From positions 2,356,001-2,420,000 of the forward strand of contig NC_003552.1 in assembly GCF_000007345.1 (NCBI RefSeq): a DNA stretch of 64,000 nucleotides, given 5' to 3'. The notes beneath the pieces are model-generated. The model made no database searches. It was not told where the DNA came from and was given only the letters and a program-made list of their open reading frames with translations. How positions within the stretch are numbered: the stretch's first letter is position 1; each line of letters opens with the position of its first letter. Shown one piece after another: positions 1-64,000 of the stretch. Position numbers and translations under genes: made by a program. The stretch comes from Methanosarcina acetivorans C2A. GTDB lineage: Archaea; Halobacteriota; Methanosarcinia; Methanosarcinales; Methanosarcinaceae.

Positions 1-1
1 T

Positions 2-319
2 GACTCCAAATTGTATAGACATGACTGCATCAGTGTTGGGAACGATATTGAATTTCTTGAAGCCCTTAAAGAACTGAAAGTAGAGCTATCCGAAAATACC
101 GATCCTCGGGAATATGATGCACTTATAGCTCCTCTAAAAAACAGGTTAAAAAGATTCTCTGACAAAGATAGTAAATCAAAAATTCATAGGGTTTTGGGAG
201 AAATACTCTATTTACAGGGAAACAATGCCGGGGCAATAGAACATTTTGAAACCGCACTGAAACTTAATCCGAAGGTGGGAGTGAAAAGGACACTTGATAA
301 ATTAAAGAAAACCGCTTAA
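2..319 (+). CDS. TPR-like protein, 3' part only
   Basis: The frame is open to the first base of the window, so this is the C-terminal part (about 105 residues) of a longer gene. The end contains one recognisable tetratricopeptide-like helix pair (LGEILYLQGNNAGAIEHFETALKLNP), written here as the pair IHRVLGEILYLQGNNAGAIE and HFETALKLNP. Such repeats usually bind other proteins; no catalytic motif is visible. A TTG at 11 and no good ribosome site argue that translation begins upstream of the window. The real start and the full domain content cannot be seen. Confidence 0.6.
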   Translation, partial: DSKLYRHDCISVGNDIEFLEALKELKVELSENTDPREYDALIAPLKNRLKRFSDKDSKSKIHRVLGEILYLQGNNAGAIEHFETALKLNPKVGVKRTLDKLKKTA

Positions 320-630
320 CTTGACGATGCAACATTACAGGGTAAAACCCATCTGCAGGACAAAATTCCAGCGTAAAATTTCATATTCCCGGCGTGATAT
401 GAAGTCAAAAACTCACCATGTTTTGAACCGCTTTAAGGCATGCGCCTGTGTTTTCAATGTTTGAAACTTTAATGTTTGAAACTCAAAAGGATTCGAAAAA
501 AGACCTGAAAAAATTATCTGAAAACCGGAAAAACTGGAAATCAAAAGGGCATGAAAATTTTTACTACTTCACGGAATTTCACCCAGCGTAACTCATAAAC
601 AACTTTAACCTTCAAGGGCTATAAATTGCC
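320..630. other. intergenic, no gene seen
   Basis: No open frame with family resemblance was found. The stretch holds short direct repeats (for example tttgaaact-like words near 462-485) and ends just before a decayed DUF998 reading frame. It may contain the former promoter of that gene. Confidence 0.4.
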
Positions 631-895
631 ATGGCTGACAGATCACACTCCCGCATGCGCTACGAAAACATTGCCGGAGAACTCCTGTTCGGTGCAGGCG
701 TACTGGCTTTCCTGGGGATTATCACGGCTGAGACCCTCTATCCCGGGTAAGTACATCGCAGAACATGATAAGCGACCTGGGCGCAACCGAACCGCCCAAC
801 AGTATTATTATACAACCATTATACAACCGGCTTCAAGCATTTTCAGTTCTTCAATGGCTGTTACTGGGATCTTTTGTTTTACTGCTACCTCTTAC
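631..895 (+). pseudogene. DUF998 membrane protein remnant
   Basis: Reading from the ATG at 631 gives 39 codons of a DUF998-like start (GELLFGAGVLAFLGIITAET, then LYPG) followed by a stop at 748-750. Moving to the frame that starts at 750 restores STSQNMISDLGATEPPN and SIIIQP, and moving again near 825 restores a segment reading ASSIFSSSMAVTGIF. DUF998 proteins are multi-pass membrane proteins of unknown function that carry this DLGA signature after the first membrane segment. At least two frameshifts, and loss of everything beyond the second membrane segment, make this a dead fragment. It runs straight into a dispersed repeat that probably replaced the 3' end. Confidence 0.7.
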
Positions 896-1530
896 AGGGC
901 TGAACCTGTCAAATCTGCGACTCGAAAAGAAACAGGTAAGTTATACCGCTTTCGGGATAAACTGAATTCAGCACCGTATTTCCTGTCCTCAGAATACTTT
1001 CTCCTGACGCCGGGAGCCTTATTAAATCTCACAGATAAATATAAGCGCCTCCGCCAGCTTGTCTGGCGGCCCTTCACAAAAAAGAAGAAAAAGCAAAAAA
1101 CAGGAATTATAGGGCCTTCAGGTCACTTTTACCGGTTAGTTTTTTTACGTTCCATTAATTTTTTTATTTGCTAGCTTTTTCCTTCTTTGTTCTTTTTAGT
1201 CTATTTGGGAAAGACCGCTCTCCTGCGTCTAGCGGGACAAGAACGACTCGATATAGAGAGTAACATTGTATGGGGAAGAAATCTTAATTTAGTTCGGCTG
1301 AGTGAAACGCCTTCTCTAATCTATAAAGTAGTCTGCTTGAGCGGAGCGAAACAGACAGCGCACTGCAGAGTCGCAACTCTGCCGAAACAGACCGCTCACT
1401 GCAGAGCCGCAACTCTGCTGGCGAAACTCGGGCGGGTCAGAATCAAAGAGTTTAAGGGTCAGAATCAAAGAGTTTAAGTTAGACATTGTTTTTTTCAAAA
1501 ATATCAACCATGTAAAGGTGGCCCACCTAC
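889..1530 (+). repeat. dispersed non-coding repeat, copy A
   Basis: This stretch matches 57358-57985 on the same strand in several blocks: a start block reading gaacctgtcaa, a middle block with aagcgcct and ccagcttgtct, a block reading aagaacgactc, and an end block reading atcaaccatgtaaaggtgg. The middle contains a hairpin at about 1052-1070 (CCGCCAG, loop CTTGT, CTGGCGG). Inverted partial copies lie at 48841-49260 and 50340-50515. No protein frame is conserved among the copies, so I read it as a degenerate dispersed element. Confidence 0.7.
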
Positions 1531-2142
1531 CTTTTAGACCATATTCATATTCTGAGTATATAGAATTCAGGTTTTTGTGATAAGCCGAATAGTACTAATA
1601 ATTATGTTATGAATTCTGAAGTATAAACAAATAAATTTGATTTAGTAATACTTATTTATATAAAATTATTAATTAAGTAATACAAAAGCTCAAAAAAATA
1701 ATATTTAAATATCTTAAAATTATAGATAGATTTGGGAGCATAATATTAGAAAATATTAAAAGACGATCATGATAACCTGTACAGGTGGTGTTTATAAAAC
1801 TGAAAGGACTAAAGTAAAAAAATTATAAAATATCCCACTCCAAGAATTAAGGCTACTATTTTTGAATGGAATGCAAATTGCATAGCATATGTGAAGAAGA
1901 ATTCAGGGTATTCCAGCTTCTATTAATTCCTGGCAAAGTAGTCTACCTTGAAGTAGAGAACATTATCTGCAAAGAGAAAACCGGTTTCCGGGAAGACGAA
2001 AAGGGTAAATCTTTAATGACCACAGAATCAAGCGAATAAATCTGTAATATACTGTCAAGTTTGGCAAATTCTTGCATTACAGAACTATTTTGAGATTGGC
2101 AAGGGTTAATAATCAGAGACGTAGGAAAAAAGAGGTGCAAAC
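1531..2142. other. AT-rich intergenic region, no gene seen
   Basis: The region is strongly AT-rich (especially 1600-1720) with many stops in all frames. It is the only room for the promoter of the cupin gene at 2143. No RNA gene or element was recognised. Confidence 0.4.
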
Positions 2143-2688
2143 ATGCAAGTAAAAAGTATGGAGGATTTTAATAAACTGGAAAAGCCAAGGGTCCAAAACA
2201 TTCCAGGTTTTTATGGAGAAAGGCTGATTGAAGGTGTTGTTGTAAAGGATACTAAACTGTTTAGCGATGAGAGAGGCTTTTTGACCGAGCTCATACGTTT
2301 AGACGATGAAGATATGAAAGCACAGGATATCAAACAGATAATTGCTTCCTATTCTTATCCCGGAATGATAAAAGGCTGGCATCTTCACTCTAAACAGGAA
2401 GATCACCTGTTTTGTGTAAGTGGAATGGTAAAAGTTGTCTTATATGATTACAGAGAAGACTCACCTACGTATAAAGTTTTGAATGAAATTTTTATGGGGG
2501 ATAGGTACCCACGTACGGTTTATATCCCACCAGGAATCTTTCACGGTACAAAAAATGTAGGCAATGATGTATCTGTAGTGATAGGAATGCCTTCCCTACT
2601 CTATGACCCTGAAGATGTTGACGAAAGACGGGTTAATCCCATTTCCAATAATATTATTCCCTATAATTGGAACTGCAAAATGGAATGA
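2143..2688 (+). CDS. dTDP-4-dehydrorhamnose 3,5-epimerase-like cupin
   Basis: The 181-residue product resembles the RmlC family of double-stranded beta-helix (cupin) sugar-nucleotide epimerases, which are normally about 180 residues long. Visible family features are SDERGFLTEL near residue 45, the segment IKGWHLHSKQEDHLFCVSG around residues 85-103 where RmlC has its catalytic His, and VYIPPGIFHGTKN near 127-139. A ribosome site (gaggtg) precedes the ATG by about 6 bases. No other rhamnose or sugar-nucleotide genes adjoin it, so the actual substrate is open: it may act on another dTDP-sugar used in the cell surface. The gene stands alone, convergent with the ABC transporter genes. Confidence 0.75.
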   Translation: MQVKSMEDFNKLEKPRVQNIPGFYGERLIEGVVVKDTKLFSDERGFLTELIRLDDEDMKAQDIKQIIASYSYPGMIKGWHLHSKQEDHLFCVSGMVKVVLYDYREDSPTYKVLNEIFMGDRYPRTVYIPPGIFHGTKNVGNDVSVVIGMPSLLYDPEDVDERRVNPISNNIIPYNWNCKME

Positions 2689-3053
2689 AGCAGATCAGAA
2701 AACAGCCACGATGATAAAAATTTTTATTTTTTTAGATATTTAAGAAAACATTCAAAATAGAATAAAGGACTGATAAGCAAGGTCTGATAAGCAATATCCA
2801 TTAAAAATATCTTTATATATAGATAAAAAACAAACATTAAATTCTGCAAAAAACATGCACAAAGGAACGAAAGTGCTTTTCAAATCACAGTACTTTCATT
2901 CCAAATAAAATAAAGCTGAAGGGAATCATCTTCGGCATAGATATTATGTTTCATTAATGGAGTATAGATATTTAAGTTTCATTAAGAGGATATGGATTTT
3001 TATCCAGATATGGGTTTAAGATATGGGTTTAAGATATGGTTCTCAGACATGTC
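2689..3053. other. convergent intergenic region
   Basis: This stretch lies between the 3' ends of two convergent transcripts. It has short direct repeats (tgataagcaa near 2770-2792, and gatatgggtttaa near 3006-3035) and T-rich stretches that may end transcription. No gene was seen. Confidence 0.4.
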
Positions 3054-3665
3054 TCAGACAGTATTTATGTCATCCAGATAGACGACATCATGACATATCC
3101 TTTTGATTAAATTTTTTTCGTGGCTTACGACCAGTACTCCGATGTTCATTTTTTCAACCACGTCCACAACGATATTCCAGATTTGAGCCTGGGTAATGGC
3201 ATCCACCATTGTGGTTATTTCGTCCGCTATCAAAAATTTGGTTTCGGGACTTAAAGCCCTTGCAAGGGCAAATCTCTGGAGTTCACCCCCCGAAAGCTCA
3301 TTTGGCCAGCGGTTAAGCCATTTATTTTTTATTCCGAAGGAATCCAGAATATCCCGGGGGACCGTATGTCCTTCATTCAAAATATCCTTCATTTTCCATC
3401 TGGGGTTTACGGCTTTTTCAGGGTGCTGAAAGACAAGCTGGACCGGGTTATAACCTTTTGAGGGAATTGCTTTTTCGTCGAGACTTACCTTCCCTTGGTA
3501 ATTGTTTTCGTAGCCTGCCAGGATTTTACAGAGGGTCGATTTGCCGCTTCCGCTGTCCCCGATCAGTCCCAGCACCTCTCCACGACCTAAAGATATATTC
3601 ACATCGTTTAAAATCAAATTGCCTCTTTTGTATCCGAAACTGATATTCTCGGCCTTAAGGGACAT
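3054..3665 (-). CDS. ABC transporter ATPase (DppF/NikE type)
   Basis: This 203-residue nucleotide-binding subunit has a Walker A motif GDSGSGKST near residues 37-45, the ABC signature LSGGELQR near 123-130, Walker B FLIADE near 144-149 and the switch His in VVSHE near 178. It energises import through the two permeases encoded just upstream. It is shorter than typical DppF proteins (about 260-330) because it lacks the C-terminal oligopeptide-transporter tail. Its start overlaps the end of the preceding ATPase gene by 11 bases, so the two are translationally linked. It is the last gene of the minus-strand transporter operon. Confidence 0.9.
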   Translation of the reverse strand: MSLKAENISFGYKRGNLILNDVNISLGRGEVLGLIGDSGSGKSTLCKILAGYENNYQGKVSLDEKAIPSKGYNPVQLVFQHPEKAVNPRWKMKDILNEGHTVPRDILDSFGIKNKWLNRWPNELSGGELQRFALARALSPETKFLIADEITTMVDAITQAQIWNIVVDVVEKMNIGVLVVSHEKNLIKRICHDVVYLDDINTV

Positions 3666-4632
3666 TATTGCACCTCACCTCTCCTCCGTTTACCATTTTA
3701 AACTGGGGGATACCCTGAGAACAGAGCTCGTTCTTTTTAGAACACCTTTCATAAAAGACACATCTGTCAATAACTTCGTCCAGCATTGGCTGGTGCCCTT
3801 TAATTGCCTGGAATTTGTTCTGGGGAAGGGCATTCCAGAGAGCCCGGGTATATGGGTGCCTTAAATTCTCTCCGTCATTTTTGAAATCTTCAACATTCGC
3901 TACTTCCAGAACCGTCCCTGCATAGAATACTGCAATTTTATCCGAGATTTTTAACGCAGCTTCGATATCGTGAGTGATAAGGATCACCGCACAGCCCCTG
4001 TTTGCCATGTCCTTGAAGTAACTCAGGGTTTCATTCAGGGTTTTTTCGTCCAGGCCCGGAGTCGGTTCATCTGCAATTACAAGCTTTGCAGAACCCATAA
4101 CGGCAGTAGAAACCAGAACCCTCCGGGTCATCCCTCCCGAAAGCTCATGGGGAAACATTTTCTCAACATCCGGTTTCAAATCGTATTTCCGAAAAATATC
4201 CCGCTGAAGTTGCTTCATCATGCCTTCGTTTTCCTCATCAACTGAGCCTATTACCTGATTCGAAATTCGCATTAAAGGGTCCAGATAGGTTGTGGACTGA
4301 GGGACAAGCGCTATTTCTTTTCCCCTTATTTTTTCTTTAATCTGCTGAGTGAGTTTTTTGCCATCGTATTCCATATTCCCGGCAAGTTTCGCGTTTGAAG
4401 GCAAAATCCCTAAAATCGCATGAGCCAGAAGACTTTTACCGGATCCGCTCGAACCGACAACAGCCAAAACCTCGCCTCTGTAAGCTTCTATACTCAAATT
4501 ACAGATCACTTTTAACTCGGTTTGCCGGAGCCCGGCAGCGTATTGAATAAAAGAAAGGGAAAGGTCTTCTACTTTTAATAGAGGTTCGATCTCCTTCCTT
4601 TCTTCATTGTTTATTTCAGTTTTGTTTCCCAT
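3655..4632 (-). CDS. ABC transporter ATPase (DppD/NikD type)
   Basis: The product has 325 residues with Walker A GSSGSGKS near residue 57, signature LSGGMTRR near 166, Walker B LVIADEPTPG near 186 and the switch His in LITHD near 217. The C-terminal part keeps the cysteine-bearing tail of oligopeptide/nickel ATPases (FYERCSKKNELCSQG). It pairs with the shorter ATPase that follows. The gene lies 109 bases after the DppC-type permease gene, and the gap is filled by a tandem repeat. A peptide or a nickel chelate is the likely cargo; the sequence alone does not decide. Confidence 0.9.
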   Translation of the reverse strand: MGNKTEINNEERKEIEPLLKVEDLSLSFIQYAAGLRQTELKVICNLSIEAYRGEVLAVVGSSGSGKSLLAHAILGILPSNAKLAGNMEYDGKKLTQQIKEKIRGKEIALVPQSTTYLDPLMRISNQVIGSVDEENEGMMKQLQRDIFRKYDLKPDVEKMFPHELSGGMTRRVLVSTAVMGSAKLVIADEPTPGLDEKTLNETLSYFKDMANRGCAVILITHDIEAALKISDKIAVFYAGTVLEVANVEDFKNDGENLRHPYTRALWNALPQNKFQAIKGHQPMLDEVIDRCVFYERCSKKNELCSQGIPQFKMVNGGEVRCNNVP

Positions 4633-4662
4633 ATTGACACCATTCAGATCTTATTTCATTTT

Positions 4663-4760
4663 CGTGAGCACTTATTCGTGAGCACTTATTCGTGAGCACT
4701 TATTCGTGAGCACTTATTCGTGAGCACCTATTCATGAGCACTTATTCGTGAGCACTTTTT
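4663..4760 (+). repeat. 14-bp tandem repeat, 7 copies
   Basis: A 14-base unit (cgtgagcacttatt) is repeated six times with one- or two-base changes, plus a partial seventh copy. The last copy contains the stop and the final codons (Ser-Ala-His-Glu) of the DppC-type permease. The array therefore looks like repeated duplication of the gene's own 3' end into the gap before the ATPase gene. Copies start at 4663, 4677, 4691, 4705, 4719, 4733 and 4747. Confidence 0.9.
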
Positions 4761-5599
4761 GGATCCATCAATTTCCCCAAATTTTCTCCTATCATATCAA
4801 ATGCAAGGACCACAATCAGCAGGGATAAGCCCGGGAAGAAGGCAAGCCACCAGTATCCTGCCGAGAGATACCTCATAGATTCTGACAGAATTATGCCGAT
4901 TGCCGGTTCGTGGGGGGAAAGTCCGAACCCCAGGAATGTGACGGACGCTTCGTGCAAAATGGCATGGGGAAACAGCAAAATCGTACCCAGCAAGATCTGG
5001 GGGATTAGATGAGGCAGGATATGTTTTGTAGCTATCCACCACTTTGATTTGCCAAGGTTTCTGGAGATATGGATGTATTCCTGGGTTTTTAACTGCTTGA
5101 TTTCGGCCCTTACAACCCTGGTCAGGCTTGTCCAGTGCGTTAATGCAACCCCGACAATAACCCCTGTAGCTCCTCCTCCCAGGCCTATGGAAATAAGGAT
5201 TATTAACAGCAGGTGAGGGATTGAAAGAAAGAGGTCCACAAGCCAGGATACAAAAGAATCTGCGGTCTTTCCTGCACTTGAAAGCAGACCTAAAATTACG
5301 GTCAGAAAAGTACTGATTACGGAAGCAAAAGCTCCGATAACTATGCTCAGGCCCAGGCCTTCCAGGGTTCTTATAAACATGTCCCTTCCCATCCAGTCGG
5401 TCCCGAAGGGGTGTTCAAGGGATGGAGCAAGGTTTTTGGAACCAAAGTCCGTTGGTAAGGACTCGCCTTCTACAAGGAGGCTTGAAACCACAATTGCAAG
5501 CAGTAAAAGGGACGTGAAACCGATTATAAGAAACGTCTTCTGCCTTAAATTCAGTCCGGGGAATAAGCTTCTGTTAACGGTTACGACAGCAGTGCTCAT
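4742..5599 (-). CDS. ABC transporter permease (DppC/NikC type)
   Basis: This 285-residue inner-membrane permease has an N-terminal membrane segment (TFLIIGFTSLLLLAIVVSSLL) seen as TFLIIGFTSLLL then LAIVVSSLL, the DppC hallmark FGTDWMGRDMFIR near residues 65-77, and about five further membrane helices. The cytoplasmic coupling loop of the binding-protein-dependent transport family lies near residues 175-215. The start overlaps the end of the DppB-type gene (ATGA), showing coupled translation. It forms the channel together with that partner. Confidence 0.9.
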   Translation of the reverse strand: MSTAVVTVNRSLFPGLNLRQKTFLIIGFTSLLLLAIVVSSLLVEGESLPTDFGSKNLAPSLEHPFGTDWMGRDMFIRTLEGLGLSIVIGAFASVISTFLTVILGLLSSAGKTADSFVSWLVDLFLSIPHLLLIILISIGLGGGATGVIVGVALTHWTSLTRVVRAEIKQLKTQEYIHISRNLGKSKWWIATKHILPHLIPQILLGTILLFPHAILHEASVTFLGFGLSPHEPAIGIILSESMRYLSAGYWWLAFFPGLSLLIVVLAFDMIGENLGKLMDPKSAHE

Positions 5600-6588
5600 A
5601 TTGTTGTCTCCTGCTGTTTTATCCTCGGATCTATGAATTCATAGATAATGTCAGCAATGAGGTTTCCAGTAAAGACAAACACCGCACTTACAAGAACTAT
5701 TCCCAGAAGTAGAGGTACATCAGACATTAAGCCTGCTGCTACTGTAGCCCGCCCAATACCGGGATAGGAAAAGACCTGTTCAACCAGAACCGCACCGCCA
5801 AACAGTTCACTGAAACTTAAAAACTGCAGGGTAATGGCGGGGAGGGCAACGTTCCTAACCCCGTGCCTTAAGACAAGGTCCAGCCCTTTTTCACCTCTTG
5901 CCTTTGCAAATAACACATAATCGCTGGACATAACTTCGGTTAATTTTTCTCGGGTAAACATTGCAATCTGAGCAACACCGAGTAAACTCAAAGTCAGTGC
6001 AGGGAGGATTAAGTGCTCTATCCGGTCAAAAAAAGTCACGTTCTCAGCCGTAACCCCTATGGGTACGCTTAAACCTATAGGGAACCAGCCTAACTGCACG
6101 GAAAATATCATCAAAAAAACCAGGGCCAGCCAGAATGTCGGGGTGGCGGTTAAAATGTAACAGTAGGTTTTTATTGCCCGGTCAAACAGGGTCCCTTTAT
6201 GCATTCCGGAAGCGATTCCCAAAATGAAGCCCAGAACTCCTGAAATCATCCAGGAAGAAGCCATCAGAGCCAGAGACGCTGCAAACCTTTCTTTAATCAC
6301 GTCAGTAACAGGCATCCTGTAAATCAGTGAGACTCCGAAATCCCCTTTGAGAATATCTCCGGCCCAGTTCAGGAATTTCTCCTCTGGCGGCGTGTTAACT
6401 CCCCAGTATTCTTCAAGTTTGGCTTTATGCTCCGCACTCACCGCCATCTCTCCAAGATAAGCTCGAACGGGGTCTATAGGCGAGTATTGAATGAGCATGA
6501 AACTTACAAAAGAAACTATAAGCAAAAGGCTTATTAACCGGAGAATTTTTTTCCCTATAAAGCCTGATATTTTTGCATTTTCTGACAC
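5596..6588 (-). CDS. ABC transporter permease (DppB/NikB type)
   Basis: This 330-residue permease has an N-terminal helix followed by SPIDPVRAYLG, typical of DppB/NikB (FxxPGDP-like region), then five more helices. The coupling loop includes MFTREKLTEVMSSDYVLFAK followed by ARGEKGL, matching the family EAA-type motif. It is the first membrane component of the transporter operon, 231 bases downstream of the nearest binding-protein gene, so it may be read through from there or from its own promoter. Confidence 0.9.
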   Translation of the reverse strand: MSENAKISGFIGKKILRLISLLLIVSFVSFMLIQYSPIDPVRAYLGEMAVSAEHKAKLEEYWGVNTPPEEKFLNWAGDILKGDFGVSLIYRMPVTDVIKERFAASLALMASSWMISGVLGFILGIASGMHKGTLFDRAIKTYCYILTATPTFWLALVFLMIFSVQLGWFPIGLSVPIGVTAENVTFFDRIEHLILPALTLSLLGVAQIAMFTREKLTEVMSSDYVLFAKARGEKGLDLVLRHGVRNVALPAITLQFLSFSELFGGAVLVEQVFSYPGIGRATVAAGLMSDVPLLLGIVLVSAVFVFTGNLIADIIYEFIDPRIKQQETTI

Positions 6589-6819
6589 GTTATTCCCTCA
6601 ATCACAGCGATTATAATACAACTATATTTCACACCAGTGACACACATTATTAATAATTGACCAAATTTTCACACCCAGGAATTGAAAAACGGGCTTCTAC
6701 AAGCATCAACTTCCATAAGCGTTCTTCAATTATCTCCTGCCGATCCCGGCTTAGGGTAAAAACGTAGCATGATTGATATTTACATCATTTTTACTGCAAA
6801 TATCACTCACCTGAAGTTA

Positions 6820-8463
6820 TCACTTACCTGAAGTCGAGCTGGATTCATCTATCCTTGTCCACTCATAGATATTTCCTAAAATATCCGACCCGGCATTCTG
6901 TTGCGGAGTCCCGAGATCCAGGGTTTCGTCCATAGCGTACAGATAATCCATTGTAACCAGCCATAACCAGGTTGCATCGCCTGCAGGCCCGTAACCGGTG
7001 CTCCCGTCGTATGCAGCTAACTGCCAGAATTTTGTGGCCTGGGCCTGGTCTGACGACCTCAGCGCCGATTCCAGATACCCATCTACCACAGGATTACTGT
7101 AAAGGCCCGGATTCATGTAAGTAGCGTCGGCTTCTTTACTGTGGTACTGGTGATACAGATTGAAGGTATCTATGCTGCTGTAAGCGTACAGGACAGCTGA
7201 ACTGTACTGGTTTGCGTAGATCTCGTCCCAGTTTGTGCCCATAAGGTTAATTTTTATACCCATTTTCCGGGCCTGCTCGCTTACAGCCACTGAAAGAGCC
7301 TGCCTTGTCTGGTCCGAGGAAGAATAGTACAGGTCAAATTCCGCCTCAGTCCCGTTCTTTTCCCGGATCCCGTCGCCATCAGAGTCTTCCCACCCTGCAG
7401 CTTCGAGGACTTTTATGGCTTCCTCAAGATTCGAGTCCTTAATTTTAGCTTCAGGGTTTCCGAATTCCCGCTGGTCCACTCCGGTATATTCCACATCTCC
7501 TTTTCCGTACAGGACTCCGTCAAGTATGGCTTTCCTGTCGATCCCCGTGTTCAAGGCTTTTCGAATTGTTATATCGGCTGTTACATTATTGCCTATAGGG
7601 TCTCCCTGAAGGCTTTTACTGCCGGTATCATACTGCGTCGGAAAAGAAACCCCAAAGGCTCTTGAGGAGGGAAGGGAGATAAAGTCGTACCCGTCTATGG
7701 TTTGATTTACATTGTTGATTTCGATTTCAGCTATGTCCACTTTCCTGGACTTTGCAGCTGCAAATGCAGTATCTTTATCTAGGAATAACATGGTTATTTT
7801 TTTGAAGTACGGCTTCTGTCCGTAGTAATCGGGATTGTATTCAAATATTGCCTGCTGGCTCCTATCCCACTGGACCAGCTTGTACGGGCCTGACCCAACA
7901 GGATTGCGCCCGTAGGTCTCTTTTTCATATGCATGTTCCGGCACGATTCCGACGTACCTGAGCCTCCATATGAAACTGGACTGAGGTTCCTGTAATTTGA
8001 ATTCGACTGCGGTATCATTTATTGCCCTGGCACTTTCAAGATTACTCATGTCCAGTTCGGAATTACTGCCAACTGCAGTATTGAAGGTAAACGCCACGTC
8101 GTTTGCAGTTAATTTTTCCCCGTCTGTGAATTTGATATCATCCCTTACATTTACGGTCCAGGTCTTCCCGTCGGGGCTGACAGAATAACCTGTAGCAAGA
8201 TCGTTAATTATACTCCCGTCATCAGCCGATTTAAAAAGGGTACTCTGTACCAGCGGCTCAAAATTCACATGCCCGCACCCCCAGCCCTGCAGCGGATCAA
8301 AACCTGTATCCGGTTCTCCAGTATGTGAATAAACATTCACAACAAGTTCATCGGAAGCTCCGGAAACCGAATTGACCGGCGCCCCGGATGACATAAAAAC
8401 TAAAATAAGCGCCAGAACTACAACTACTACCCCTAGCAGCAAATATTGCTGGTTTTTTTTAAT
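6820..8463 (-). CDS. ABC substrate-binding protein, SBP_bac_5 family, copy 1
   Basis: The 547-residue product belongs to the peptide/nickel binding-protein family 5. It has an N-terminal hydrophobic anchor (LLLGVVVVVLALILVFMSSG), no lipobox Cys, then the family segment GYSVSPDGKTWTVNVRDDIK near residue 113 and GSGPYKLVQWDRSQ. It should sit outside the membrane and deliver cargo to the permeases. I place the start at an ATT codon (8461-8463). A strong GGAGGAGGG site lies 6-7 bases upstream, an in-frame TAA immediately precedes the ATT, and the residues Lys-Lys-Asn-Gln-Gln-Tyr after it recur in both paralogues with synonymous changes. The first conventional start, TTG at 8442, is too far from the ribosome site. 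Confidence 0.85.
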   Translation of the reverse strand: MKKNQQYLLLGVVVVVLALILVFMSSGAPVNSVSGASDELVVNVYSHTGEPDTGFDPLQGWGCGHVNFEPLVQSTLFKSADDGSIINDLATGYSVSPDGKTWTVNVRDDIKFTDGEKLTANDVAFTFNTAVGSNSELDMSNLESARAINDTAVEFKLQEPQSSFIWRLRYVGIVPEHAYEKETYGRNPVGSGPYKLVQWDRSQQAIFEYNPDYYGQKPYFKKITMLFLDKDTAFAAAKSRKVDIAEIEINNVNQTIDGYDFISLPSSRAFGVSFPTQYDTGSKSLQGDPIGNNVTADITIRKALNTGIDRKAILDGVLYGKGDVEYTGVDQREFGNPEAKIKDSNLEEAIKVLEAAGWEDSDGDGIREKNGTEAEFDLYYSSSDQTRQALSVAVSEQARKMGIKINLMGTNWDEIYANQYSSAVLYAYSSIDTFNLYHQYHSKEADATYMNPGLYSNPVVDGYLESALRSSDQAQATKFWQLAAYDGSTGYGPAGDATWLWLVTMDYLYAMDETLDLGTPQQNAGSDILGNIYEWTRIDESSSTSGK

Positions 8464-8711
8464 TTAAATCCCTCCTCCTTCCTTAATGCATAATCAGGAC
8501 ATAGCCCAGCCTTACTCATTAGCCAGATATTTCTCAATTAGCCAGATATTTCTCAGGATCATTTTCTAGCCCAATCTTACTCATTAGCCCGGGTATTACT
8601 CATGATAACTTCCTGGCCCCTTATTACTCATGATCAGATCCTCAAGCTCTCCGGCAGGAAATCAAAAAGGAAAAAAGGGAGTTCAAGTAATGTCGAAACT
8701 TAACTCCCGGT
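8464..8711. other. spacer between binding-protein genes
   Basis: This 248-base gap contains the ribosome site of the copy-1 gene and imperfect direct repeats (attagccagatatttctca twice near 8518-8555, and tactcat words). It may hold a promoter for copy 1. No gene was seen. Confidence 0.4.
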
Positions 8712-10394
8712 TTAGTTTTCCGTGCGTTTCCATTCCAGGATGTTCCCGAAGATGTTTGCACCGTGAGGCTGTATTCTGGGGGTCCCTATATCCAGGTCCT
8801 CGTCCATAATGTAGACGTAATTGATGGTTGCCATCCAGAGCCAGGTAGCATCTCCTTTTTCGGAAAAGCCCGTTGTCCCGTCCCAGGCAGCAAGCTGCCA
8901 GTTTTCATTTGCAGCGTCCTGGTCAAAACTGGTTATGGCAGCTCTCAGGTAGCCGTCCACAGCAGGATTGCTGTACATTATTACGTTGTTGTAGTTTGAC
9001 GGGTCGTAGCTCTTGCTGTAATACCTCAAATAGATGTCAGTCGGGTCCAGAGAACCGTAACCGAAGACTACAGGAGTCGAATGGACAAGGGTATCAATTT
9101 CATTCCAGCTTTTACCCTCGACCTTAATGTTTATCCCAAGTTTTCTGGCTTCTTCGGAAACTGAAACTGCCAGTGCCTGCCTTTCCATTGCACTTGAAGG
9201 GTATAGCAGGGTAAACTCGGCTTTTTCTCCGTTCTTCTCAAGAATGCCATCCCCATCAGTATCTTCCCAGCCGGCTTCGGTTAAAATTTCTTTTGCACCT
9301 TCGAGGTCTCCGTCTTCAAAAATAGCTTCCTTATTACCCCAGGGTAATTTGTCAACACCCGTGAACTCCTCTTTCCCCTGCCCGTTCAAAGCTCCATTGA
9401 TCAGGACCTGCCTGTCTATCCCGATATTCAGGGCTTTTCTTATTGCAGCATCCGAGGTTACATTGTTTCCGATTGCATAGCCGTTTTCATTTTTCTTGCC
9501 CGTATTTGCCTGCAGGGGGAAGCTTATTCCCCGGGCATCAATAGAGTCAAGGGACACTATTTTCATCCCATCTACCTCCTGATAGGCGTACGAAGCCGGA
9601 ATTTCGGCAAGGTCGACCTGCCCTGCCCTCGCAGCCGCAAAAGCAGCATCAGAAGCCATAAAAAGCATGGTTATCTTTTTAAAGTACGGTTCCTGCCCGT
9701 AATAATCCGGGTTTGCTTCAAAGATGACCTGCTGCCCCTTATCCCACTGCACGAACATGTACGGGCCCGATCCTATAGGATTCTGCCCGTAAGATTCGCT
9801 GTAGGCGTGTTCGGGGACAATCCCCAGGGCTACGAGCTTATTGATGAAAGTAGATTGAGGGTCATTCAGGTAAAATTCGACCGTATAATTATCGATTGCA
9901 GAAGCGCTTTCCAGCATGGACAAGTCCAGACTCCCGCTGCCTTCTGCTGCCGTATTAAAGGTGAAGGCTACGTCCTCAGCAGTTAAAGGCACTCCGTCAT
10001 GGAATTTAACATCGTCCCTTATTGTAACCGTCCATTTTAACCCGTCACTGCTTACCGTATAATTCGTTGCCAGGTCATTGATCAGACTCGCCTGGCTGTC
10101 CAGTTTGAAAAGTGTACTCTGGACAAGGGGTTCACTGCTTTTGCCCCAGCCGCTAATAGGGTTGAAGCCTGCTTCGGGCTCTCCCCCATGGGTTCCTACG
10201 GCTGCTATAAGTTCATCCGACCCCGGAGAATTCAATTCGTCAACTTCTTCGGAGACCATTTCTCCGGCAAGCTGGGAAGCCTGGTCAACGGACTTCGAAT
10301 CTGCATCCGAACCGGAAATCGAACTGACAACAACAAAAGCCGCTATAATTATGATTACTGAGCCTATGAGCAAATATTGCTGGTTTTTCTTAAT
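8712..10394 (-). CDS. ABC substrate-binding protein, SBP_bac_5 family, copy 2
   Basis: This is a 560-residue paralogue of the neighbouring binding proteins. It has a membrane anchor (LLIGSVIIIIAAFVVVSSIS), an acidic linker, then GEPEAGFNPISGWG near residue 72, YTVSSDGLKWTVTIRDDVKF near 114 and GSGPYMFVQWDKGQQ. The start is placed at ATT (10392-10394). A GGAGGAG site lies about 5 bases upstream, an in-frame TGA occurs before it, and there is no ATG, GTG or TTG until codon 8. The shared N-terminus Lys-Lys-Asn-Gln-Gln-Tyr-Leu supports this start. Having several receptors for one permease set suggests different cargo ranges or conditions. Confidence 0.85.
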   Translation of the reverse strand: MKKNQQYLLIGSVIIIIAAFVVVSSISGSDADSKSVDQASQLAGEMVSEEVDELNSPGSDELIAAVGTHGGEPEAGFNPISGWGKSSEPLVQSTLFKLDSQASLINDLATNYTVSSDGLKWTVTIRDDVKFHDGVPLTAEDVAFTFNTAAEGSGSLDLSMLESASAIDNYTVEFYLNDPQSTFINKLVALGIVPEHAYSESYGQNPIGSGPYMFVQWDKGQQVIFEANPDYYGQEPYFKKITMLFMASDAAFAAARAGQVDLAEIPASYAYQEVDGMKIVSLDSIDARGISFPLQANTGKKNENGYAIGNNVTSDAAIRKALNIGIDRQVLINGALNGQGKEEFTGVDKLPWGNKEAIFEDGDLEGAKEILTEAGWEDTDGDGILEKNGEKAEFTLLYPSSAMERQALAVSVSEEARKLGINIKVEGKSWNEIDTLVHSTPVVFGYGSLDPTDIYLRYYSKSYDPSNYNNVIMYSNPAVDGYLRAAITSFDQDAANENWQLAAWDGTTGFSEKGDATWLWMATINYVYIMDEDLDIGTPRIQPHGANIFGNILEWKRTEN

Positions 10395-11004
10395 CGAAAC
10401 TCCTCCTCAACCTTTTCCTCAATTTAATATTAAAGTCCACAATTATTCTTACGGAAATTCACGAATCCATATTGTAATAACTGAAAGACCTTTTTTTTGA
10501 ATAATACTTTAAAAAATAAAAATAACACTAAAGTATTACTTTCTCAACTAATAATTATACTGAATTTAATAAATTCATTTTAAGTATATATTCTTTCCGA
10601 AAAAAATGTATTACTAAGATATTCCTTTTCCAGCATTTTGTATTACTTGATATGAAAATCATCTTTTACATAGATCTTTAGTTAGCTGTAACCATCATAT
10701 GCTGAAAAACAGGAATTAAAATAGGAATTAAAACAGCAAGTAAAACAGCAAGTAAAACAGCAAGTAAAACATAAAGAACGAATAAAAAATTGCCAGTCTG
10801 CACTCAGTAACCGGAATAGCCTCAAGTGCAAATAAAAAGCAGTTAAATATGAAAATAAAACTTTATGGAGGTAAAAGCTCTCCATAAGCTCATTTTAACC
10901 TGAAAATTTCATGATTTCTCTATTTATGAGATCTTTATTATTCTCTTTTCGATCATTTGCTCCTGATTCTCTCCTCTCCATTCTCTCCCGAGCTTGATTC
11001 GATC
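10395..11004. other. 610-base intergenic region with short tandem repeats
   Basis: This region separates two binding-protein genes and is AT-rich at 10490-10620. A 12-base tandem repeat (aacagcaagtaa) lies at about 10733-10772. Open frames here translate only this repeat and have no family resemblance. It is likely to hold the promoter of the copy-2 gene. Confidence 0.5.
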
Positions 11005-12609
11005 TCAGTTTATGCGTTTCCAATCGTAGATATTTCCATATGGGTCTCCTCCATGAGGCTGGGTTTTGGGAGTACCTATGTCCAGAGTGTCATCAACAAG
11101 GAAAATATAGTTCGGATCTATAATGTATAATTTAGCTGCATCTCCTCTTGCCGAAAAACCGGTGCTACCGTCCCATGCAGCTAATTTAACGTAGTTGTAC
11201 GCCTCTTCTAAAGTTGAACTGTTTTGGGACGCTATCAGGTAAGCATCAACTTTCGGGTTATTGTAATACCCTGTATTACTATATTCGCCTCCGGCAAGTG
11301 AGCTGAGGTAGGAGGTGTATACGGGGTCCAGGTCATTGGTCCCATAGCCCGAGATTGAAGGGTTTGCATACTTTACAGTGATTAGTTCATTCGAACTCTT
11401 CCCTTCAGGGATTAGCTCAATTCCGAATTTTACAACCTGATCTGCAAGGGCAAGGGCGAGAGCCTGACGGTCAGGGTTATTTGAAGGATAATAAAGCATA
11501 AGGGATGCCTTCAGCCCATTTTTCTCGACTATCCCGTCTCCATCAGTATCGGTCCACCCGCCTTCTTCCAAAATTCTTACAGCTTCCTCCGGGTCTGCAT
11601 CTTCAACCATAGCTTCCGGATTTACCCAGGGAAGGTGATCTACCCCGGTAAGCTCCTTGTCCCCAAAACCGTTCAGCACGTCGTCAATAAGCGACTGCCG
11701 ATCTATTCCCACATGCAGGGCTTTTCGGACAGCAAGATCCGATGTGATATTGTTTCCAATCGGATAGCCGTCTTTAGTTTTATTACCTGTATCCGGAGTC
11801 AGTGGCAGTGAGATGTAAGTAGAGTCGTATGAAGCTACAGGCACCACTTTCATGCCCTCTACTTCTTCTCTTGCGCTTGTTGCAGTAATCTTTGCAAAGT
11901 CAACGTCCCCTTTCTTTGCAGCAGCAAAAGCAGCGTCATTTTCCAGATAGAGAATGGTAAATTTCTTAAAATAAGGTTTCTGCCCATAATAGTCCTCATT
12001 TCTCTCAAATATCGTCTGCTGCCCCTTATCCCACTGAACAAATTTATAAGGCCCGGACCCTATCGGATTCTGTCCATAAGAATCATTATAAGCGTGCTCC
12101 GGAACAATCCCCAGCCTCCCAAGCGTGTTGATAAAAGTTGCGCGAGGATTTTTCAGGGTGAACTGCACAGCAGTATCATTTAACGCTTCAGCCCTCTCAA
12201 GTGCCGTCAGGTCCAGATATCCCGCCGATACCGCCGCCGTATTAAACGAGAAAGCCACATCTTCCGCAGTCAATGCCACTCCATCAGTAAATTTGACATC
12301 ATCCCTTATGGTAACAGTCCAGACCAAACTGTCCTCACTAACAGAATACCCCGTAGCTAAATCATTAACAAGGGACATGTTACTATCCCACTTGAAAAGC
12401 GTACTCTGAATCAAAGGCTCATGATAAGTCCCCCAGCCATACATCGGATCAAAGCCCGCCTCCGGTTCCCCTCCATGAGCCGAAGCCGCCGAAATCAATT
12501 CATCCGGGCTCCGGGCAGAATTGCTTGGCACTGAAGTGTATGCCAGAGTAGCAATTGCTAAAACCACAAATATTATTCCCATGATCAGGTACTGCTGATT
12601 CCTCTTAAT
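11005..12609 (-). CDS. ABC substrate-binding protein, SBP_bac_5 family, copy 3
   Basis: The third paralogue (534 residues) has an N-terminal anchor (GIIFVVLAIATLAYTS), GGEPEAGFDPMYGWG near residue 43, and GSGPYKFVQWDKGQQ. The start is placed at ATT (12607-12609) after a GGAGGAGGG site. The preceding in-frame codons back to a TAA contain no conventional start, and the N-terminus Lys-Arg-Asn-Gln-Gln-Tyr-Leu aligns with both other copies. The next ATG (12582) lies 9 codons downstream and far from the ribosome site. This is the promoter-proximal gene of the seven-gene minus-strand cluster. Confidence 0.85.
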   Translation of the reverse strand: MKRNQQYLIMGIIFVVLAIATLAYTSVPSNSARSPDELISAASAHGGEPEAGFDPMYGWGTYHEPLIQSTLFKWDSNMSLVNDLATGYSVSEDSLVWTVTIRDDVKFTDGVALTAEDVAFSFNTAAVSAGYLDLTALERAEALNDTAVQFTLKNPRATFINTLGRLGIVPEHAYNDSYGQNPIGSGPYKFVQWDKGQQTIFERNEDYYGQKPYFKKFTILYLENDAAFAAAKKGDVDFAKITATSAREEVEGMKVVPVASYDSTYISLPLTPDTGNKTKDGYPIGNNITSDLAVRKALHVGIDRQSLIDDVLNGFGDKELTGVDHLPWVNPEAMVEDADPEEAVRILEEGGWTDTDGDGIVEKNGLKASLMLYYPSNNPDRQALALALADQVVKFGIELIPEGKSSNELITVKYANPSISGYGTNDLDPVYTSYLSSLAGGEYSNTGYYNNPKVDAYLIASQNSSTLEEAYNYVKLAAWDGSTGFSARGDAAKLYIIDPNYIFLVDDTLDIGTPKTQPHGGDPYGNIYDWKRIN

Positions 12610-13108
12610 AAGAATCCCTCCTCCTTTTTACAAAAAACCCGTTATTTCGTGAGTATTTTCCAGCCATAAACAAGTCCAGAAACCTCCAGATAACATGTTT
12701 GAGTCTAAAAATAACATTTAAGCACTACTTTTCTAAAGAAAATTATTACTCCCTGTTTAGAACCAAATTTCTATAAATAAGTTCTGAAATTTTTGTGTTA
12801 CTAATATCAACTTAAGAAGTAGTAAAGTACGATTAAATTATAATTTTGGCCAGTTAAGAAATTTTTTGAGAACTTGCAATAAAACGCACATGAAATTCTT
12901 CGAATAACAGGCACAAAAAGATGAAAGTACGCATGGACTTTCATACCAAAAGAATGATACCTGCACAAATTCACAAAAAAGATTCAGTAAAAAGAATTGA
13001 AACTATATGCTGATGAAAAAGGTTACACGCACAACAGTAGCAATCAAAAACAAAAGTTTAATAGAAAGAAAAGCATATTTTGAGATGTCTCCATACCACT
13101 ATAACCCT
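12610..13108. other. intergenic region between transporter and CRISPR leader
   Basis: This stretch should contain the promoter of the copy-3 binding protein gene, reading leftward. It shows short repeated words (cacaaaaaga near 12912 and 12973) but no gene. Confidence 0.4.
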
Positions 13109-13217
13109 GTTTTTCTTGTATTTATAAAGGGTTTGATAATTTTCCAGCAAGAATTTTAGCCCCAAAAAAGGGGCGATTTCAGGCCTTTTCCGGCCAAATA
13201 ACGGAAAATTTTGCCCT
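13109..13217 (+). promoter_or_regulatory. CRISPR leader of array 1
   Basis: This 109-base leader directly abuts the first repeat and is nearly identical, at equal length, to 22575-22683 in front of array 2. It contains a TATA-like box (tatttataaag near 13119) that would start transcription of the array on the plus strand, and a small hairpin (gcccc, loop aaaaaa, ggggc) near 13160. Only this block, not the DNA further upstream, is conserved between the two loci, which marks the functional leader. Confidence 0.85.
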
Positions 13218-13691
13218 ATTCGAGAGCAAGATCCACTAAAACAAGGATTGAAACCAATATGTGTTGAGTTGTCTGCGTCCCGTGGGTCACATTCGAGAGC
13301 AAGATCCACTAAAACAAGGATTGAAACCACACATGAATTATGAGATTGGGAAACAGAATTATTATTCGAGAGCAAGATCCACTAAAACAAGGATTGAAAC
13401 TATGCTGTAGCCACCAATAACGATGCTGCAAACACATTCGAGAGCAAGATCCACTAAAACAAGGATTGAAACTTGCAGGGGTAATCATGACTATACAATT
13501 AAGAAACAATTCGAGAGCAAGATCCACTAAAACAAGGATTGAAACTGAATGCTGTAATAGCTGTACTTTTAATTTCCATTAATTCGAGAGCAAGATCCAC
13601 TAAAACAAGGATTGAAACCGGTAACCATCACTTTTGAAATTTCCTCTTAACATTATTCGAGAGCAAGATCCACTAAAACAAGGATTGAAAC
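13218..13691 (+). CRISPR. CRISPR array 1: 7 repeats, 6 spacers
   Basis: Seven 37-base repeats start at 13218, 13291, 13364, 13436, 13509, 13582 and 13655, with 35-36-base spacers. Each begins attcgagagcaag and ends aaggattgaaac, so processed crRNAs transcribed from the plus strand would carry the 8-base tag ATTGAAAC. The repeat differs from that of array 2 by one base (A instead of C at position 6). All seven look identical. No cas gene is adjacent; processing most likely relies on the Cas6 encoded at 25.4 kb or on one elsewhere in the genome. Confidence 0.97.
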
Positions 13692-13959
13692 CAGGTCAAA
13701 CATGCCATATTCAAAATACATAAGAAGGAGTCGGCTCCTAGGAACGAAGATTTGCAAGCGAAACGTAAGCCTCTGACTTCGCCTGTAAGGTTCGAAGACG
13801 TCGGGAAGACGCAGGACGTTAGCTGAAATATTCTGCATACAAAGATGCCGACGTCCTGTCGGCGATTTGCTGTGCCACACACTGGAAAGAATATCTTCTG
13901 TCTGAATTATTTCTAAATATAACTAAAAATATAATATGAAATAACGATTTGGGGATGTA
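13692..13959. other. trailer region of array 1, no gene seen
   Basis: The first 35 bases after the last repeat could be an old terminal spacer whose closing repeat is lost. The GC-richer part at 13730-13865 has repeated words (gaagacgtcggg, gccgacgtcctgtcggcg) that look like decayed mobile-element or repeat DNA. No gene was recognised. Confidence 0.4.
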
Positions 13960-14672
13960 TTGAATGTGATTAAAACAATTCTATTTGATATCGGTTCTAC
14001 TATTTTGTACGAAGAAGACATTTATAACGCTTTACTGGAAAAAGAACGAATCATTCTTAATCAAAAAGGTTATAATATTTCCGAAGATGAATTTAGTACT
14101 GTTTTAAACTCGAGTATTCTATGTAGAGAATCAAATCCTATTAGAAGTATTGCGTGGAAATGTACAGCACCCGATAAAGCTGCTTGTGAACAGATTATTA
14201 GATTAACCAGAGGATATACCGATGAATTAGTAAAGTATATCCTCGTAAATTAATACCTGGCATAAAGGAAGTTATAAGAAATCTATATAATAAGTATACA
14301 CTTTCACTTGCCGATAATGCTAATGCTGACATTAAGAATGTTTTAAAGGATTTAGGTGTTTTACAGTATTTTTCTTGTACAGATATATCAGATGATATAA
14401 AAATCAGCAAACCCGACTGTAAATTTTTTCAATATTATCTGGATAAATTGTCAACTGAACCGATAGAAACAATTTTTATCGGAGACAGACTTGATAACGA
14501 TATTATTCCAGCAAAGGTTCTTGGGATAAGAACAATATGGTTCAAAAATGGAATTTACGGGATTTTAGAGCCAAAATCACAAAGTGAAATGTCAGATGTT
14601 ATTATTGAAAATGCTTTCGAGATATTAAATGCAGTTGACTATATAGAAAGCAGTTCAGTGTATGCATTGTAA
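13960..14672 (+). pseudogene. HAD-superfamily hydrolase, frameshifted
   Basis: Two frames together encode a HAD phosphatase-like protein of about 237 residues. The first frame (13960-14253) holds motif I, FDIGST, with the catalytic Asp. After one missing base near 14240 the second frame continues with IPGIKEVIRNLYNKY, LADNAN where motif II would lie, the motif III Lys in ISKPD, and the motif IV region IGDRLDNDI, ending at 14672. Everything but the single-base indel is intact, so this is either a recent pseudogene or a sequencing error. The substrate is unknown. It sits between CRISPR array 1 and a solitary CRISPR repeat. Confidence 0.8.
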
Positions 14673-14712
14673 GAATGGCAGCTGGTTCACATTCATTATA
14701 TTTTTTGAAGAA

Positions 14713-14737
14713 ATTCGTGAGCAAGATCCACTAAAAT
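14713..14737 (+). repeat. solitary truncated CRISPR repeat
   Basis: Positions 14713-14737 match the first 25 bases of the 37-base repeat except for one base at position 6 (attcgtgagcaag, then atccactaaaat). No second repeat lies within 100 bases. It marks decayed array DNA between the HAD pseudogene and purA. Confidence 0.85.
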
Positions 14738-14762
14738 CTACGATAAAGCATAACTTATCAAA

Positions 14763-16037
14763 TTATCTGATAATAACGTCACTCCTTGCCGGACCTACTC
14801 CAATGTATTTGACCGGAACCCCAACCAATTCTTCAATCCTTTTTATGTAACTTTTTGCATTCTCTGGCAAATCGTCAAAACTATTTACCCCTCTCGTTGT
14901 GCATTCCCATCCGGGCAGCGTTTCATATTCTGCTTTGACCTGACCCAATATTTCCGTATCCGGAAAGACCGACAGTATTTGATCCTGGTAACGGTAACTC
15001 GTACATATTTTTATTTCAGGCAGGCTGTCCATTTTGTCAAGTTTGCATATGGCAAGTGTATCAAAACCATTGATCGTATGGGCATAGCGCAATACGGGAA
15101 TGTCCAGCCAACCCAGGCGCCTGGGTCTTCCTGTCCTTGCCCCAAACTCATCATCGATATTCTTTCCAGTTCCCCTGAGTGAAACGATACAGTTGTCAAG
15201 CACCTCCGTCGGAAAAGGACCGTCTCCCACCTGGCTTGAAAAGGCTTTTGCAACCCCAATAACAGAGGTGATTGAACGAGCAGGAATCCCCGAACTAACA
15301 GCCGCATAGGCAGCAATTGGGTTGGAGGATGTCACAAAAGGATATATACCCAAATCAATATCTTTCATAACGCCGAGCTGGCCTTCAAAAAGAATTCTTT
15401 TATTCTCTTTCATCATATTGTGGATCAATGTAAAGGCATCAACGATATGTTCATTATACAGTTTGTACCAATTGCTGCAGTATTCACAAAGCTGATCTAC
15501 TGTATATTGGGCAGCGCCGAAAAAAGACAGCTGATGATTGATCGCAGGCAGTACCTTTTCAAAATGACTTTTTAAATAGTCTTGATGGGCCAAATCCCCA
15601 AAACGGATATTTGTTCTTGTCGCCCTGCCAGCATAGGCCGGACCAATTCCCCGCTTTGTTGTGCCAATGGACATTCCACCAGACTGTTCGTTTAGCTCGT
15701 CCAAATCCCTGTGATAAGGCATTAATATGTTGGCTCGTGTTGATATTTTCAGGTTATCAACCGACATACCGGCAGAGGTAATTTGTTTCATTTCTTTTTG
15801 CAGCTCATCCGGATTTACAACCATACCGGTTCCAACAAGACTGATTGCGTTTTGATTAAAAATTCCACATGGGATTAAATGCATTTTAAACGTACCATAT
15901 TGATTAACCACTGTATGCCCTGCATTGTCTCCACCCTGAAAACGGATAACCAAATCATAGTCCTGTGCTATCAAATCCACCATTTTTCCTTTGCCTTCGT
16001 CACCACACTGTGCGCCAACGATAACTGTTACACTCAT
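14763..16037 (-). CDS. purA: adenylosuccinate synthase
   Basis: The 424-residue product makes adenylosuccinate from IMP, aspartate and GTP, the first committed step to AMP. It has the P-loop GDEGKGK at residues 12-18, GGDNAGHTVV near 35-44, the IMP-binding TTKRGIGPAYAGR near 130-142, GQLGVMKDID where most family members have GAQGTLLDID, and the C-terminal GVGPARSDVI. The ribosome site (ggagaa) lies upstream of the ATG at 16037. The usual Trp before the P-loop is Cys here, and GVMKDID is also divergent. Its place among CRISPR repeats and mobile cargo suggests it was acquired by transfer; whether it is the only purA of this genome cannot be told from the window. Confidence 0.92.
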   Translation of the reverse strand: MSVTVIVGAQCGDEGKGKMVDLIAQDYDLVIRFQGGDNAGHTVVNQYGTFKMHLIPCGIFNQNAISLVGTGMVVNPDELQKEMKQITSAGMSVDNLKISTRANILMPYHRDLDELNEQSGGMSIGTTKRGIGPAYAGRATRTNIRFGDLAHQDYLKSHFEKVLPAINHQLSFFGAAQYTVDQLCEYCSNWYKLYNEHIVDAFTLIHNMMKENKRILFEGQLGVMKDIDLGIYPFVTSSNPIAAYAAVSSGIPARSITSVIGVAKAFSSQVGDGPFPTEVLDNCIVSLRGTGKNIDDEFGARTGRPRRLGWLDIPVLRYAHTINGFDTLAICKLDKMDSLPEIKICTSYRYQDQILSVFPDTEILGQVKAEYETLPGWECTTRGVNSFDDLPENAKSYIKRIEELVGVPVKYIGVGPARSDVIIR

Positions 16038-16809
16038 AAATTTTCTCCATTAAGATTCCTTCAACATTCGGCAACGACATTAACTTTTGATAATTTATAA
16101 CAGTTGCGTTTTTGGAATAATAGTTCCTGATTTTATGTAGTCCTTTGGCTTGCATTTAATAAGTTATTCTGATTTTCCACCCGTCTGCCAAAAAAGGATT
16201 TATTATTGATAATATCACAAATCCATTTCATTCGTTATTAAGTACGATGCTATCGAAAGAAATGTGTTATTTTTATTGTTGCTTCTGCAAATCTGGAATT
16301 ACCGTTCAAAAATTAACGGGCGATTACAGTAGGCATTTTTACGTTAATAGATTCCTTGATAGATTTCTTCATTCCTTAAAGGTTCCTTAACCAATAATTC
16401 CTTTACCTAATTTAGTTCATGTATCAGATTTGAAAGTATCCTGAATTGCTGAAACATGCCTACCTCAACTTCAAGCAGGTAACTCATCATTATATTTATT
16501 CCTAAAGGAGCAGTAAACCCTTTACGTAAAAGTGGTAAAGAATATCTGGGCAACGTTAGGAACACTGCAGAAGAAACAACACACTGCAGAAAAGAGGAGG
16601 AGGATTACTTCCATCTTGAGTAACCTTCGTGCTTGTATGCATACAGGCTACATTATAGATTTTCTCACCAATTATTTAATTCAGAACTTAATTCAGAACT
16701 TAATTCAGAACTCTCCAAAATACAACAAGCTATCCAAATTCTCAAATTGCACTAAAGTCCTGCACCTGCACCTGAAGGCTGGAGGAAATGAGAATTTAAG
16801 TGCAAAGCC
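16038..16809. other. intergenic region, no gene seen
   Basis: The left part should carry the purA promoter. A 12-base direct repeat (aattcagaactt) occurs three times near 16679-16714. The open frame at 16532-16837 spans this repeat and shows no family resemblance, so I do not call it a gene. Confidence 0.45.
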
Positions 16810-17562
16810 TCAGTCCTTGAGGCCTTTGTATATATAAATTGGGCGGACATATAGATACTCACCCTTTTCTGCCGTTTCTGCAATGTCATTGCAAAACCTG
16901 TCGTAATCATCTTTGCTTATTATCCCGGCCTCTACCATGTAACTAAATTCCCTGATCATATTCCATCCCAGACTATTTTCTTTAAAATCAGTCTCGATAT
17001 GGTTAAAAATATGAATCTCGCCATTAAATAATCCTGTGGAATTGAACATTCCCCAAAGCCTTCTTCCCATCCAGGAATCAGCTTCATCCATCCAGGGTTG
17101 TTGCCATCCACTATACTTCTTGAGAATATCACTTATTAGATTTTTATCATGTCCGTTATATACTACTGAATCCCAATCACAGTGACAGCAAATAACCTGA
17201 CCTTTTTCTTTGAGTACCCTGTATATTTCAGAAGCCAATCTTGGCTTATCTGCTATACACTCAACTGCGTTCATTGAATAAACAATGTCAAAGCTTTCAT
17301 CATCAAACCCCAGACCCTGTGCTACATCCATATGGTAGAATTCTATGCCTTCGTTTTGATATGCGTTCTTAGCAATTAATATTGATTTTTCCAGCTTATC
17401 AATTCCAACAAACCTTGACCCATTAATACAATTCATTTCATCTTTGAAGTATTTCAAATCCTGTCCACGACCGCATCCAAGATCTAGAAAACTATTACAA
17501 TTCCCCGGATTTATAAGCCTATAAATAAAGCTTCCAAAAATATTACTATACATTCGACTCAA
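16810..17562 (-). CDS. class I SAM-dependent methyltransferase
   Basis: The 250-residue product has the SAM-binding motif I FLDLGCGRGQD near residues 25-35, the acidic residue ending motif II in FVGIDKLEKS near 51-60, and the post-I region IEFYHMDVAQGLGF then FDIVYSMNAVE near 88-99. The C-terminal half (Trp-rich, WQQPWMDEADSWMGRR) resembles the arsenite-methyltransferase/UbiE-like relatives only loosely, so the substrate is unknown. The gene stands alone on the minus strand between purA and the pRiA4b genes. Confidence 0.8.
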   Translation of the reverse strand: MSRMYSNIFGSFIYRLINPGNCNSFLDLGCGRGQDLKYFKDEMNCINGSRFVGIDKLEKSILIAKNAYQNEGIEFYHMDVAQGLGFDDESFDIVYSMNAVECIADKPRLASEIYRVLKEKGQVICCHCDWDSVVYNGHDKNLISDILKKYSGWQQPWMDEADSWMGRRLWGMFNSTGLFNGEIHIFNHIETDFKENSLGWNMIREFSYMVEAGIISKDDYDRFCNDIAETAEKGEYLYVRPIYIYKGLKD

Positions 17563-18145
17563 TCCTCTAATATCTATAGAATGATCTTATCTATAGAATA
17601 ATCTAGTGTGTCACTTTTTAAAATCTCCATAAACACTTCATCATATTATTTTTTTTCTACGGAGTGGCTCTGGATTTTCCTGCCAATTTCTTTGAATTCC
17701 CATTTTCTGATGTATTTATTGCAGCATATTTCCTGAGAAGATCTTGAGCATAAATATTATCCAGATTGAGACTTCAGATTGAGACATCTGAAATGCTTAA
17801 TCCACTAAAAACCTCCCAACCATCAGATAAAAGATTTTCCAGAATCTTTTTCTTATTTTCAGACTCAGACTAATGCACTTTAATGCCTGATCTAAATATC
17901 ATGTAACCTCAAAATCACCTTTATTCAGTGACTCGGCGGAATGTCTCTCCACACGTAGAGCTTCCATGCACCTATGCAGTTAAAGTTTAGAGAATATTTC
18001 TCCGGATTTGGGTAATACATTACTGGATTCCATTGCTCATCGGTTAAGAGGTCTTCTTGCCTCTATGTTACCAGTTGATTTCGGGACAAAAAAACCCCAA
18101 AACCTGAAATAGGGAGATTCAAGTATACTCATTGGTGAATAATTA
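17563..18145. other. intergenic region, no gene seen
   Basis: This stretch holds the divergent promoters of the methyltransferase and the first pRiA4b gene. The last 65 bases (18081-18145) resemble 20677-20741 in front of the second pRiA4b gene (shared words such as ccccaaaa and tggtgaat), showing that promoter and gene were duplicated together. No RNA gene was recognised. Confidence 0.5.
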
Positions 18146-18718
18146 ATGAAAGATACTTCCGAGAAGGTTTATCAGCTAAAACTTTCCATGAAAGGCATTG
18201 TCCCTCAGATCTGGCGGCGAATCCAGGTGCCGGAAAACTATACCTTCTTTGACCTTCATAATGCTATCCAGGCTGTAATGAATTGGGACGACTACCATTT
18301 GCACGAATTCGAAATGAAAAATCCCAAGACAGGAGTGCCTGTAAAAATTGGGGCTGAAGATGAAGGTTACGAACATTTCAGCGACACGTTGCTGCTTGTG
18401 CCCGAGGAGAAAGTTAAACTCTCTAAATTATTCACACTGGAAAACAAGAATGCTCTGTATACATACGATTTTGGGGACGACTTGCAGGTAAAGATCCGGC
18501 TTGAAAAAATCCTTCCAGGAAAAGAAGGAATGAAATATCCTGTCTGCACTGCCGGAAAAAGAGCAGCTGTTCCTGAAGACATTGGGGGGATCTGGGGCTA
18601 TGCAGATATGCTGGAGATCCTGAAGGATCCGGAACATGAAAAATATGAAGATGCTGTGGAATGGCTGGGGGAAGATTTTGACCCCGAGTACTTTGACCCA
18701 AAGGACATTTTATTCTGA
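18146..18718 (+). CDS. pRiA4b ORF-3 family protein, copy 1
   Basis: This 190-residue protein matches the plasmid pRiA4b ORF-3-like family. Visible signatures are VYQLKLSMKGIVPQIWRRIQ near residues 7-26, TFFDLHNAIQAVMNW near 33-47, HLHEFE near 50-55, LYTYDFGDDLQVKIRLE near 104-120 and the acidic C-terminal segment with CTAGKRAAVPEDIGG near 134-148. The biochemical role of the family is unknown; it is common on plasmids and in mobile regions. A close paralogue lies at 20742. Confidence 0.9.
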   Translation: MKDTSEKVYQLKLSMKGIVPQIWRRIQVPENYTFFDLHNAIQAVMNWDDYHLHEFEMKNPKTGVPVKIGAEDEGYEHFSDTLLLVPEEKVKLSKLFTLENKNALYTYDFGDDLQVKIRLEKILPGKEGMKYPVCTAGKRAAVPEDIGGIWGYADMLEILKDPEHEKYEDAVEWLGEDFDPEYFDPKDILF

Positions 18719-18817
18719 AGCCGAGAACTTCGAAGCCTCCAATAAAAATATATGTCTCTAAAATAGAAAAAATGTCGATTCTGAATTAATCCTCAAAAAA
18801 CAAGGGAACTAACCAAA

Positions 18818-19708
18818 ATGTCAAAGAAAATTGGTAGAAATGATCCGTGTCCATGTGGCTCAGGCAAGAAATATAAACATTGTTGTTTAGGTAACAAGGG
18901 AGCCACTATAAATCGAACCACTTCAAAATCCGAAAAACCAGTTGTTAGTCGGTTAGCCATTATGAGATTTGAACAGAAATTACAGGATAAGCCCGAAGAA
19001 TTGGAAAAAATTGGCAAGGAAATTGAAAAATACTCTGATGATAAGGATATAAACTTCAAAGATTTCATTCTAAGAAGCTGGAACCTGAATAAAGTAAGAG
19101 ATATGAGCACTTCGGAAATAATTGAAAAATTGGAGTCAATGAATATCGATTTCGAAATAGAACGTTTCAAAAAACAGGCTCGAAATTATATCTCCGCAAT
19201 TCAGTTAGCAGAAGATCATTATTTCACACAGAATTTCCAGGCGCCAGACCAGGAAGAAGATTTCATCTGGTTGGCAATAATAGAATTATGGAACCGGATA
19301 ATCCCAGAAAAATGGAATATGGAAATGATTGATGATTTAATTCAAGAAGGCTATGAAGACATTGAAAAACGGAATTACGGGGATGGGATGGAAAAGTGGG
19401 AAAAAGCGTGGAACATGATAATGAGTATTGTTCCCCCTCATATAAAATCTGTTAAGGATGCTGATAAATTCATTTCCGGTCTAACACAAAGTATTTTTAA
19501 TTGGTGTCAGGATTTTGAAATGGAGTTAGCTAACGCAGCGGTGGAAGATAACTCCTTTTATTTGAAGAGGATAAAATACTGCCAGGATTTCTGCCGGATT
19601 TTACCTCATTCAGACGAGTCAATAATAAGAAATATGATCAGAGCAGAAGCTGAATCATATGCAGAGCTTGGGGATATGGAAACAGCAAAAAAACTATTAC
19701 AGGGATAA
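18818..19708 (+). CDS. SEC-C motif protein
   Basis: The 296-residue protein begins with a SEC-C zinc-binding motif at residues 5-24: GRNDPCPCGSGKKYKHCC, with Cys-X-Cys and Cys-Cys ligands. The motif is best known from the SecA C-terminus and is widespread as a metal-binding module. The rest is helical and charged, with a TPR-like C-terminal end (AYAELGDMETAKKLLQ). I recognise no catalytic domain. It lies between two pRiA4b ORF-3 copies, on the same strand and 99 bases after the first, so it may share their transcript. Confidence 0.85.
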   Translation: MSKKIGRNDPCPCGSGKKYKHCCLGNKGATINRTTSKSEKPVVSRLAIMRFEQKLQDKPEELEKIGKEIEKYSDDKDINFKDFILRSWNLNKVRDMSTSEIIEKLESMNIDFEIERFKKQARNYISAIQLAEDHYFTQNFQAPDQEEDFIWLAIIELWNRIIPEKWNMEMIDDLIQEGYEDIEKRNYGDGMEKWEKAWNMIMSIVPPHIKSVKDADKFISGLTQSIFNWCQDFEMELANAAVEDNSFYLKRIKYCQDFCRILPHSDESIIRNMIRAEAESYAELGDMETAKKLLQG

Positions 19709-19752
19709 ATTAAGTGGTTTCCGAACAATTTCTGCGGTTATTTCTGCGGTTA

Positions 19753-20100
19753 TTACTCCACTTTCTTTGCTGAAAAGGTAGAACTATCTCCACGATGAAG
19801 CCTGAACTCGCCTTCGAGTTCATCGTTTTTTCTTATCCTGACCCAGCCAAAACCAGAGAAAGGGTCGCACTCGTCATTTCCTTCCCAGGTGAATTCAAAT
19901 CTTGTGCCTTCAACGTAATTAACGATCCTTCCATCTATTTCACCGCAAACCAGACCAAATTGAAAAAACCCGAGGTTGTCCGGTTTAATCTCAATATAAG
20001 CCTGAACGTCCATATTGAAATAGTCCTCATCCCATAGTTCCATCTTATAAATGTGCCATGTCCCTATGAAGTCCGTATCTTTGACTTTACTCTCCTGCAT
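19753..20100 (-). CDS. conserved hypothetical, lipocalin-like
   Basis: This 115-residue protein starts MQESKVKDTDFIGTWHIYKM. The G-T/S-W opening and the alternating beta pattern (FQFGLVCGEIDGR, FEFTWEGNDECDP, GWVRIRKNDELEGEFRLHRG) resemble small lipocalin or calycin-like beta barrels. The function is unknown. It is the only minus-strand gene between the pRiA4b copies and is divergent from the gene at 20203. Confidence 0.65.
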   Translation of the reverse strand: MQESKVKDTDFIGTWHIYKMELWDEDYFNMDVQAYIEIKPDNLGFFQFGLVCGEIDGRIVNYVEGTRFEFTWEGNDECDPFSGFGWVRIRKNDELEGEFRLHRGDSSTFSAKKVE

Positions 20101-20202
20101 GATAAGTACGATACAATACCATGAATTTGAAGTTTTCTGAGATCCGCTAAAAAAATCTTTATTATGAAAAGTAATTTCCGGATATTATACATATGAGATT
20201 CC

Positions 20203-20616
20203 ATGAAAAGAGGACAAAAAGCGTGGACTTTTCGTCCACAAAAATCTCCAAAACCCAAGGTGCCGGAAAATGTAAAGGTAGAAGTGGAAACAAAGGCGAA
20301 TGAACTTGTCGAATCGTTTCTAAAGCCAGAATACATCGAGCCTCCGCCTGAGGACACGCGTTTCAACTATGTAGTGGACATTTATACGAAGTGGTACCGG
20401 AGTTCCTTCTACTTCTGTGCGAAGTACGCTTGCCCAGGCCCAAATGCCATATCCCCATTTTTTGAAACAAAGTTTGCCCGCATGGAATATGCTGGAGATG
20501 GCTTTTTCAATCTTTCATACATGAGGCACACGAAGAAGTGGTTTGAAATTTTTAAAGGCCTATCCGTAGATGAATGTTTAGAGACGATCAGGGATTTTCC
20601 TCACTTCATGCCATAA
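20203..20616 (+). CDS. conserved hypothetical protein, 137 aa
   Basis: The product opens with a basic segment (KRGQKAWTFRPQKSPKPKVP), has FNYVVDIYTKWYRSSFYFCA then KYACPGP near residues 58-85, and a FMRH-like segment LSYMRHTKKW near 106-115. I recall similar proteins of this length in other archaea and bacteria, none of known function. The high share of aromatic residues suggests a compact beta-rich fold. It lies just before the second pRiA4b copy. Confidence 0.65.
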   Translation: MKRGQKAWTFRPQKSPKPKVPENVKVEVETKANELVESFLKPEYIEPPPEDTRFNYVVDIYTKWYRSSFYFCAKYACPGPNAISPFFETKFARMEYAGDGFFNLSYMRHTKKWFEIFKGLSVDECLETIRDFPHFMP

Positions 20617-20741
20617 AGGAAACAAAATCACCTTTTTATCGGCAAAGAGCCTTTTTACCCGCATATTACCTATATTTCGGACAAAAAGACCCCAAAAACT
20701 AAAATAGAGAGAATCAGATAATCGTTTCTGGTGAATATTCT

Positions 20742-21314
20742 ATGAAAAAGACCTTCGAGAAAGTTTACCAGTTAAAACTTTCCATGAAAGGCATTACCCC
20801 TCAGATCTGGCGACGTATCCAGGTACCGGAAAATTATACCTTCCTTGACCTTCACGATGCTATCCAGGACGTAATGGACTGGGAAGATTACCACCTGCAC
20901 GAATTCGAAATGCCAAACCCGAAGACAGGAGTGCTGGATAAAATCGGAACTGAAGGCGACGATTTTGAAGCCTTCGTGGAGCCTCTTGTCCCGGAAAAGA
21001 AAGCAAAAATCTCCAATTATTTCACGCCGGAAAATAAGGATGCTCTGTACACCTACGATTTCGGGGACAACTGGCAGGTAAAAGTCCGGCTTGAAAAAAT
21101 CCTCCCGCGAGAAGAAGGGGTAGATTATCCCATCTGTACTGCGGGAAAAAGAGCCGCTGTCCCGGAAGACATAGGAGGGATATGGGGCTATGAAGATATG
21201 CTGGAGATCCTGAAGAACCCGGAACATGAGGAATACGAAGATACTGTAACATGGCTGGGAGAAGACTTTGACCCCGAAGACTTTGACCCGAAAGACGTTT
21301 CGTTCCGAAAATGA
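20742..21314 (+). CDS. pRiA4b ORF-3 family protein, copy 2
   Basis: This is a close paralogue (190 residues) of the protein at 18146, collinear over its whole length: VYQLKLSMKGITPQIWRRIQ, TFLDLHDAIQDVMDWEDYHL, LYTYDFGDNWQVKVRLE and CTAGKRAAVPEDIGG. The main differences lie between residues 60 and 100. The upstream 65 bases are also shared, so gene and promoter were copied together, leaving the SEC-C and hypothetical genes between them. The function is unknown. Confidence 0.9.
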   Translation: MKKTFEKVYQLKLSMKGITPQIWRRIQVPENYTFLDLHDAIQDVMDWEDYHLHEFEMPNPKTGVLDKIGTEGDDFEAFVEPLVPEKKAKISNYFTPENKDALYTYDFGDNWQVKVRLEKILPREEGVDYPICTAGKRAAVPEDIGGIWGYEDMLEILKNPEHEEYEDTVTWLGEDFDPEDFDPKDVSFRK

Positions 21315-21881
21315 AAAATTTCAAGTTTAAACTTTCAAAAGGCTTTAGATGTAAAAATACACTTACAGAGATGCATTGTTTTCATACAGAGATGCATTGT
21401 TTTCATACAGAGATGCATTGTTTTCATGGAAAAGGTCTTAAAATGCATTTTTGACTGGGCCAGAGTTTTCAATCCAGCCCCGTAATCGCCCATAATTCCT
21501 TTTTCCTTTTTCTTTTCTGTTTTCCTTTTCCTTTTCCTTTTTCTAACCTTTTACCAATTTTAGCTTCCTTATTCTTTTTTTCAAAGTCCAGGTATCGGAT
21601 ATAAGATATCCTTTCATTTCACAGCATAGGGATTCCATAGTACGCACTCTGGCTATACCAGAGACAGAGTTTGCAAATTCGTAGCAAGATTTACTGGACA
21701 CGGACTGAAACTTGAATACATTTTATTCAAAGTCTATCGATAACCGGCCAAATGAATTATTAACTATTACCGTCTAATTAAAGAAATTATATAAATGTTT
21801 GTATAAAAATTAAGAAAGTATGCGTATCGGATAGATGAGAAGAGGTTTCGAGTCAGATAGATACTCTCCGGTTTAAAAACG
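21315..21881. other. intergenic region with tandem repeat and pyrimidine tract
   Basis: The region contains a 21-base unit repeated three times in a row at 21364-21426 (tacagagatgcattgttttca is the unit, given here as tacagagatgc plus attgttttca). It also has a long pyrimidine tract at 21498-21550 and a degenerate solitary CRISPR repeat at 21677-21711. No gene was seen. Confidence 0.7.
21677..21711 (+). repeat. solitary degenerate CRISPR repeat
   Basis: Thirty-five bases starting attcgtagcaagat and ending ggactgaaac align with the 37-base repeat with several substitutions and a two-base shortening. There is no partner repeat. Like the remnant at 14713, it suggests that array DNA once extended into the cargo between the two arrays. 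Confidence 0.7.
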
Positions 21882-21890
21882 GTGTTCAGA

Positions 21891-22403
21891 ATGCCCAATG
21901 GAAAAACTCACACAAAAATAAACATCATATTGCTGTTTGGTATATTGCTAGGTTTACATACGCACTATATAAAATCGCATATTCCGCTGGAATATCTTGA
22001 ATTTGACACTATTGCAATATTTTCGTTTGCACTCCTATTCGGAACATATTATCTCAGTCCCGACCTTGATACCAAAAGCGAACCCTTCAAAAGGTGGGGA
22101 ATCCTCAAATACATCTGGTGGCCTTATCAAAAAATATTCAAGCACCGTGGAAAACTTCACCATCCGTTATCAGGCCCCATCATAATCATTTCAACTGTAA
22201 GTTTATTCATCATAGCGCCTGTTGTCAAGTTTTTCGACCTCGACATAACTCAAATCCCGACAAGATATTTGATTTCATTATTAGCCGGAATTGTTGTCTC
22301 TATTGAAGCACATATAGTGTCGGATATGATATACACCAAAGTAAAAACAAAATCCACGAGAATAAAAAAGAAACTGAAAAGTGTTCACACCAGCAGGTCG
22401 TAA
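21891..22403 (+). CDS. DUF2227 membrane-associated metal-binding protein
   Basis: The 170-residue protein matches DUF2227: it starts MPNGKTHTKIN with the conserved His, then has LSPDLDTKSEP near residues 57-67, a WWPYQKIFKHRGKLHHP segment near 79-95, and a later HIVSD. These His/Asp positions are the presumed metal ligands, as in YdjM/LexA-regulated membrane hydrolase relatives. Three hydrophobic segments suggest a membrane protein. I prefer the ATG at 21891 over the GTG at 21882 because family members begin MPxGKxH. Confidence 0.8.
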   Translation: MPNGKTHTKINIILLFGILLGLHTHYIKSHIPLEYLEFDTIAIFSFALLFGTYYLSPDLDTKSEPFKRWGILKYIWWPYQKIFKHRGKLHHPLSGPIIIISTVSLFIIAPVVKFFDLDITQIPTRYLISLLAGIVVSIEAHIVSDMIYTKVKTKSTRIKKKLKSVHTSRS

Positions 22404-22434
22404 AAACAGAATAAACCAGCTGTCAATTCATTTT

Positions 22435-22515
22435 CAATGAATTATCTGCCGCTGATCTTTATGTACTCTAATGTAACAGGGAGATCAGCGGAAAAAGTCA
22501 AGAAATATATATGAA
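22435..22515 (+). repeat. stem-loop direct repeat, left copy
   Basis: This block contains a perfect 10-base inverted repeat (ccgctgatct at 22449-22458, agatcagcgg at 22482-22491) around a 23-base loop. A matching block lies at 26309-26395. The two direct copies bracket CRISPR array 2 and cas6. The intervening DNA carries no stem-loop of this type except a half arm near 26210. Confidence 0.8.
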
Positions 22516-22574
22516 AACATCTTAACTCCTAGTAAATACATTGATTGCTTTCCCCGAATATCTGCGTTTAAGAA

Positions 22575-22683
22575 GTTTTTCTTGTATTTATAAAGGGTTT
22601 GATAATTTTCCAGCAAGAATTCAGGTCCCAAAAAAGAGGTGATTTTAGGCCTTTTCTGGCGTAATAACGGAAATTTTTGCCCT
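22575..22683 (+). promoter_or_regulatory. CRISPR leader of array 2
   Basis: This 109-base leader abuts the first repeat of array 2 and is collinear without gaps with 13109-13217. The TATA-like segment tatttataaag is unchanged, and most differences fall in the hairpin area and near the end. It should drive plus-strand transcription and, if an adaptation complex exists elsewhere, guide new spacer insertion here. Confidence 0.85.
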
Positions 22684-25265
22684 ATTCGCGAGCAAGATCC
22701 ACTAAAACAAGGATTGAAACCAAACCATTGCTTCTCTCCTTATTATGTGTATCAGGATTCGCGAGCAAGATCCACTAAAACAAGGATTGAAACAAAGATC
22801 TTATTTTGCCTAAAGGAATGTACTATCAAATTCGCGAGCAAGATCCACTAAAACAAGGATTGAAACCCCGGCAACATATCCAGTTGTTGTAGATTTTTGA
22901 GTATTCGCGAGCAAGATCCACTAAAACAAGGATTGAAACCTCCTTCGGGGCCTGTTGCGTACGACTTGAAATCCTTATTCGCGAGCAAGATCCACTAAAA
23001 CAAGGATTGAAACAAAATTGAGCAATATAAATAAAATTGATATGTTTTATTCGCGAGCAAGATCCACTAAAACAAGGATTGAAACCCAGCCGTTTGTCTT
23101 CTGTTTTCAAACCATATTTTTATTCGCGAGCAAGATCCACTAAGAGCCTATCCGAAAAGTGTTGTGACCTACTGTAACTTACCATTAGCAATATACAAAA
23201 CCGAAGAAGATGCCCTACTATTATAGACCTGCTGTAACTTTTCGATCGCATTACCGACTTTTCGGATAGGCACTAAAACAAGGATTGAAACCAAGCTTGA
23301 AGTAGATCCAAACCACGAAGCGTATATATTCGCGAGCAAGATCCACTAAAACAAGGATTGAAACTCCGGAACTGGAAACCGTGTAATGGTAACCGATGAC
23401 TAATTCGCGAGCAAGATCCACTAAAACAAGGATTGAAACTCCTCGATTTGATCACAGCATTTCTTAACGTGATACATTCGCGAGCAAGATCCACTAAAAC
23501 AAGGATTGAAACTAATCAAGCTCTTTTTGAGCCTGGTTCCCGGGTTCGAATATTCGCGAGCAAGATCCACTAAAACAAGGATTGAAACATCTCTCAGGTT
23601 GGGATGATATCGCCGAAATACGGTATTCGCGAGCAAGATCCACTAAAACAAGGATTGAAACTTACAACAGGGCTATGAAAAACACTTTGTACAGAAAGTA
23701 TTCGCGAGCAAGATCCACTAAAACAAGGATTGAAACCTGAAGGCTTTCCCGGTAATCCCGAATTCAGCGTATTCGCGAGCAAGATCCACTAAAACAAGGA
23801 TTGAAACATATAAGCGTCTTTTCCTGTGTATGTGATCCACTTTATTCGCGAGCAAGATCCACTAAAACAAGGATTGAAACCCTTGTTGGTAATTAGTACA
23901 ATGTTACCAGTATCAGATTCGCGAGCAAGATCCACTAAAACAAGGATTGAAACATTCCTCCAACTGCTTTTTTAGCTGGTCTTCTGGAACTATTCGCGAG
24001 CAAGATCCACTAAAACAAGGATTGAAACACTCTAAAAGAAGAGCTTAATGAACTACGTATAGAAATTCGCGAGCAAGATCCACTAAAACAAGGATTGAAA
24101 CTACCCAACTGTTCAAATTTCAAAGCCACTACGTGAATTCGCGAGCAAGATCCACTAAAACAAGGATTGAAACATATGCGTTCCTGGCTTCTATAACCTC
24201 ATCAGTCAGGATTCGCGAGCAAGATCCACTAAAACAAGGATTGAAACTATCTGGTGTTACAGGGGCTATAATTGATGTGAAAAAAATTCGCGAGCAAGAT
24301 CCACTAAAACAAGGATTGAAACAAAGATTCCAGACGGCACCATTGAATGTGTCGAAGTATTCGCGAGCAAGATCCACTAAAACAAGGATTGAAACCAATG
24401 TTTTTGTATTTTATCACGGTCTCACCAGTAAATTCGCGAGCAAGATCCACTAAAACAAGGATTGAAACTCTTTTTGGAGGCTACAGGAATTACTACGGAC
24501 ACCATTCGCGAGCAAGATCCACTAAAACAAGGATTGAAACTTATATTTCGACGCAAATCACGAAATATGATAAGATTCGCGAGCAAGATCCACTAAAACA
24601 AGGATTGAAACAAAATTGCTGTAATGTTCCGCAATCCTCATTATTAATTCGCGAGCAAGATCCACTAAAACAAGGATTGAAACATTTAGATTTTGAGAGG
24701 ATGGTAAGGCACAAATCTGCATTCGCGAGCAAGATCCACTAAAACAAGGATTGAAACTTTTAGGATCCTGTAACAACTCTGCACGCTTCATAATTCGCGA
24801 GCAAGATCCACTAAAACAAGGATTGAAACAAAGATTGAATGGGTATTCAGAATGAACTTCTTCCCATTCGCGAGCAAGATCCACTAAAACAAGGATTGAA
24901 ACCTTACATGGTAGGGATATTAGCAGAGAATGATAAATTCGCGAGCAAGATCCACTAAAACAAGGATTGAAACTGATGGACATTAATATTTTGACAGTTG
25001 TCAAGCCTCACCGAATTCGCGAGCAAGATCCACTAAAACAAGGATTGAAACTGTAATTGAGGGAAATCATGAATCCTGACCTCTACAATTCGCGAGCAAG
25101 ATCCACTAAAACAAGGATTGAAACTCTTTACAGCAAGTTTTTCACGTTCATTCTGTATCCAATTCGCGAGCAAGATCCACTAAAACGAGGATTGAAACAA
25201 TCCTCCCTTTCCTTACGACATTTTTCCTGTTGCAAAACAGCTTCCAGCAAAATAAGGATTGAAAC
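22684..25265 (+). CRISPR. CRISPR array 2: 33 repeats plus one degenerate
   Basis: The 37-base repeats run from 22684 to 25198, begin attcgcgagcaag and end aaggattgaaac, with spacers of 34-41 bases. The seventh repeat (23122-23291) is split by a 129-bp MITE. The thirty-third (25162-25198) has one substitution. A last, diverged repeat at 25229-25265 begins gttgcaaaacag but keeps the 3' end aaggattgaaac; this resembles the second repeat type at 26441. The leader is at the left, so older spacers lie to the right, consistent with decay there. Transcription is on the plus strand, giving the crRNA tag ATTGAAAC. The adjacent cas6 and the type III-A operon are the likely partners. Confidence 0.97.
23144..23272 (+). 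mobile_element. 129-bp MITE inside a CRISPR repeat
   Basis: The element starts gagcctatccgaaaagt and ends acttttcggataggca, so its ends are inverted repeats sharing GCCTATCCGAAAAGT. It is flanked by a duplicated ctaa (23140-23143 and 23273-23276), which fits the YTAR target of IS5-group elements. It carries no gene. The same element, 129 bp and almost identical, lies in reverse orientation at 51266-51394, and a diverged copy lies at 39894-40023. Confidence 0.9.
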
Positions 25266-25339
25266 TAAAAGGCTTGAAAATCATTCATGGAAATAAGGAT
25301 CAATTTCAAAAGCTTTTTAACCGGTAATTTCTTTTTTAA

Positions 25340-25352
25340 TTTATATAATAAC
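25340..25352 (+). promoter_or_regulatory. TATA box of cas6
   Basis: The sequence ttatataataact lies about 28-40 bases before the cas6 ATG. With the usual archaeal spacing, transcription would begin at or just before the start codon, giving a nearly leaderless mRNA. Confidence 0.5.
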
Positions 25353-25379
25353 TTTTAAGCTGATTTTTTGCTGGTTAAT

Positions 25380-26051
25380 ATGAAACTAAAGACCCTCGAG
25401 ATGACCTTCAGGTCCACAAAAGAGTTTAAAGAAAATATCCTCTGCACCCGCGGTTTTTTTGCAACAAAATTCAATGAATACGTCCAGCTCCACAACCACA
25501 TAACAGACAAGCTTGTGTACAGATACCCTACAATCCAGTACAAGGTTATCAGAAACAGGCCTCTAATTCTGGGTATCAACGAAGGAATTGATGTCCTGAA
25601 GGAGATTTTTGATGACTTTGACATTGTAAAGCTTGGAGATACTGAATACGAGATTATCCAGAGATCCATGACAATCAAAAAACAGGAATTCGGGCTTTCG
25701 GACAAGATTCATTTCTATGAATTCCTCACTCCATGGTTGCCGATTAAACAGGAAAACCATGAAAAGTTCCTGCAGCTCAAAACCATGGAAGAGCAAAAAG
25801 AAATGCTCCGTAGGATCCTCACAGGCAACCTTCTTTCCATGTCAAAAGGTCTCAACTACACCGTTCCTGATCTGATCAAATGCGACCTTGACGTAAAAAT
25901 AACTAGAAGCGAATATAAAGACGTAAACTTTCTCTCCTTTTATGGGGGCTTCATGGCAAATTTTTGCATCCCCAAATACATGGGAATTGGAAAATCAGCT
26001 GCTATGGGTAAAGGTACCGTCCAAGAGATCCGTGTATACCGAGATAACTAA
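25380..26051 (+). CDS. cas6: CRISPR endoribonuclease Cas6
   Basis: The 223-residue product fits the Cas6 family that cuts pre-crRNA inside each repeat. It has two ferredoxin-like halves, an internal segment with LTGNLLSMSKGLNY, and at the C-terminus a Gly-rich loop YMGIGKSAAMGKGTVQEI near residues 199-216. The catalytic His of many Cas6 enzymes is not obvious by eye; one of the N-terminal histidines (VQLHNHIT) is a candidate. I use the ATG at 25380 rather than the TTG at 25368 because the TATA box lies too close for the longer form. It stands between array 2 and the csm operon and probably serves both arrays. Confidence 0.8.
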   Translation: MKLKTLEMTFRSTKEFKENILCTRGFFATKFNEYVQLHNHITDKLVYRYPTIQYKVIRNRPLILGINEGIDVLKEIFDDFDIVKLGDTEYEIIQRSMTIKKQEFGLSDKIHFYEFLTPWLPIKQENHEKFLQLKTMEEQKEMLRRILTGNLLSMSKGLNYTVPDLIKCDLDVKITRSEYKDVNFLSFYGGFMANFCIPKYMGIGKSAAMGKGTVQEIRVYRDN

Positions 26052-26308
26052 AATCATTCGTTCTCTTTTTCAAATTACGTTACATATATCAAATATTACT
26101 TGGATTAAACTTAGAATAAGTTAAAAGAAAACCAAGCTTAGGTGGTGTTTAGGCTACAATTCTACCCTAATGATCAGTCGGCTTGAATGCAAATAAAAAG
26201 AAATAGTTTTTTCCCGCTGATCTACCCCAAGTTCTTAAAGAAATTTACCCCAATGTACCACCATGTACGTTCTAAAAATATAATATCAACATCAGTTAGT
26301 TCATTTTC

Positions 26309-26395
26309 GAAAAATTAATATGCTGCTGATCTTTATATACCCTATTGTAACAGGGAGATCAGCGGAAAACGCTAAAAAATATGTATCAAAAAATT
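26309..26395 (+). repeat. stem-loop direct repeat, right copy
   Basis: This copy matches 22435-22515: left arm ctgctgatct (26323-26332, one change), right arm agatcagcgg (26356-26365), with a similar loop and the same following purine-rich tail. A half arm (ccgctgatct) also occurs near 26210. The pair encloses array 2 and cas6. Confidence 0.8.
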
Positions 26396-26440
26396 GCTCT
26401 ATTTTGAAAACAAAAGCATAATAGGGCTTTTTGTGACCCT

Positions 26441-26552
26441 ATTGCAAAACAGGTTCCACCAAAACAAGGATTGAAAATTTTCAGTCCCAACCATACACAT
26501 TTGTCGTCTATTATGGTTGCAAAACAGAATCCTGAAATATAAGGATTGAAAA
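26441..26552 (+). CRISPR. mini-array of a second repeat type (2 repeats)
   Basis: Two 37-base repeats at 26441-26477 and 26516-26552 surround a 38-base spacer. Both share TTGCAAAACAG at the start and AAGGATTGAAAA at the end, with variation in the middle. They resemble the last, diverged repeat of array 2 (25229-25265). The 3' end is like that of the main repeat but the 5' half is different, so this is an older or separate repeat lineage sharing the crRNA tag region. Confidence 0.7.
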
Positions 26553-27361
26553 TCTTAACCTAATTATCCGGAAAGTTGACATTTCATTTAATATTTTTTA
26601 GGAAATATACAAACAGATTTCTAGAAATATTTAGTAATGTTTATATATTTCACAAATAAATAACTTGTTAATGTCTGAAAGTGATGCCGATAACGATTAT
26701 CATTTTTTAAAAGTAGGGGCTTTATTACACGACGTAGGCCATGTTGTCCCAGGTCTCGATGGTGAGGAGAAAGGGCATTCTGAGAGGGGATTTGAGTTTC
26801 TCAGCTCATTTGCAAGTACTGAATTATTTTCACTGTTTGCCAAATATCACCATGCTCTATCAATTGATGAAATTAAGGAGGATGGGCTGAGTCAGAAAGA
26901 AAAAAACTTGTTGTTTATGGTTAGTGAAGCTTCGCGTTTATCTCTTGGGGATGAGGCCAATGCCGAAGAAAATGATAGTAGAAAACATCTATTGAAGTCT
27001 GTTTTTTCAGGGATTTCAAAAATAAGGGATAATGTTGAGGATTTTAAACCGAAATTCTATGAGCCAAAAAAGCTAAACCCCGGCGTTTTTATGTATCCTT
27101 GTTTAGGAGCAGATAACCCAGATCTTGCAAAAGAGGGTTGCAGCAGGATATATGAATCTTTTAACGATTTTTTTGGAAAACTCTCTGGCCCTGGAATTAA
27201 CCAGATCAATGAGGATCTTCTGCTAATGTTCCTTGAGGAAAATACAGCATTTATTCCCGCAGGAAGGGGGGCTAATGAAGATATTTCTCTTTTTGACCAT
27301 CTCAAGACCGCCTGTGCGATCGCTTCCTGTATTTATAAGTTTCATGAAAGGGAACTGGATG

Positions 27362-28386
27362 TTTTGTCCTGAAATAATTTCGCTTTGAAACTTTTTTCCT
27401 CTTGTCCATGTTTTCACCACCCAAACAATCTCACTCCTATTCTGAACTTTGCCTCAACTGGTAATCTATTCCAGAATGCTTCCTGTGGCGATTCTAACTG
27501 TTCAAGTTTCAAAGCTCCATGAGGCCTCTTGTTATACCACTGTACGAATTCTTCAAATGATTCAAACTCTCCTCTAAACCTTTGATATGTATCGAACCAT
27601 TTCTCTATTTTTCCGTTTGTCTGAGGATGTCTTACCCTTGCAAGTATTGGTTTGATTCCAAGTTCTTCAATGCATCTTTTAAAGTCACTATCCCATGAAC
27701 CATCCTTATTAATCCTGTGAGCTCCGAATTCACTTCCATGATCCATAATGAGCTCTCTTAAAGGGTATATGTCCCAGTACTCTTTAACAAGTTCATCAAT
27801 CACTTTAATGGTGTTCTCCGTGTTGCAATGAACGTACTCTCCACCTGCAATTATCATTCTTGATGAATCATCAAGAATGGCACAGACTTGCAGTCCTAAC
27901 AGGGGATTCTCATGCCAATCGATGTGTGCAGCAGACATGCTGTGTTCGCGTTCGTATCTACACCATTTTCTTCTCTGTTTCTTTTTTCGGTTTTCCTTGG
28001 CAAGGTCCATGCTAAGTAGATAGTTATGGATTCTGTTATGAGATATCTTACGATTATATTTGCCTTCGATGAGAATCTCAAGGTAACAGGCTCCAAACTT
28101 ATAATCAGAGTAAGTTTGGTCAATCAATTCCTTATCAGAGGAGGATAAGGGGTTCTTTGGTCTTCCAAGATTAATGCCAACTTGAGGAAGCTGACCAGTT
28201 TCAACGTATTCTTTGTAGATCTGCTGAACTCGACGGGCTGAGATCCCCTGGATCTCAGCTATCGTCGAGGTAGATTCACCCTTCGATTTTTGAGCAATGA
28301 TCCAACGTATCTTTTTTCCATTAAGTTTCACAAAAGATAAGGGATTACAACCGACATATTTAGCGCGAAATAATTTCGGGATAAAA
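27362..28386 (-). mobile_element. IS481-like insertion element in cas10
   Basis: The element is 1025 bp long with about 22-base terminal inverted repeats, ttttgtcctgaaataatttc at the left and its near-complement ending gggataaaa at the right. It is flanked by a perfect 19-base direct repeat (27343-27361 and 28387-28405), longer than the 4-15 bases usual for IS481. It carries a single transposase gene opposite to cas10. Confidence 0.92.
27414..28331 (-). CDS. IS481-family DDE transposase
   Basis: The 305-residue transposase has an N-terminal helix-turn-helix (SKGESTSTIAEIQGISARRV) and an integrase core with the DDE residues in AHIDWHE, LIMDHGSEFG and NGKIEKWFDT. The C-terminal QWYNKRPHGALK is typical of the IS3/IS481 group. 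I start it at the GTG at 28329-28331, because the longer open frame runs out of the element into cas10 DNA. All key residues are present, so the element may still be active. Confidence 0.85.
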   Translation of the reverse strand: MKLNGKKIRWIIAQKSKGESTSTIAEIQGISARRVQQIYKEYVETGQLPQVGINLGRPKNPLSSSDKELIDQTYSDYKFGACYLEILIEGKYNRKISHNRIHNYLLSMDLAKENRKKKQRRKWCRYEREHSMSAAHIDWHENPLLGLQVCAILDDSSRMIIAGGEYVHCNTENTIKVIDELVKEYWDIYPLRELIMDHGSEFGAHRINKDGSWDSDFKRCIEELGIKPILARVRHPQTNGKIEKWFDTYQRFRGEFESFEEFVQWYNKRPHGALKLEQLESPQEAFWNRLPVEAKFRIGVRLFGW

Positions 28387-30212
28387 CATGAAAGGGAACT
28401 GGATGAAAACATAGAAGAGAAAATTAAGGATCGAGATTCTAAAAAATACCTGCTCATCGGTGGGGATGTTTCGGGAATCCAGGATTTCATATACCACATT
28501 TCCTCAAAAGGGGCACTGAAGCTTCTTAGGGGGCGGTCCTTCTACCTGGAGATGTTCTGCGAGGACATCGTGCATGAGATCGTTGAAAGGCTCGGGCTTC
28601 CGAAGGCAAACATAGTTTATTCCGGAGGTGGGAACTTTTTCATCCTCGCACCCTGCACCAAAGAAACTGACGATATAATGAAAGAACTAAAAGCAGACCT
28701 TGAATGTTGGTTGATCAAGAAACGGTTAAGCAGCAGCCTTTACCTTGCCCTTTCTTGGCTTTCGTTTTCAGGGGACAAGTTTGTTAATTTTAGCCATATA
28801 TGGATGGATGTCAACCAAGAAAACTCGCTGAAAAAGGCCCAAAAATATAAGTCAGTACTCGAAAAGAACCCTTCAAAAATTCTGGAACTTGGAGATTACG
28901 GTGATCCTTGTGACGCGTGCAGGAAAATAGTACCATCAGAAGATCTGGAGCCAGTTGATGATGAAGAGGGAGTTATGTTCTGTCCCCTTTGCCACGAACA
29001 GATGGAAGTTGGTAGGGAGCTGGCCAGATTCGGGAACTCATTCTATATCATAAAAGAAGACCAAGGTTACGGGTTTTCGGTACCTTTCAGCAAACTGAAA
29101 CTTGTGGAAAAAGGAAAATTGGGAATGGATAGAAGTCCTTCCGCAATATATGCCATAAATAGCTTTGATACAGACGAAGTAATAGGTCTCATAAAAAGCA
29201 AAAAATTGATTTTCGATATTCGCATATCCTCCATTCCAATTGCCATTTACTGCGCTAAGCCTGATTATAGGAAAAGTGAAAGGGAAATCTTCAGCTTAGA
29301 GGAACTTGCAGAGAAATCAAACGGATCCAAGAAACTCGGTGCTGTCCGAATGGACGTTGACAATCTCGGGAAAATTTTCACATATGGGCTCCCCGAAGAT
29401 CAGCGAAACGTCACAAGAATATCCAGTCTTTCGAGAATGATGAATTATTTTTTCAAAGGTTATCTGAACCTGCTTGGAGAGTTTAAAGAAGAAAAAGTGC
29501 TGAACGTCTGTAACTGGCAAAGTAATTCTCCAAAGCTAGTGAAGGAGAGAAGACATTCTCGAAATTTTAGTATTGTCTATGCAGGTGGAGATGACCTTTT
29601 TATCCTCGGTGCATGGGATGACGTTTTTGAACTATGCTTTGATATCGAAGAATTGTTCCGCAAATATGTGGCTGAGAATCCACATGTTACGATATCAGCT
29701 GGATTTTCGATATTCGGCAGTAAACATCCGCTGTACCAGATTGCCAGAGTTTGCGGAAATAAAGAAGAATGTTCCAAAGAGGATGGAAAGGACAGGATCT
29801 ATCTTCTTGACAGGGGTGCTGGGAAAGAGCAAATTTCCAGAAAGTTTGAAGGGATAAAAGATGCAGGGTTGGAAGACTCCATAAGCTGGAGAGATGCAAG
29901 AAAACTGTTTGCTGATTTCAAGCCCATTTTCTGGTACATCATGAATGATAAAGGAAATGCCTCAAAATCCATGGTAAGGAAATTACTTGCAGCGAGAGAA
30001 GAATACTGCAAATATCCTGAAAAAGCCAACTGGGTGATCCAGTTGCACTATTTTGTATCTCAAAATAAAGACATGAAGAATCTCCTTGATAATAATCGAC
30101 ATGAAGAACTAAGGAAATATTTCTATTCTGTTTATTCTGACAAAGTGAGCCCTATTTATGATATTGATTTAGCTCTGAATATTTTAGATCTACTGGGAAG
30201 AAAGGTGAACTC

Positions 30213-30713
30213 ATGATAAAAGAACAGGATCTTTCAAACTTATTGCATGAGGGCAAACTGATTGAGTTATGTAATGAGATAAATAATTTCGACCAATGGA
30301 AATTAAATAAGTGGTACGAAATGGAAGAGAAGGAGTATATATTACCGTTAAAATCAGGCTCGGATATCGACAAATCCAAAATCTTGAATGCTTCCTGTAT
30401 AATGGGCATTAAACTCGTTAAAGATAAAGTTACTTCCACTCAGTTACGCAGATTGCTAAATGGTTTCCAGATAGTAAAAGAGAAAACAAAAAAATCAGGT
30501 CTCAAAACTACACATATTTCAAAGTTAAAACTGAACCTTGCATACGTAACAGCTCGCAATTATAATATTAAAAGGTTGACTGACCTCCTTGATTCTCTTC
30601 TCGATAGGGAAAGATTTCCAGAAAATACGGATTTGACAGAACATTTTGATTCTGTGGTAACACTGCTTGAAGGTGTAATAGTATATCATAAACTTGCAGG
30701 GGGTCGCGATTAA
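30213..30713 (+). CDS. csm2: type III-A small subunit Csm2
   Basis: The 166-residue helical protein matches Csm2: VTSTQLRRLLNGFQIVKEK near residues 72-90, KLKLNLAYVTARN near 103-115 and a final segment FDSVVTLLEGVIVYHKLAGG near 145-164. Csm2 packs along the crRNA-target duplex beside the Csm3 filament. Its start overlaps the cas10 stop (ATGA) and its stop touches the csm3 ATG, as in a compact operon. The N-terminal 60 residues are longer than in many bacterial Csm2 proteins. Confidence 0.85.
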   Translation: MIKEQDLSNLLHEGKLIELCNEINNFDQWKLNKWYEMEEKEYILPLKSGSDIDKSKILNASCIMGIKLVKDKVTSTQLRRLLNGFQIVKEKTKKSGLKTTHISKLKLNLAYVTARNYNIKRLTDLLDSLLDRERFPENTDLTEHFDSVVTLLEGVIVYHKLAGGRD

Positions 30714-31490
30714 ATGAGTGAAGAGACTATGAAACTCAAATTTATTGGGAAAATACTGATCACAGGTGAGATGAAAGTAGTTACAGGTATGCATATCGGA
30801 GCCTCTAAAGAGACTGTAAAGATCGGAGGCATCGACAGTCCCGTAATTAGGGATCCCATGACAGATTTTCCCTACATCCCTGGTAGTTCATTGAAAGGAA
30901 AACTTAGAAGCCTATCAGAAAAATCTCTGGAAAAAGAGCTATTTGCAATAAGTCATAATCCCGATATCAATATACATGTATGCACTGATGAACACTGTGA
31001 AATCTGTAGGCTCTTCGGGAGCAGCAAAAAAGACAAGAATGAAGAGCAAAAGCATATCCCCAGTCGTTTAATTGTTCGGGACATGCACCTGTCAAATGAT
31101 AAAGAATTGTTTGATATTGATACCGGCCTCCCTTACACCGAATGGAAGTTTGAAAACAGCATCGATCGGATCAGTTCGGCGGCAAATCCCAGACAGATCG
31201 AAAGGATTCCAGCCGGAGCGAAATTCAAATTTGAACTCGTTTACGACGCTGAGGAAGAGACTGAACTTGAGGAAGACATCACAAGAATACAGATGGCTTT
31301 GAAGTTACTCGAACAGGATGCTCTTGGAGGGCACGGCTCAAGAGGTTATGGAAAGGTAAAGTTTGAAAGGGTTACTTATACTGGATATCCAAGAGAATAT
31401 TACGTTTCTGGAGATGAAAGTTACATTCTGAAAGATAGAGACTCAGTGGAAGATATCGTAACGGCCTTCAAAGGGGGAAAAAATGATTAA
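30714..31490 (+). CDS. csm3: type III-A backbone RNase Csm3
   Basis: The 258-residue RAMP-fold protein has the Csm3 signature IGGIDSPVIRDP near residues 37-48, in which Asp41 corresponds to the target-RNA-cutting residue, followed by YIPGSSLKGKLRSLSE near 54-69. A Cys/His cluster (HVCTDEHCEICRLFG) near residues 90-104 and a C-terminal Gly-rich loop GGHGSRGYGKVKF near 205-217 complete the family pattern. It forms the helical backbone on the crRNA and cleaves target RNA at 6-base steps. It overlaps csm4 by 8 bases. Confidence 0.93.
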   Translation: MSEETMKLKFIGKILITGEMKVVTGMHIGASKETVKIGGIDSPVIRDPMTDFPYIPGSSLKGKLRSLSEKSLEKELFAISHNPDINIHVCTDEHCEICRLFGSSKKDKNEEQKHIPSRLIVRDMHLSNDKELFDIDTGLPYTEWKFENSIDRISSAANPRQIERIPAGAKFKFELVYDAEEETELEEDITRIQMALKLLEQDALGGHGSRGYGKVKFERVTYTGYPREYYVSGDESYILKDRDSVEDIVTAFKGGKND

Positions 31491-32556
31491 AACTGTCAAG
31501 ATTGTCAAGCTTGATTTCACTTCTCCTTTGCATATTGGAGAAGTTGGAATAGGACTTGAAGAAAACAGTCTTGTATTGCATTCGGATACCATATTCAACG
31601 CGATCTGTAATTCCCTTGCAAAGCTCTATGGAAGAGAATGGGTGACAAAGTTTCTCCAAAATTTCTCCGAAAATGTGCCTTTCAGGATATCTTCAGGTTT
31701 TCCTTTTATCAAAGAAACTCTCTATTTCCCGAAACCCATGAATCAGGCCAATATTGAGGAAAACCTTCTTCAAGATTACTCCAAAAAACTGAAAAAAACA
31801 ACATATCTGACGCAGAAATTTTTTGAAAAATGGATTGCTGAAGAGCGCTTGTTTAAAAAAGATCTCAATGCGATCACAGAGAGTAAGACTACAAAATCAG
31901 AAGATTCGGAAGAATTGTCTAAAACAGATATCAATGAAATTAAGGATAATAAGAACACAGCCGTACGTGGGGATATATTTTCTGAATTCAAGAAAGATCT
32001 CCTTCTCCCCAAAGTTTCTGTTAGTAGGGAAAATGCTGAATCCAGCATCTACTTTCTTGGCTCAATTCGTTTCAATGAAGATTCGGGGATTTGGTTTATA
32101 CTTGACTGTGATGACGAAGATTGTGAAAAAAAGGTTATTTCAGCATTACGCTTGTTACAACATGATGGAATCGGAGGTAAACGCACCTGGGGATATGGAA
32201 ACTTTTCCATGGAAGTAAAAAACATTGAACTGAAGGTGCCAGATTCAAAAACTTACCTCCTATTATCTCTTTTCTATCCAAAAGACGATGAAAACGAGAA
32301 TGAAAGCGGTCTATTTTCATCTGAAAGAGCAAGATGGGGTTTTTCTTTAAGGGGGGGCTATGCCTATCCATACGGTTCCAAAAGTTCCTTTCATAAACCT
32401 CAGAGACTCTTCATAAAAGAAGGATCTATATTCGAAAAAGCGCCCAAGGGCAAACTGATCAAGGATGCTACGAACTTGGACGGACTCGAAAAACTGTACC
32501 ACTATGGGTTAGCCTACTCGATCCCGATTAGCATCAGTGGCGGTGAAAACACATGA
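31483..32556 (+). CDS. csm4: type III-A subunit Csm4
   Basis: The 357-residue RAMP protein opens with VKLDFTSPLHIGEVGIGLE and LVLHSDTIFNAICNSLAKLY, which is the Csm4 pattern, and has a Gly-rich loop GIGGKRTWGYGNFSMEV near residues 226-242. Csm4 caps the complex at the 5' tag of the crRNA and contacts Cas10. A charged insertion at about residues 115-160 (ESKTTKSEDSEELSKTDINE) is probably a flexible loop. The stop overlaps the csm5 ATG by four bases. Confidence 0.9.
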   Translation: MIKTVKIVKLDFTSPLHIGEVGIGLEENSLVLHSDTIFNAICNSLAKLYGREWVTKFLQNFSENVPFRISSGFPFIKETLYFPKPMNQANIEENLLQDYSKKLKKTTYLTQKFFEKWIAEERLFKKDLNAITESKTTKSEDSEELSKTDINEIKDNKNTAVRGDIFSEFKKDLLLPKVSVSRENAESSIYFLGSIRFNEDSGIWFILDCDDEDCEKKVISALRLLQHDGIGGKRTWGYGNFSMEVKNIELKVPDSKTYLLLSLFYPKDDENENESGLFSSERARWGFSLRGGYAYPYGSKSSFHKPQRLFIKEGSIFEKAPKGKLIKDATNLDGLEKLYHYGLAYSIPISISGGENT

Positions 32557-33725
32557 AATGCAAGATAGAACTCTTGTCCCCCCTGCACATCGGTAATGGA
32601 AACGAGTTGAAAATGGTTGATTTTTATCTGAACGAAAAGAAAGATGAAATCAGGTTCATTGATTTCGAAAAATTCATTGACTATTGCATAGAGAAAAGAA
32701 TTAACCTTAACCAAGAGATGAAAAATCCCAGATATTACACTGGTAGCGATTTCTCTATCAGCAAGTTTATGGATGCAAAACAGATCGATCCCAATACTTT
32801 TACCTCCTATGCTGTTTCTGCAATTATTGGTAAGCGAAACCGTGAATCAGAGTTTGCGATCAAGGAATTCGTAAAATGCGGGGGGCCTTATTTACCCGGA
32901 TCTTCAATCAAAGGATCTATCAGGACGGCTCTCATGTGGAACTGTCTGAATGAAAGACCTGATGGAATGGAAATTGTCCAGAATGGTCTACAAAAATGGC
33001 TGGATAAATCTAGAATTGCTGCTCGTGACTTAAAAATGCTTGATGAGAACATTTCAGAAGTAATCTTTGGTAAAGATCCTCGATCGGATATACTTCGCGT
33101 GTTGAAACCTTCAGATACGAATCTGGTTAGTAAGAGTCGTTTAGAGGTTTCTGAAATCAAAATTGTCGGCAACTCTCAAGAAATTCCTGTCTATGTTGAA
33201 AATTTGAAGACCGGCACAGAACTCTCTTTTGACGTTGCTTTTGACAATTATTTGATTACACAGGACCAGAATGAACCTAAATTTAAAAACCACCCATGTG
33301 TCAGATACATGAATGTTCAGGCGATTTGCAAGGCCTGCAATGAGTTTTCAAAAAAAGTAATCGAAAAGCATCTGGAATATCTGTGGGAGAATTACAATTG
33401 TGATGAGGCGGCCGAAGAATTCGACAGTTTATGGAATAAAGTTCTAAGCTGTAATGGAAATGAAGCTATCCTACATATTGGCTGGGGGGGCGGCTGGTAC
33501 AGCACAACAATTGGTTTAATCATAGAAACTCTTCCGGGATTTTCCACTTGTTTAGTAGGAAATCCGAAAAACTGGAAACTTGAAAATACTACCATTAGAA
33601 ATAGTTTTGGTCTCGGAAAGAAACCTGGTACAAATAAGTTTTCAATAAATTTCCCAAAAACAAAGCGTGTAACTCTTGAAGGCAAACCTCTCGGCTGGGT
33701 TAAGTTAGAATTCGAAAGCAGTTGA
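32553..33725 (+). CDS. csm5: type III-A subunit Csm5
   Basis: The 390-residue RAMP protein starts with ELLSPLHIGNGNELK and has the family segment YLPGSSIKGSIRTALMW near residues 112-128 plus a C-terminal Gly-rich stretch HIGWGGGWYSTTIGL near 308-322. Csm5 caps the 3' end of the complex and takes part in crRNA end trimming. It is the last core csm gene; 25 bases separate it from the CARF/nitrilase genes. Confidence 0.9.
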   Translation: MKCKIELLSPLHIGNGNELKMVDFYLNEKKDEIRFIDFEKFIDYCIEKRINLNQEMKNPRYYTGSDFSISKFMDAKQIDPNTFTSYAVSAIIGKRNRESEFAIKEFVKCGGPYLPGSSIKGSIRTALMWNCLNERPDGMEIVQNGLQKWLDKSRIAARDLKMLDENISEVIFGKDPRSDILRVLKPSDTNLVSKSRLEVSEIKIVGNSQEIPVYVENLKTGTELSFDVAFDNYLITQDQNEPKFKNHPCVRYMNVQAICKACNEFSKKVIEKHLEYLWENYNCDEAAEEFDSLWNKVLSCNGNEAILHIGWGGGWYSTTIGLIIETLPGFSTCLVGNPKNWKLENTTIRNSFGLGKKPGTNKFSINFPKTKRVTLEGKPLGWVKLEFESS

Positions 33726-33750
33726 TGTTGAGTGATTCGAGGGTTGAATC

Positions 33751-36700
33751 ATGCAAACGGCAATCCTGATTACAAACATTGGAGTTAGAGATCTTGGGCA
33801 AAAGGATACTCAATTATTTAATACCTCCGGTGAACACGTATTCGAGGAAATAAGAAAAATATGTGAGAATCTGGATCCTTTTATTGAAAAAATTAAGGAA
33901 TCATTCAATCTGGAAAAAATTCTACTCTTTGTCACAAAGCAAATCACACCTTATCCAAAGGATTCTATTTGTACTGCATCTATTGTAAAAAAAATCCTGA
34001 GTAGCAGATATGGCATTGATGAACAATGCATAAGCATAAATGAAGTATCTCAGAATCCTTCCGATTATATTGAAATGTTAATTACTTATCACAGTGAAAT
34101 TAAGAAAATTCCTTCCGACATAAATCAAGTTTTTGTATCTACCACTGGTGGCACTCCTCACTCACTTTTTGAATCAATTTTCAAGTTTAATGAGAAGGTA
34201 ATGCTTTTATACAAATCTCAAGATACAGAAGAAATCATAGAATACAAAATCCAGAATCAACTTAGTTCCGCTAAAATTGAGATTGATAACGAAAATTACA
34301 AGAAGGCACTTAATTTACTCGAAGATACCAAGAAGAGTGACAAGTGTGTAGATTTACAAAAGATTCATTATGATATAATGAATCTCAAATTGAAACTTTG
34401 TGAAAATCAATTTGAAGAAAACCCAGAAAATTCTTTTCTAAAAGCACAAATAAGTGTAACTCTTGAAGATTTTGGGATTTTCCTTATAAACGTGAAATTA
34501 ATAGAAAAAGCAAAGAAAATATATGAAAGAGAAATTCAAATTCTTCAAGATTTACTTAACAAGTATCCTGAAAACGAAGAGTATCTCTCTCTCATTGGTT
34601 CTGCCTACTATAATCTTGGATATGTGTTGTCTGAATTGGGCTTAATTGAAGAAGCAAAGCAAAGATATGAAGAATCACTTCAAATTCATGAAAATCTGCT
34701 TGAAATACATCCCGAAAACGAAGAGTATCAAGCACTTACTGGTTCTGCTTATTATAATCTTGGAAATTTGTTGTCCGAATTGGGTTCAATTGATGAAGCA
34801 ACGAATAGGTATGAACGTGCGCTTAAAGTCCACATTCAATTTATTGAAAGGTATCCTGAAATTAAACAATATCATTCGTCCGTATTAAAAAACGAATTTA
34901 AACTAATTGAATCGTATTTTTATTGTGCAGAGAATGAAATAAATAATCAGACGAAAATGATGTTTTTCGGGGAAGTCATTCATATGTGCGAACAATATCA
35001 GGATCTTTTTATTAAAAGTGATTCTGAAGATGAAAGAAAAAAAATGTTAGAATTCAAAATACGCTCTCAAATAAAATTTTCTTTTCTTGATATTGAAATG
35101 CAAAAAAAACACGAGTTAAGTGCTGAAAAGTGTGATGAAGCTATTAAAAAAATAAAAAAAATTAAAGACGAAATAAAAGATGTAGAGCTTGAAAAACTGT
35201 CGTCATCTGCAATATATTGTTTTCAGATAAAAAAGTTGATTTTTCAAGGTAAAAAATTTATTATTCATAAAAAAGACCTACAAAATAAACATTATCGTTC
35301 ATTTGTATTAAAAGATGTTTTAAATGTAATTCAGTTATATTTTGATTATACAGAGACCGAACCAGATACTTTTACAAAAATGAATCATTTCAAGAAAATA
35401 ATTCATACTTGCCAACAATATCAAAACCATTTCATTAAGAATGATTTTGAAGATGAAATAAAATTCGTGTTAAATGCCAAAATACGCTCTCAGATTAGCT
35501 TTTCGTCTCTTCATATTGAAATGCAAAAGAAACATGAGTTAAGAATTGAAAAATGCGATGAAGCTATAAAAGAGTTAGAACAATTTAGAGACGAAGTAAA
35601 ATACGAAGATCTTGAGAAATTATTGTCATTTGAAATAGATAGTTTTCAGAGAAAAAAATTGATATTTCAGGGGCAAAAACTGATAAGTGAAGCAATTAAC
35701 TCAGAGCCTCCAGATATTCACTTGATTGAAAGGGCAGTTAAGATATTTGAAAAGATAAAAGATACAAATCAGGATGCAGAGAAATATTATCTTATGTATA
35801 AAGGGTATATTAAGGTTGAAAATTTTATTTCTAATAAAAGATATCTTAGCTGTAACCATATTGATGAAAATAAGGAAGATTTTTTGAGATTTATTGATGA
35901 ACTCCAAAACAAAATAGACGATGAAATAATATCTGTTTACAAAAACGTTTCAATATTGATAAACTCTAGCAATAAGACCATGCGAGATCCGGTGGAAAAA
36001 TTAAACATGTCGATTGAATATGTTGTCGACAATGAAGTGAGACTTCTATGTAAACATATATATCAGGAATTATATAGATATCTCCATATAGAGAAGAAGG
36101 AAATTGTAAGAATAGGAACGGCTCAAATCAATTTTGAACTGTCGGAATCATTTCCGCCGGAAATAATAGATAAAGAGGCGACCCGAGATAAGGTCTTTAA
36201 GGTCCTTGATATAGCTACCAAAGAAAAAGTTGATATCGTATGTTTATCTGAGTTGTGCATTTGCGAGGATTGGCTTTCTGAAATCAAAAAACGCTATCCA
36301 GAATTGATAATCATCGCTGGTAGTTATTACGATCAAAAGGGACATAATGTCTGCATGGTTGTTATGGATTCATCAAACGAAGTTATGGATTCATCAAACA
36401 AAGGGCAGGTTGATCAGAACCTGCTACCTCCACAATTCAAAATAACGCCTTCGGAATTTGAAGATTCCAGTGTATGTGGCCTTGGTATGGTGCCGGGAAA
36501 GAATATCAACATCTACCATGAAACTCCTTTTGGAAAATTTGCAGTGCTAATTTGCAGGGATTTTGGCAATTTCTGCTCGGATTTTAAGAAAAGATCGGAT
36601 ATTGATATTCTATTTGTTCCTTCATTTAATTCTGCCAACGGAAGGTTCCATCAACTTGCTCACGACCATGTCGAAAACAGTCTTTCATATGTTATAATTT

Positions 36701-36987
36701 CAAACACAGCAAAATATGGTGGAACAGCCATTTTCGGGAGAATGAAAGACAGCTATTTCCCAGGACTAGTAAGCAAAGGATTCAAGAAAAAAGATGATAG
36801 AACTTTTAAGCTATGTGAATTAAATGAAGGAGTGGAAGGAGTAATTATCGCAGATTTCAATCTTGTTTATAAGTTTTTCTCAACTCCCACACCTATGAAT
36901 CTAGATGTGACGCCGCTCCCTGTTAAACACATAAAAGTAGTAAACCTTGAAGGAAAAAGTCTCGAAGGAAAAACCTTGATTGGGTGA
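33751..36987 (+). CDS. CARF-TPR-nitrilase fusion, putative CRISPR effector
   Basis: The 1078-residue protein has three parts. Residues 1-165 look like a CARF sensor: a Rossmann-type strand AILITNIGVRDLG, a strand ILLFVTKQ and the nucleotide-binding motif STTGGTP at 130-136, as in Csm6/Csx1 CARF domains. Residues 175-780 are helical, with TPR units (GSAYYNLGYVLSELGLIEEA near 281-300) and two similar 130-140-residue blocks near 375-505 and 515-645. Residues 785-1050 are a carbon-nitrogen hydrolase (nitrilase) domain with the triad Glu834 (LSELCI), Lys897 (QFKITP) and Cys935 (VLICRDFG). A ribosome site (gaggg) precedes the ATG. Position and domains suggest a cyclic-oligoadenylate-controlled amidase or nitrilase in the csm6 slot. 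The CARF call is by motif only; the substrate is unknown. Confidence 0.8.
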   Translation: MQTAILITNIGVRDLGQKDTQLFNTSGEHVFEEIRKICENLDPFIEKIKESFNLEKILLFVTKQITPYPKDSICTASIVKKILSSRYGIDEQCISINEVSQNPSDYIEMLITYHSEIKKIPSDINQVFVSTTGGTPHSLFESIFKFNEKVMLLYKSQDTEEIIEYKIQNQLSSAKIEIDNENYKKALNLLEDTKKSDKCVDLQKIHYDIMNLKLKLCENQFEENPENSFLKAQISVTLEDFGIFLINVKLIEKAKKIYEREIQILQDLLNKYPENEEYLSLIGSAYYNLGYVLSELGLIEEAKQRYEESLQIHENLLEIHPENEEYQALTGSAYYNLGNLLSELGSIDEATNRYERALKVHIQFIERYPEIKQYHSSVLKNEFKLIESYFYCAENEINNQTKMMFFGEVIHMCEQYQDLFIKSDSEDERKKMLEFKIRSQIKFSFLDIEMQKKHELSAEKCDEAIKKIKKIKDEIKDVELEKLSSSAIYCFQIKKLIFQGKKFIIHKKDLQNKHYRSFVLKDVLNVIQLYFDYTETEPDTFTKMNHFKKIIHTCQQYQNHFIKNDFEDEIKFVLNAKIRSQISFSSLHIEMQKKHELRIEKCDEAIKELEQFRDEVKYEDLEKLLSFEIDSFQRKKLIFQGQKLISEAINSEPPDIHLIERAVKIFEKIKDTNQDAEKYYLMYKGYIKVENFISNKRYLSCNHIDENKEDFLRFIDELQNKIDDEIISVYKNVSILINSSNKTMRDPVEKLNMSIEYVVDNEVRLLCKHIYQELYRYLHIEKKEIVRIGTAQINFELSESFPPEIIDKEATRDKVFKVLDIATKEKVDIVCLSELCICEDWLSEIKKRYPELIIIAGSYYDQKGHNVCMVVMDSSNEVMDSSNKGQVDQNLLPPQFKITPSEFEDSSVCGLGMVPGKNINIYHETPFGKFAVLICRDFGNFCSDFKKRSDIDILFVPSFNSANGRFHQLAHDHVENSLSYVIISNTAKYGGTAIFGRMKDSYFPGLVSKGFKKKDDRTFKLCELNEGVEGVIIADFNLVYKFFSTPTPMNLDVTPLPVKHIKVVNLEGKSLEGKTLIG

Positions 36988-37012
36988 AAATACAATTTAA
37001 GGAAGATCAAAC

Positions 37013-38392
37013 ATGAAAACAGCTATTCTGCTTGCAAATATAGGTAATAGTGATCTTGGTATCGGAGAAGATTCAATTTTTAGCCCCAAAAATTCTTCAT
37101 TTACAGTGAACGTATACGAGGAAAGTAAAAAGAGGTGGGAGTTAGGGGATTATAAGGATCTGGATCTACCTATACTCGAACCTACCATCAGGAAAATAAA
37201 AGAATCATTTGATCTTCAGGAGATTTTCCTTTTCGGTACAGAGCAAACCACCTACAATAAGCAAGATACTATCTACGTTGCTTTAATCGCCAAAAAAATA
37301 ATTTGTGAACGCTATAATTTTGATGAAGAGAAAGTTAAAGTCTCTACTATCTTCAAAGATCCCACTGATTACGAAAAACTACTGAAGTTCTATAAACAGA
37401 AAGCCGGAAAAGTTCGAGATACAGTAGACCAAATTTTTGTATCAACTACAGGTGGTACGCCTCAAAGTAATTTGGTGTTGATACTTCATATGGGTAACAA
37501 GTTTGGAGAACGGATGAGAATGGTATATAAACCCCGCTCTGGAAAAGAAGCAGTTATATACGATTTTGATTTTAAAGAAAAGAAGGATACCGTTAAGGTA
37601 GGGACTGTTCAGATCGCCTTTGAACTTTCCGAATCCTTTCCTCTGGAAATTAAAAATAAAGAAGCTACCAAAGAGAAGATTTTTAAGGCTCTTGATATAG
37701 CCAACAAAGAAAACGTTAACATCATATGTTTACCCGAGTTATGCATTTGTGAAGATTGGCTTTCTGAAATCGAAAAACGTTACCCAGATATGATTGTGAT
37801 AGCTGGTAGTTATTATGATGAACAAGGTCACAATGTCTGCAGAGTTATTATGGATTCTGACAGAGATCTTTTACCGGCTCAATTCAAAATGACACCATCG
37901 GATTTTGAGGACTGCAGAATATGCGGGTTGGGAATGGTACCAGGTGAAAAAATTAACACCTATGATGAAACACCATTTGGTAAATTCTCCGTGTTGATTT
38001 GCAGAGATTTTGGTAATTTTCATGACAGTTTTAGAAAAAAAGCCGACATTTTGTTTGTTCCCTCCTATAATTCTGCTACCAGTAGATTCCACCAAGAAGC
38101 TGATTCACATGTAAAAAATAGTTTAGGATATGTAGTAATTGCAAATGTAGCAAGTGAAGGAGGTACCTCTATTTTTGGACAAATGGATTCTAAGCATTTC
38201 CATAAACTTGTAAAAAAGGGGTACAAACAAGAGAATGACCAATCTTTGAAATTGTGTGAATTAAGGAAGAATGAAGAAGGAATAATTATAGCAAAATTCA
38301 ATCTTTCCCATAAATACTTCCCAAAAATCTCACCAATAGATCCATCTGAAAAACCAAATCCTGTAGAAGAAATAAAGATTATAAGAATATAA
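37013..38392 (+). CDS. CARF-nitrilase fusion, putative CRISPR effector
   Basis: The 459-residue protein is a short relative of its neighbour. Residues 1-195 form a CARF-like domain (AILLANIGNSDLG, IFLFGTEQ and STTGGTP at 144-150). Residues 200-435 form the nitrilase domain with Glu242 (LPELCI), Lys292 (QFKMTP) and Cys330 (VLICRDFG). The helical middle of the long protein is missing, so sensor and enzyme are directly joined. The nitrilase part is very similar to that of the long protein, far more so than the sensor. It lies 25 bases downstream with its own ribosome site (aaggaag), so both are made from the csm transcript. Two paralogous effectors may form mixed complexes or answer to different ring sizes; that is inference. 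Confidence 0.82.
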   Translation: MKTAILLANIGNSDLGIGEDSIFSPKNSSFTVNVYEESKKRWELGDYKDLDLPILEPTIRKIKESFDLQEIFLFGTEQTTYNKQDTIYVALIAKKIICERYNFDEEKVKVSTIFKDPTDYEKLLKFYKQKAGKVRDTVDQIFVSTTGGTPQSNLVLILHMGNKFGERMRMVYKPRSGKEAVIYDFDFKEKKDTVKVGTVQIAFELSESFPLEIKNKEATKEKIFKALDIANKENVNIICLPELCICEDWLSEIEKRYPDMIVIAGSYYDEQGHNVCRVIMDSDRDLLPAQFKMTPSDFEDCRICGLGMVPGEKINTYDETPFGKFSVLICRDFGNFHDSFRKKADILFVPSYNSATSRFHQEADSHVKNSLGYVVIANVASEGGTSIFGQMDSKHFHKLVKKGYKQENDQSLKLCELRKNEEGIIIAKFNLSHKYFPKISPIDPSEKPNPVEEIKIIRI

Positions 38393-38923
38393 TTTTCTTC
38401 CTTCTCTTTTTTCTATTATACTAACTTCCACTAAAACAAGGATCAAAACTTCTTTCAGGCAACCGAAAATACCTGAGTTTTTCCTTCACTATATCCAGGC
38501 AATTCCTTAATTGAGAACCCACTTTCCGCAGTATTTTTCGTATATTCATTATTTTTCTTGCTATCGATTTTTGCCCTTACACTAATTTATTGGATTTCTA
38601 TGCAGGAGTTAAAAATGGCTATACGGAATGTTCAGAGACCAAAAAATGTAGTATTCAATTTATATCCAAATTTCAATTTGGCTACATTAATCAAGAATTC
38701 TGAAAAACGATATCGGAAAAAATATTGATTTTCAAAAAAAACTGCGAATGTAGGTATAAGATAGCAGCTCATCAAAACAAAGGGATTGAAGGTTACAAAG
38801 ATACGGGTAATCAAAAGCATTTTTAAAAACACTTCCGATCCCTTTAAAAGCAGCTCAGCGAAGACATGGCAGATGCTCTTTACTCGATATAATTACCTCC
38901 TATCGGACCCTATAGGATGCTAT
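38393..38923. other. intergenic region with CRISPR-repeat remnants
   Basis: A T-rich stretch after the effector gene (38393-38415) may terminate the csm transcript. Positions 38426-38449 (ttccactaaaac, then aaggatcaaaac) match the 3' two thirds of the CRISPR repeat, and 38769-38790 is a weaker match (catcaaaacaaagggattga). No gene was seen. Confidence 0.6.
38426..38449 (+). repeat. solitary truncated CRISPR repeat
   Basis: Twenty-four bases align with the last 24 of the 37-base repeat with only about two changes. It lies just after the last gene of the operon, so repeat remnants are found on both sides of the cas module. Confidence 0.65.
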
Positions 38924-39166
38924 ATGGCAGCTACGACTACGATCTGTCTTGACCCTAAAGTTAAGGATATGCTCAGCAATTTGAAAATTTATCCGACTGA
39001 ATCTTATAATTCTGTAGTTGAACGGCTCATCAGGATGGCACATGATAAGGAACCGCTGAGTGAGGAGGAAATTGAAGGAATTGAAGAAAGCCTGAAAGAT
39101 ATCAAAGCAGGGAGAGTTTATAGCGAAAAGGAAGCAAAAAAATTGTTGGGCATTGAAGAGGAATGA
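38924..39166 (+). CDS. antitoxin-like protein (VapB/RelB type)
   Basis: The 80-residue product begins MAATTTICLDPKVKDMLSNL, a ribbon-helix-helix-like opening, has YNSVVERLIRM near residues 30-40, and an acidic tail with IKAGRVYSEKEAKKLLGIEE. This pattern is common in archaeal RelB/VapB-type antitoxins, which repress their own operon and hold the toxin. It overlaps the next frame (ATGA), the usual antitoxin-toxin layout. I use the ATG at 38924 because upstream codons show no coding character. Confidence 0.7.
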   Translation: MAATTTICLDPKVKDMLSNLKIYPTESYNSVVERLIRMAHDKEPLSEEEIEGIEESLKDIKAGRVYSEKEAKKLLGIEEE

Positions 39167-39342
39167 TGTACTCTGTTCAATACACTTCACGTGCGATCAA
39201 GGACATCATCAAATTCTTGCCTGAAGTTAGAAAAAGAATTTTTCACGCGCTTGATGGAATCAAAGAAGAGCCTTCTTCGCATGTCAGGAAGCTTAAAACT
39301 CCTGTTAACACAAGAAACCCAAACTATATTAGAGCAGAATAA
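39163..39342 (+). pseudogene. truncated RelE-type toxin
   Basis: The frame starts MMYSVQYTSRAIKDIIKFLP and continues to HVRKLKTPVN, as in RelE/ParE-superfamily mRNA-cleaving toxins, but stops after 59 residues instead of about 85-90. The C-terminal half, where the family has its YRLRVGDYR strand with catalytic Arg and Tyr, is reduced to a few scrambled residues (NTRNPNYIRAE). It is therefore most likely inactive. It overlaps the antitoxin gene by four bases. Confidence 0.7.
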
Positions 39343-39374
39343 GAAAAGAACTTCTGGAAGGAGGAATAAAAACC

Positions 39375-39623
39375 ATGACAGAAATGACTCTAATCGAAGC
39401 ACTGGAAAAACTTGCATTAATCACAAAAAAAGGAATAGATGAACCGATTCATATTCCGGATAATGCAGATGAACCTATTACAATTGGTGAGGCAATTAAA
39501 GCGATACAGGATCACGCTTCTGACATTTCTGAAACTGATGATTATATCATAAGTAGTGAGGGTATTCGGAAAACAGGGGAAGATGGAAACGAGATTGTAT
39601 ATCAGGTTAAGGAAAGTCAGTGA
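39375..39623 (+). CDS. hypothetical protein, 82 aa
   Basis: A strong ribosome site (ggaggaat) lies about 10 bases upstream of the ATG. The product (MTEMTLIEALEKLALITKKG at the start) is acidic with an IGEAIKAIQDH helix in the middle and a charged C-terminus. I recognise no family. It follows the broken toxin gene and is followed by another small gene in the same direction. Confidence 0.5.
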   Translation: MTEMTLIEALEKLALITKKGIDEPIHIPDNADEPITIGEAIKAIQDHASDISETDDYIISSEGIRKTGEDGNEIVYQVKESQ

Positions 39624-39668
39624 CAGCCTTTACTCTTTATTCAAAACTAAATAGCTTCGGGGGTCGCT

Positions 39669-39893
39669 ATGCATAAAACTTTTAGGAAATTTAATGGTAA
39701 AACCTACATGCTCGATGAGCTCAGTTATTTCGGACTGGATAAATCCGATGCCGAGAAGAGGAAAGCGATGTTGAAGAAGAGTGGACTTGGGGTAAGATGC
39801 ATGAAAAAAGCAAGTGGCAAGTACGTAATATATCGTGAGTACGTTGGGGACATAAACAAAGAAGATGGCTCTTCATTTTTTAGGGTGGGTTAA
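39669..39893 (+). CDS. hypothetical protein, 74 aa, end reshaped by a MITE
   Basis: The product starts MHKTFRKFNGKTYMLDELSY and is basic, with KRKAMLKKSGLGVRCMKKAS in the middle; it could be a small nucleic-acid-binding protein but matches no family known to me. A weak ribosome site (gggggtcg) precedes the ATG. The TAA stop (39891-39893) lies in the target sequence at the edge of a MITE copy, so the original C-terminus may have been longer. Confidence 0.5.
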   Translation: MHKTFRKFNGKTYMLDELSYFGLDKSDAEKRKAMLKKSGLGVRCMKKASGKYVIYREYVGDINKEDGSSFFRVG

Positions 39894-40023
39894 GAGCCCA
39901 TCAGAAAAGTAGTTACCTGCTGTAACTTTTACAACCTCTGATATGCAAACCCGTAGCAGATAATTTGATTTTATAGACGCATTGTAACTTTTCAACATGC
40001 ATTACTGACTTTTCGGACAGGTT
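39894..40023 (+). mobile_element. diverged MITE copy
   Basis: The 130-bp stretch starts gagcccatcagaaaagt and ends cttttcggacaggtt, with internal words (cctgctgtaacttt, gcattactgacttttcgg) shared with the elements at 23144 and 51266. It is flanked by ttaa and ctaa, both fitting YTAR. It is older than the other two copies by divergence. Confidence 0.8.
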
Positions 40024-40107
40024 CTAAAACTAATTTTACCCCCAAACTCACCGGAACCCAAAGCCTAAAATAACTCCCGGAGTAATTCTCTAAATGGGAG
40101 AATAGTC

Positions 40108-40590
40108 ATGACCAGCGAAACCGAAACTCCGGAATGTTGTCCTCCGTTTGACCCCGCCCCCTGGGACGGCAAACTCTTTGAATGGAAGAATAAAAAGTTC
40201 ATCAAAGATTCTGTGACCACTCAGAATTACATGCCCCTGAACTTCGGGGAAGTAGTTATGAGAATGAACGAAAAAGTTGCCAGGGCAGGGGCGGAAATTC
40301 CTGACTGGCTCGGCCTGTCAGATCACACATCCGAAAGCAATATGGACATTTATCTGGCTGTTGATAGAGAAGTCGATGGGGCTGAAAACCTGACCCTGAG
40401 CGGGAAGTTCCTGAGTAAAGTCTACGAGGGAGCTTTTGAAAAAACAGGGGAATGGTGTGCGGACTTTGAAGGTTATGCAAAAGGCCGGGGGCTTGAAATT
40501 AAGAAATGGTATATGTGGTATACCACATGTCCGACCTGTGCCGAAAAATACGGGAAGAATTATGTTGTTATTCTTGCAGAAGTCCAATAA
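40108..40590 (+). CDS. conserved hypothetical protein, 160 aa
   Basis: The product has ECCPPFDPAPWDGKLFEWKN near residues 9-28, YMPLNFGEVVMRM near 41-53, LSGKFLSKVYEGAFEKTGEW near 96-115, and a C-terminal Cys-X-X-Cys in YTTCPTCAEKYGKNYVV near 138-154. Proteins of this pattern occur in many bacteria and archaea and look like a SOAR/GyrI-like ligand-binding fold, but no function is established to my knowledge. A ribosome site (gggag) precedes the ATG. It stands alone. Confidence 0.7.
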   Translation: MTSETETPECCPPFDPAPWDGKLFEWKNKKFIKDSVTTQNYMPLNFGEVVMRMNEKVARAGAEIPDWLGLSDHTSESNMDIYLAVDREVDGAENLTLSGKFLSKVYEGAFEKTGEWCADFEGYAKGRGLEIKKWYMWYTTCPTCAEKYGKNYVVILAEVQ

Positions 40591-40987
40591 ATCGAGTTAG
40601 AATAGCGGCGGTTTGAGTATACAGGCTGATAGTTTGAGTTTATAGAGTTTATAGTTACTTGAGCGGGAATTTTGATCCGGGATCTTTCTTCTTCTGGCCG
40701 GTGGCAGAAAAAATATATTAAAAAAGAATTGGAATGCCGGCAAACAGAATTTTTTCCTGAGAAGGGAAGATTTAATTTCCAGCTCTGGAAAGCTGGTTTA
40801 TTCTCTTTTGGAATTTTCTTCTAGAATATAGAGAGATCAGCATCTAACCAGTTAGATATAAACCTGGGGAAAGTACCTAACCAGTTGTTTATAAGTAAGT
40901 GGTTAAATGTCTAACCAGCTATATATAAATAAGTGGTTAAGCATATAACCAAACTATATAAACCACAAAGGACATAGAGTAAACCAT
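40591..40987. promoter_or_regulatory. ATPase upstream region with repeated boxes
   Basis: This stretch ends with three or four repeats of a taaccag-N-tataa pattern (40845-40862, 40878-40909, 40912-40942, 40946-40965), including tttataagtaagtggttaaa at 40888-40907. They look like alternating operator and TATA boxes before the ATPase gene. A second, gene-less copy of the same arrangement lies at 43290-43495. Between 40591 and 40720 nothing was recognised. Confidence 0.65.
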
Positions 40988-42469
40988 ATGGATTTGATGC
41001 AGCTCTCGGCTCAGAACCCCTGGTGGAGAAATCCTGCTGCTATCCGGGATGATGCCAAACTGAAAAAACTGGATGAATCGCTCATGAAGTGGAGTCCGAG
41101 GCTTCTTTCGGAGCTGAAGTTTGACAGGGACAGGATTTACACTTTGAGAGGACCGAGGCAGGTTGGAAAGACCACGCTGGTCAAGCTCATAATCCGGGAG
41201 CTGCTTGAAACAATTGAGCATTCCCAGAGCATTTTTTACTTTACCTGTGACCTTGTGGCTGATGAAAAAGAGCTTTTTGAGGTTCTGGATCTCTACCTTA
41301 AGTGGGCAGCAGCTTTCCGGCTGGAGAGAAAATATATTTTCCTGGATGAAATTTCTTCGGTCCGGGATTGGGAAAAGGGACTGAAGTACCTTGTTGATAC
41401 CGGGGCTTTGAATAATGCAACTGTAGTCCTGACAGGGTCTCACTCAATCGATATAAAGAGCAGTATCGAAAGGCTTCCGGGGAGGAGGGGGGAAGGGGAA
41501 GGAACTCTGGATAAGATCTTTTTTCCGATGAAGTTTTCCGAATATGCAGAAACCCTTAACTCCGACCTGAAACAGTTCATGGAAGCAAACGGGCTCTTTG
41601 AAGCCGAAAAAAGGCAGGAAATCCTTTCAAACCTCTCTGAAGGCAGAGCTGACCCTCTCCTGAACATGCTCCTCCTCTACCAGCCCGAACTTGACAGGCT
41701 CTTTGACCAGTATCTGCTCACCGGAGGGATCCCGAGAGCTGTTAACGAGTTTTTCTCAAAAAACAAAATCGACAGCAGTATCTACGAAATATATATCCAG
41801 TCCCTCATAGGCGATCTGGCCCGCTGGAACATTCCGGAAATGCCGGTAAAACAGACTCTCAGAAGCATAGCCGGAAAGCTTACAACACCCGTTAGCTGGA
41901 GGAGCATCACAGATGAAACCGATATCGGAGCTCATGTAACAGTCCGGAAATATGTCACTGCCCTTGAAGACTCTTTTGTCCTGAACGTGCTCTATCCCCT
42001 TGACCTTCCAAAAAAGACTGCAAACTTCAAAAAAGAGAAAAAAATCTACTTTCAGGACCCTTTCATCTTCCATGCCCTGCACGCCTGGGCTTCAGGCCTT
42101 ACTGACTACTTTGAATCTGCAAATCTCTACCTCAGCAGCCCCGAAACCAGAAGCAAACTGGTAGAATCCGTTTTTCATTCCCATTTGCTGCGTTTCATAT
42201 ACGAAAAATACCCAAGCGACGTCTTCTCCCCTCATGACCGCGTCTTCTATTTGAAAACAGGAGGCGGCAAAAAAGAAGTGGATTTTGTCCTGAAAGAAAA
42301 GGGAAGCGTTCTTCTCGGAATTGAACTGAAATACCAGAACCGGATCAATAGCAGTGATTATCGGGGCCTGACTGTATTTGAAAGAGGAATCCTTATTTCA
42401 AAAGACAGATTTGACCTCAGCGGAAAATATGCTACATTACCCGCTTCCATCTTCCTGCTTCTGCTGTAA
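40988..42469 (+). CDS. AAA-type ATPase with DUF4143 domain
   Basis: The 493-residue protein has an N-terminal ATPase domain with Walker A GPRQVGKTTL near residues 55-64, Walker B KYIFLDEIS near 117-125 and a sensor-like VVLTGSHS near 147-154. The C-terminal half matches DUF4143, which often ends in a nuclease-like fold; here KKEVDFVLKE and LLGIELKYQNR near residues 435-460 resemble the D-(E)xK core of PD-(D/E)XK nucleases. Such proteins are numerous and often multicopy in archaeal genomes; their role is unknown, possibly defence or mobile-element related. Translation starts shortly after a TATA-like box. Confidence 0.85.
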   Translation: MDLMQLSAQNPWWRNPAAIRDDAKLKKLDESLMKWSPRLLSELKFDRDRIYTLRGPRQVGKTTLVKLIIRELLETIEHSQSIFYFTCDLVADEKELFEVLDLYLKWAAAFRLERKYIFLDEISSVRDWEKGLKYLVDTGALNNATVVLTGSHSIDIKSSIERLPGRRGEGEGTLDKIFFPMKFSEYAETLNSDLKQFMEANGLFEAEKRQEILSNLSEGRADPLLNMLLLYQPELDRLFDQYLLTGGIPRAVNEFFSKNKIDSSIYEIYIQSLIGDLARWNIPEMPVKQTLRSIAGKLTTPVSWRSITDETDIGAHVTVRKYVTALEDSFVLNVLYPLDLPKKTANFKKEKKIYFQDPFIFHALHAWASGLTDYFESANLYLSSPETRSKLVESVFHSHLLRFIYEKYPSDVFSPHDRVFYLKTGGGKKEVDFVLKEKGSVLLGIELKYQNRINSSDYRGLTVFERGILISKDRFDLSGKYATLPASIFLLLL

Positions 42470-42578
42470 CTTCTTTTTCCCAGCTTCCTGAGAACAAAAA
42501 CATTAACAGAGCAGCTTCCGCCTGAGCGGACGAAGCTCACAATAAAATACTCACCATAAAAAACGATATTGCAAGCTT

Positions 42579-43091
42579 TCAGGAGTTGCTCATTTTATAT
42601 CGGATAAGACCGGCTACCGAATGTAGCAGAACTCCGGTAAAAGCCATAAAAATCCCGAAGAAACTCAGCAGCAACAGAAGCAAAATAACCAGCCCTGAAC
42701 CCGGGCTTTCTCCGTGGTAAGGGGCCTGTAAAAAATTAAGGGTCATATGCAGCCCACCTGCAACAAGAAGGAAGCCTGGCAGGGTAAAGCAATAAAGCGG
42801 CTTATTAAACTCCATCTCGTTGAAAACGTTCGACAAAACATTCCGGCAATACCTTGAATGATTTCCCGTTGAGCGGTACACAGCATACAATTGAGTCATA
42901 TATTGAAGCGTAAGATCACCTTTCTGGTCACAGATAATTTCTTGCAGGTTTATAGTATTGAACAAATTTCTGCTACGAAGCCACTCAAAATATAAAAATC
43001 CATCCAGAGAAATTGAAGAAAATATGAAAGAGAATATAAATTTGTGAGCCAGAAAGGATAAGGACAAATTAAGAAGATCGAAAATGGACAA
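42579..43091 (-). CDS. small membrane protein, possibly a truncated glycosyltransferase tail
   Basis: The 170-residue frame has a hydrophobic N-terminus, a middle segment (YAVYRSTGNHSRYCRNVLSN) and two strong membrane helices at the C-terminus (FTLPGFLLVAGGLHMTLNFL and VILLLLLLSFFGIFMAFTGV). The last 80 residues resemble the membrane tail of archaeal family 2 glycosyltransferases, but the catalytic part is missing, so this may be a remnant. The N-terminal 30 residues are low in complexity. Coding is likely but not certain. Confidence 0.4.
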   Translation of the reverse strand: MSIFDLLNLSLSFLAHKFIFSFIFSSISLDGFLYFEWLRSRNLFNTINLQEIICDQKGDLTLQYMTQLYAVYRSTGNHSRYCRNVLSNVFNEMEFNKPLYCFTLPGFLLVAGGLHMTLNFLQAPYHGESPGSGLVILLLLLLSFFGIFMAFTGVLLHSVAGLIRYKMSNS

Positions 43092-43272
43092 ATTAAGAAG
43101 ATAGAAAAAGGAAAAATTAAGAAGATAGAAAAAGGAAAAATTAAGAAGATAGAAAAAGGAAAAATTAAGAAGATAGAAAAAGGAAAAATTAAGAAGATAG
43201 GAAAAGGAAAAATTAAGAAGATAGGAAAGGAAAAATTAAGAAGGTAGAAAAGGAAAAATTAAGAAGATAGAA
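43067..43272 (+). repeat. 24-bp tandem repeat, about eight copies
   Basis: A purine-rich unit of about 24 bases (aattaagaagatagaaaaag plus gaaa) repeats from 43067 to 43272, with variation at the ends. It begins inside the 5' end of the small membrane-protein frame at 42579-43091 and continues upstream of it. Confidence 0.85.
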
Positions 43273-43289
43273 AACTTGCAGCACAGAAA

Positions 43290-43495
43290 AGAACGTAAAT
43301 CCCTGTGCCAGCATCAGAAATCAGAATTTATTCCCGAGGAGGGACATTTACTTTTTTTGGATATTTATTTTATGGCTCTGGAAAGCAGATTGATCATAAT
43401 TTGAGCAGGGAGGTAACACCTGACCAGCCTTTTATAAGTAAGTGGTTAAACAACTGACCATCTGTTTATAAGTAAGTGGTTAAACAACTGACCAT
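43290..43495 (+). repeat. copy of the ATPase upstream region
   Basis: This block repeats 40720-40950: shared words include cagaatt, gctctggaaagc and two copies of tttataagtaagtggttaaa (43431-43450 and 43465-43484) with gaccagcc and gaccatc boxes. No ATPase gene follows; the block abuts the 3' end of a minus-strand TPR gene. It is a displaced or orphaned promoter copy. Confidence 0.7.
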
Positions 43496-43513
43496 CCCGG
43501 GAAAAAAGAAAAA

Positions 43514-44803
43514 TCACTTCTTTTTCTCTCCCCCTTTCCCAAGATTTTTCCTGACCACTTTTCTTCCTTGCTTTTTTTCCTGCCCTCGGCCTTTATCAGT
43601 TCCCCCTCCTTCCAGCTTTTTCCTCGCCCATTCACTCTTCTTAGCTTCTCCTCCAGGGCCTTTCCTTACCCGTTCTTCCCTTTTAACTCCTTTTCCTCGC
43701 CGCTCTCTTTCCTGACCCCGACTTCTTTTCACGATCTCACCTGTCGGCTCTTTTCTCGTCCAGACGCTCCTCCCTACTTCCGGCTTTTCTTCTTCCGTTT
43801 CCTCTTCGTCTTCCTCTTCATCGAAGTCGATTCCGAGTTTGGAACTTATGGAGTTTCTTGCCTGTCGGGCATCGGGATAGTCCGGCCGGATCCGGAGGGC
43901 TCTTTCAAAGGCTCCGAGGGCTTCGTCGTCTTTTTCAAGACCGGCAAGAATCATGCCCTTGCAGTACCAGGCTTCGGCTAAATCGGGTTTTATTGAGATA
44001 GCCTTGTTGCAGGGCTCAAGCGCTTTTTTATATTTACCGAGCTTGAGGTGGACCAGTGCCTTTCCGACCCAGGTTTTTGCATTGTCAGGGTTTATCTGGA
44101 GGGCGGAATCGTAAGCTATTATAGCTTCAACCGGCCGGTCCAGGCTGCAAAGGGCAAAGGCTTTTCCTTCCCAGGCGCGGGCAAGTTTGGGGTTTATTTT
44201 GAGGGCGGAATCGTAGGCTCTTATGGATTCCTCATATCTGCCGAGGTCAGCCAGGACAGTGCCTTTTGCATGCCAGGCGCCTGCCAGTTTGGGATTGGAA
44301 GTAAGAGCTTTTTCAGAGGCTTCAAGAGCTTTTTCGTGCTGTCCGAGCCTGCAGAGGACGGAGGTTTTCAGGTTCCAGGCCTTGTCATTATCCGGCTTTA
44401 ATTCAAGCAACCTGTCAAACACCTGCAGGGCATCTTCTTCCCTATTAAGTTGAAGGAGCACGAAACCCTTTTCGTAGAGGTAGGCAGGATTTTCAGGTTC
44501 GATACCAAGAGCTTTTTCATAGGCTTTCAAGGAGTCCTTATACATCCTGTGCCTCAGATAAACCGAGCCTTTACCTGCCCAGGCGGCTGCATCCCCAGGG
44601 TTTGTCTCCAGGGTTTTTTGATAAGGCTCAAGGGCTTTTTTCAGGCGGTCATATGCTGTTTCACTGGATTTGTCTGCCCTGCCCGCACCGGTCTTAGGGG
44701 TTCTGCCTTTCTTGCCTGCGCCTTTTTTTCCTGTTTTACCTGCTCTGTCCGGCCTGTCTTCCTTACCTGTCCTGTCTGGATTTTTTTTAAAATCATTTGC
44801 CAT
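43514..44803 (-). CDS. TPR protein with basic low-complexity ends
   Basis: The 429-residue protein consists of a Lys/Gly-rich N-terminus (about 45 residues), about seven canonical TPR units from residue 50 to 300 (for example AWAGKGSVYLRHRMYKDSLK and AYEKALGIEPENP), and a highly basic tail (residues 340-429) rich in Arg, Lys, Glu and Gly. TPR units bind partner proteins; the basic tails may bind nucleic acid or ribosomes. Long pyrimidine stretches on the plus strand create spurious frames opposite. The ATG is followed directly by coding; ribosome site weak. Confidence 0.85.
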   Translation of the reverse strand: MANDFKKNPDRTGKEDRPDRAGKTGKKGAGKKGRTPKTGAGRADKSSETAYDRLKKALEPYQKTLETNPGDAAAWAGKGSVYLRHRMYKDSLKAYEKALGIEPENPAYLYEKGFVLLQLNREEDALQVFDRLLELKPDNDKAWNLKTSVLCRLGQHEKALEASEKALTSNPKLAGAWHAKGTVLADLGRYEESIRAYDSALKINPKLARAWEGKAFALCSLDRPVEAIIAYDSALQINPDNAKTWVGKALVHLKLGKYKKALEPCNKAISIKPDLAEAWYCKGMILAGLEKDDEALGAFERALRIRPDYPDARQARNSISSKLGIDFDEEEDEEETEEEKPEVGRSVWTRKEPTGEIVKRSRGQERERRGKGVKREERVRKGPGGEAKKSEWARKKLEGGGTDKGRGQEKKQGRKVVRKNLGKGGEKKK

Positions 44804-45254
44804 AGTATCGTTCCCGTGTAATTCGGTTTAGAGTGATTTTGATAGGGTAATTCTTTTTTTGCATGAGAATTAGGTACACACCCAACCTCTCCCCTGCGGG
44901 CGGCAAATTCACCGAGAAATCTTATCTCAAAGTCCGTTCTCTTATTTCAAACTGATCCTGTTAACTTATTATAGCTCCGGAGACGAGAAATAACCTTCTC
45001 GATGTTTCGGAAAAGCCAGAATGACTGTTATGAAATAACTGATACGAATGGATAATCTTTTCACATGGAAAAAAACCTGCTGATAGAATAGAAATGTAAA
45101 TAGCCGTTTCCCGGTTAAAAAAGCCGATAGATAGCGTATTTCTTCTTCAGTTATCGAGATATTTAGATAAGTTTGGCTAAAAATATTATATAACTTTCTA
45201 TTATATCCCTAAATTGATAATATATGTTATATATTAAAATGCCATAATAATATT
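44804..45254. other. divergent promoter region
   Basis: This 451-base gap separates the minus-strand TPR gene from the plus-strand DUF389 gene. It is AT-rich at 45160-45250 with several TATA-like words (tatatgttatatatta near 45222), probably the DUF389 promoter. No gene was seen. Confidence 0.5.
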
Positions 45255-46592
45255 ATGCGTATTGTTCAGGTGCTTATTCCGGAAGGGAAGCGGGATTCGG
45301 TTCTGGCTGTGCTTGACGACGAGAAAATCGACTATGCAGTCTGGGACGAAACAGGGAGAGGGGAATTCGAAGCCCTGGTCCAGTTCCCCATACCTCCGAT
45401 CGGTGTCGAACCGGTGATGGCTAGGCTGCGTGAAGCGGGAATCAGCGAGAATGCGTACACAATCGTCCTGTCACCCGAGACGGTCGTTTCCTCACGTCTG
45501 GAGGCGTTGAAGAAACGTTATTCCGGACTTCGCATTTCCCGGGAAGAACTCATCGCACGTGCGGAAGACCTCGCACCCGCAACTTCCACTTTTTATGCTT
45601 TCCTTGTTTTAAGCACTATTATCGCTACAGGGGGGCTGCTGCTTAACTCTGCCGCAACAATCATAGGGGCAATGGTCGTTGCTCCGCTCATGGGCCCGGC
45701 AATCTCCGCCAGCGTCGGGACTGTCATCAATGAGAGAGAACTTGCCTCCCGTGGGATAAAACTACAGGTAGGAGGGCTCCTGCTTGCAATCCTGGTCGCT
45801 GCTTTGATAGGTTTACTCATGAAAGGAACGCTGCTTTTGCCTCCTGACCTCGATATCCGTAGCATAGGCCAGATTGCCGAGCGTACCAGCCCTAACTTCC
45901 TGTCCCTCTTCCTTGCACTGGGCTCAGGGCTTGCCGGCGCCATAAGCATTATGCGGGGCTCCGGGTCTACCCTCGTGGGGGTGGCAATTGCCGTTGCCCT
46001 CGTTCCTCCGGCTGCAACATCGGGGCTCGGGATTGCCTGGGGACTCTATGGTGTTGCGCTGACAGCGGGTGTACTGGTGCTCGTGAACCTGCTTGCCATC
46101 AACGTATCTGCCCTTATCCTGTTCTGGCTTTCAGGCTTTCGCCCTGCTGAGGAAAAGGCTGTTGGACATGCCCGCGCCGCAGTGATCTCACGCACCGCAG
46201 TCCTCGTCGTCTTAATCGCCATCCTCTCCATAGTTCTCGCCCTTGTCACTTACGCCTCCTTCCAGACCGCCCTTGTTGAACAGCAGGTTAACCAGGAACT
46301 GGAGATAATGTTTGAAGAACCCGAATATGCAGAAGCAGGATTTATACTGAGCGGGATCATAAATGTCGACTATAAACCCGGAGACATCCTGCTGGAAATA
46401 ATCGTCGACCACATACCCACAGTACCCCTGCAGAAAAAGCCGGTCATTGTGGGTTTTATCGTGGGGTATCAAGCCGGGGAAGAAATTCCTCCGGATATTG
46501 CCAGAATAGCTGACGAGCGGCTGAAAGAAGCTACCGGTAAAGAGGTTGAAGTCACTGTAGGATTCGTCGTGGCCCAGCAGACATCATATTAA
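45255..46592 (+). CDS. DUF389 membrane protein
   Basis: The 445-residue protein matches the DUF389 (TIGR00341-like) family. It has an N-terminal soluble domain (VQVLIPEGKRDSVLAVLDDE) up to about residue 105, then six or so membrane helices with the conserved stretch SAATIIGAMVVAPLMGPAIS near residues 131-150 and AVALVPPAATSGLG near 243-256, followed by a soluble C-terminal domain (from about 350). The function of the family is not established; transport is often assumed. It is GC-richer than its surroundings. Confidence 0.9.
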   Translation: MRIVQVLIPEGKRDSVLAVLDDEKIDYAVWDETGRGEFEALVQFPIPPIGVEPVMARLREAGISENAYTIVLSPETVVSSRLEALKKRYSGLRISREELIARAEDLAPATSTFYAFLVLSTIIATGGLLLNSAATIIGAMVVAPLMGPAISASVGTVINERELASRGIKLQVGGLLLAILVAALIGLLMKGTLLLPPDLDIRSIGQIAERTSPNFLSLFLALGSGLAGAISIMRGSGSTLVGVAIAVALVPPAATSGLGIAWGLYGVALTAGVLVLVNLLAINVSALILFWLSGFRPAEEKAVGHARAAVISRTAVLVVLIAILSIVLALVTYASFQTALVEQQVNQELEIMFEEPEYAEAGFILSGIINVDYKPGDILLEIIVDHIPTVPLQKKPVIVGFIVGYQAGEEIPPDIARIADERLKEATGKEVEVTVGFVVAQQTSY

Positions 46593-46768
46593 GCTCCGGG
46601 ACACCCTCCTCCCGGAAATTTCCTCTTTTCCTGTGTGAGCGCAGGTATAAAAACGATTGAAACCCATAAAAATCAAATTGCTTTTTAACTTTTGGACCCT
46701 ATTAACTGCACAGGATGTTTGTCCATCCTGTTCTTATAACATCTATCTATTTCTAATGATGATTTGTC
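46593..46768. other. intergenic region
   Basis: This short gap contains a weak CRISPR-repeat-like end (acgattgaaac near 46652-46662) and a Tandem T-rich segment. No gene was seen. Confidence 0.4.
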
Positions 46769-47617
46769 ATGACCCGGAGCTACTTCCCCAGCATCTTCTC
46801 CCACACTTCAAAACCCCCTCTTTTCGAACCCGGGGAACCCCAATTCTGGGATGACCCGCATATCTCAAAGAGCATGCTCAAAGCCCACCTTGACCAGACC
46901 CATGAAGGGGCAAGCCGGAAAACTGCAGAAATCGAAAAAACGGTTAGCCACCTGACAGGTTCAGGTTTCCTGAAAACAGGAGACAGGGTACTCGACCTTG
47001 GCTGCGGCCCGGGTCTTTACAGCAGCAGGTTATTCATGGAAGGCATGCAGGTCACGGGAATCGATATATCCCGGAGGTCTATAGACTATGCCCGCACTCA
47101 GGCTGAAAAGGAGCAGCATGATATTGATTATGTTTGCACCGATTTTTTCAATATTGAGTATGAGGAAACCTTTGATGTCGTGCTTCAGGTCTACGGGGAA
47201 ATCTGCACTTTTTCCGAGGAAAAAAGTGACCTGCTCCTGAACCTCATTCACAGGTCCTTGAATGACGAGGGGATTTTCATCTTTGAAGTGTCAACACGAG
47301 TGCTTCGAATGCGAGAGGGGCTCAAGAACAGGTGGTACGTCTCAGAAGGTGGATTCTGGAGGCCAGGAAGGCACCTTGTGCTGGAAGAAGGATTCGATTA
47401 CCCGGAAAATGAGACCTGGCTGAACCAGTATATCGTCACCGACGAAGATGGAACGGTAAGGACATACAGGCTCTGGTTGCATGATTATTCCCTTGAAACA
47501 ATAAGCCTGGCGCTTGAGCAGAGCGGATTTGAAGTTGAGCAGGTATGGAACAGTCTTTTAGGAGAACCGTACAGAAAAGGTGGAGACTGGATAGCCATAG
47601 CTGCGAGGAAAGTGTAG
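46769..47617 (+). CDS. class I SAM-dependent methyltransferase
   Basis: The 282-residue product has motif I VLDLGCGPGLYSSRL near residues 75-89, motif II end VTGIDISRRS near 97-106, and DVVLQVYGEICTFSEE near 135-150. The C-terminal half has beta segments (WLNQYIVTDEDGTVRTYRLW) typical of a substrate-binding lid. The target is unknown. The start at 46769 is an ATG without a clear ribosome site; a later Met (SKSMLKAH) is a possible alternative. Confidence 0.8.
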   Translation: MTRSYFPSIFSHTSKPPLFEPGEPQFWDDPHISKSMLKAHLDQTHEGASRKTAEIEKTVSHLTGSGFLKTGDRVLDLGCGPGLYSSRLFMEGMQVTGIDISRRSIDYARTQAEKEQHDIDYVCTDFFNIEYEETFDVVLQVYGEICTFSEEKSDLLLNLIHRSLNDEGIFIFEVSTRVLRMREGLKNRWYVSEGGFWRPGRHLVLEEGFDYPENETWLNQYIVTDEDGTVRTYRLWLHDYSLETISLALEQSGFEVEQVWNSLLGEPYRKGGDWIAIAARKV

Positions 47618-47834
47618 CCGAATTACCTGCCGGTAAATTGAAAATATCGGTTCGTCTAAAGGTCTCAAGATGGTGGTTCAGAGAATTTTGAAAAACTTAT
47701 AAAGATCAATGTCCTTCAACCTTGTATAAACCTGTATATAATTGACTAAACTGTCTGATTGACCAAACTGTCTGATTGACTAAACGGTCCAATCGTCTAA
47801 AAACGGCTAAAAGACAAAACTGCTGGGTGTATAT
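47618..47834. other. intergenic region with 20-bp repeat
   Basis: Between the methyltransferase and MBL-fold genes lies a short tandem repeat of about 20 bases (actgtctgattgaccaa and variants, 47746-47790). It is a likely place for the promoter and operator of the downstream gene. Confidence 0.5.
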
Positions 47835-48797
47835 ATGAATGAGCTGAATATTCGGGAAGCAGACCGACTGGAAATAACAGTCCTTATGGATAATTACACG
47901 GATATATTTCTAATAGAAAGCACCGACGTATGCAGACGACCACAGATACCTTTTTTTCCGCAGATGCTTTTTGCCGAACACGGCTTTTCGTGCCTGATCA
48001 AAGTATGGGCAGGGAATGAGGAGCACACCGTGTTGATGGATGCAGCAGTCACTCCAGCCAACCTATTTAATAACGCAGAGCTGTTGAAAGCTGATCTTGG
48101 CAGAATAGAAGCTGTTGCCCTCAGCCATGGGCATCCGGACCATTTTCTCGGGCTTGTTGACCTTTTGAAATTCGTAAGTAAAGAGCAGGGTAAAGAAGTT
48201 CCACTTGTTCTTCACCCCGATGCCTTTCTTGAACGCCGCTTTAATATTCCTGTAATCGGGCACCCTGTAATACTGCCCTCACTCGATGAAGGAGATCTGA
48301 AAGGAGCAGGAGCTGACATCATAAAGTCCGAAAAAGCGTCCCCTATTGCAAACGGCCTTATCCACACAACCGGAGAGGTCGAGCGCAAAATCCCCTTCGA
48401 AAAAGGTTTCCCCTGGGCTGAGGCAAAGGTTGACGGAAAATGGTTAACTGATCCCTTCCTGGATGATCAGGGACTTGTGATAAAATTGAAGGGTAAAGGG
48501 CTTGTTGTTATCAGCGGTTGCGCCCATGCAGGGATTATCAATACCGTAGAATATGCAAAAAAAATGGCTGGCACAGATAAGGTCCATGCAGTCCTGGGAG
48601 GTTTCCACCTGACCGGACGGCTCTTTGACCCTATTATCCAGCCTACTATAGATGAAATGAAAAGGATCTCCCCCGATCATATTGTGCCCATGCACTGCAC
48701 AGGCTGGAAAGCAATAAACCGCTTTGCCGAAGAGATGCCGGAACAATTCATACTCAATTCGGTCGGCACAACCTATGTATTTGGCGGAAATCCCTGA
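47835..48797 (+). CDS. metallo-beta-lactamase-fold hydrolase
   Basis: The 320-residue protein has the metal-binding motif SHGHPDHFLGL near residues 96-106 (His-X-His-X-Asp-His), a further ligand region SGCAHAGIINT near 227-237 and GGFHL near 257-261, ending with PMHCTGWKA near 286-294. The SGCAHAGI and GGFHL patterns match the archaeal MBL subgroup that includes 7,8-dihydropterin-6-methyl-ribofuranosylaminobenzene phosphate synthase, a methanopterin-pathway enzyme, but members of this subgroup vary. A specific assignment is not safe. Confidence 0.82.
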   Translation: MNELNIREADRLEITVLMDNYTDIFLIESTDVCRRPQIPFFPQMLFAEHGFSCLIKVWAGNEEHTVLMDAAVTPANLFNNAELLKADLGRIEAVALSHGHPDHFLGLVDLLKFVSKEQGKEVPLVLHPDAFLERRFNIPVIGHPVILPSLDEGDLKGAGADIIKSEKASPIANGLIHTTGEVERKIPFEKGFPWAEAKVDGKWLTDPFLDDQGLVIKLKGKGLVVISGCAHAGIINTVEYAKKMAGTDKVHAVLGGFHLTGRLFDPIIQPTIDEMKRISPDHIVPMHCTGWKAINRFAEEMPEQFILNSVGTTYVFGGNP

Positions 48798-49353
48798 GTC
48801 GAGATAGCCGAGAAGGAAAAATGGTATTCTGATCCATACAACCTAATTCACTACGCTGTACCGTTCTTGTCCCGCTCGACGCAGGAGAGAGGCCTTTTCC
48901 AAAAAACTGAAAAGAAGAAGGACAGAGACAAAGAAGAATTAAAAGCTTCTAAGGATGCTTATTAGTGTAAATGAGAAAAAACAGCTCCGGCCGGAGTAAA
49001 TTCAGTATATTTCTCATTCATTTTTCTGCTTATTGGTGAAGGGCCGCCAGGCAAGCTGGCGGAGGCACTTATATTTACCTGTAATTGAAAAGCTGCTGCC
49101 GGATTTAAGGAAATTGTTCTCTTAGTCCGGGAGACATTTCATTCAATTTTGTCGCTCTCAATTACGCTACTGGTTTTTTGAGTTACTTTTATTGGATGTC
49201 AGCTGATCAAGGCCCGTTGCGGCCCAGGAAGAGAAAAATAACATATTCCTTCCCGGAATCCGGGATAGGTGGGTTAATAAAAGACCAGGTAACCGGGAAA
49301 ACACCTTAATTTATTATAGGAACTTGAGTTTATAATTGTCTCAGTCTCCGGCT
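48798..49353. other. intergenic region with inverted dispersed repeat copy
   Basis: From 48841 to about 49260 the sequence is the inverted complement of the dispersed repeat at 889-1530, with the hairpin CCGCCAG, loop GCAAG, CTGGCGG at 49049-49067 preserved. It lies between the convergent MBL and DUF2284 genes. No protein gene was seen. Confidence 0.65.
48841..49260 (-). repeat. dispersed non-coding repeat, copy C
   Basis: Shared blocks with copies A and B, in inverse orientation: cgttcttgtcccgctc (reverse of the agaacgac block), the ccgccagg/ctggcgg hairpin with ggaggcacttat, and aattgaaaagctgctg. It also shares gttgcggcccaggaagag with copy D. Confidence 0.65.
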
Positions 49354-49989
49354 TCAGTCGATCAAAAGGATGGACATGGGTTCAGGCCGTCCCTTGATAG
49401 GGAATGTCAGAGGCATTTCAGCTTCTTCTGCCGTCTTTTTCATATTGATCCCGACAGCGTGTTCCGGAATCCTTGCCATGTTTGAATGGATGCAGAGTCC
49501 CTTTTCAACGTTGCACTTTTCACAGAGCCTGCATGAACCGTTAACAAATGCAACCGCAAAGGTAAAACCTTCGTTAAAAGCTGCCTTTTCAAGCTCAAGC
49601 ATTGAGAGCAGCGTTTTTTTGCTGTAGTCGAAATAATCGCCCCAGAACTTTCCTGCTTTTTCCCTTGTTTCTGCAGGGGCTTCCGGGTCAAGCCAGGTCT
49701 TGTAAGGGGCTTTTGCAATCTCCTCATCAGCAACCGCAGGCGAACGGAACTTGACAAGCAGGGCATACCTGTACTCTTTAAGTATTTCCCGAAACTCATC
49801 AACAGTAGGGACGTGCGGCGGGCATGTCAATTTTTTCCCGTACCCCATACAGCCTCTGCACTTTAAGACAACCCTTTTTTCCACAAAGACCTGATAGGTG
49901 GGAATTATCTTTGCGTCAACAGCTTCCAGCTCAAGGGCTTTTTTCACAAGGAACTCAAGTTCTTCGGGGGTTACATCTTGAAACGGCAT
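49354..49989 (-). CDS. DUF2284 Cys-rich metal-binding protein
   Basis: The 211-residue protein matches DUF2284. It has a first Cys cluster VVLKCRGCMGYGKKLTCPPH near residues 35-54 and a second CRLCEKCNVEKGLCIHS near residues 157-173, suggesting iron-sulfur or zinc binding. Between them is a segment starting RYALLVKF. Similar proteins are common in methanogens and anaerobes; the function is unknown. The ATG at 49989 is preceded by a ribosome site (gaaggga). Confidence 0.9.
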   Translation of the reverse strand: MPFQDVTPEELEFLVKKALELEAVDAKIIPTYQVFVEKRVVLKCRGCMGYGKKLTCPPHVPTVDEFREILKEYRYALLVKFRSPAVADEEIAKAPYKTWLDPEAPAETREKAGKFWGDYFDYSKKTLLSMLELEKAAFNEGFTFAVAFVNGSCRLCEKCNVEKGLCIHSNMARIPEHAVGINMKKTAEEAEMPLTFPIKGRPEPMSILLID

Positions 49990-50339
49990 AATCTTCCCTT
50001 CTCAAACCTATTTTTCACTCAAAAACGGCACATAAGTCATTTATCTCTTCGCTATTTTACCCGAAGACCGGATACTACTTAACTTTATTCAAATGCATTT
50101 GGCTCAGGCAATGTTTGATGCGGGCAATAGATCATTAACTCTTAAACACTCGCTCAAAAAGACAAACTTAAAAACAATGATAAAGTGAAGAGAAACAGGA
50201 GAGCGGGCTTTCCCGTAAAAAAGGAAAATGAAGAGAAAAAGGTAAATTAAAAGCTGATGACAATTAAAAGCTAACCACAACCCTTTGATAAAAGCAAAAA
50301 AAGATCAAACTGGCATAAATTTCGGTTCCCTTTTTCTTT

Positions 50340-50515
50340 CAAATCTGTATTTCTTTCTTTTTTGCAGAGTCTTCAGACAGGTTGACGGAGGCGCTTACAT
50401 TTACCGGAATTGAAAAGCAGCTTCAGGTCTCAATGTAAGTATTTATCTGACTGCCAGGCCGACCCCATTGCTGCGCGGCGCAGGGAGAGAAAAATATCTG
50501 TGTTTCTTGATTTCA
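50340..50515 (-). repeat. dispersed non-coding repeat, copy D
   Basis: This short inverted copy shares aggcgcttacatttaccg, aattgaaaagcagc and the gcggcgcagggagagaaaaat segment (first 20 bases: gcggcgcagggagagaaaaa) with copies A and C. The central hairpin is degraded here. Confidence 0.6.
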
Positions 50516-50733
50516 GGATTGACTTTTAATATTTTACCACTCTTTAACGGCAAACTTTCAGGGAAAATAGTACTCCTGGGCAAGTAATATAAAAAGATAT
50601 ATAATTAACAATGAGTAACAAAAAAGAAAACAAAAGTATTAAATAGCAGTTAGTAGTATAGAGAAGTGTCTCTACCCGACAGACACAAATCTAAAATCGC
50701 CTCCTAAATCGTCGAAAGCACCTGTAACTCCTT

Positions 50734-50767
50734 TTTTACCTCTGCCTGGTTTTTACAGGCAGAGGTC
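50734..50767. terminator. perfect hairpin, possible terminator
   Basis: An 11-base inverted repeat (acctctgcctg, loop gtttttac-like, caggcagaggt) lies about 40 bases before the left end of the IS1182-like element. The T-rich loop and position make a terminator or an element-border structure possible; there is no obvious upstream plus-strand gene. Confidence 0.35.
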
Positions 50768-50903
50768 AAGGGTGCCAAACCATTTCTGTGATTTCCATAA
50801 AATCTCTTCACAGACTGTCTCATAACCATTTTAAATTGTACAATTGGGTAATACCCATTTCAATTTTTATTTCATTTCAACAATGAGAGATAATTTTCAT
50901 GGG

Positions 50904-52521
50904 TCAACATAGAGTATTTGTTATTCTTGCTCGAATTCCCCCTTTATTCCACCCTTTACTTCCTCCTCCAACTATCATTTTCAGCATACTTTTCAGGTTT
51001 TTCCCTTCTCTTTTTATAAAGTCTGCTATTTTCTTTATATTATGTACAGTACACATCATAACAAATTCAATTCCTGTCTTCCTTTTTCCTCTCAATAGGA
51101 ATTCTCTGAACCCTCTATCCTGTTTCATCTGACCAAACACAGGTTCTACGGTAGACATTCTTTTCTGATACTTTTCTGTCCCCTTCTCTGTGTTCAGTTT
51201 ATCCCTCATATCCTCCATCAAATGTTCCCTAGGATCTCTTGTTATTGTCCTTTTTCCGCTCTTAGTGCCTATCCGAAAAGTCGGTAATGCGATCGAAAAG
51301 TTACAGCAGGTCTATAATAGCAGGGCATCCTCTTCGGTTTTGCATATTGCTAATGGTAAGTTACCATAGGTCACAACACTTTTCGGATAGGCTCTTAGTA
51401 CATGCATTTTTCAGCACACACTGAGAACAGTAGCTACATACATAATACCTTAAATCAGGTTCACCTTTCCTCTTTTGTATTCTTGTAAAGGGGATTTCAA
51501 ATGCAGCAGGACAATAATAGCAGTCTTTTTCTTCATCGTATGTAAAAAGAGACTTCCTGAACTTCCTGGTTTTTCCTTCTTTTTCAGCTTTATAGAAATT
51601 GTCAGGAATATAAGCATCAATGCCTTCTTCCTGTAAAAATTCCAGATTCTCATATGAGAAATAACCTGCATCTGCAAGTACTATTGTTGGTTTATATCCC
51701 AGTGTGTTTTTTACATTCTGTATCATTGGTTCTATTTGATGAAGGTCGTTTTCTTCGTTGACAACGTCTGCTGCAACGATTATTTGCTCTTTTTCATCAA
51801 CAGCAACCTGACAATTGTAGGAAGGTTTCTTGCTTCCATCTTTATGCTTCATAATTCGAGCATCGTTATCTGTGATGTTTATTTTTTTCAGCTTTTCTTC
51901 ATCAAGCTTCTTCTTAGCAGCTTTTATTTTTTCCAGTCTTTTCTTCTTGTCAACAAGCTCTTCTGGAATCTGATATGGTGTCGAGTCACCATAAATTTCA
52001 TCTTCATGTTTATCTGTCTCAATACTCTCTTTGAGTATCTTATCTATTTCTTTTTCGAGAGCATCCGAACTCTTGCTCTGTCTTGATGAAGCATTTGCCT
52101 TAACCTTTGTTCCGTCAATTGAGATACTGGAACCAATCATATCCATTTCTTTACAAAATGTGACAACCTGGGAAAAGATTTCTTTTATAGGGCCAAGATG
52201 AGTTGAACGGAATCGACAAATCGTATGAAAATCAGGTTTTTGCATGGCTGCCAGATACATAAATGCAGTATCAGTTTGAGTCATTTGTTGCAGTTTACGT
52301 GAACTTCTAATGCCTATAAGGTAACCATAAAGTAATATTTTTAAAAGAGGTCTTGGATGATAGGCTGGGCAGCCTTCCTTAGAGTAAGTGGATTCAATAG
52401 CAGTGATATCAACGACATCTACGATGTCGTTTAGTACTCTGGCGATATGGTTTTCAGGAACAAAATCTTCCAGGTCTAACGGAAGTAAAAACTGCTGCTT
52501 TTGATCGTACTTTCGAAACAT
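50904..52521 (-). pseudogene. IS1182-family transposase, split by MITE
   Basis: Joining 52521-51395 with 51261-50904 restores an unbroken frame of about 494 residues. It starts MFRKYDQKQQFLLPLDLEDF, has HPRPLLKILLYGYLIGIRSS near residue 55, the first catalytic Asp in ISIDGTKVKANAS near 131-143, the second in IVLADAGYFS near 284-293, and the final Glu in VEPVFGQMKQDRGFR in the last third. The MITE brings in a stop, so no full enzyme is made now. I start at the ATG at 52519-52521; a longer upstream frame lacks family resemblance. Confidence 0.88.
51266..51394 (-). mobile_element. 129-bp MITE inside the transposase gene
   Basis: This is the reverse-oriented twin of the MITE at 23144-23272, the same length and nearly identical. 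It is flanked by ttag (the complement of ctaa) at 51262-51265 and 51395-51398. Removing the element and one copy of the duplication restores the transposase frame (codons ACT AAG AGC GGA across the junction). Confidence 0.9.
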
Positions 52522-52621
52522 GGGAAACACTGGAATTTGTTTTGTAAAAAAGATAAAGATTACGGGTTTCTGACCCAAATGTATGATAGAGTATAGTTTT
52601 GAGACAACCTGTTCAGGAAGT

Positions 52622-52837
52622 TTTTATTTAAAAATTACAAAACTGCTATCGAAATGAAAACAACGTTATGGAAATTTTCTCGAAAATAAAAAAAATTAGA
52701 CGATTATTATTAAAATGAAGAGAGATAATTAATTAGAAGCCTAGGCTCTCCTTCCAGCAGCTTTGTATTTTCTTTTTTTTCAAAGTAAGCCGGAGAAGAC
52801 AGAGGATTTTATTACTGTATCTTAGGGGGGTTAAAAT
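52622..52837. promoter_or_regulatory. promoter region of the glutamate decarboxylase gene
   Basis: The gap is AT-rich (52625-52735) with no gene; a strong ribosome site (aggggggt) lies at 52826-52833 just before the ATG at 52838. Confidence 0.5.
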
Positions 52838-54244
52838 ATGATTTCAAGGAAAATGAATCTGGAAAGTTTGGATGAGTCGAAAAAATACCGTGTTGGCGCA
52901 TATAGTGCCAGGTATGTCCCAAAAACAAAAGAAAAAGGAATTCCAAAGTATGAATTTCCTGAGGAGGGTATGAGCCCGAGAGCAGCTTATCAACTGGTAC
53001 ATGATGAGCAGAGCCTCGACGGCAATCCTTTCCTGAATCTGGCAAGTTTTGTCAACACATGGATGGAACCGGAAGCAGATAAGCTTGTCATGGAAAACAT
53101 CAGCAAAAATATCATAGATATTTTCGAATATCCTCAAACTTCCAGAGTTATTCACCATAATATGGTGAATATGCTTGGACGCCTTTTTAATGGCCATCAC
53201 ACCGATTTTGTGGGCACTTCAACAGCTGGCTCTTCAGAAGCTATAATGCTGGGTTTGCTGGCTCATAAATGGAGCTGGAAAAAATCGGGGAGAGGTACGG
53301 ATAAACCAAACATAATTTTCGGAAACGATGCTCACGTTTGCTGGGATAAGTTTGCCAGGTACTTTGATGTCGATACCAGAAAAGTTCCAATAGATAAAGA
53401 TAGGCGTACAATTACAGCCGAAGCTGTCGCAGAAAGGATTGATGAGAACACCATCTGTGTCGGTTGCGTACTGGGAACGACTTTTACGGGAGAAATAGAT
53501 CCTGTAAAAGACATCAACGATTTACTTCTGGAATATAAGGAAGAAAAGGGCTGGGATATACCCATCCATATCGATGCTGCAAGTGGAGGCTTCATATTAC
53601 CTTTTACCGAACCGGATTTTGAGTGGGATTTCAGGCTGGAAAGAGTAAAATCCATAAACGTTTCAGGGCATAAGTACGGATTGACTTATCCGGGCCTTGG
53701 CTGGCTGATCTTCCGTAATAAAAATGCCCTCCCCGAAGACCTGATTTTCCATGTAAACTACCTTGGGGAAATGGAAGATTCGTACACCCTGAACTTTTCA
53801 GGAGGCAGTGCAATGGTCGCAGCCCAATATTACAATTTTTTAAGGTTCGGAAGAGCTGGCTATACCGGAATAATGAAAAAAATCCTTGCCGTTTCCCAGG
53901 ATCTCGCCGAAAAGGTTGACAGGTTGGGACGTTTCGAAATGCTGAACAAAGGAGAAAGGCTCCCTATAATTGCTTTCCGACAAAAAGAGAAGACTGGCTA
54001 TTCCCTGCTCCAGCTCTCGCACAAATTGAGGGAAAAGGGCTGGATAGTCCCCGCCTACTGTCTTCCGGAAAATGCGGCGGATATCGAGATAATGCGCATT
54101 GTCGTAAGAGAAAACTTAACTCCTGACATGGCATCAATTATAGTCGAAGACCTCGAAAAAGCCTGTCAATTCCTTGAAAATGGAACCGAAGCCGGGGCAG
54201 AAAAACCATGCCCGTCAGGAAAAGACATGGCTCATATTTGCTGA
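52838..54244 (+). CDS. gadB: glutamate decarboxylase, PLP-dependent
   Basis: The 468-residue product follows bacterial GadB closely: LDGNPFLNLASFVNTW near residues 60-75, GTSTAGSSEAIMLG near 127-140, PNIIFGNDAHVCWDKFARYF near 152-171, HIDAASGGFILPF near 246-258 and the PLP-binding Lys279 in SGHKYG. It converts glutamate to GABA and CO2, consuming a proton. No GABA/glutamate antiporter gene is nearby, so acid resistance is not obvious. In methanogens the shorter MfnA makes tyramine; this protein is longer and more GadB-like. The C-terminal tail is short and unlike the calmodulin or pH-switch tails. Confidence 0.88.
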   Translation: MISRKMNLESLDESKKYRVGAYSARYVPKTKEKGIPKYEFPEEGMSPRAAYQLVHDEQSLDGNPFLNLASFVNTWMEPEADKLVMENISKNIIDIFEYPQTSRVIHHNMVNMLGRLFNGHHTDFVGTSTAGSSEAIMLGLLAHKWSWKKSGRGTDKPNIIFGNDAHVCWDKFARYFDVDTRKVPIDKDRRTITAEAVAERIDENTICVGCVLGTTFTGEIDPVKDINDLLLEYKEEKGWDIPIHIDAASGGFILPFTEPDFEWDFRLERVKSINVSGHKYGLTYPGLGWLIFRNKNALPEDLIFHVNYLGEMEDSYTLNFSGGSAMVAAQYYNFLRFGRAGYTGIMKKILAVSQDLAEKVDRLGRFEMLNKGERLPIIAFRQKEKTGYSLLQLSHKLREKGWIVPAYCLPENAADIEIMRIVVRENLTPDMASIIVEDLEKACQFLENGTEAGAEKPCPSGKDMAHIC

Positions 54245-54465
54245 AAACTTGCATTTCAAGCAGCTTGTTTTTTGAAAAATCGGCTCTCAAACCAATAAAA
54301 GATTGACGTAGACGCAGTGAGGTGGGATCAATATTCCACACAAACTTCCTGCTTTGATAGTTGCCGGTGAAAAATACGCAAATGAATCAATTTCCGACCA
54401 GGCAATGAAAGCCGTGCAGGGCCGAAAGCTGCGAAATTATAGAATTTTCTATGGAGGATAAACGT
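54245..54465. other. gap between gadB and the class V aminotransferase gene
   Basis: This 221-base gap may hold a second promoter or just be a long operon spacer. It ends in the ribosome site ggagg at 54453-54457. No gene was seen. Confidence 0.4.
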
Positions 54466-56010
54466 ATGCAGGCAACAGTCAAATATTCTGGAGTGATTCC
54501 TGATTACAGTCCGGAAAAAATGAATGACGCTTTTGAGGAATTCAGGCAAAATTATCCGGAATTTGAAACAACGCTCATTCTCGATAGACTGAGGGAGCTT
54601 GAGTATGCACGCCTGGACCGGCATGATCAAATCTATATGGATTATACAGGTGGAGGGCTGTATGCCAGCAGTCAGCTCCTCAAACATATGGAATTACTTC
54701 AACACAATGTTTTTGGGAACCCTCATTCGGAAAATCCCACATCAATGGCTATGACAAAGCTTGTGGATCAGACCAGAGAAAAAATATTAAGCTTTTTTAA
54801 TGCGTCTCCTGACGAATATGTGGTTATCTTTACACCCAATGCAACAGGTGCCCTCAGACTGATAGGAGAAGCCTATCCGTTCGAAAGAGGAGGGCAGTTT
54901 TTGCTGACCACGGATAATCATAACTCAATCAATGGCATCAGGATTTTTGCAGGGAGTAAAGGAGCTTTAGTAAACTACATTCCAGTATCATCCTCTGAAC
55001 TAAGAGTGGATGAAGAAAAGCTCGATATTTATCTTGATCAGGCCATACCCGGAGGGAACAACCTCTTTGCCTATCCTTCCCAATCTAACTTTTCGGGAGT
55101 GCAGCACCCCATGGAATGGATAGAAAAAGCTCGGAAAAAAGGTTGGGATGTATTGTTGGACTCTGCTGCCTTCGTTCCTACCAATCGCCTTGACCTTGAC
55201 CAGTGGAATCCTGATTTTGTCTCAATCTCATTTTACAAAATTTTTGGTTACCCTACAGGCCTAGGCTGCCTCCTTGCCCGAAAAGATGCTTTGAATAAAC
55301 TAAAGAGACCCTGGTTTTCCGGAGGAACCGTCAGTATGGTTTCCGTCCGGAAAGAAAACTGGTATCGGCTGCACCAGGGAAACGAAGCCTTTGAGGCTTT
55401 TGAAGACGGCACCATTAATTATCTCAGCATACCTGCCCTGGAAATAGGATTGAATCACATAGAAGGGATTGGTGTGGACACCATTCACAAAAGAGTAATG
55501 GGTCTTACAGGCTGGCTGCTGGATAAGATGCAGGCTCTGAAGTATCCCAATAGCCAGGCTCTGGTAAAGATTCACGGCCCATCCGTGCCTGAGAAACGGG
55601 GAGCAACAATTGCTTTTAACCTTTACCATGAGGATGGAAGAACTTTTGATTGCCATACAATACTGGATGCGGCAAATGAGGCAGGTATCTCTTTAAGAAC
55701 AGGCTGCTTCTGCAATCCTGGAGACGGAGAGATCAGCCATGAAATTAGCAGAAATGAGATGGCTGAATGCTTTGAGAAGCTGGATTCTTCCAGCCGGTAT
55801 CCTTATGGCTCGGATTGCAAGAACTGTGAAGCCTGCCTTGCCGTAAAAACTAAAATGGAAAGCATACGCGTATCGCTTGGCCTTGTGACAAACTTCTCAG
55901 ACGTCTATAGATTTATGCACTTTCTCTCCGGACTTATGCTCGAACCCGAGGCCCAAATTATTGAATCAGAAAAGGTAAAGCAAAGAGTATTCCTGAGAAG
56001 AGGACCGTAA
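54466..56010 (+). CDS. class V aminotransferase, MoCo-sulfurase/Cys-desulfurase-like
   Basis: The 514-residue PLP enzyme has MDYTGGGLYASSQLL near residues 53-67, FTPNATGALRLIGE near 118-131, PLP Lys258 in ISFYKIFGYPTGLG, and the sulfur-acceptor-like loop SLRTGCFCNPG near 405-415. This is the pattern of the sulfurase domain of molybdenum cofactor sulfurases and related desulfurases. A C-terminal Cys cluster (DCKNCEACLAVK) might bind a metal or be a sulfur relay. The start at 54466 is chosen because a GGAGG site at 54453-54457 fits it and would lie inside the longer frame from 54451. It follows gadB in the same direction, but a shared pathway is not evident. Confidence 0.82.
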   Translation: MQATVKYSGVIPDYSPEKMNDAFEEFRQNYPEFETTLILDRLRELEYARLDRHDQIYMDYTGGGLYASSQLLKHMELLQHNVFGNPHSENPTSMAMTKLVDQTREKILSFFNASPDEYVVIFTPNATGALRLIGEAYPFERGGQFLLTTDNHNSINGIRIFAGSKGALVNYIPVSSSELRVDEEKLDIYLDQAIPGGNNLFAYPSQSNFSGVQHPMEWIEKARKKGWDVLLDSAAFVPTNRLDLDQWNPDFVSISFYKIFGYPTGLGCLLARKDALNKLKRPWFSGGTVSMVSVRKENWYRLHQGNEAFEAFEDGTINYLSIPALEIGLNHIEGIGVDTIHKRVMGLTGWLLDKMQALKYPNSQALVKIHGPSVPEKRGATIAFNLYHEDGRTFDCHTILDAANEAGISLRTGCFCNPGDGEISHEISRNEMAECFEKLDSSSRYPYGSDCKNCEACLAVKTKMESIRVSLGLVTNFSDVYRFMHFLSGLMLEPEAQIIESEKVKQRVFLRRGP

Positions 56011-56243
56011 GCAGGAAGAACGAAAGAGATTCTCCCGGGATTCTGTACGGAGATCAGAGGAAAAAATTCATTCAATACTGAAAGGAAGAATCAGAGAACA
56101 GCGACGCGGATAAATCGGTAGAATGAAACGGTGAAACGGATTAACAGGTAGAATGGAAAGGCGAAACGGATAAATAGGTAGAATGGAAAGGCGAAATGGA
56201 TAAACAGATATAAAAAGGTTTCTTAGGGGGTTTTTCCAGAGAA
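56011..56243. repeat. intergenic tandem repeats, about 30-bp units
   Basis: Positions 56115-56215 contain three to four imperfect copies of a purine-rich unit (ggtagaatggaaaggcgaaa plus ggataaa). The region lies between two convergent genes. No gene was seen. Confidence 0.75.
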
Positions 56244-57179
56244 TCAAACCTCCTTAACAACCCTGAATCCCAGGCTGTTGAGCCTCTTATCCTGTGGCGC
56301 AAAAAGTCTTTCAGCCGACCGGCAGCAGCCTGCGTTTCCGTTCCAGCCTCCACCTCTTCTTATCCTCACCTGAGTAGATATTCCCTGGAAGGAGCTCTCC
56401 CAGGCCCTCCCATCTGAAGGTGCTCCTTTGTAGCTGATATGGTACTCGTCCTGCACCCACTCACCTACATTTCCGTAGATGTCGTAAAGGCCCCAGGGAT
56501 TGGGCTTCTTCAAACCGACTGGATGAGTTTCAAGTCCTGAGTTTTCAAGAAACCAGGCATGTTCTTTAAGTTTCGTTTCATCATTACCGAAAAAGTAGCT
56601 GCCTGTGCTTCCTGCCCTTGCTGCATATTCCCACTCGGCTTCTGTAGGGAGGCGGTAAATTGCGCTCCTTCCACCATTATTTTCAAGAGTGTTAAGTTTT
56701 CGGATAAAAGCCTGTGCCTCTTCCCAGGAAACAGTTTCAACCGGATGCTTTTCCCCTCTGAAAAACGAGGGGTTACTTCCCGTAACTTTACTCCACTGTT
56801 CCTGGGTAACCGGATACCTGCCAAGATAAAAAGGCTTTTTTATAGATACCCTGTGTACAGGGCTTTCCCAGAGCTTTCTGCGCTTCTCCCGGGAAGGAGA
56901 ACCCATCTCAAATTCTCCTGCAGGGATCAGGACAAACTCCATTCCGATTGAGTTTCGGATCAGGGTATCGCTTCCGCTTTGACGGTTAATGACGTCTGAA
57001 ATCGAATCTCCGGCTGAACTATTAGTTCCGGTACTGGCTGAGTTTTTAGTTAAATTCTCAGCCAAATCTTCATCCAGGCTATCAAAAGAAGGCGCAGATG
57101 CTTTTGAGCATGTACATTCTTTACAAAGGTGTATGTTTGGATCCAGAGGCTCACAACTCCAGTATGAATAAGTAAACAC
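56244..57179 (-). CDS. formylglycine-generating-enzyme-like (SUMF1) protein
   Basis: The 311-residue product has the FGE-sulfatase domain from residue 80: GMEFVLIPAGEFEMGSP, YPVTQEQWSKVTG near 120-132, HPVETVSWEEAQAFIRKLN near 143-161, YRLPTEAEWEYAARAG near 175-190, NPWGLYDIYGNVGEWVQDEY and RRGGGWNG. The active-site cysteines of true formylglycine-generating enzymes are not evident by eye, and many members of this domain have other binding roles. The N-terminus is odd: a GTG start, a Cys cluster (HLCKECTCSKAS) and no signal peptide; it may be a frameshifted or shortened start. Confidence 0.8.
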   Translation of the reverse strand: MFTYSYWSCEPLDPNIHLCKECTCSKASAPSFDSLDEDLAENLTKNSASTGTNSSAGDSISDVINRQSGSDTLIRNSIGMEFVLIPAGEFEMGSPSREKRRKLWESPVHRVSIKKPFYLGRYPVTQEQWSKVTGSNPSFFRGEKHPVETVSWEEAQAFIRKLNTLENNGGRSAIYRLPTEAEWEYAARAGSTGSYFFGNDETKLKEHAWFLENSGLETHPVGLKKPNPWGLYDIYGNVGEWVQDEYHISYKGAPSDGRAWESSFQGISTQVRIRRGGGWNGNAGCCRSAERLFAPQDKRLNSLGFRVVKEV

Positions 57180-57357
57180 TCTTCAGCTTTTTGCTATTTT
57201 CTTCTTTTGTTTTTTATTTCTTCCCGTTTAACTTTTATTAATTTTTTGATTTTTCATTCTGCTTAGATTAGTTATACTGAACTTCAATTTTCGGCGGTCC
57301 CGTATTAATCGGTTGATATTATCCGGATATCCGAAACCGGGACCTTTTGTTTTATTG

Positions 57358-57985
57358 ATACTACCCCTTTCAGGTGAACCTGTCAAGTCTGCAACTCAAA
57401 AAGGAACAGACAATTCATCAGACAATTCATATCTTTCCCTGGAGCCCTCATTAAAATTCACAGATAAGTATAAAGCGCCTCTGCCAGCTTGTCTAACGGC
57501 CCTGAGAAAAAAGAAATCCAGACTTGAAAAAGCAATAAAAAACACTAAGTATAGACATGGAATCCCCACGGTTTCCTATTTCACTTTCACTTGCTGGCTT
57601 TTTTCTTCTTCTTTTTCTTCTTTTTCTTCATTTCAGTCTTTTAGGGAAAGGCCGCTCTTTCGCGTTGAGCGGAAAAGAACGACTCAATATAGCGAGTAAG
57701 GTTGCATGGTGAAGAAAATCTTAATTTAGTCCGCTTGAGTCCAGCTCACTTTTTAACCCATAAATAGTCTGCTTGAGCAAAACTACCTGTAAAAACCATC
57801 AATTAGTCTGCTTGAGCGAAGCGAAACAGACCGCGTACTCCCGAGGCGCAATTCGGGCGGCTCAACTCTGCTAAGACAGGAACGACATGATATGGAAAAT
57901 AAGGTTGTATGGATCAGAATCCGAGCGTTTGAGTCAGACGTTGCTTTTTCCAAAATATCAACCATGTAAAGGTGGACGACCCAAT
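57358..57985 (+). repeat. dispersed non-coding repeat, copy B
   Basis: This is the best partner of copy A (889-1530), in the same orientation with the same block order: gtgaacctgtcaag, cacagataagtataaag, gccagcttgtct, aagaacgactcaatata, atcttaatttagt, and atcaaccatgtaaaggtgg at the end. The middle, including the hairpin stem, has diverged more. Confidence 0.7.
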
Positions 57986-57987
57986 TT

Positions 57988-58095
57988 TTAGTTTCCACAT
58001 AATTTAGTTTCCACATAATTTAGTTTCCACATAATTTAGTTTCCACATAATTTAGTTACCGCATAATTTAGTTACCGCATAATTTAGTTTTCACA
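57988..58095 (+). repeat. 16-bp tandem repeat, about seven copies
   Basis: The unit tttagtttccacataa is repeated head to tail; the first four copies are perfect, the next two read tttagttaccgcataa, and the last is degenerate. It directly follows the dispersed repeat. Confidence 0.9.
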
Positions 58096-58298
58096 TTATA
58101 ATTTGATTTAGTTTTTCATAGTCTTATTTGAATTTTTCAAATAATATTGCAATAAATAATTCTCCGGAGAGCCTTAAAATTCGAAAAATATTAAAATATA
58201 AGGAGAGAAATTAGGCTCAAGAATGAAATTTTTTTGCGGCTTAAACAAAAAAGTCTTTAATGAATTATACGAACAGCGGATAAACTTCAGGTGTACAG

Positions 58299-59093
58299 AT
58301 GAAACAGTCACTGGTCAATCTCATCTTCTATTCTGACAGGAGAAAAGATCTTTTACTTCTTCTGAAAGAAGAGCCAAGAGATATTGATACAATCAAGAAA
58401 TTGCTTAACGTAGATGCCAGCTCTATCCAGCCACATATTAAGAAAATGAAAGATGCCTACCTGATAATTGAAGAAAAGAAAGTTTACATGTTATCCGAAA
58501 TCGGAAAAGTAATAGTTGAAAATATGGAGCCTTTCCTGAATTCGATAGAGGTCTTTGAAGTTAATGGCGAATACTGGAAAAACCGGGATTTAACTCCTAT
58601 TCCCGAGTACCTTCTGGAGAGAATTGACGAACTCGGGAAATGCGAACTGCTTGAGCCCGACGTAGAACACATGCTTGAAACTCCAAAGGTTTTCGTGGAT
58701 AATATCCAGAGTTCAAAAGAGATCTTTACCCTTGTATCTTATTTCCATCCGGAATCACCTTTCCTCTACGCAGACCTTGTGGAAAATGGGGCCAAACTCA
58801 CACTTTGCATGACGAAAAATGTTATAGAGCGTCTGGTTTCCAGTTATCCTGAAGAAGCGGAGAGACTTTTCAAAAGCGAAAATTCAAAAATATTCACCTG
58901 CCAGAAACCCTCACCCATTCCAATAATCGTTGTAACGGACAAGTTCCTTTCACTAAAACTCTTCGAAAATGACGGGAAGTTGAGAGACCAGCTACTCATA
59001 TCCACCGAAGAAAAGGCTTTAGGCTGGGGAAAGGAGCTTTTCTGGTACTGCATGCGGGTGGCTGAACCAACGGAAGAAAAGCCGGAAATTTGA
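58299..59093 (+). CDS. winged-helix transcriptional regulator with FilR1/DUF1724 domain
   Basis: The 264-residue regulator has an N-terminal winged helix (RKDLLLLLKEEPRDIDTIKK, then LLNVDASSIQPHIKKM) within residues 10-75, and a C-terminal FilR1-type (DUF1724) domain from about 130 to 255 with IFTLVSYFHPESPFLYADLV and DKFLSLKLFENDG. Such regulators are numerous in Methanosarcina, where relatives control methanol methyltransferase isozymes. The ligand and target genes here are unknown. It is transcribed away from the repeat-rich region. Confidence 0.9.
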   Translation: MKQSLVNLIFYSDRRKDLLLLLKEEPRDIDTIKKLLNVDASSIQPHIKKMKDAYLIIEEKKVYMLSEIGKVIVENMEPFLNSIEVFEVNGEYWKNRDLTPIPEYLLERIDELGKCELLEPDVEHMLETPKVFVDNIQSSKEIFTLVSYFHPESPFLYADLVENGAKLTLCMTKNVIERLVSSYPEEAERLFKSENSKIFTCQKPSPIPIIVVTDKFLSLKLFENDGKLRDQLLISTEEKALGWGKELFWYCMRVAEPTEEKPEI

Positions 59094-59113
59094 ATTTTTT
59101 ATTCCAAACCTTC

Positions 59114-59902
59114 TCAAAGTTCACTCTGCTTTTCACGACTTCGAACTTTTTCGCACTCGCAGTAAACCATCTGGATTTTCAGTCCTTTGCTATCGATTTC
59201 AGGCTCATTGGGCACATAAGTAAACCCACAGATGCCCCCCATTTGTGCGGTGAGCGCGGCTGCAAGAGCATCCAGAATATCGTCTTTTGAAAGGTCCTTT
59301 CGCCTGTACTTCGAAAGGGCATATTCGACGATTTCTTCGGCAAAAGGGCAGACATTATCCAGAACTTCCTTTCTTTCAAGAAAACCTTCATCTTTCTTTT
59401 TCGGGTATTTCATGGGAAAGCCTGCAAAAGCCTGAAAACAGATTTCAGGTCCGACTTCCCTGACCTTTTCCCTGAAATTTTCGTTTTCGACCAGAAAACC
59501 GTCCACATCCCGGATTTTGGGCACTATGTTCCAGGCCTGTTTTGAGATGCGTTTTCCCGTGAGCCTTTCGTTAACCTCACAGGCTTCCTTATAGGTTTTC
59601 GCATAAATTGCTTCCCTGCACGGCACCGGAAAAATGCTGGACTTCCGAGCTTTCAGAATACTCCGGGCTCCAAGGTCCGAAAGCCGCTCTCCACTCCCTC
59701 CTGTTTTCAGGCCTATAGGAATATCGATAAGAATGAGGGGGTCAACCTGCTCATAGTTATTTTTCAAAAAATCAACAAGGCATGAGAACTCAGGGAAAAT
59801 TTCAACCTTCCAGCTACAGTCGGACTCATTTCCTCCTCCAAAGAACACTACAAACCAGCCTGCTCTACAACCGTCAACCCCGACAAAGACCTTTTTTCCC
59901 AT
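59114..59902 (-). CDS. DUF429 protein, RNase H-like fold
   Basis: The 262-residue protein matches DUF429: it starts VFVGVDGCRAGWFVVFF, has DIPIGLKTGGSGERLSDLGA near residues 59-78, ARSILKARKSSIFPVPCREA near 78-97, and a C-terminal acidic SKDDILDALAAALTA near 211-225. The conserved Asp residues of these motifs fit an RNase H-like nuclease core, so nucleic-acid cleavage is suspected but not shown. It is convergent with the FilR1 gene. Confidence 0.88.
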   Translation of the reverse strand: MGKKVFVGVDGCRAGWFVVFFGGGNESDCSWKVEIFPEFSCLVDFLKNNYEQVDPLILIDIPIGLKTGGSGERLSDLGARSILKARKSSIFPVPCREAIYAKTYKEACEVNERLTGKRISKQAWNIVPKIRDVDGFLVENENFREKVREVGPEICFQAFAGFPMKYPKKKDEGFLERKEVLDNVCPFAEEIVEYALSKYRRKDLSKDDILDALAAALTAQMGGICGFTYVPNEPEIDSKGLKIQMVYCECEKVRSREKQSEL

Positions 59903-60067
59903 ACCTGTACCTGGGAGTGCAAACTTAAAAGAGTTTTTCCCGTGAAGATAAGGGATTGCTGGAAAACGTTAATTAGCAACAGGGTATACGAACATGATCT
60001 ACTAATTAAACCAATCCGTAGAAATGCTAAGAATCCTTAAAAAATCTGATAAAATCGGAGGCAGGTT

Positions 60068-60694
60068 ATGAAGTTCTGGTTGCTCAAAGCCGCAGGCACT
60101 CTGGAAGATGAAGAGATAATCCTTGAGAACAGCGTGATTACCATAGGAGGGGCGGAATTTCCGGATTTATCCGTTATTGAAGACGAAAAGCAGATAAAGA
60201 AGCTCATACTTGAGAAATATCCCGGCATGAAGGGAGAACTTTCCGAAACCTGGGCAGGGGAAATCTATTCCTTTATCGCAAAAATAAAGAAAGGAGATCT
60301 TGTGGCAGTCCCTTTCAAGACCAGAAATGAGGTGATGATCGGAAAGGTTACCGGAAACTATGAGTACAGGCAGCTCAGCGACTTTATAAGCCACACCCGG
60401 CTGGTCAGGTGGCTTAAAACCATTCCAAAAGGGGACTTTGAAGAAGAATACGACGTTGACCTCAACGCCCCCGAGGCTATCTCCTTAATAAGCACCGAAC
60501 CTGAAAAGCTTTCTGGCTTAGTCGAAACAAAAAGCCTGGAAACCCTCACCAGAGAACTTTCCTTTGCCCTTGAAGACCTGGACTTGATGAAGGAGAAGAT
60601 GCTCGAACTTGTGAACAGGCTGGCTGAAACCGAAGAAATACCTGAAGTGCGAAAAATAGCGGCAGAAATGGAAAAGATACTGAAAGAAAAATGA
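60068..60694 (+). CDS. Mrr-N-like / restriction-associated protein
   Basis: The 208-residue protein has an N-terminal domain (residues 1-115: FWLLKAAGTLEDEEIILENS, KGDLVAVPFKTRNEVMIGKV, RLVRWLKTIPKGDF) like the modified-base or nucleotide-binding N-domain of Mrr-type restriction proteins, and a helical coiled-coil C-terminus (ALEDLDLMKEKMLELVNRLA). The nuclease domain itself is absent. A ribosome site (ggaggc) precedes the ATG. The role is unknown; a separate N-domain protein could be a sensor or partner of a nuclease encoded elsewhere. Confidence 0.65.
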   Translation: MKFWLLKAAGTLEDEEIILENSVITIGGAEFPDLSVIEDEKQIKKLILEKYPGMKGELSETWAGEIYSFIAKIKKGDLVAVPFKTRNEVMIGKVTGNYEYRQLSDFISHTRLVRWLKTIPKGDFEEEYDVDLNAPEAISLISTEPEKLSGLVETKSLETLTRELSFALEDLDLMKEKMLELVNRLAETEEIPEVRKIAAEMEKILKEK

Positions 60695-60779
60695 GAAAAA
60701 GAAGAGGAGAGGGAAGTTCCCTCGATCTGAAAATTATTTTAATCTTATTAAATCTTTTTAGTTTTATTAAATCTTTTAA

Positions 60780-62417
60780 TTAAATCTTTTTGCCTATAAG
60801 GTCGTTAAGGTCAAGTTCAAACCCTACAACGGCATATCCGAGTGCGAAGTTGCTTATTACTTCGGGGTGGAATTCTCCAAAAACTCCGAGCTTTTTGCCA
60901 TTGACATAAACATCTGCCCGCCTGCCTTCAAGGAAAGCCGGGTCTTCGGACTCTTTTACCTCATAGGGAAGCATCATCTCCCTCATCAGGGCGTCCACTA
61001 CCTCGTATACCTCGGTGAAGTTTGCCTGCGGGTGGATTGAGACCGCAGCTACGTGCTGACCGGTTGTCTCGTTGCTTACGACTTCTCCGAACTCGAAGAT
61101 CTTCTGCGGAAGTTCCCTGTGCTGGTTTAAGGAAAGAATTTCAAGCAGATTCGGGAGCACGGTTGTCCGGATCATTGTCTGGTCTTCGCTGATCGGATGA
61201 AGCACGTAGGTAACATCATCAGTCTTTGGCCTGCACATGTTTTCAAAGTTGATCTTTTCGCTGGTAAGCGTAAAAGGCATAACCTCATAGTAGCCGAGCC
61301 CGACCATAATTTCGTTTACCGAGGCCCTCATGAGAGAAATCGGATGAGATTTGCCCGGGGTATAGGTCTCAGGAACCTTTACCTTGATATTCTCATAGCC
61401 GTAACCTTTGGCAATGTCCTCTACAAGGTCATAGTTATGAAGGATGTCTGCCCTGTAAGCGGGCACCTTTACTTCAACGGCTTCCTTATCAAGGGCAGCT
61501 GCTCCAAAGCGCATCCTTTCAAGCTGTTTTACGATCTCTTCAACCGTGAGGTCCATGCCCATCAGGGCTTTTACCTCGCCTGTTGTAAGCAGCCTTTCTT
61601 TGGGCTCAAGGTCAGGCAGGACAAGTTCTTCGCCTCCCGGACGGATTACCCTTACAAACTCAATCTGACCACCTCTTTCGGCAAGGGCTGTGACCACGAT
61701 GTTCAGGGCAATGTACACAGCTTCCCCGAGACCTGTGACATCAATGAAGAGGTCGGTTGTCTGTTCGGTAACAGTGGTAAGTGTCCCGTTGATGATGGGT
61801 GGGAAGGACAGCACGTTGTCATTTGCATCCAGGATGATCGGGTATTTTTCAAAGTCCTTTACGAGATGGGCAAACCTTGTGCCTTTGGGGTGCTTTTCCA
61901 GAATATCGGTCATACTCATTTTTTCAGTGTAGTCAAGGGGCACGAATTCAAAGCTGGGGTCAACTGCCATGTACCTGAAGGGAGGCTGCACATTTTTAAG
62001 GTCATGGACGCCGATAGAAACTTTTTTCCTGTTTCTCCCAAGGCCCCAGTGCAGGTCTTCCTGCAGGTCCATGAGGGACTTGATGGAAGAGGACGTAAAC
62101 TTTACTCCCCTTACAACCGCACACCCGAGGAAGGGCCTGATCTTCAGGATATTCTCACTGACAGATATGGATACCTCGTAAGGCTTTATCGCATATTCGG
62201 GAAGCCCCGTCTCAAGGTCCAGAAAACCCCTCATTGCCCTGGCTGCCCCTTCCACACTGTAAAGGTCAGGCCTGTCAGGGAAGAACTCGATATCGACATA
62301 CTCGTCTTCAACTCTTTCGATATCGGCCCCAATCATGGGCACCCTTTTTATGATGGTTTCCTTATCTGTTCCCGTGAGTTTCTCAAGGTCTTCATAATGC
62401 AAGGTGATTACTGGCAT
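60780..62417 (-). CDS. pheT: phenylalanyl-tRNA synthetase beta subunit
   Basis: The 545-residue protein is the archaeal/eukaryal-type beta chain, which lacks the bacterial N-terminal EMAP-like domain. Features are [20 protein letters not shown] near residues 41-60 (B1 domain), the B5 domain near 270-345 ([20 protein letters not shown]), [20 protein letters not shown] then GYGYENI, and a C-terminal synthetase-like fold ([20 protein letters not shown]). With PheS it charges tRNA-Phe and edits mischarged Tyr. pheS is not in the window. Its GC content is higher than that of the surrounding accessory genes. Confidence 0.95.
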
Positions 62418-62627
62418 GGGGATTTCATCTCATCTCTTACTAGCTAACTTAACCCCAAAAATAATCAACTTTAGATTTAATGCTTTTGTTTCCGGACATT
62501 AGGAAAACAGCAATTTTTCAGTTCCGAACTTTTGCTTCATTACTTCAGCCCTTTCCGGCTAAATTGCTTTTCCCAAAAGCCTCAACAGAAGCCGCATCAG
62601 AAGCCTCATCAAAAGGTTCTATTTTAC
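62418..62627. promoter_or_regulatory. pheT upstream region
   Basis: The 210-base gap should carry the pheT promoter. It has imperfect repeats (agaagc and cctcatcaaaagg words near 62577-62612) and no gene. Confidence 0.4.
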
Positions 62628-64000
62628 TTAGAGAGAGCTCACGGCCGAGATAAACTGCCCTTTATCTTCATTTCCACTTATCACACCCATTATTCCTTCG
62701 TTGCCGGTTTTAAGGGGAAGTTCAATAATGAAAGAAGAACCTTCCCCAGGCACACTCTCCGCCTGGATGTTTCCGCCGTGCATTTCAACAAACCTTTTAA
62801 CAAGGAAGAGTCCGAGTCCTGTCCTTTCGTACCTGCGCTTGAAGAAAGAGTCAGGTTGTTTGAAAGGCTGGAAAAAAGAGTCCATGTCTTCCCGGGAAAT
62901 TCCTATTCCGGTATCTTTTACGCAAATTCGAACCATATTTCCAATTTTTGCTGCCGAGACTGTTATGGACCCCTCTTCCGGAGTGAACTTTACAGCATTG
63001 CTTATAAGGTTGTAAAGGATTTGCTTGAACATCATTTTGTCAGCATAGAAGCTTTTTATCCCGGAGTCGACCTCAAAATTAAGGGACAATTTTTTCCCGG
63101 ATACCCGCGGACGGAATACTTTTTCGATATCTTTAAAGATCTTTGTAAACTCGAAATTCTCAGGTTCCAGAAAAGTCTTTCCAGCTTCTATTTTTGAAAG
63201 GTCAAGGATGTCATCTATGAACTGGAGCAGGTGTTTGCCGCTGATTGAAATATTATTAATGTATCTGGCCTGGCGCTCGCTAAGTTTTCCGGAGCTATCT
63301 TCAAGAAGCAGATCCGAAAACCCGATAATTGAATTAAGGGGTGTCTTCAACTCATGACTTACGGTGGCAATAAACTCGCTTTTAGCCTGGCTGGCATCTT
63401 CGGCAATCCGGACTTTCAGAAGGGCGTCTTCGGCTCTCTGCCTTTCAGTGATGTCCCGGCTCACTCCCACAAGCCCTATAAAGTTCCCCGTTTCGTCGTA
63501 AAGGGGAGCTTTTACAGTCTGCAGCAGGACTTTCCTCCCGTCAGGGCGAGTTGCCCACCTCTCCCGGATAATCGCTTTCCCGGTTTCAAATATCTCCTTA
63601 TCCTCGGCATTGAGAAAGCTGGCTACTTCTTTAGAATAAAAATCCGGGTTCTTCTTCCCCACAACGCCCTCTGTCGGCCTTTTCACAAATTCACAGAAGA
63701 CAGGATTACACCCCAGGTAAGTCCCTTCGGGATCTTTAAAAAAGACGGCATCAGGAATTGAGTTCAATAGTCCGGAGAGCATTGACCTCTCCCTACTGAG
63801 TTTCTCCTGCATCTCTTTCCTCTTTTCCACTTCAGCCTTTAATTTTTCAACGCTTGCCACTGTGCTTACCCATTTCAGTAGCCCTGCAGCAATCAACACG
63901 TAACTGACCGGGCCTCCAAGAAAGGCTTTTAAGAAAATATTATGCAAAGGGCTCACAGGGTTTTCTCCAACCAGCCGTAAACTTTCATACAGATCCGCAA
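62628..64000 (-). CDS. PAS-domain sensor histidine kinase, 5' end outside the window
   Basis: The frame is open to the window edge, so the N-terminus lies beyond position 64000. The visible 456 residues begin near a membrane segment (FLGGPVSYVLIAAGLLKWVS), followed by a short coiled coil, a PAS domain (LLNSIPDAVFFKDPEGTYLG, with its PAC part ending GLVGVSRDITERQRAEDALL), the HisKA dimer domain with the phospho-acceptor His in FIATVSHELKTPLNSIIGF, and the HATPase domain (NAVKFTPEEG, VKDTGIGI, GTGLGL-like RTGLGLFLVK). It should phosphorylate itself and a response regulator. No regulator gene is visible here. Confidence 0.92.
   Translation of the reverse strand, partial: ADLYESLRLVGENPVSPLHNIFLKAFLGGPVSYVLIAAGLLKWVSTVASVEKLKAEVEKRKEMQEKLSRERSMLSGLLNSIPDAVFFKDPEGTYLGCNPVFCEFVKRPTEGVVGKKNPDFYSKEVASFLNAEDKEIFETGKAIIRERWATRPDGRKVLLQTVKAPLYDETGNFIGLVGVSRDITERQRAEDALLKVRIAEDASQAKSEFIATVSHELKTPLNSIIGFSDLLLEDSSGKLSERQARYINNISISGKHLLQFIDDILDLSKIEAGKTFLEPENFEFTKIFKDIEKVFRPRVSGKKLSLNFEVDSGIKSFYADKMMFKQILYNLISNAVKFTPEEGSITVSAAKIGNMVRICVKDTGIGISREDMDSFFQPFKQPDSFFKRRYERTGLGLFLVKRFVEMHGGNIQAESVPGEGSSFIIELPLKTGNEGIMGVISGNEDKGQFISAVSSL

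Follow-up and report, generated by a model that had tools for sequence, protein, structure and literature searches.

Comparison across 23 Methanosarcina genomes, with 42 gene copies, strongly supported the proposal, made in a preliminary description of this locus, that three genes for ABC-transporter binding proteins in Methanosarcina acetivorans C2A begin at ATT. The ATT, ATC or ATA codon (ATH) found at this position is very probably the true start codon, and we judge the explanation as a whole, in which ATT starts would be anchored by a Shine-Dalgarno (SD) sequence and the near-cognate codon would be held by selection to cap or tune output, to be quite likely. The genes lie in a window of 64,000 nucleotides, the whole stretch of DNA that was analysed, corresponding to positions 2356001–2420000 of the single contig of 5,751,492 bases that was examined. 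The genes of the locus, in window coordinates, were the following:

3054..3665, minus strand: ABC ATPase, NikE type; ordinary ATG start
3655..4632, minus strand: ABC ATPase, OppD/NikD type; ordinary ATG start
4742..5599, minus strand: ABC permease, Opp/NikC type, same gene group; ordinary ATG start
5596..6588, minus strand: ABC permease, Opp/NikB type, same gene group; ordinary GTG start
6820..8463, minus strand: binding-protein gene 1, SBP_bac_5, YntA-like; 547 amino acids counted from ATT
8712..10394, minus strand: binding-protein gene 2, SBP_bac_5, YntA-like; 560 amino acids counted from ATT
11005..12609, minus strand: binding-protein gene 3, SBP_bac_5; 534 amino acids counted from ATT

The three binding proteins matched the Pfam family SBP_bac_5 (PF00496) with 232.7, 262.2, and 248.3 bits, against a gathering cut-off of 32.4, and in all three M. 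acetivorans copies the hydrophobic segment at the N-terminus lacked a lipobox cysteine. Their closest solved relatives were the YntA-type nickel-binding proteins of Yersinia (PDB 4ofl and 3ry3; E ~1e-118 and 1e-113), with homology extending over the full length in the comparison with YpYntA. As in YntA systems, Opp/Nik-type permeases and ATPases adjoin the binding-protein genes. Scores against the NikA equivalog TIGR02294 (165, 136, and 128 bits), however, were all well below the NCBIfam cut-off of 393, so that no substrate is assigned and “nickel-type” expresses likeness alone. The adjoining permease and ATPase genes all had ordinary starts, and 15 other SBP_bac_5 paralogues in the same genome had ordinary canonical ones.

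The start regions of the three genes contained the following features:

8461..8463, minus strand: gene 1 ATT start codon (from the sequence and relatives)
8464..8466, minus strand: gene 1 in-frame TAA stop, abutting the ATT (from the sequence)
8471..8475, minus strand: gene 1 Shine-Dalgarno GGAGG, 7 nt ahead of the ATT
10392..10394, minus strand: gene 2 ATT start codon (from the sequence and relatives)
10402..10406, minus strand: gene 2 Shine-Dalgarno GGAGG, 7 nt ahead of the ATT
10407..10409, minus strand: gene 2 in-frame TGA stop upstream (from the sequence)
12607..12609, minus strand: gene 3 ATT start codon (from the sequence and relatives)
12613–12615, minus strand: gene 3 second in-frame ATT (from the sequence)
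12617..12621, minus strand: gene 3 Shine-Dalgarno GGAGG, 7 nt ahead of the ATT
12628..12630, minus strand: gene 3 in-frame TAA stop upstream (from the sequence)

The leaders read GGAGG-GATTTAA-ATT in copy 1, TGA GGA GGA GTT TCG ATT in copy 2, and TAA AAA GGA GGA GGG ATT CTT ATT in copy 3. A strong SD before each ATT had been described previously and was found again, but the spacing of 5–7 bases given for it was not: GGAGG preceded ATT by exactly 7 nt in all three genes, which was also the modal GGAGG-to-ATG spacing in 2.0 Mb of the same genome. In-frame stops were located 0, 4, and 6 codons upstream of ATT in copies 1, 2, and 3, and the intervals from stop to ATT were free of ATG, GTG, and TTG in all three. 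Both observations agreed with the preliminary description, as did the contact between TAA (8466–8464) and ATT (8463–8461) in copy 1. An unusual RNA fold hiding the start was also considered and was rejected, since folds of 90 nt showed no extra stability over shuffled sequences (z of 0.16, 0.26, and −0.11).

A protein search retrieved relatives of the binding proteins in most Methanosarcina genomes. Their start regions were collected from 31 genomes with a pattern composed of SD, spacer, and N-terminus, in which ATH was requested and one mismatch was allowed; the ATH codons were seen again in two independent listings in which the start codon was left unspecified or ATG was permitted. This look at the same positions in other Methanosarcina, which the preliminary description had proposed, yielded 42 gene copies in 23 of the 31 genomes, with ATT in 32, ATC in nine, ATA in one, and ATG in none. 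The first two positions of the start codon were invariant among the copies, and GGRGG was always placed 7 nt ahead of ATH. Because the layout was kept in all these copies and genomes, a chance origin was excluded. The pattern gave only these 42 matches, one to three per genome, consistent with a single family, and the idea of an N-terminal cassette common to unrelated genes was dropped. ATT was likewise present in two genomes of the sister genus (L065/L283 and L086/L282), while orthologues outside Methanosarcina and the sister genus had an ATG start, a lipoprotein-type signal, and ~70–78% identity in the mature part. In Methanolobus (L081–L083) the arrangement was GAGG-7nt-ATG-AAA-AA, that is, an ATG 7 nt after GAGG followed by Lys-Lys. 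Since the distant orthologues have ATG, in some Methanolobus at the same 7 nt, the ancestral start was probably ATG at the matching position.

Coding behaviour and start codons were tested on 37 distinct genes. Position −5 was T in 37/37 of these. A stop codon abutted the start in 16/37 binding-protein genes and 13/24 sufC genes, compared with only 4/114 GGAGG-ATG genes (Fisher p 2e-8 for 16/37 vs. 4/114, ignoring shared ancestry).

Codons 2–7 of the binding-protein genes are under purifying selection: the synonymous fraction of differing pairs was 0.45 in frame, compared to 0.30 and 0.06 in the +1 and +2 frames and 0.18 in the upstream stretch. This bore out the earlier remark that the N-terminus is conserved with synonymous differences, and it bears directly on whether translation could instead start further downstream, at TTG codon 8 in copies 1 and 2 or ATG codon 10 in copy 3, with ATT belonging to a leader. 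These are indeed the first canonical codons in frame, but the codons ahead of them evolve as coding sequence, and the first downstream canonical codon was not conserved among relatives, being codon 8 in 13/37 genes and codon 9 to 177 in the others. It was preceded by an SD in only 2/37 genes, and a start there would lose the Lys/Arg n-region and leave GGAGG ~28 nt away. Initiation from these codons is consequently very unlikely.

Within the 20 codons upstream, 6/37 relatives had an in-frame canonical codon, which in three of them was a TTG directly before ATT. An upstream initiation combined with stop read-through or frameshifting, which would make ATH an internal isoleucine codon of a longer protein, could draw on the open upstream frame of some relatives and on the resemblance of the ATT/ATC/ATA variation to isoleucine synonymy. 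Against this, ATA was rare at the start position (1/37) yet common at other isoleucine columns, TAA, TAG, or TGA abutted the ATH codon in 16/37 genes, the preceding codon was otherwise highly variable, and ATG stood at the matching place in some distant orthologues. We consider such an extended protein highly improbable. The probability that a normal start is hidden by a sequencing error, frameshift, or pseudogene is negligible, since 23 Methanosarcina genomes and the sister genus agree and the frames are long and intact; the caveat attached to the initial proposal, that a frameshift error upstream might conceal a normal start, was refuted by these independent genomes. Taken together, coding behaviour, unconserved alternatives, and abutting stops made downstream initiation, read-through, frameshifting, and sequencing error all unlikely. 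The sequence pattern is in line with the situation known for infC, as AUH occupied the start position with an SD at normal spacing and a canonical start was absent, and the codon was conserved across species without reversion to AUG.

A wider survey for candidates combining an SD with a non-canonical start covered 2.4 Mb (42%) of the genome. Candidates comprised two DUF3344 secreted proteins with ACG starts, a NosD-type secreted protein with ATT, an MFS protein with ATC, an ABC ATPase with CTG, and an aspartate dehydrogenase with ATA; some of the survey candidates will be false. Among the survey genes, conservation was checked for sufC, the DUF362 gene, and aspartate dehydrogenase. The last shared its ATA with only three other genomes and, with the pattern in only four genomes, was not counted as a conserved, genus-wide case. 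At 1116606 (minus strand), sufC showed GAGGTG followed by an ATT start, with a SufB/D-like gene next to follow as judged by eye, and its start was ATT in 28/28 Methanosarcina genomes in which tblastn found the gene. Pattern matches that are not protein-confirmed orthologues gave ATT in four genomes of genus g5, G035, and G032, and ATG in G034. The DUF362/4Fe-4S (ferredoxin) gene at 4252096 (plus strand) started at ACG; at the same aligned position, orthologues had ACG in nine Methanosarcina genomes (the query genome included) and ATG in 13. From this interchange, near-cognate starts appear to be functional in Methanosarcina and to be able to swap with ATG, and the predicted non-canonical start trait is not unique to the binding-protein locus.

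The ATH start of the binding-protein genes is probably kept by selection. On a tree of the 37 proteins, at least five changes occurred among ATT, ATC, and ATA, and none to ATG. In prokaryotes, changes at start codons lead to AUG more frequently than they lead away from it, and changes to AUU are extremely rare: a reconstruction spanning 36 bacterial and archaeal genome groups gave a single one among 61,358 ancestral AUG starts (PMC5622118). The missing G at the third position was weak evidence by itself, because G was also absent from 10/72 fourfold-degenerate columns (14%) of the same proteins, and it was dropped as sole proof of selection. If ATT were a real start but selectively neutral, a very strong SD would suffice for initiation and the codon would persist by inheritance without regulatory meaning. 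The strong SD in every copy, the several unrelated genes of the same genome with near-cognate starts, the ACG/ATG alternation of the DUF362 gene, and the fourfold sites that lack G by chance would all fit such neutrality. It is nevertheless rather unlikely in view of the repeated switches within ATH and the absence of any ATG reversion among the 42 copies of the binding-protein genes and the 28 of sufC in Methanosarcina, although ATG is one base change away. Since the DUF362 gene shows that reversion is possible, retention of ATH in the binding-protein and sufC families suggests selection.

As to how a selected ATT start could operate, in the simplest mechanism GGAGG at full strength would hold the small ribosomal subunit such that AUU, 7 nt downstream, would sit in the P site, where initiator Met-tRNA(CAU) would pair with it despite the third-position mismatch and decode it as methionine. 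A special initiator tRNA for AUU was also considered; among the 23 tRNAs listed by aragorn in 2.4 Mb of the genome, none had the anticodon GAT, AAT, or CAT, a result that speaks neither for nor against such a tRNA. The membrane-anchored receptors would start with Met-Lys-Lys/Arg-Asn-Gln-Gln-Tyr, a positive n-region of the signal or anchor segment. The near-cognate codon may have been under selection since before the split between Methanosarcina and the sister genus, most likely capping output or rendering it sensitive to initiation stringency. Binding proteins are usually required in excess over permeases, and deliberately weak translation is for this reason not an obvious design; that translation of the receptors is deliberately weak or controlled, as suggested at the outset, is nonetheless plausible, with indirect support from the retention of ATH through the five or more switches while the DUF362 gene does alternate between ACG and ATG. 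We infer initiation at ATT, decoding as methionine, reduced efficiency, and control by a factor from sequence comparison. The archaeal fidelity factor aIF1 would be the obvious candidate for a stringency effect: it destabilises initiation complexes on non-AUG codons in archaea (PMC6237735; PMC7531240), as IF3 does in bacteria, and reduced or stringency-dependent output can be expected on this ground. Regulation dependent on aIF1, argued by analogy, is possible but tentative. A broader proposal, in which a small metal/Fe-S gene set (the nickel-type receptors, sufC, and DUF362/4Fe-4S) would be gated by near-cognate starts, with stringency set by aIF1 or the Fe-S recycling factor ABCE1 acting as a genus-wide translational switch, is improbable.

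Within the literature searched, no published report of ATT/AUU or ACG start codons in Methanosarcina was found; small ORFs detected by Ribo-seq in Methanosarcina mazei started with ATG, GTG, TTG, or CTG (PMC11456600). Genetically tractable archaea that keep AUH starts in several unrelated families would offer an archaeal counterpart of infC for studies of aIF1 fidelity. Misannotated gene starts in a model methanogen are also implied, since ATT-type starts escape the usual start-codon rules. The gene for IF3, infC, starts with AUU in Escherichia coli and AUC in Streptomyces and is repressed by its own product (PMC5472188). It resembles the binding-protein genes in having a conserved AUH in place of AUG, with both AUU and AUC among relatives (PMC5472188), but it is bacterial and autoregulated by IF3, whereas the products of the present genes are ABC-transporter receptors, and their archaeal host has aIF1, not IF3. 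In Streptomyces, sigR has a conserved GTC start that is repressed by IF3 and limits expression, as shown by mutation experiments (PMC5472188). This bacterial start is GTC rather than AUH, and its limiting effect was established by mutation; like the binding-protein genes, however, sigR carries a conserved non-canonical start on a gene that encodes no initiation factor.

sufC, which encodes an ATPase of Fe-S assembly, had an apparent ATT start in each of the 28 Methanosarcina genomes in which tblastn located it, and the codon immediately 5' of this ATT was frequently TAA or TAG. Pattern matches indicated that the sufC start pattern with ATT is present in other genera too. At the gene for a DUF362/4Fe-4S protein, the start was read as ACG in this genome and in 8 other Methanosarcina, and as ATG at the identical aligned position in 13.

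Genes with apparent or candidate non-canonical starts (genome coordinates; the sufC and DUF362 loci, L153 and L220, lie outside the window)
L153:15875-16606 (genome 1116606), minus strand: sufC, ATT
L220:12096-13199 (genome 4252096), plus strand: DUF362/4Fe-4S protein, ACG
2170252 (L176), minus strand: large secreted DUF3344 protein, candidate ACG after GGAGG
2117107 (L173), minus strand: large secreted DUF3344 protein, candidate ACG after GGAGG
396260, minus strand: NosD-type, SD-linked ATT candidate
1142634, plus strand: aspartate dehydrogenase, SD-linked ATA candidate
3105405, minus strand: MFS, SD-linked ATC candidate
3342554, minus strand: ABC ATPase, SD-linked CTG candidate

The signal peptides of both DUF3344 proteins begin at the candidate ACG codon, and the ATA of aspartate dehydrogenase is identical in 3 other genomes.

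Binding-protein gene 3 (window 11005-12609) formed a long branch (0.98), separate from both main groups of paralogues in the genus; among the genomes searched it looks specific to this species. Upstream of it lies a CRISPR-like array (repeat ATTCGAGAGCAAGATCCACTAAAACAAGGATTGAAAC, window 13225 onward).

A stop codon immediately preceded the near-cognate start in 16 of the 37 distinct binding-protein genes compared, which comprise the three genes here and their relatives, and in 13 of 24 sufC genes; this arrangement was far rarer before GGAGG-ATG starts (4/114).
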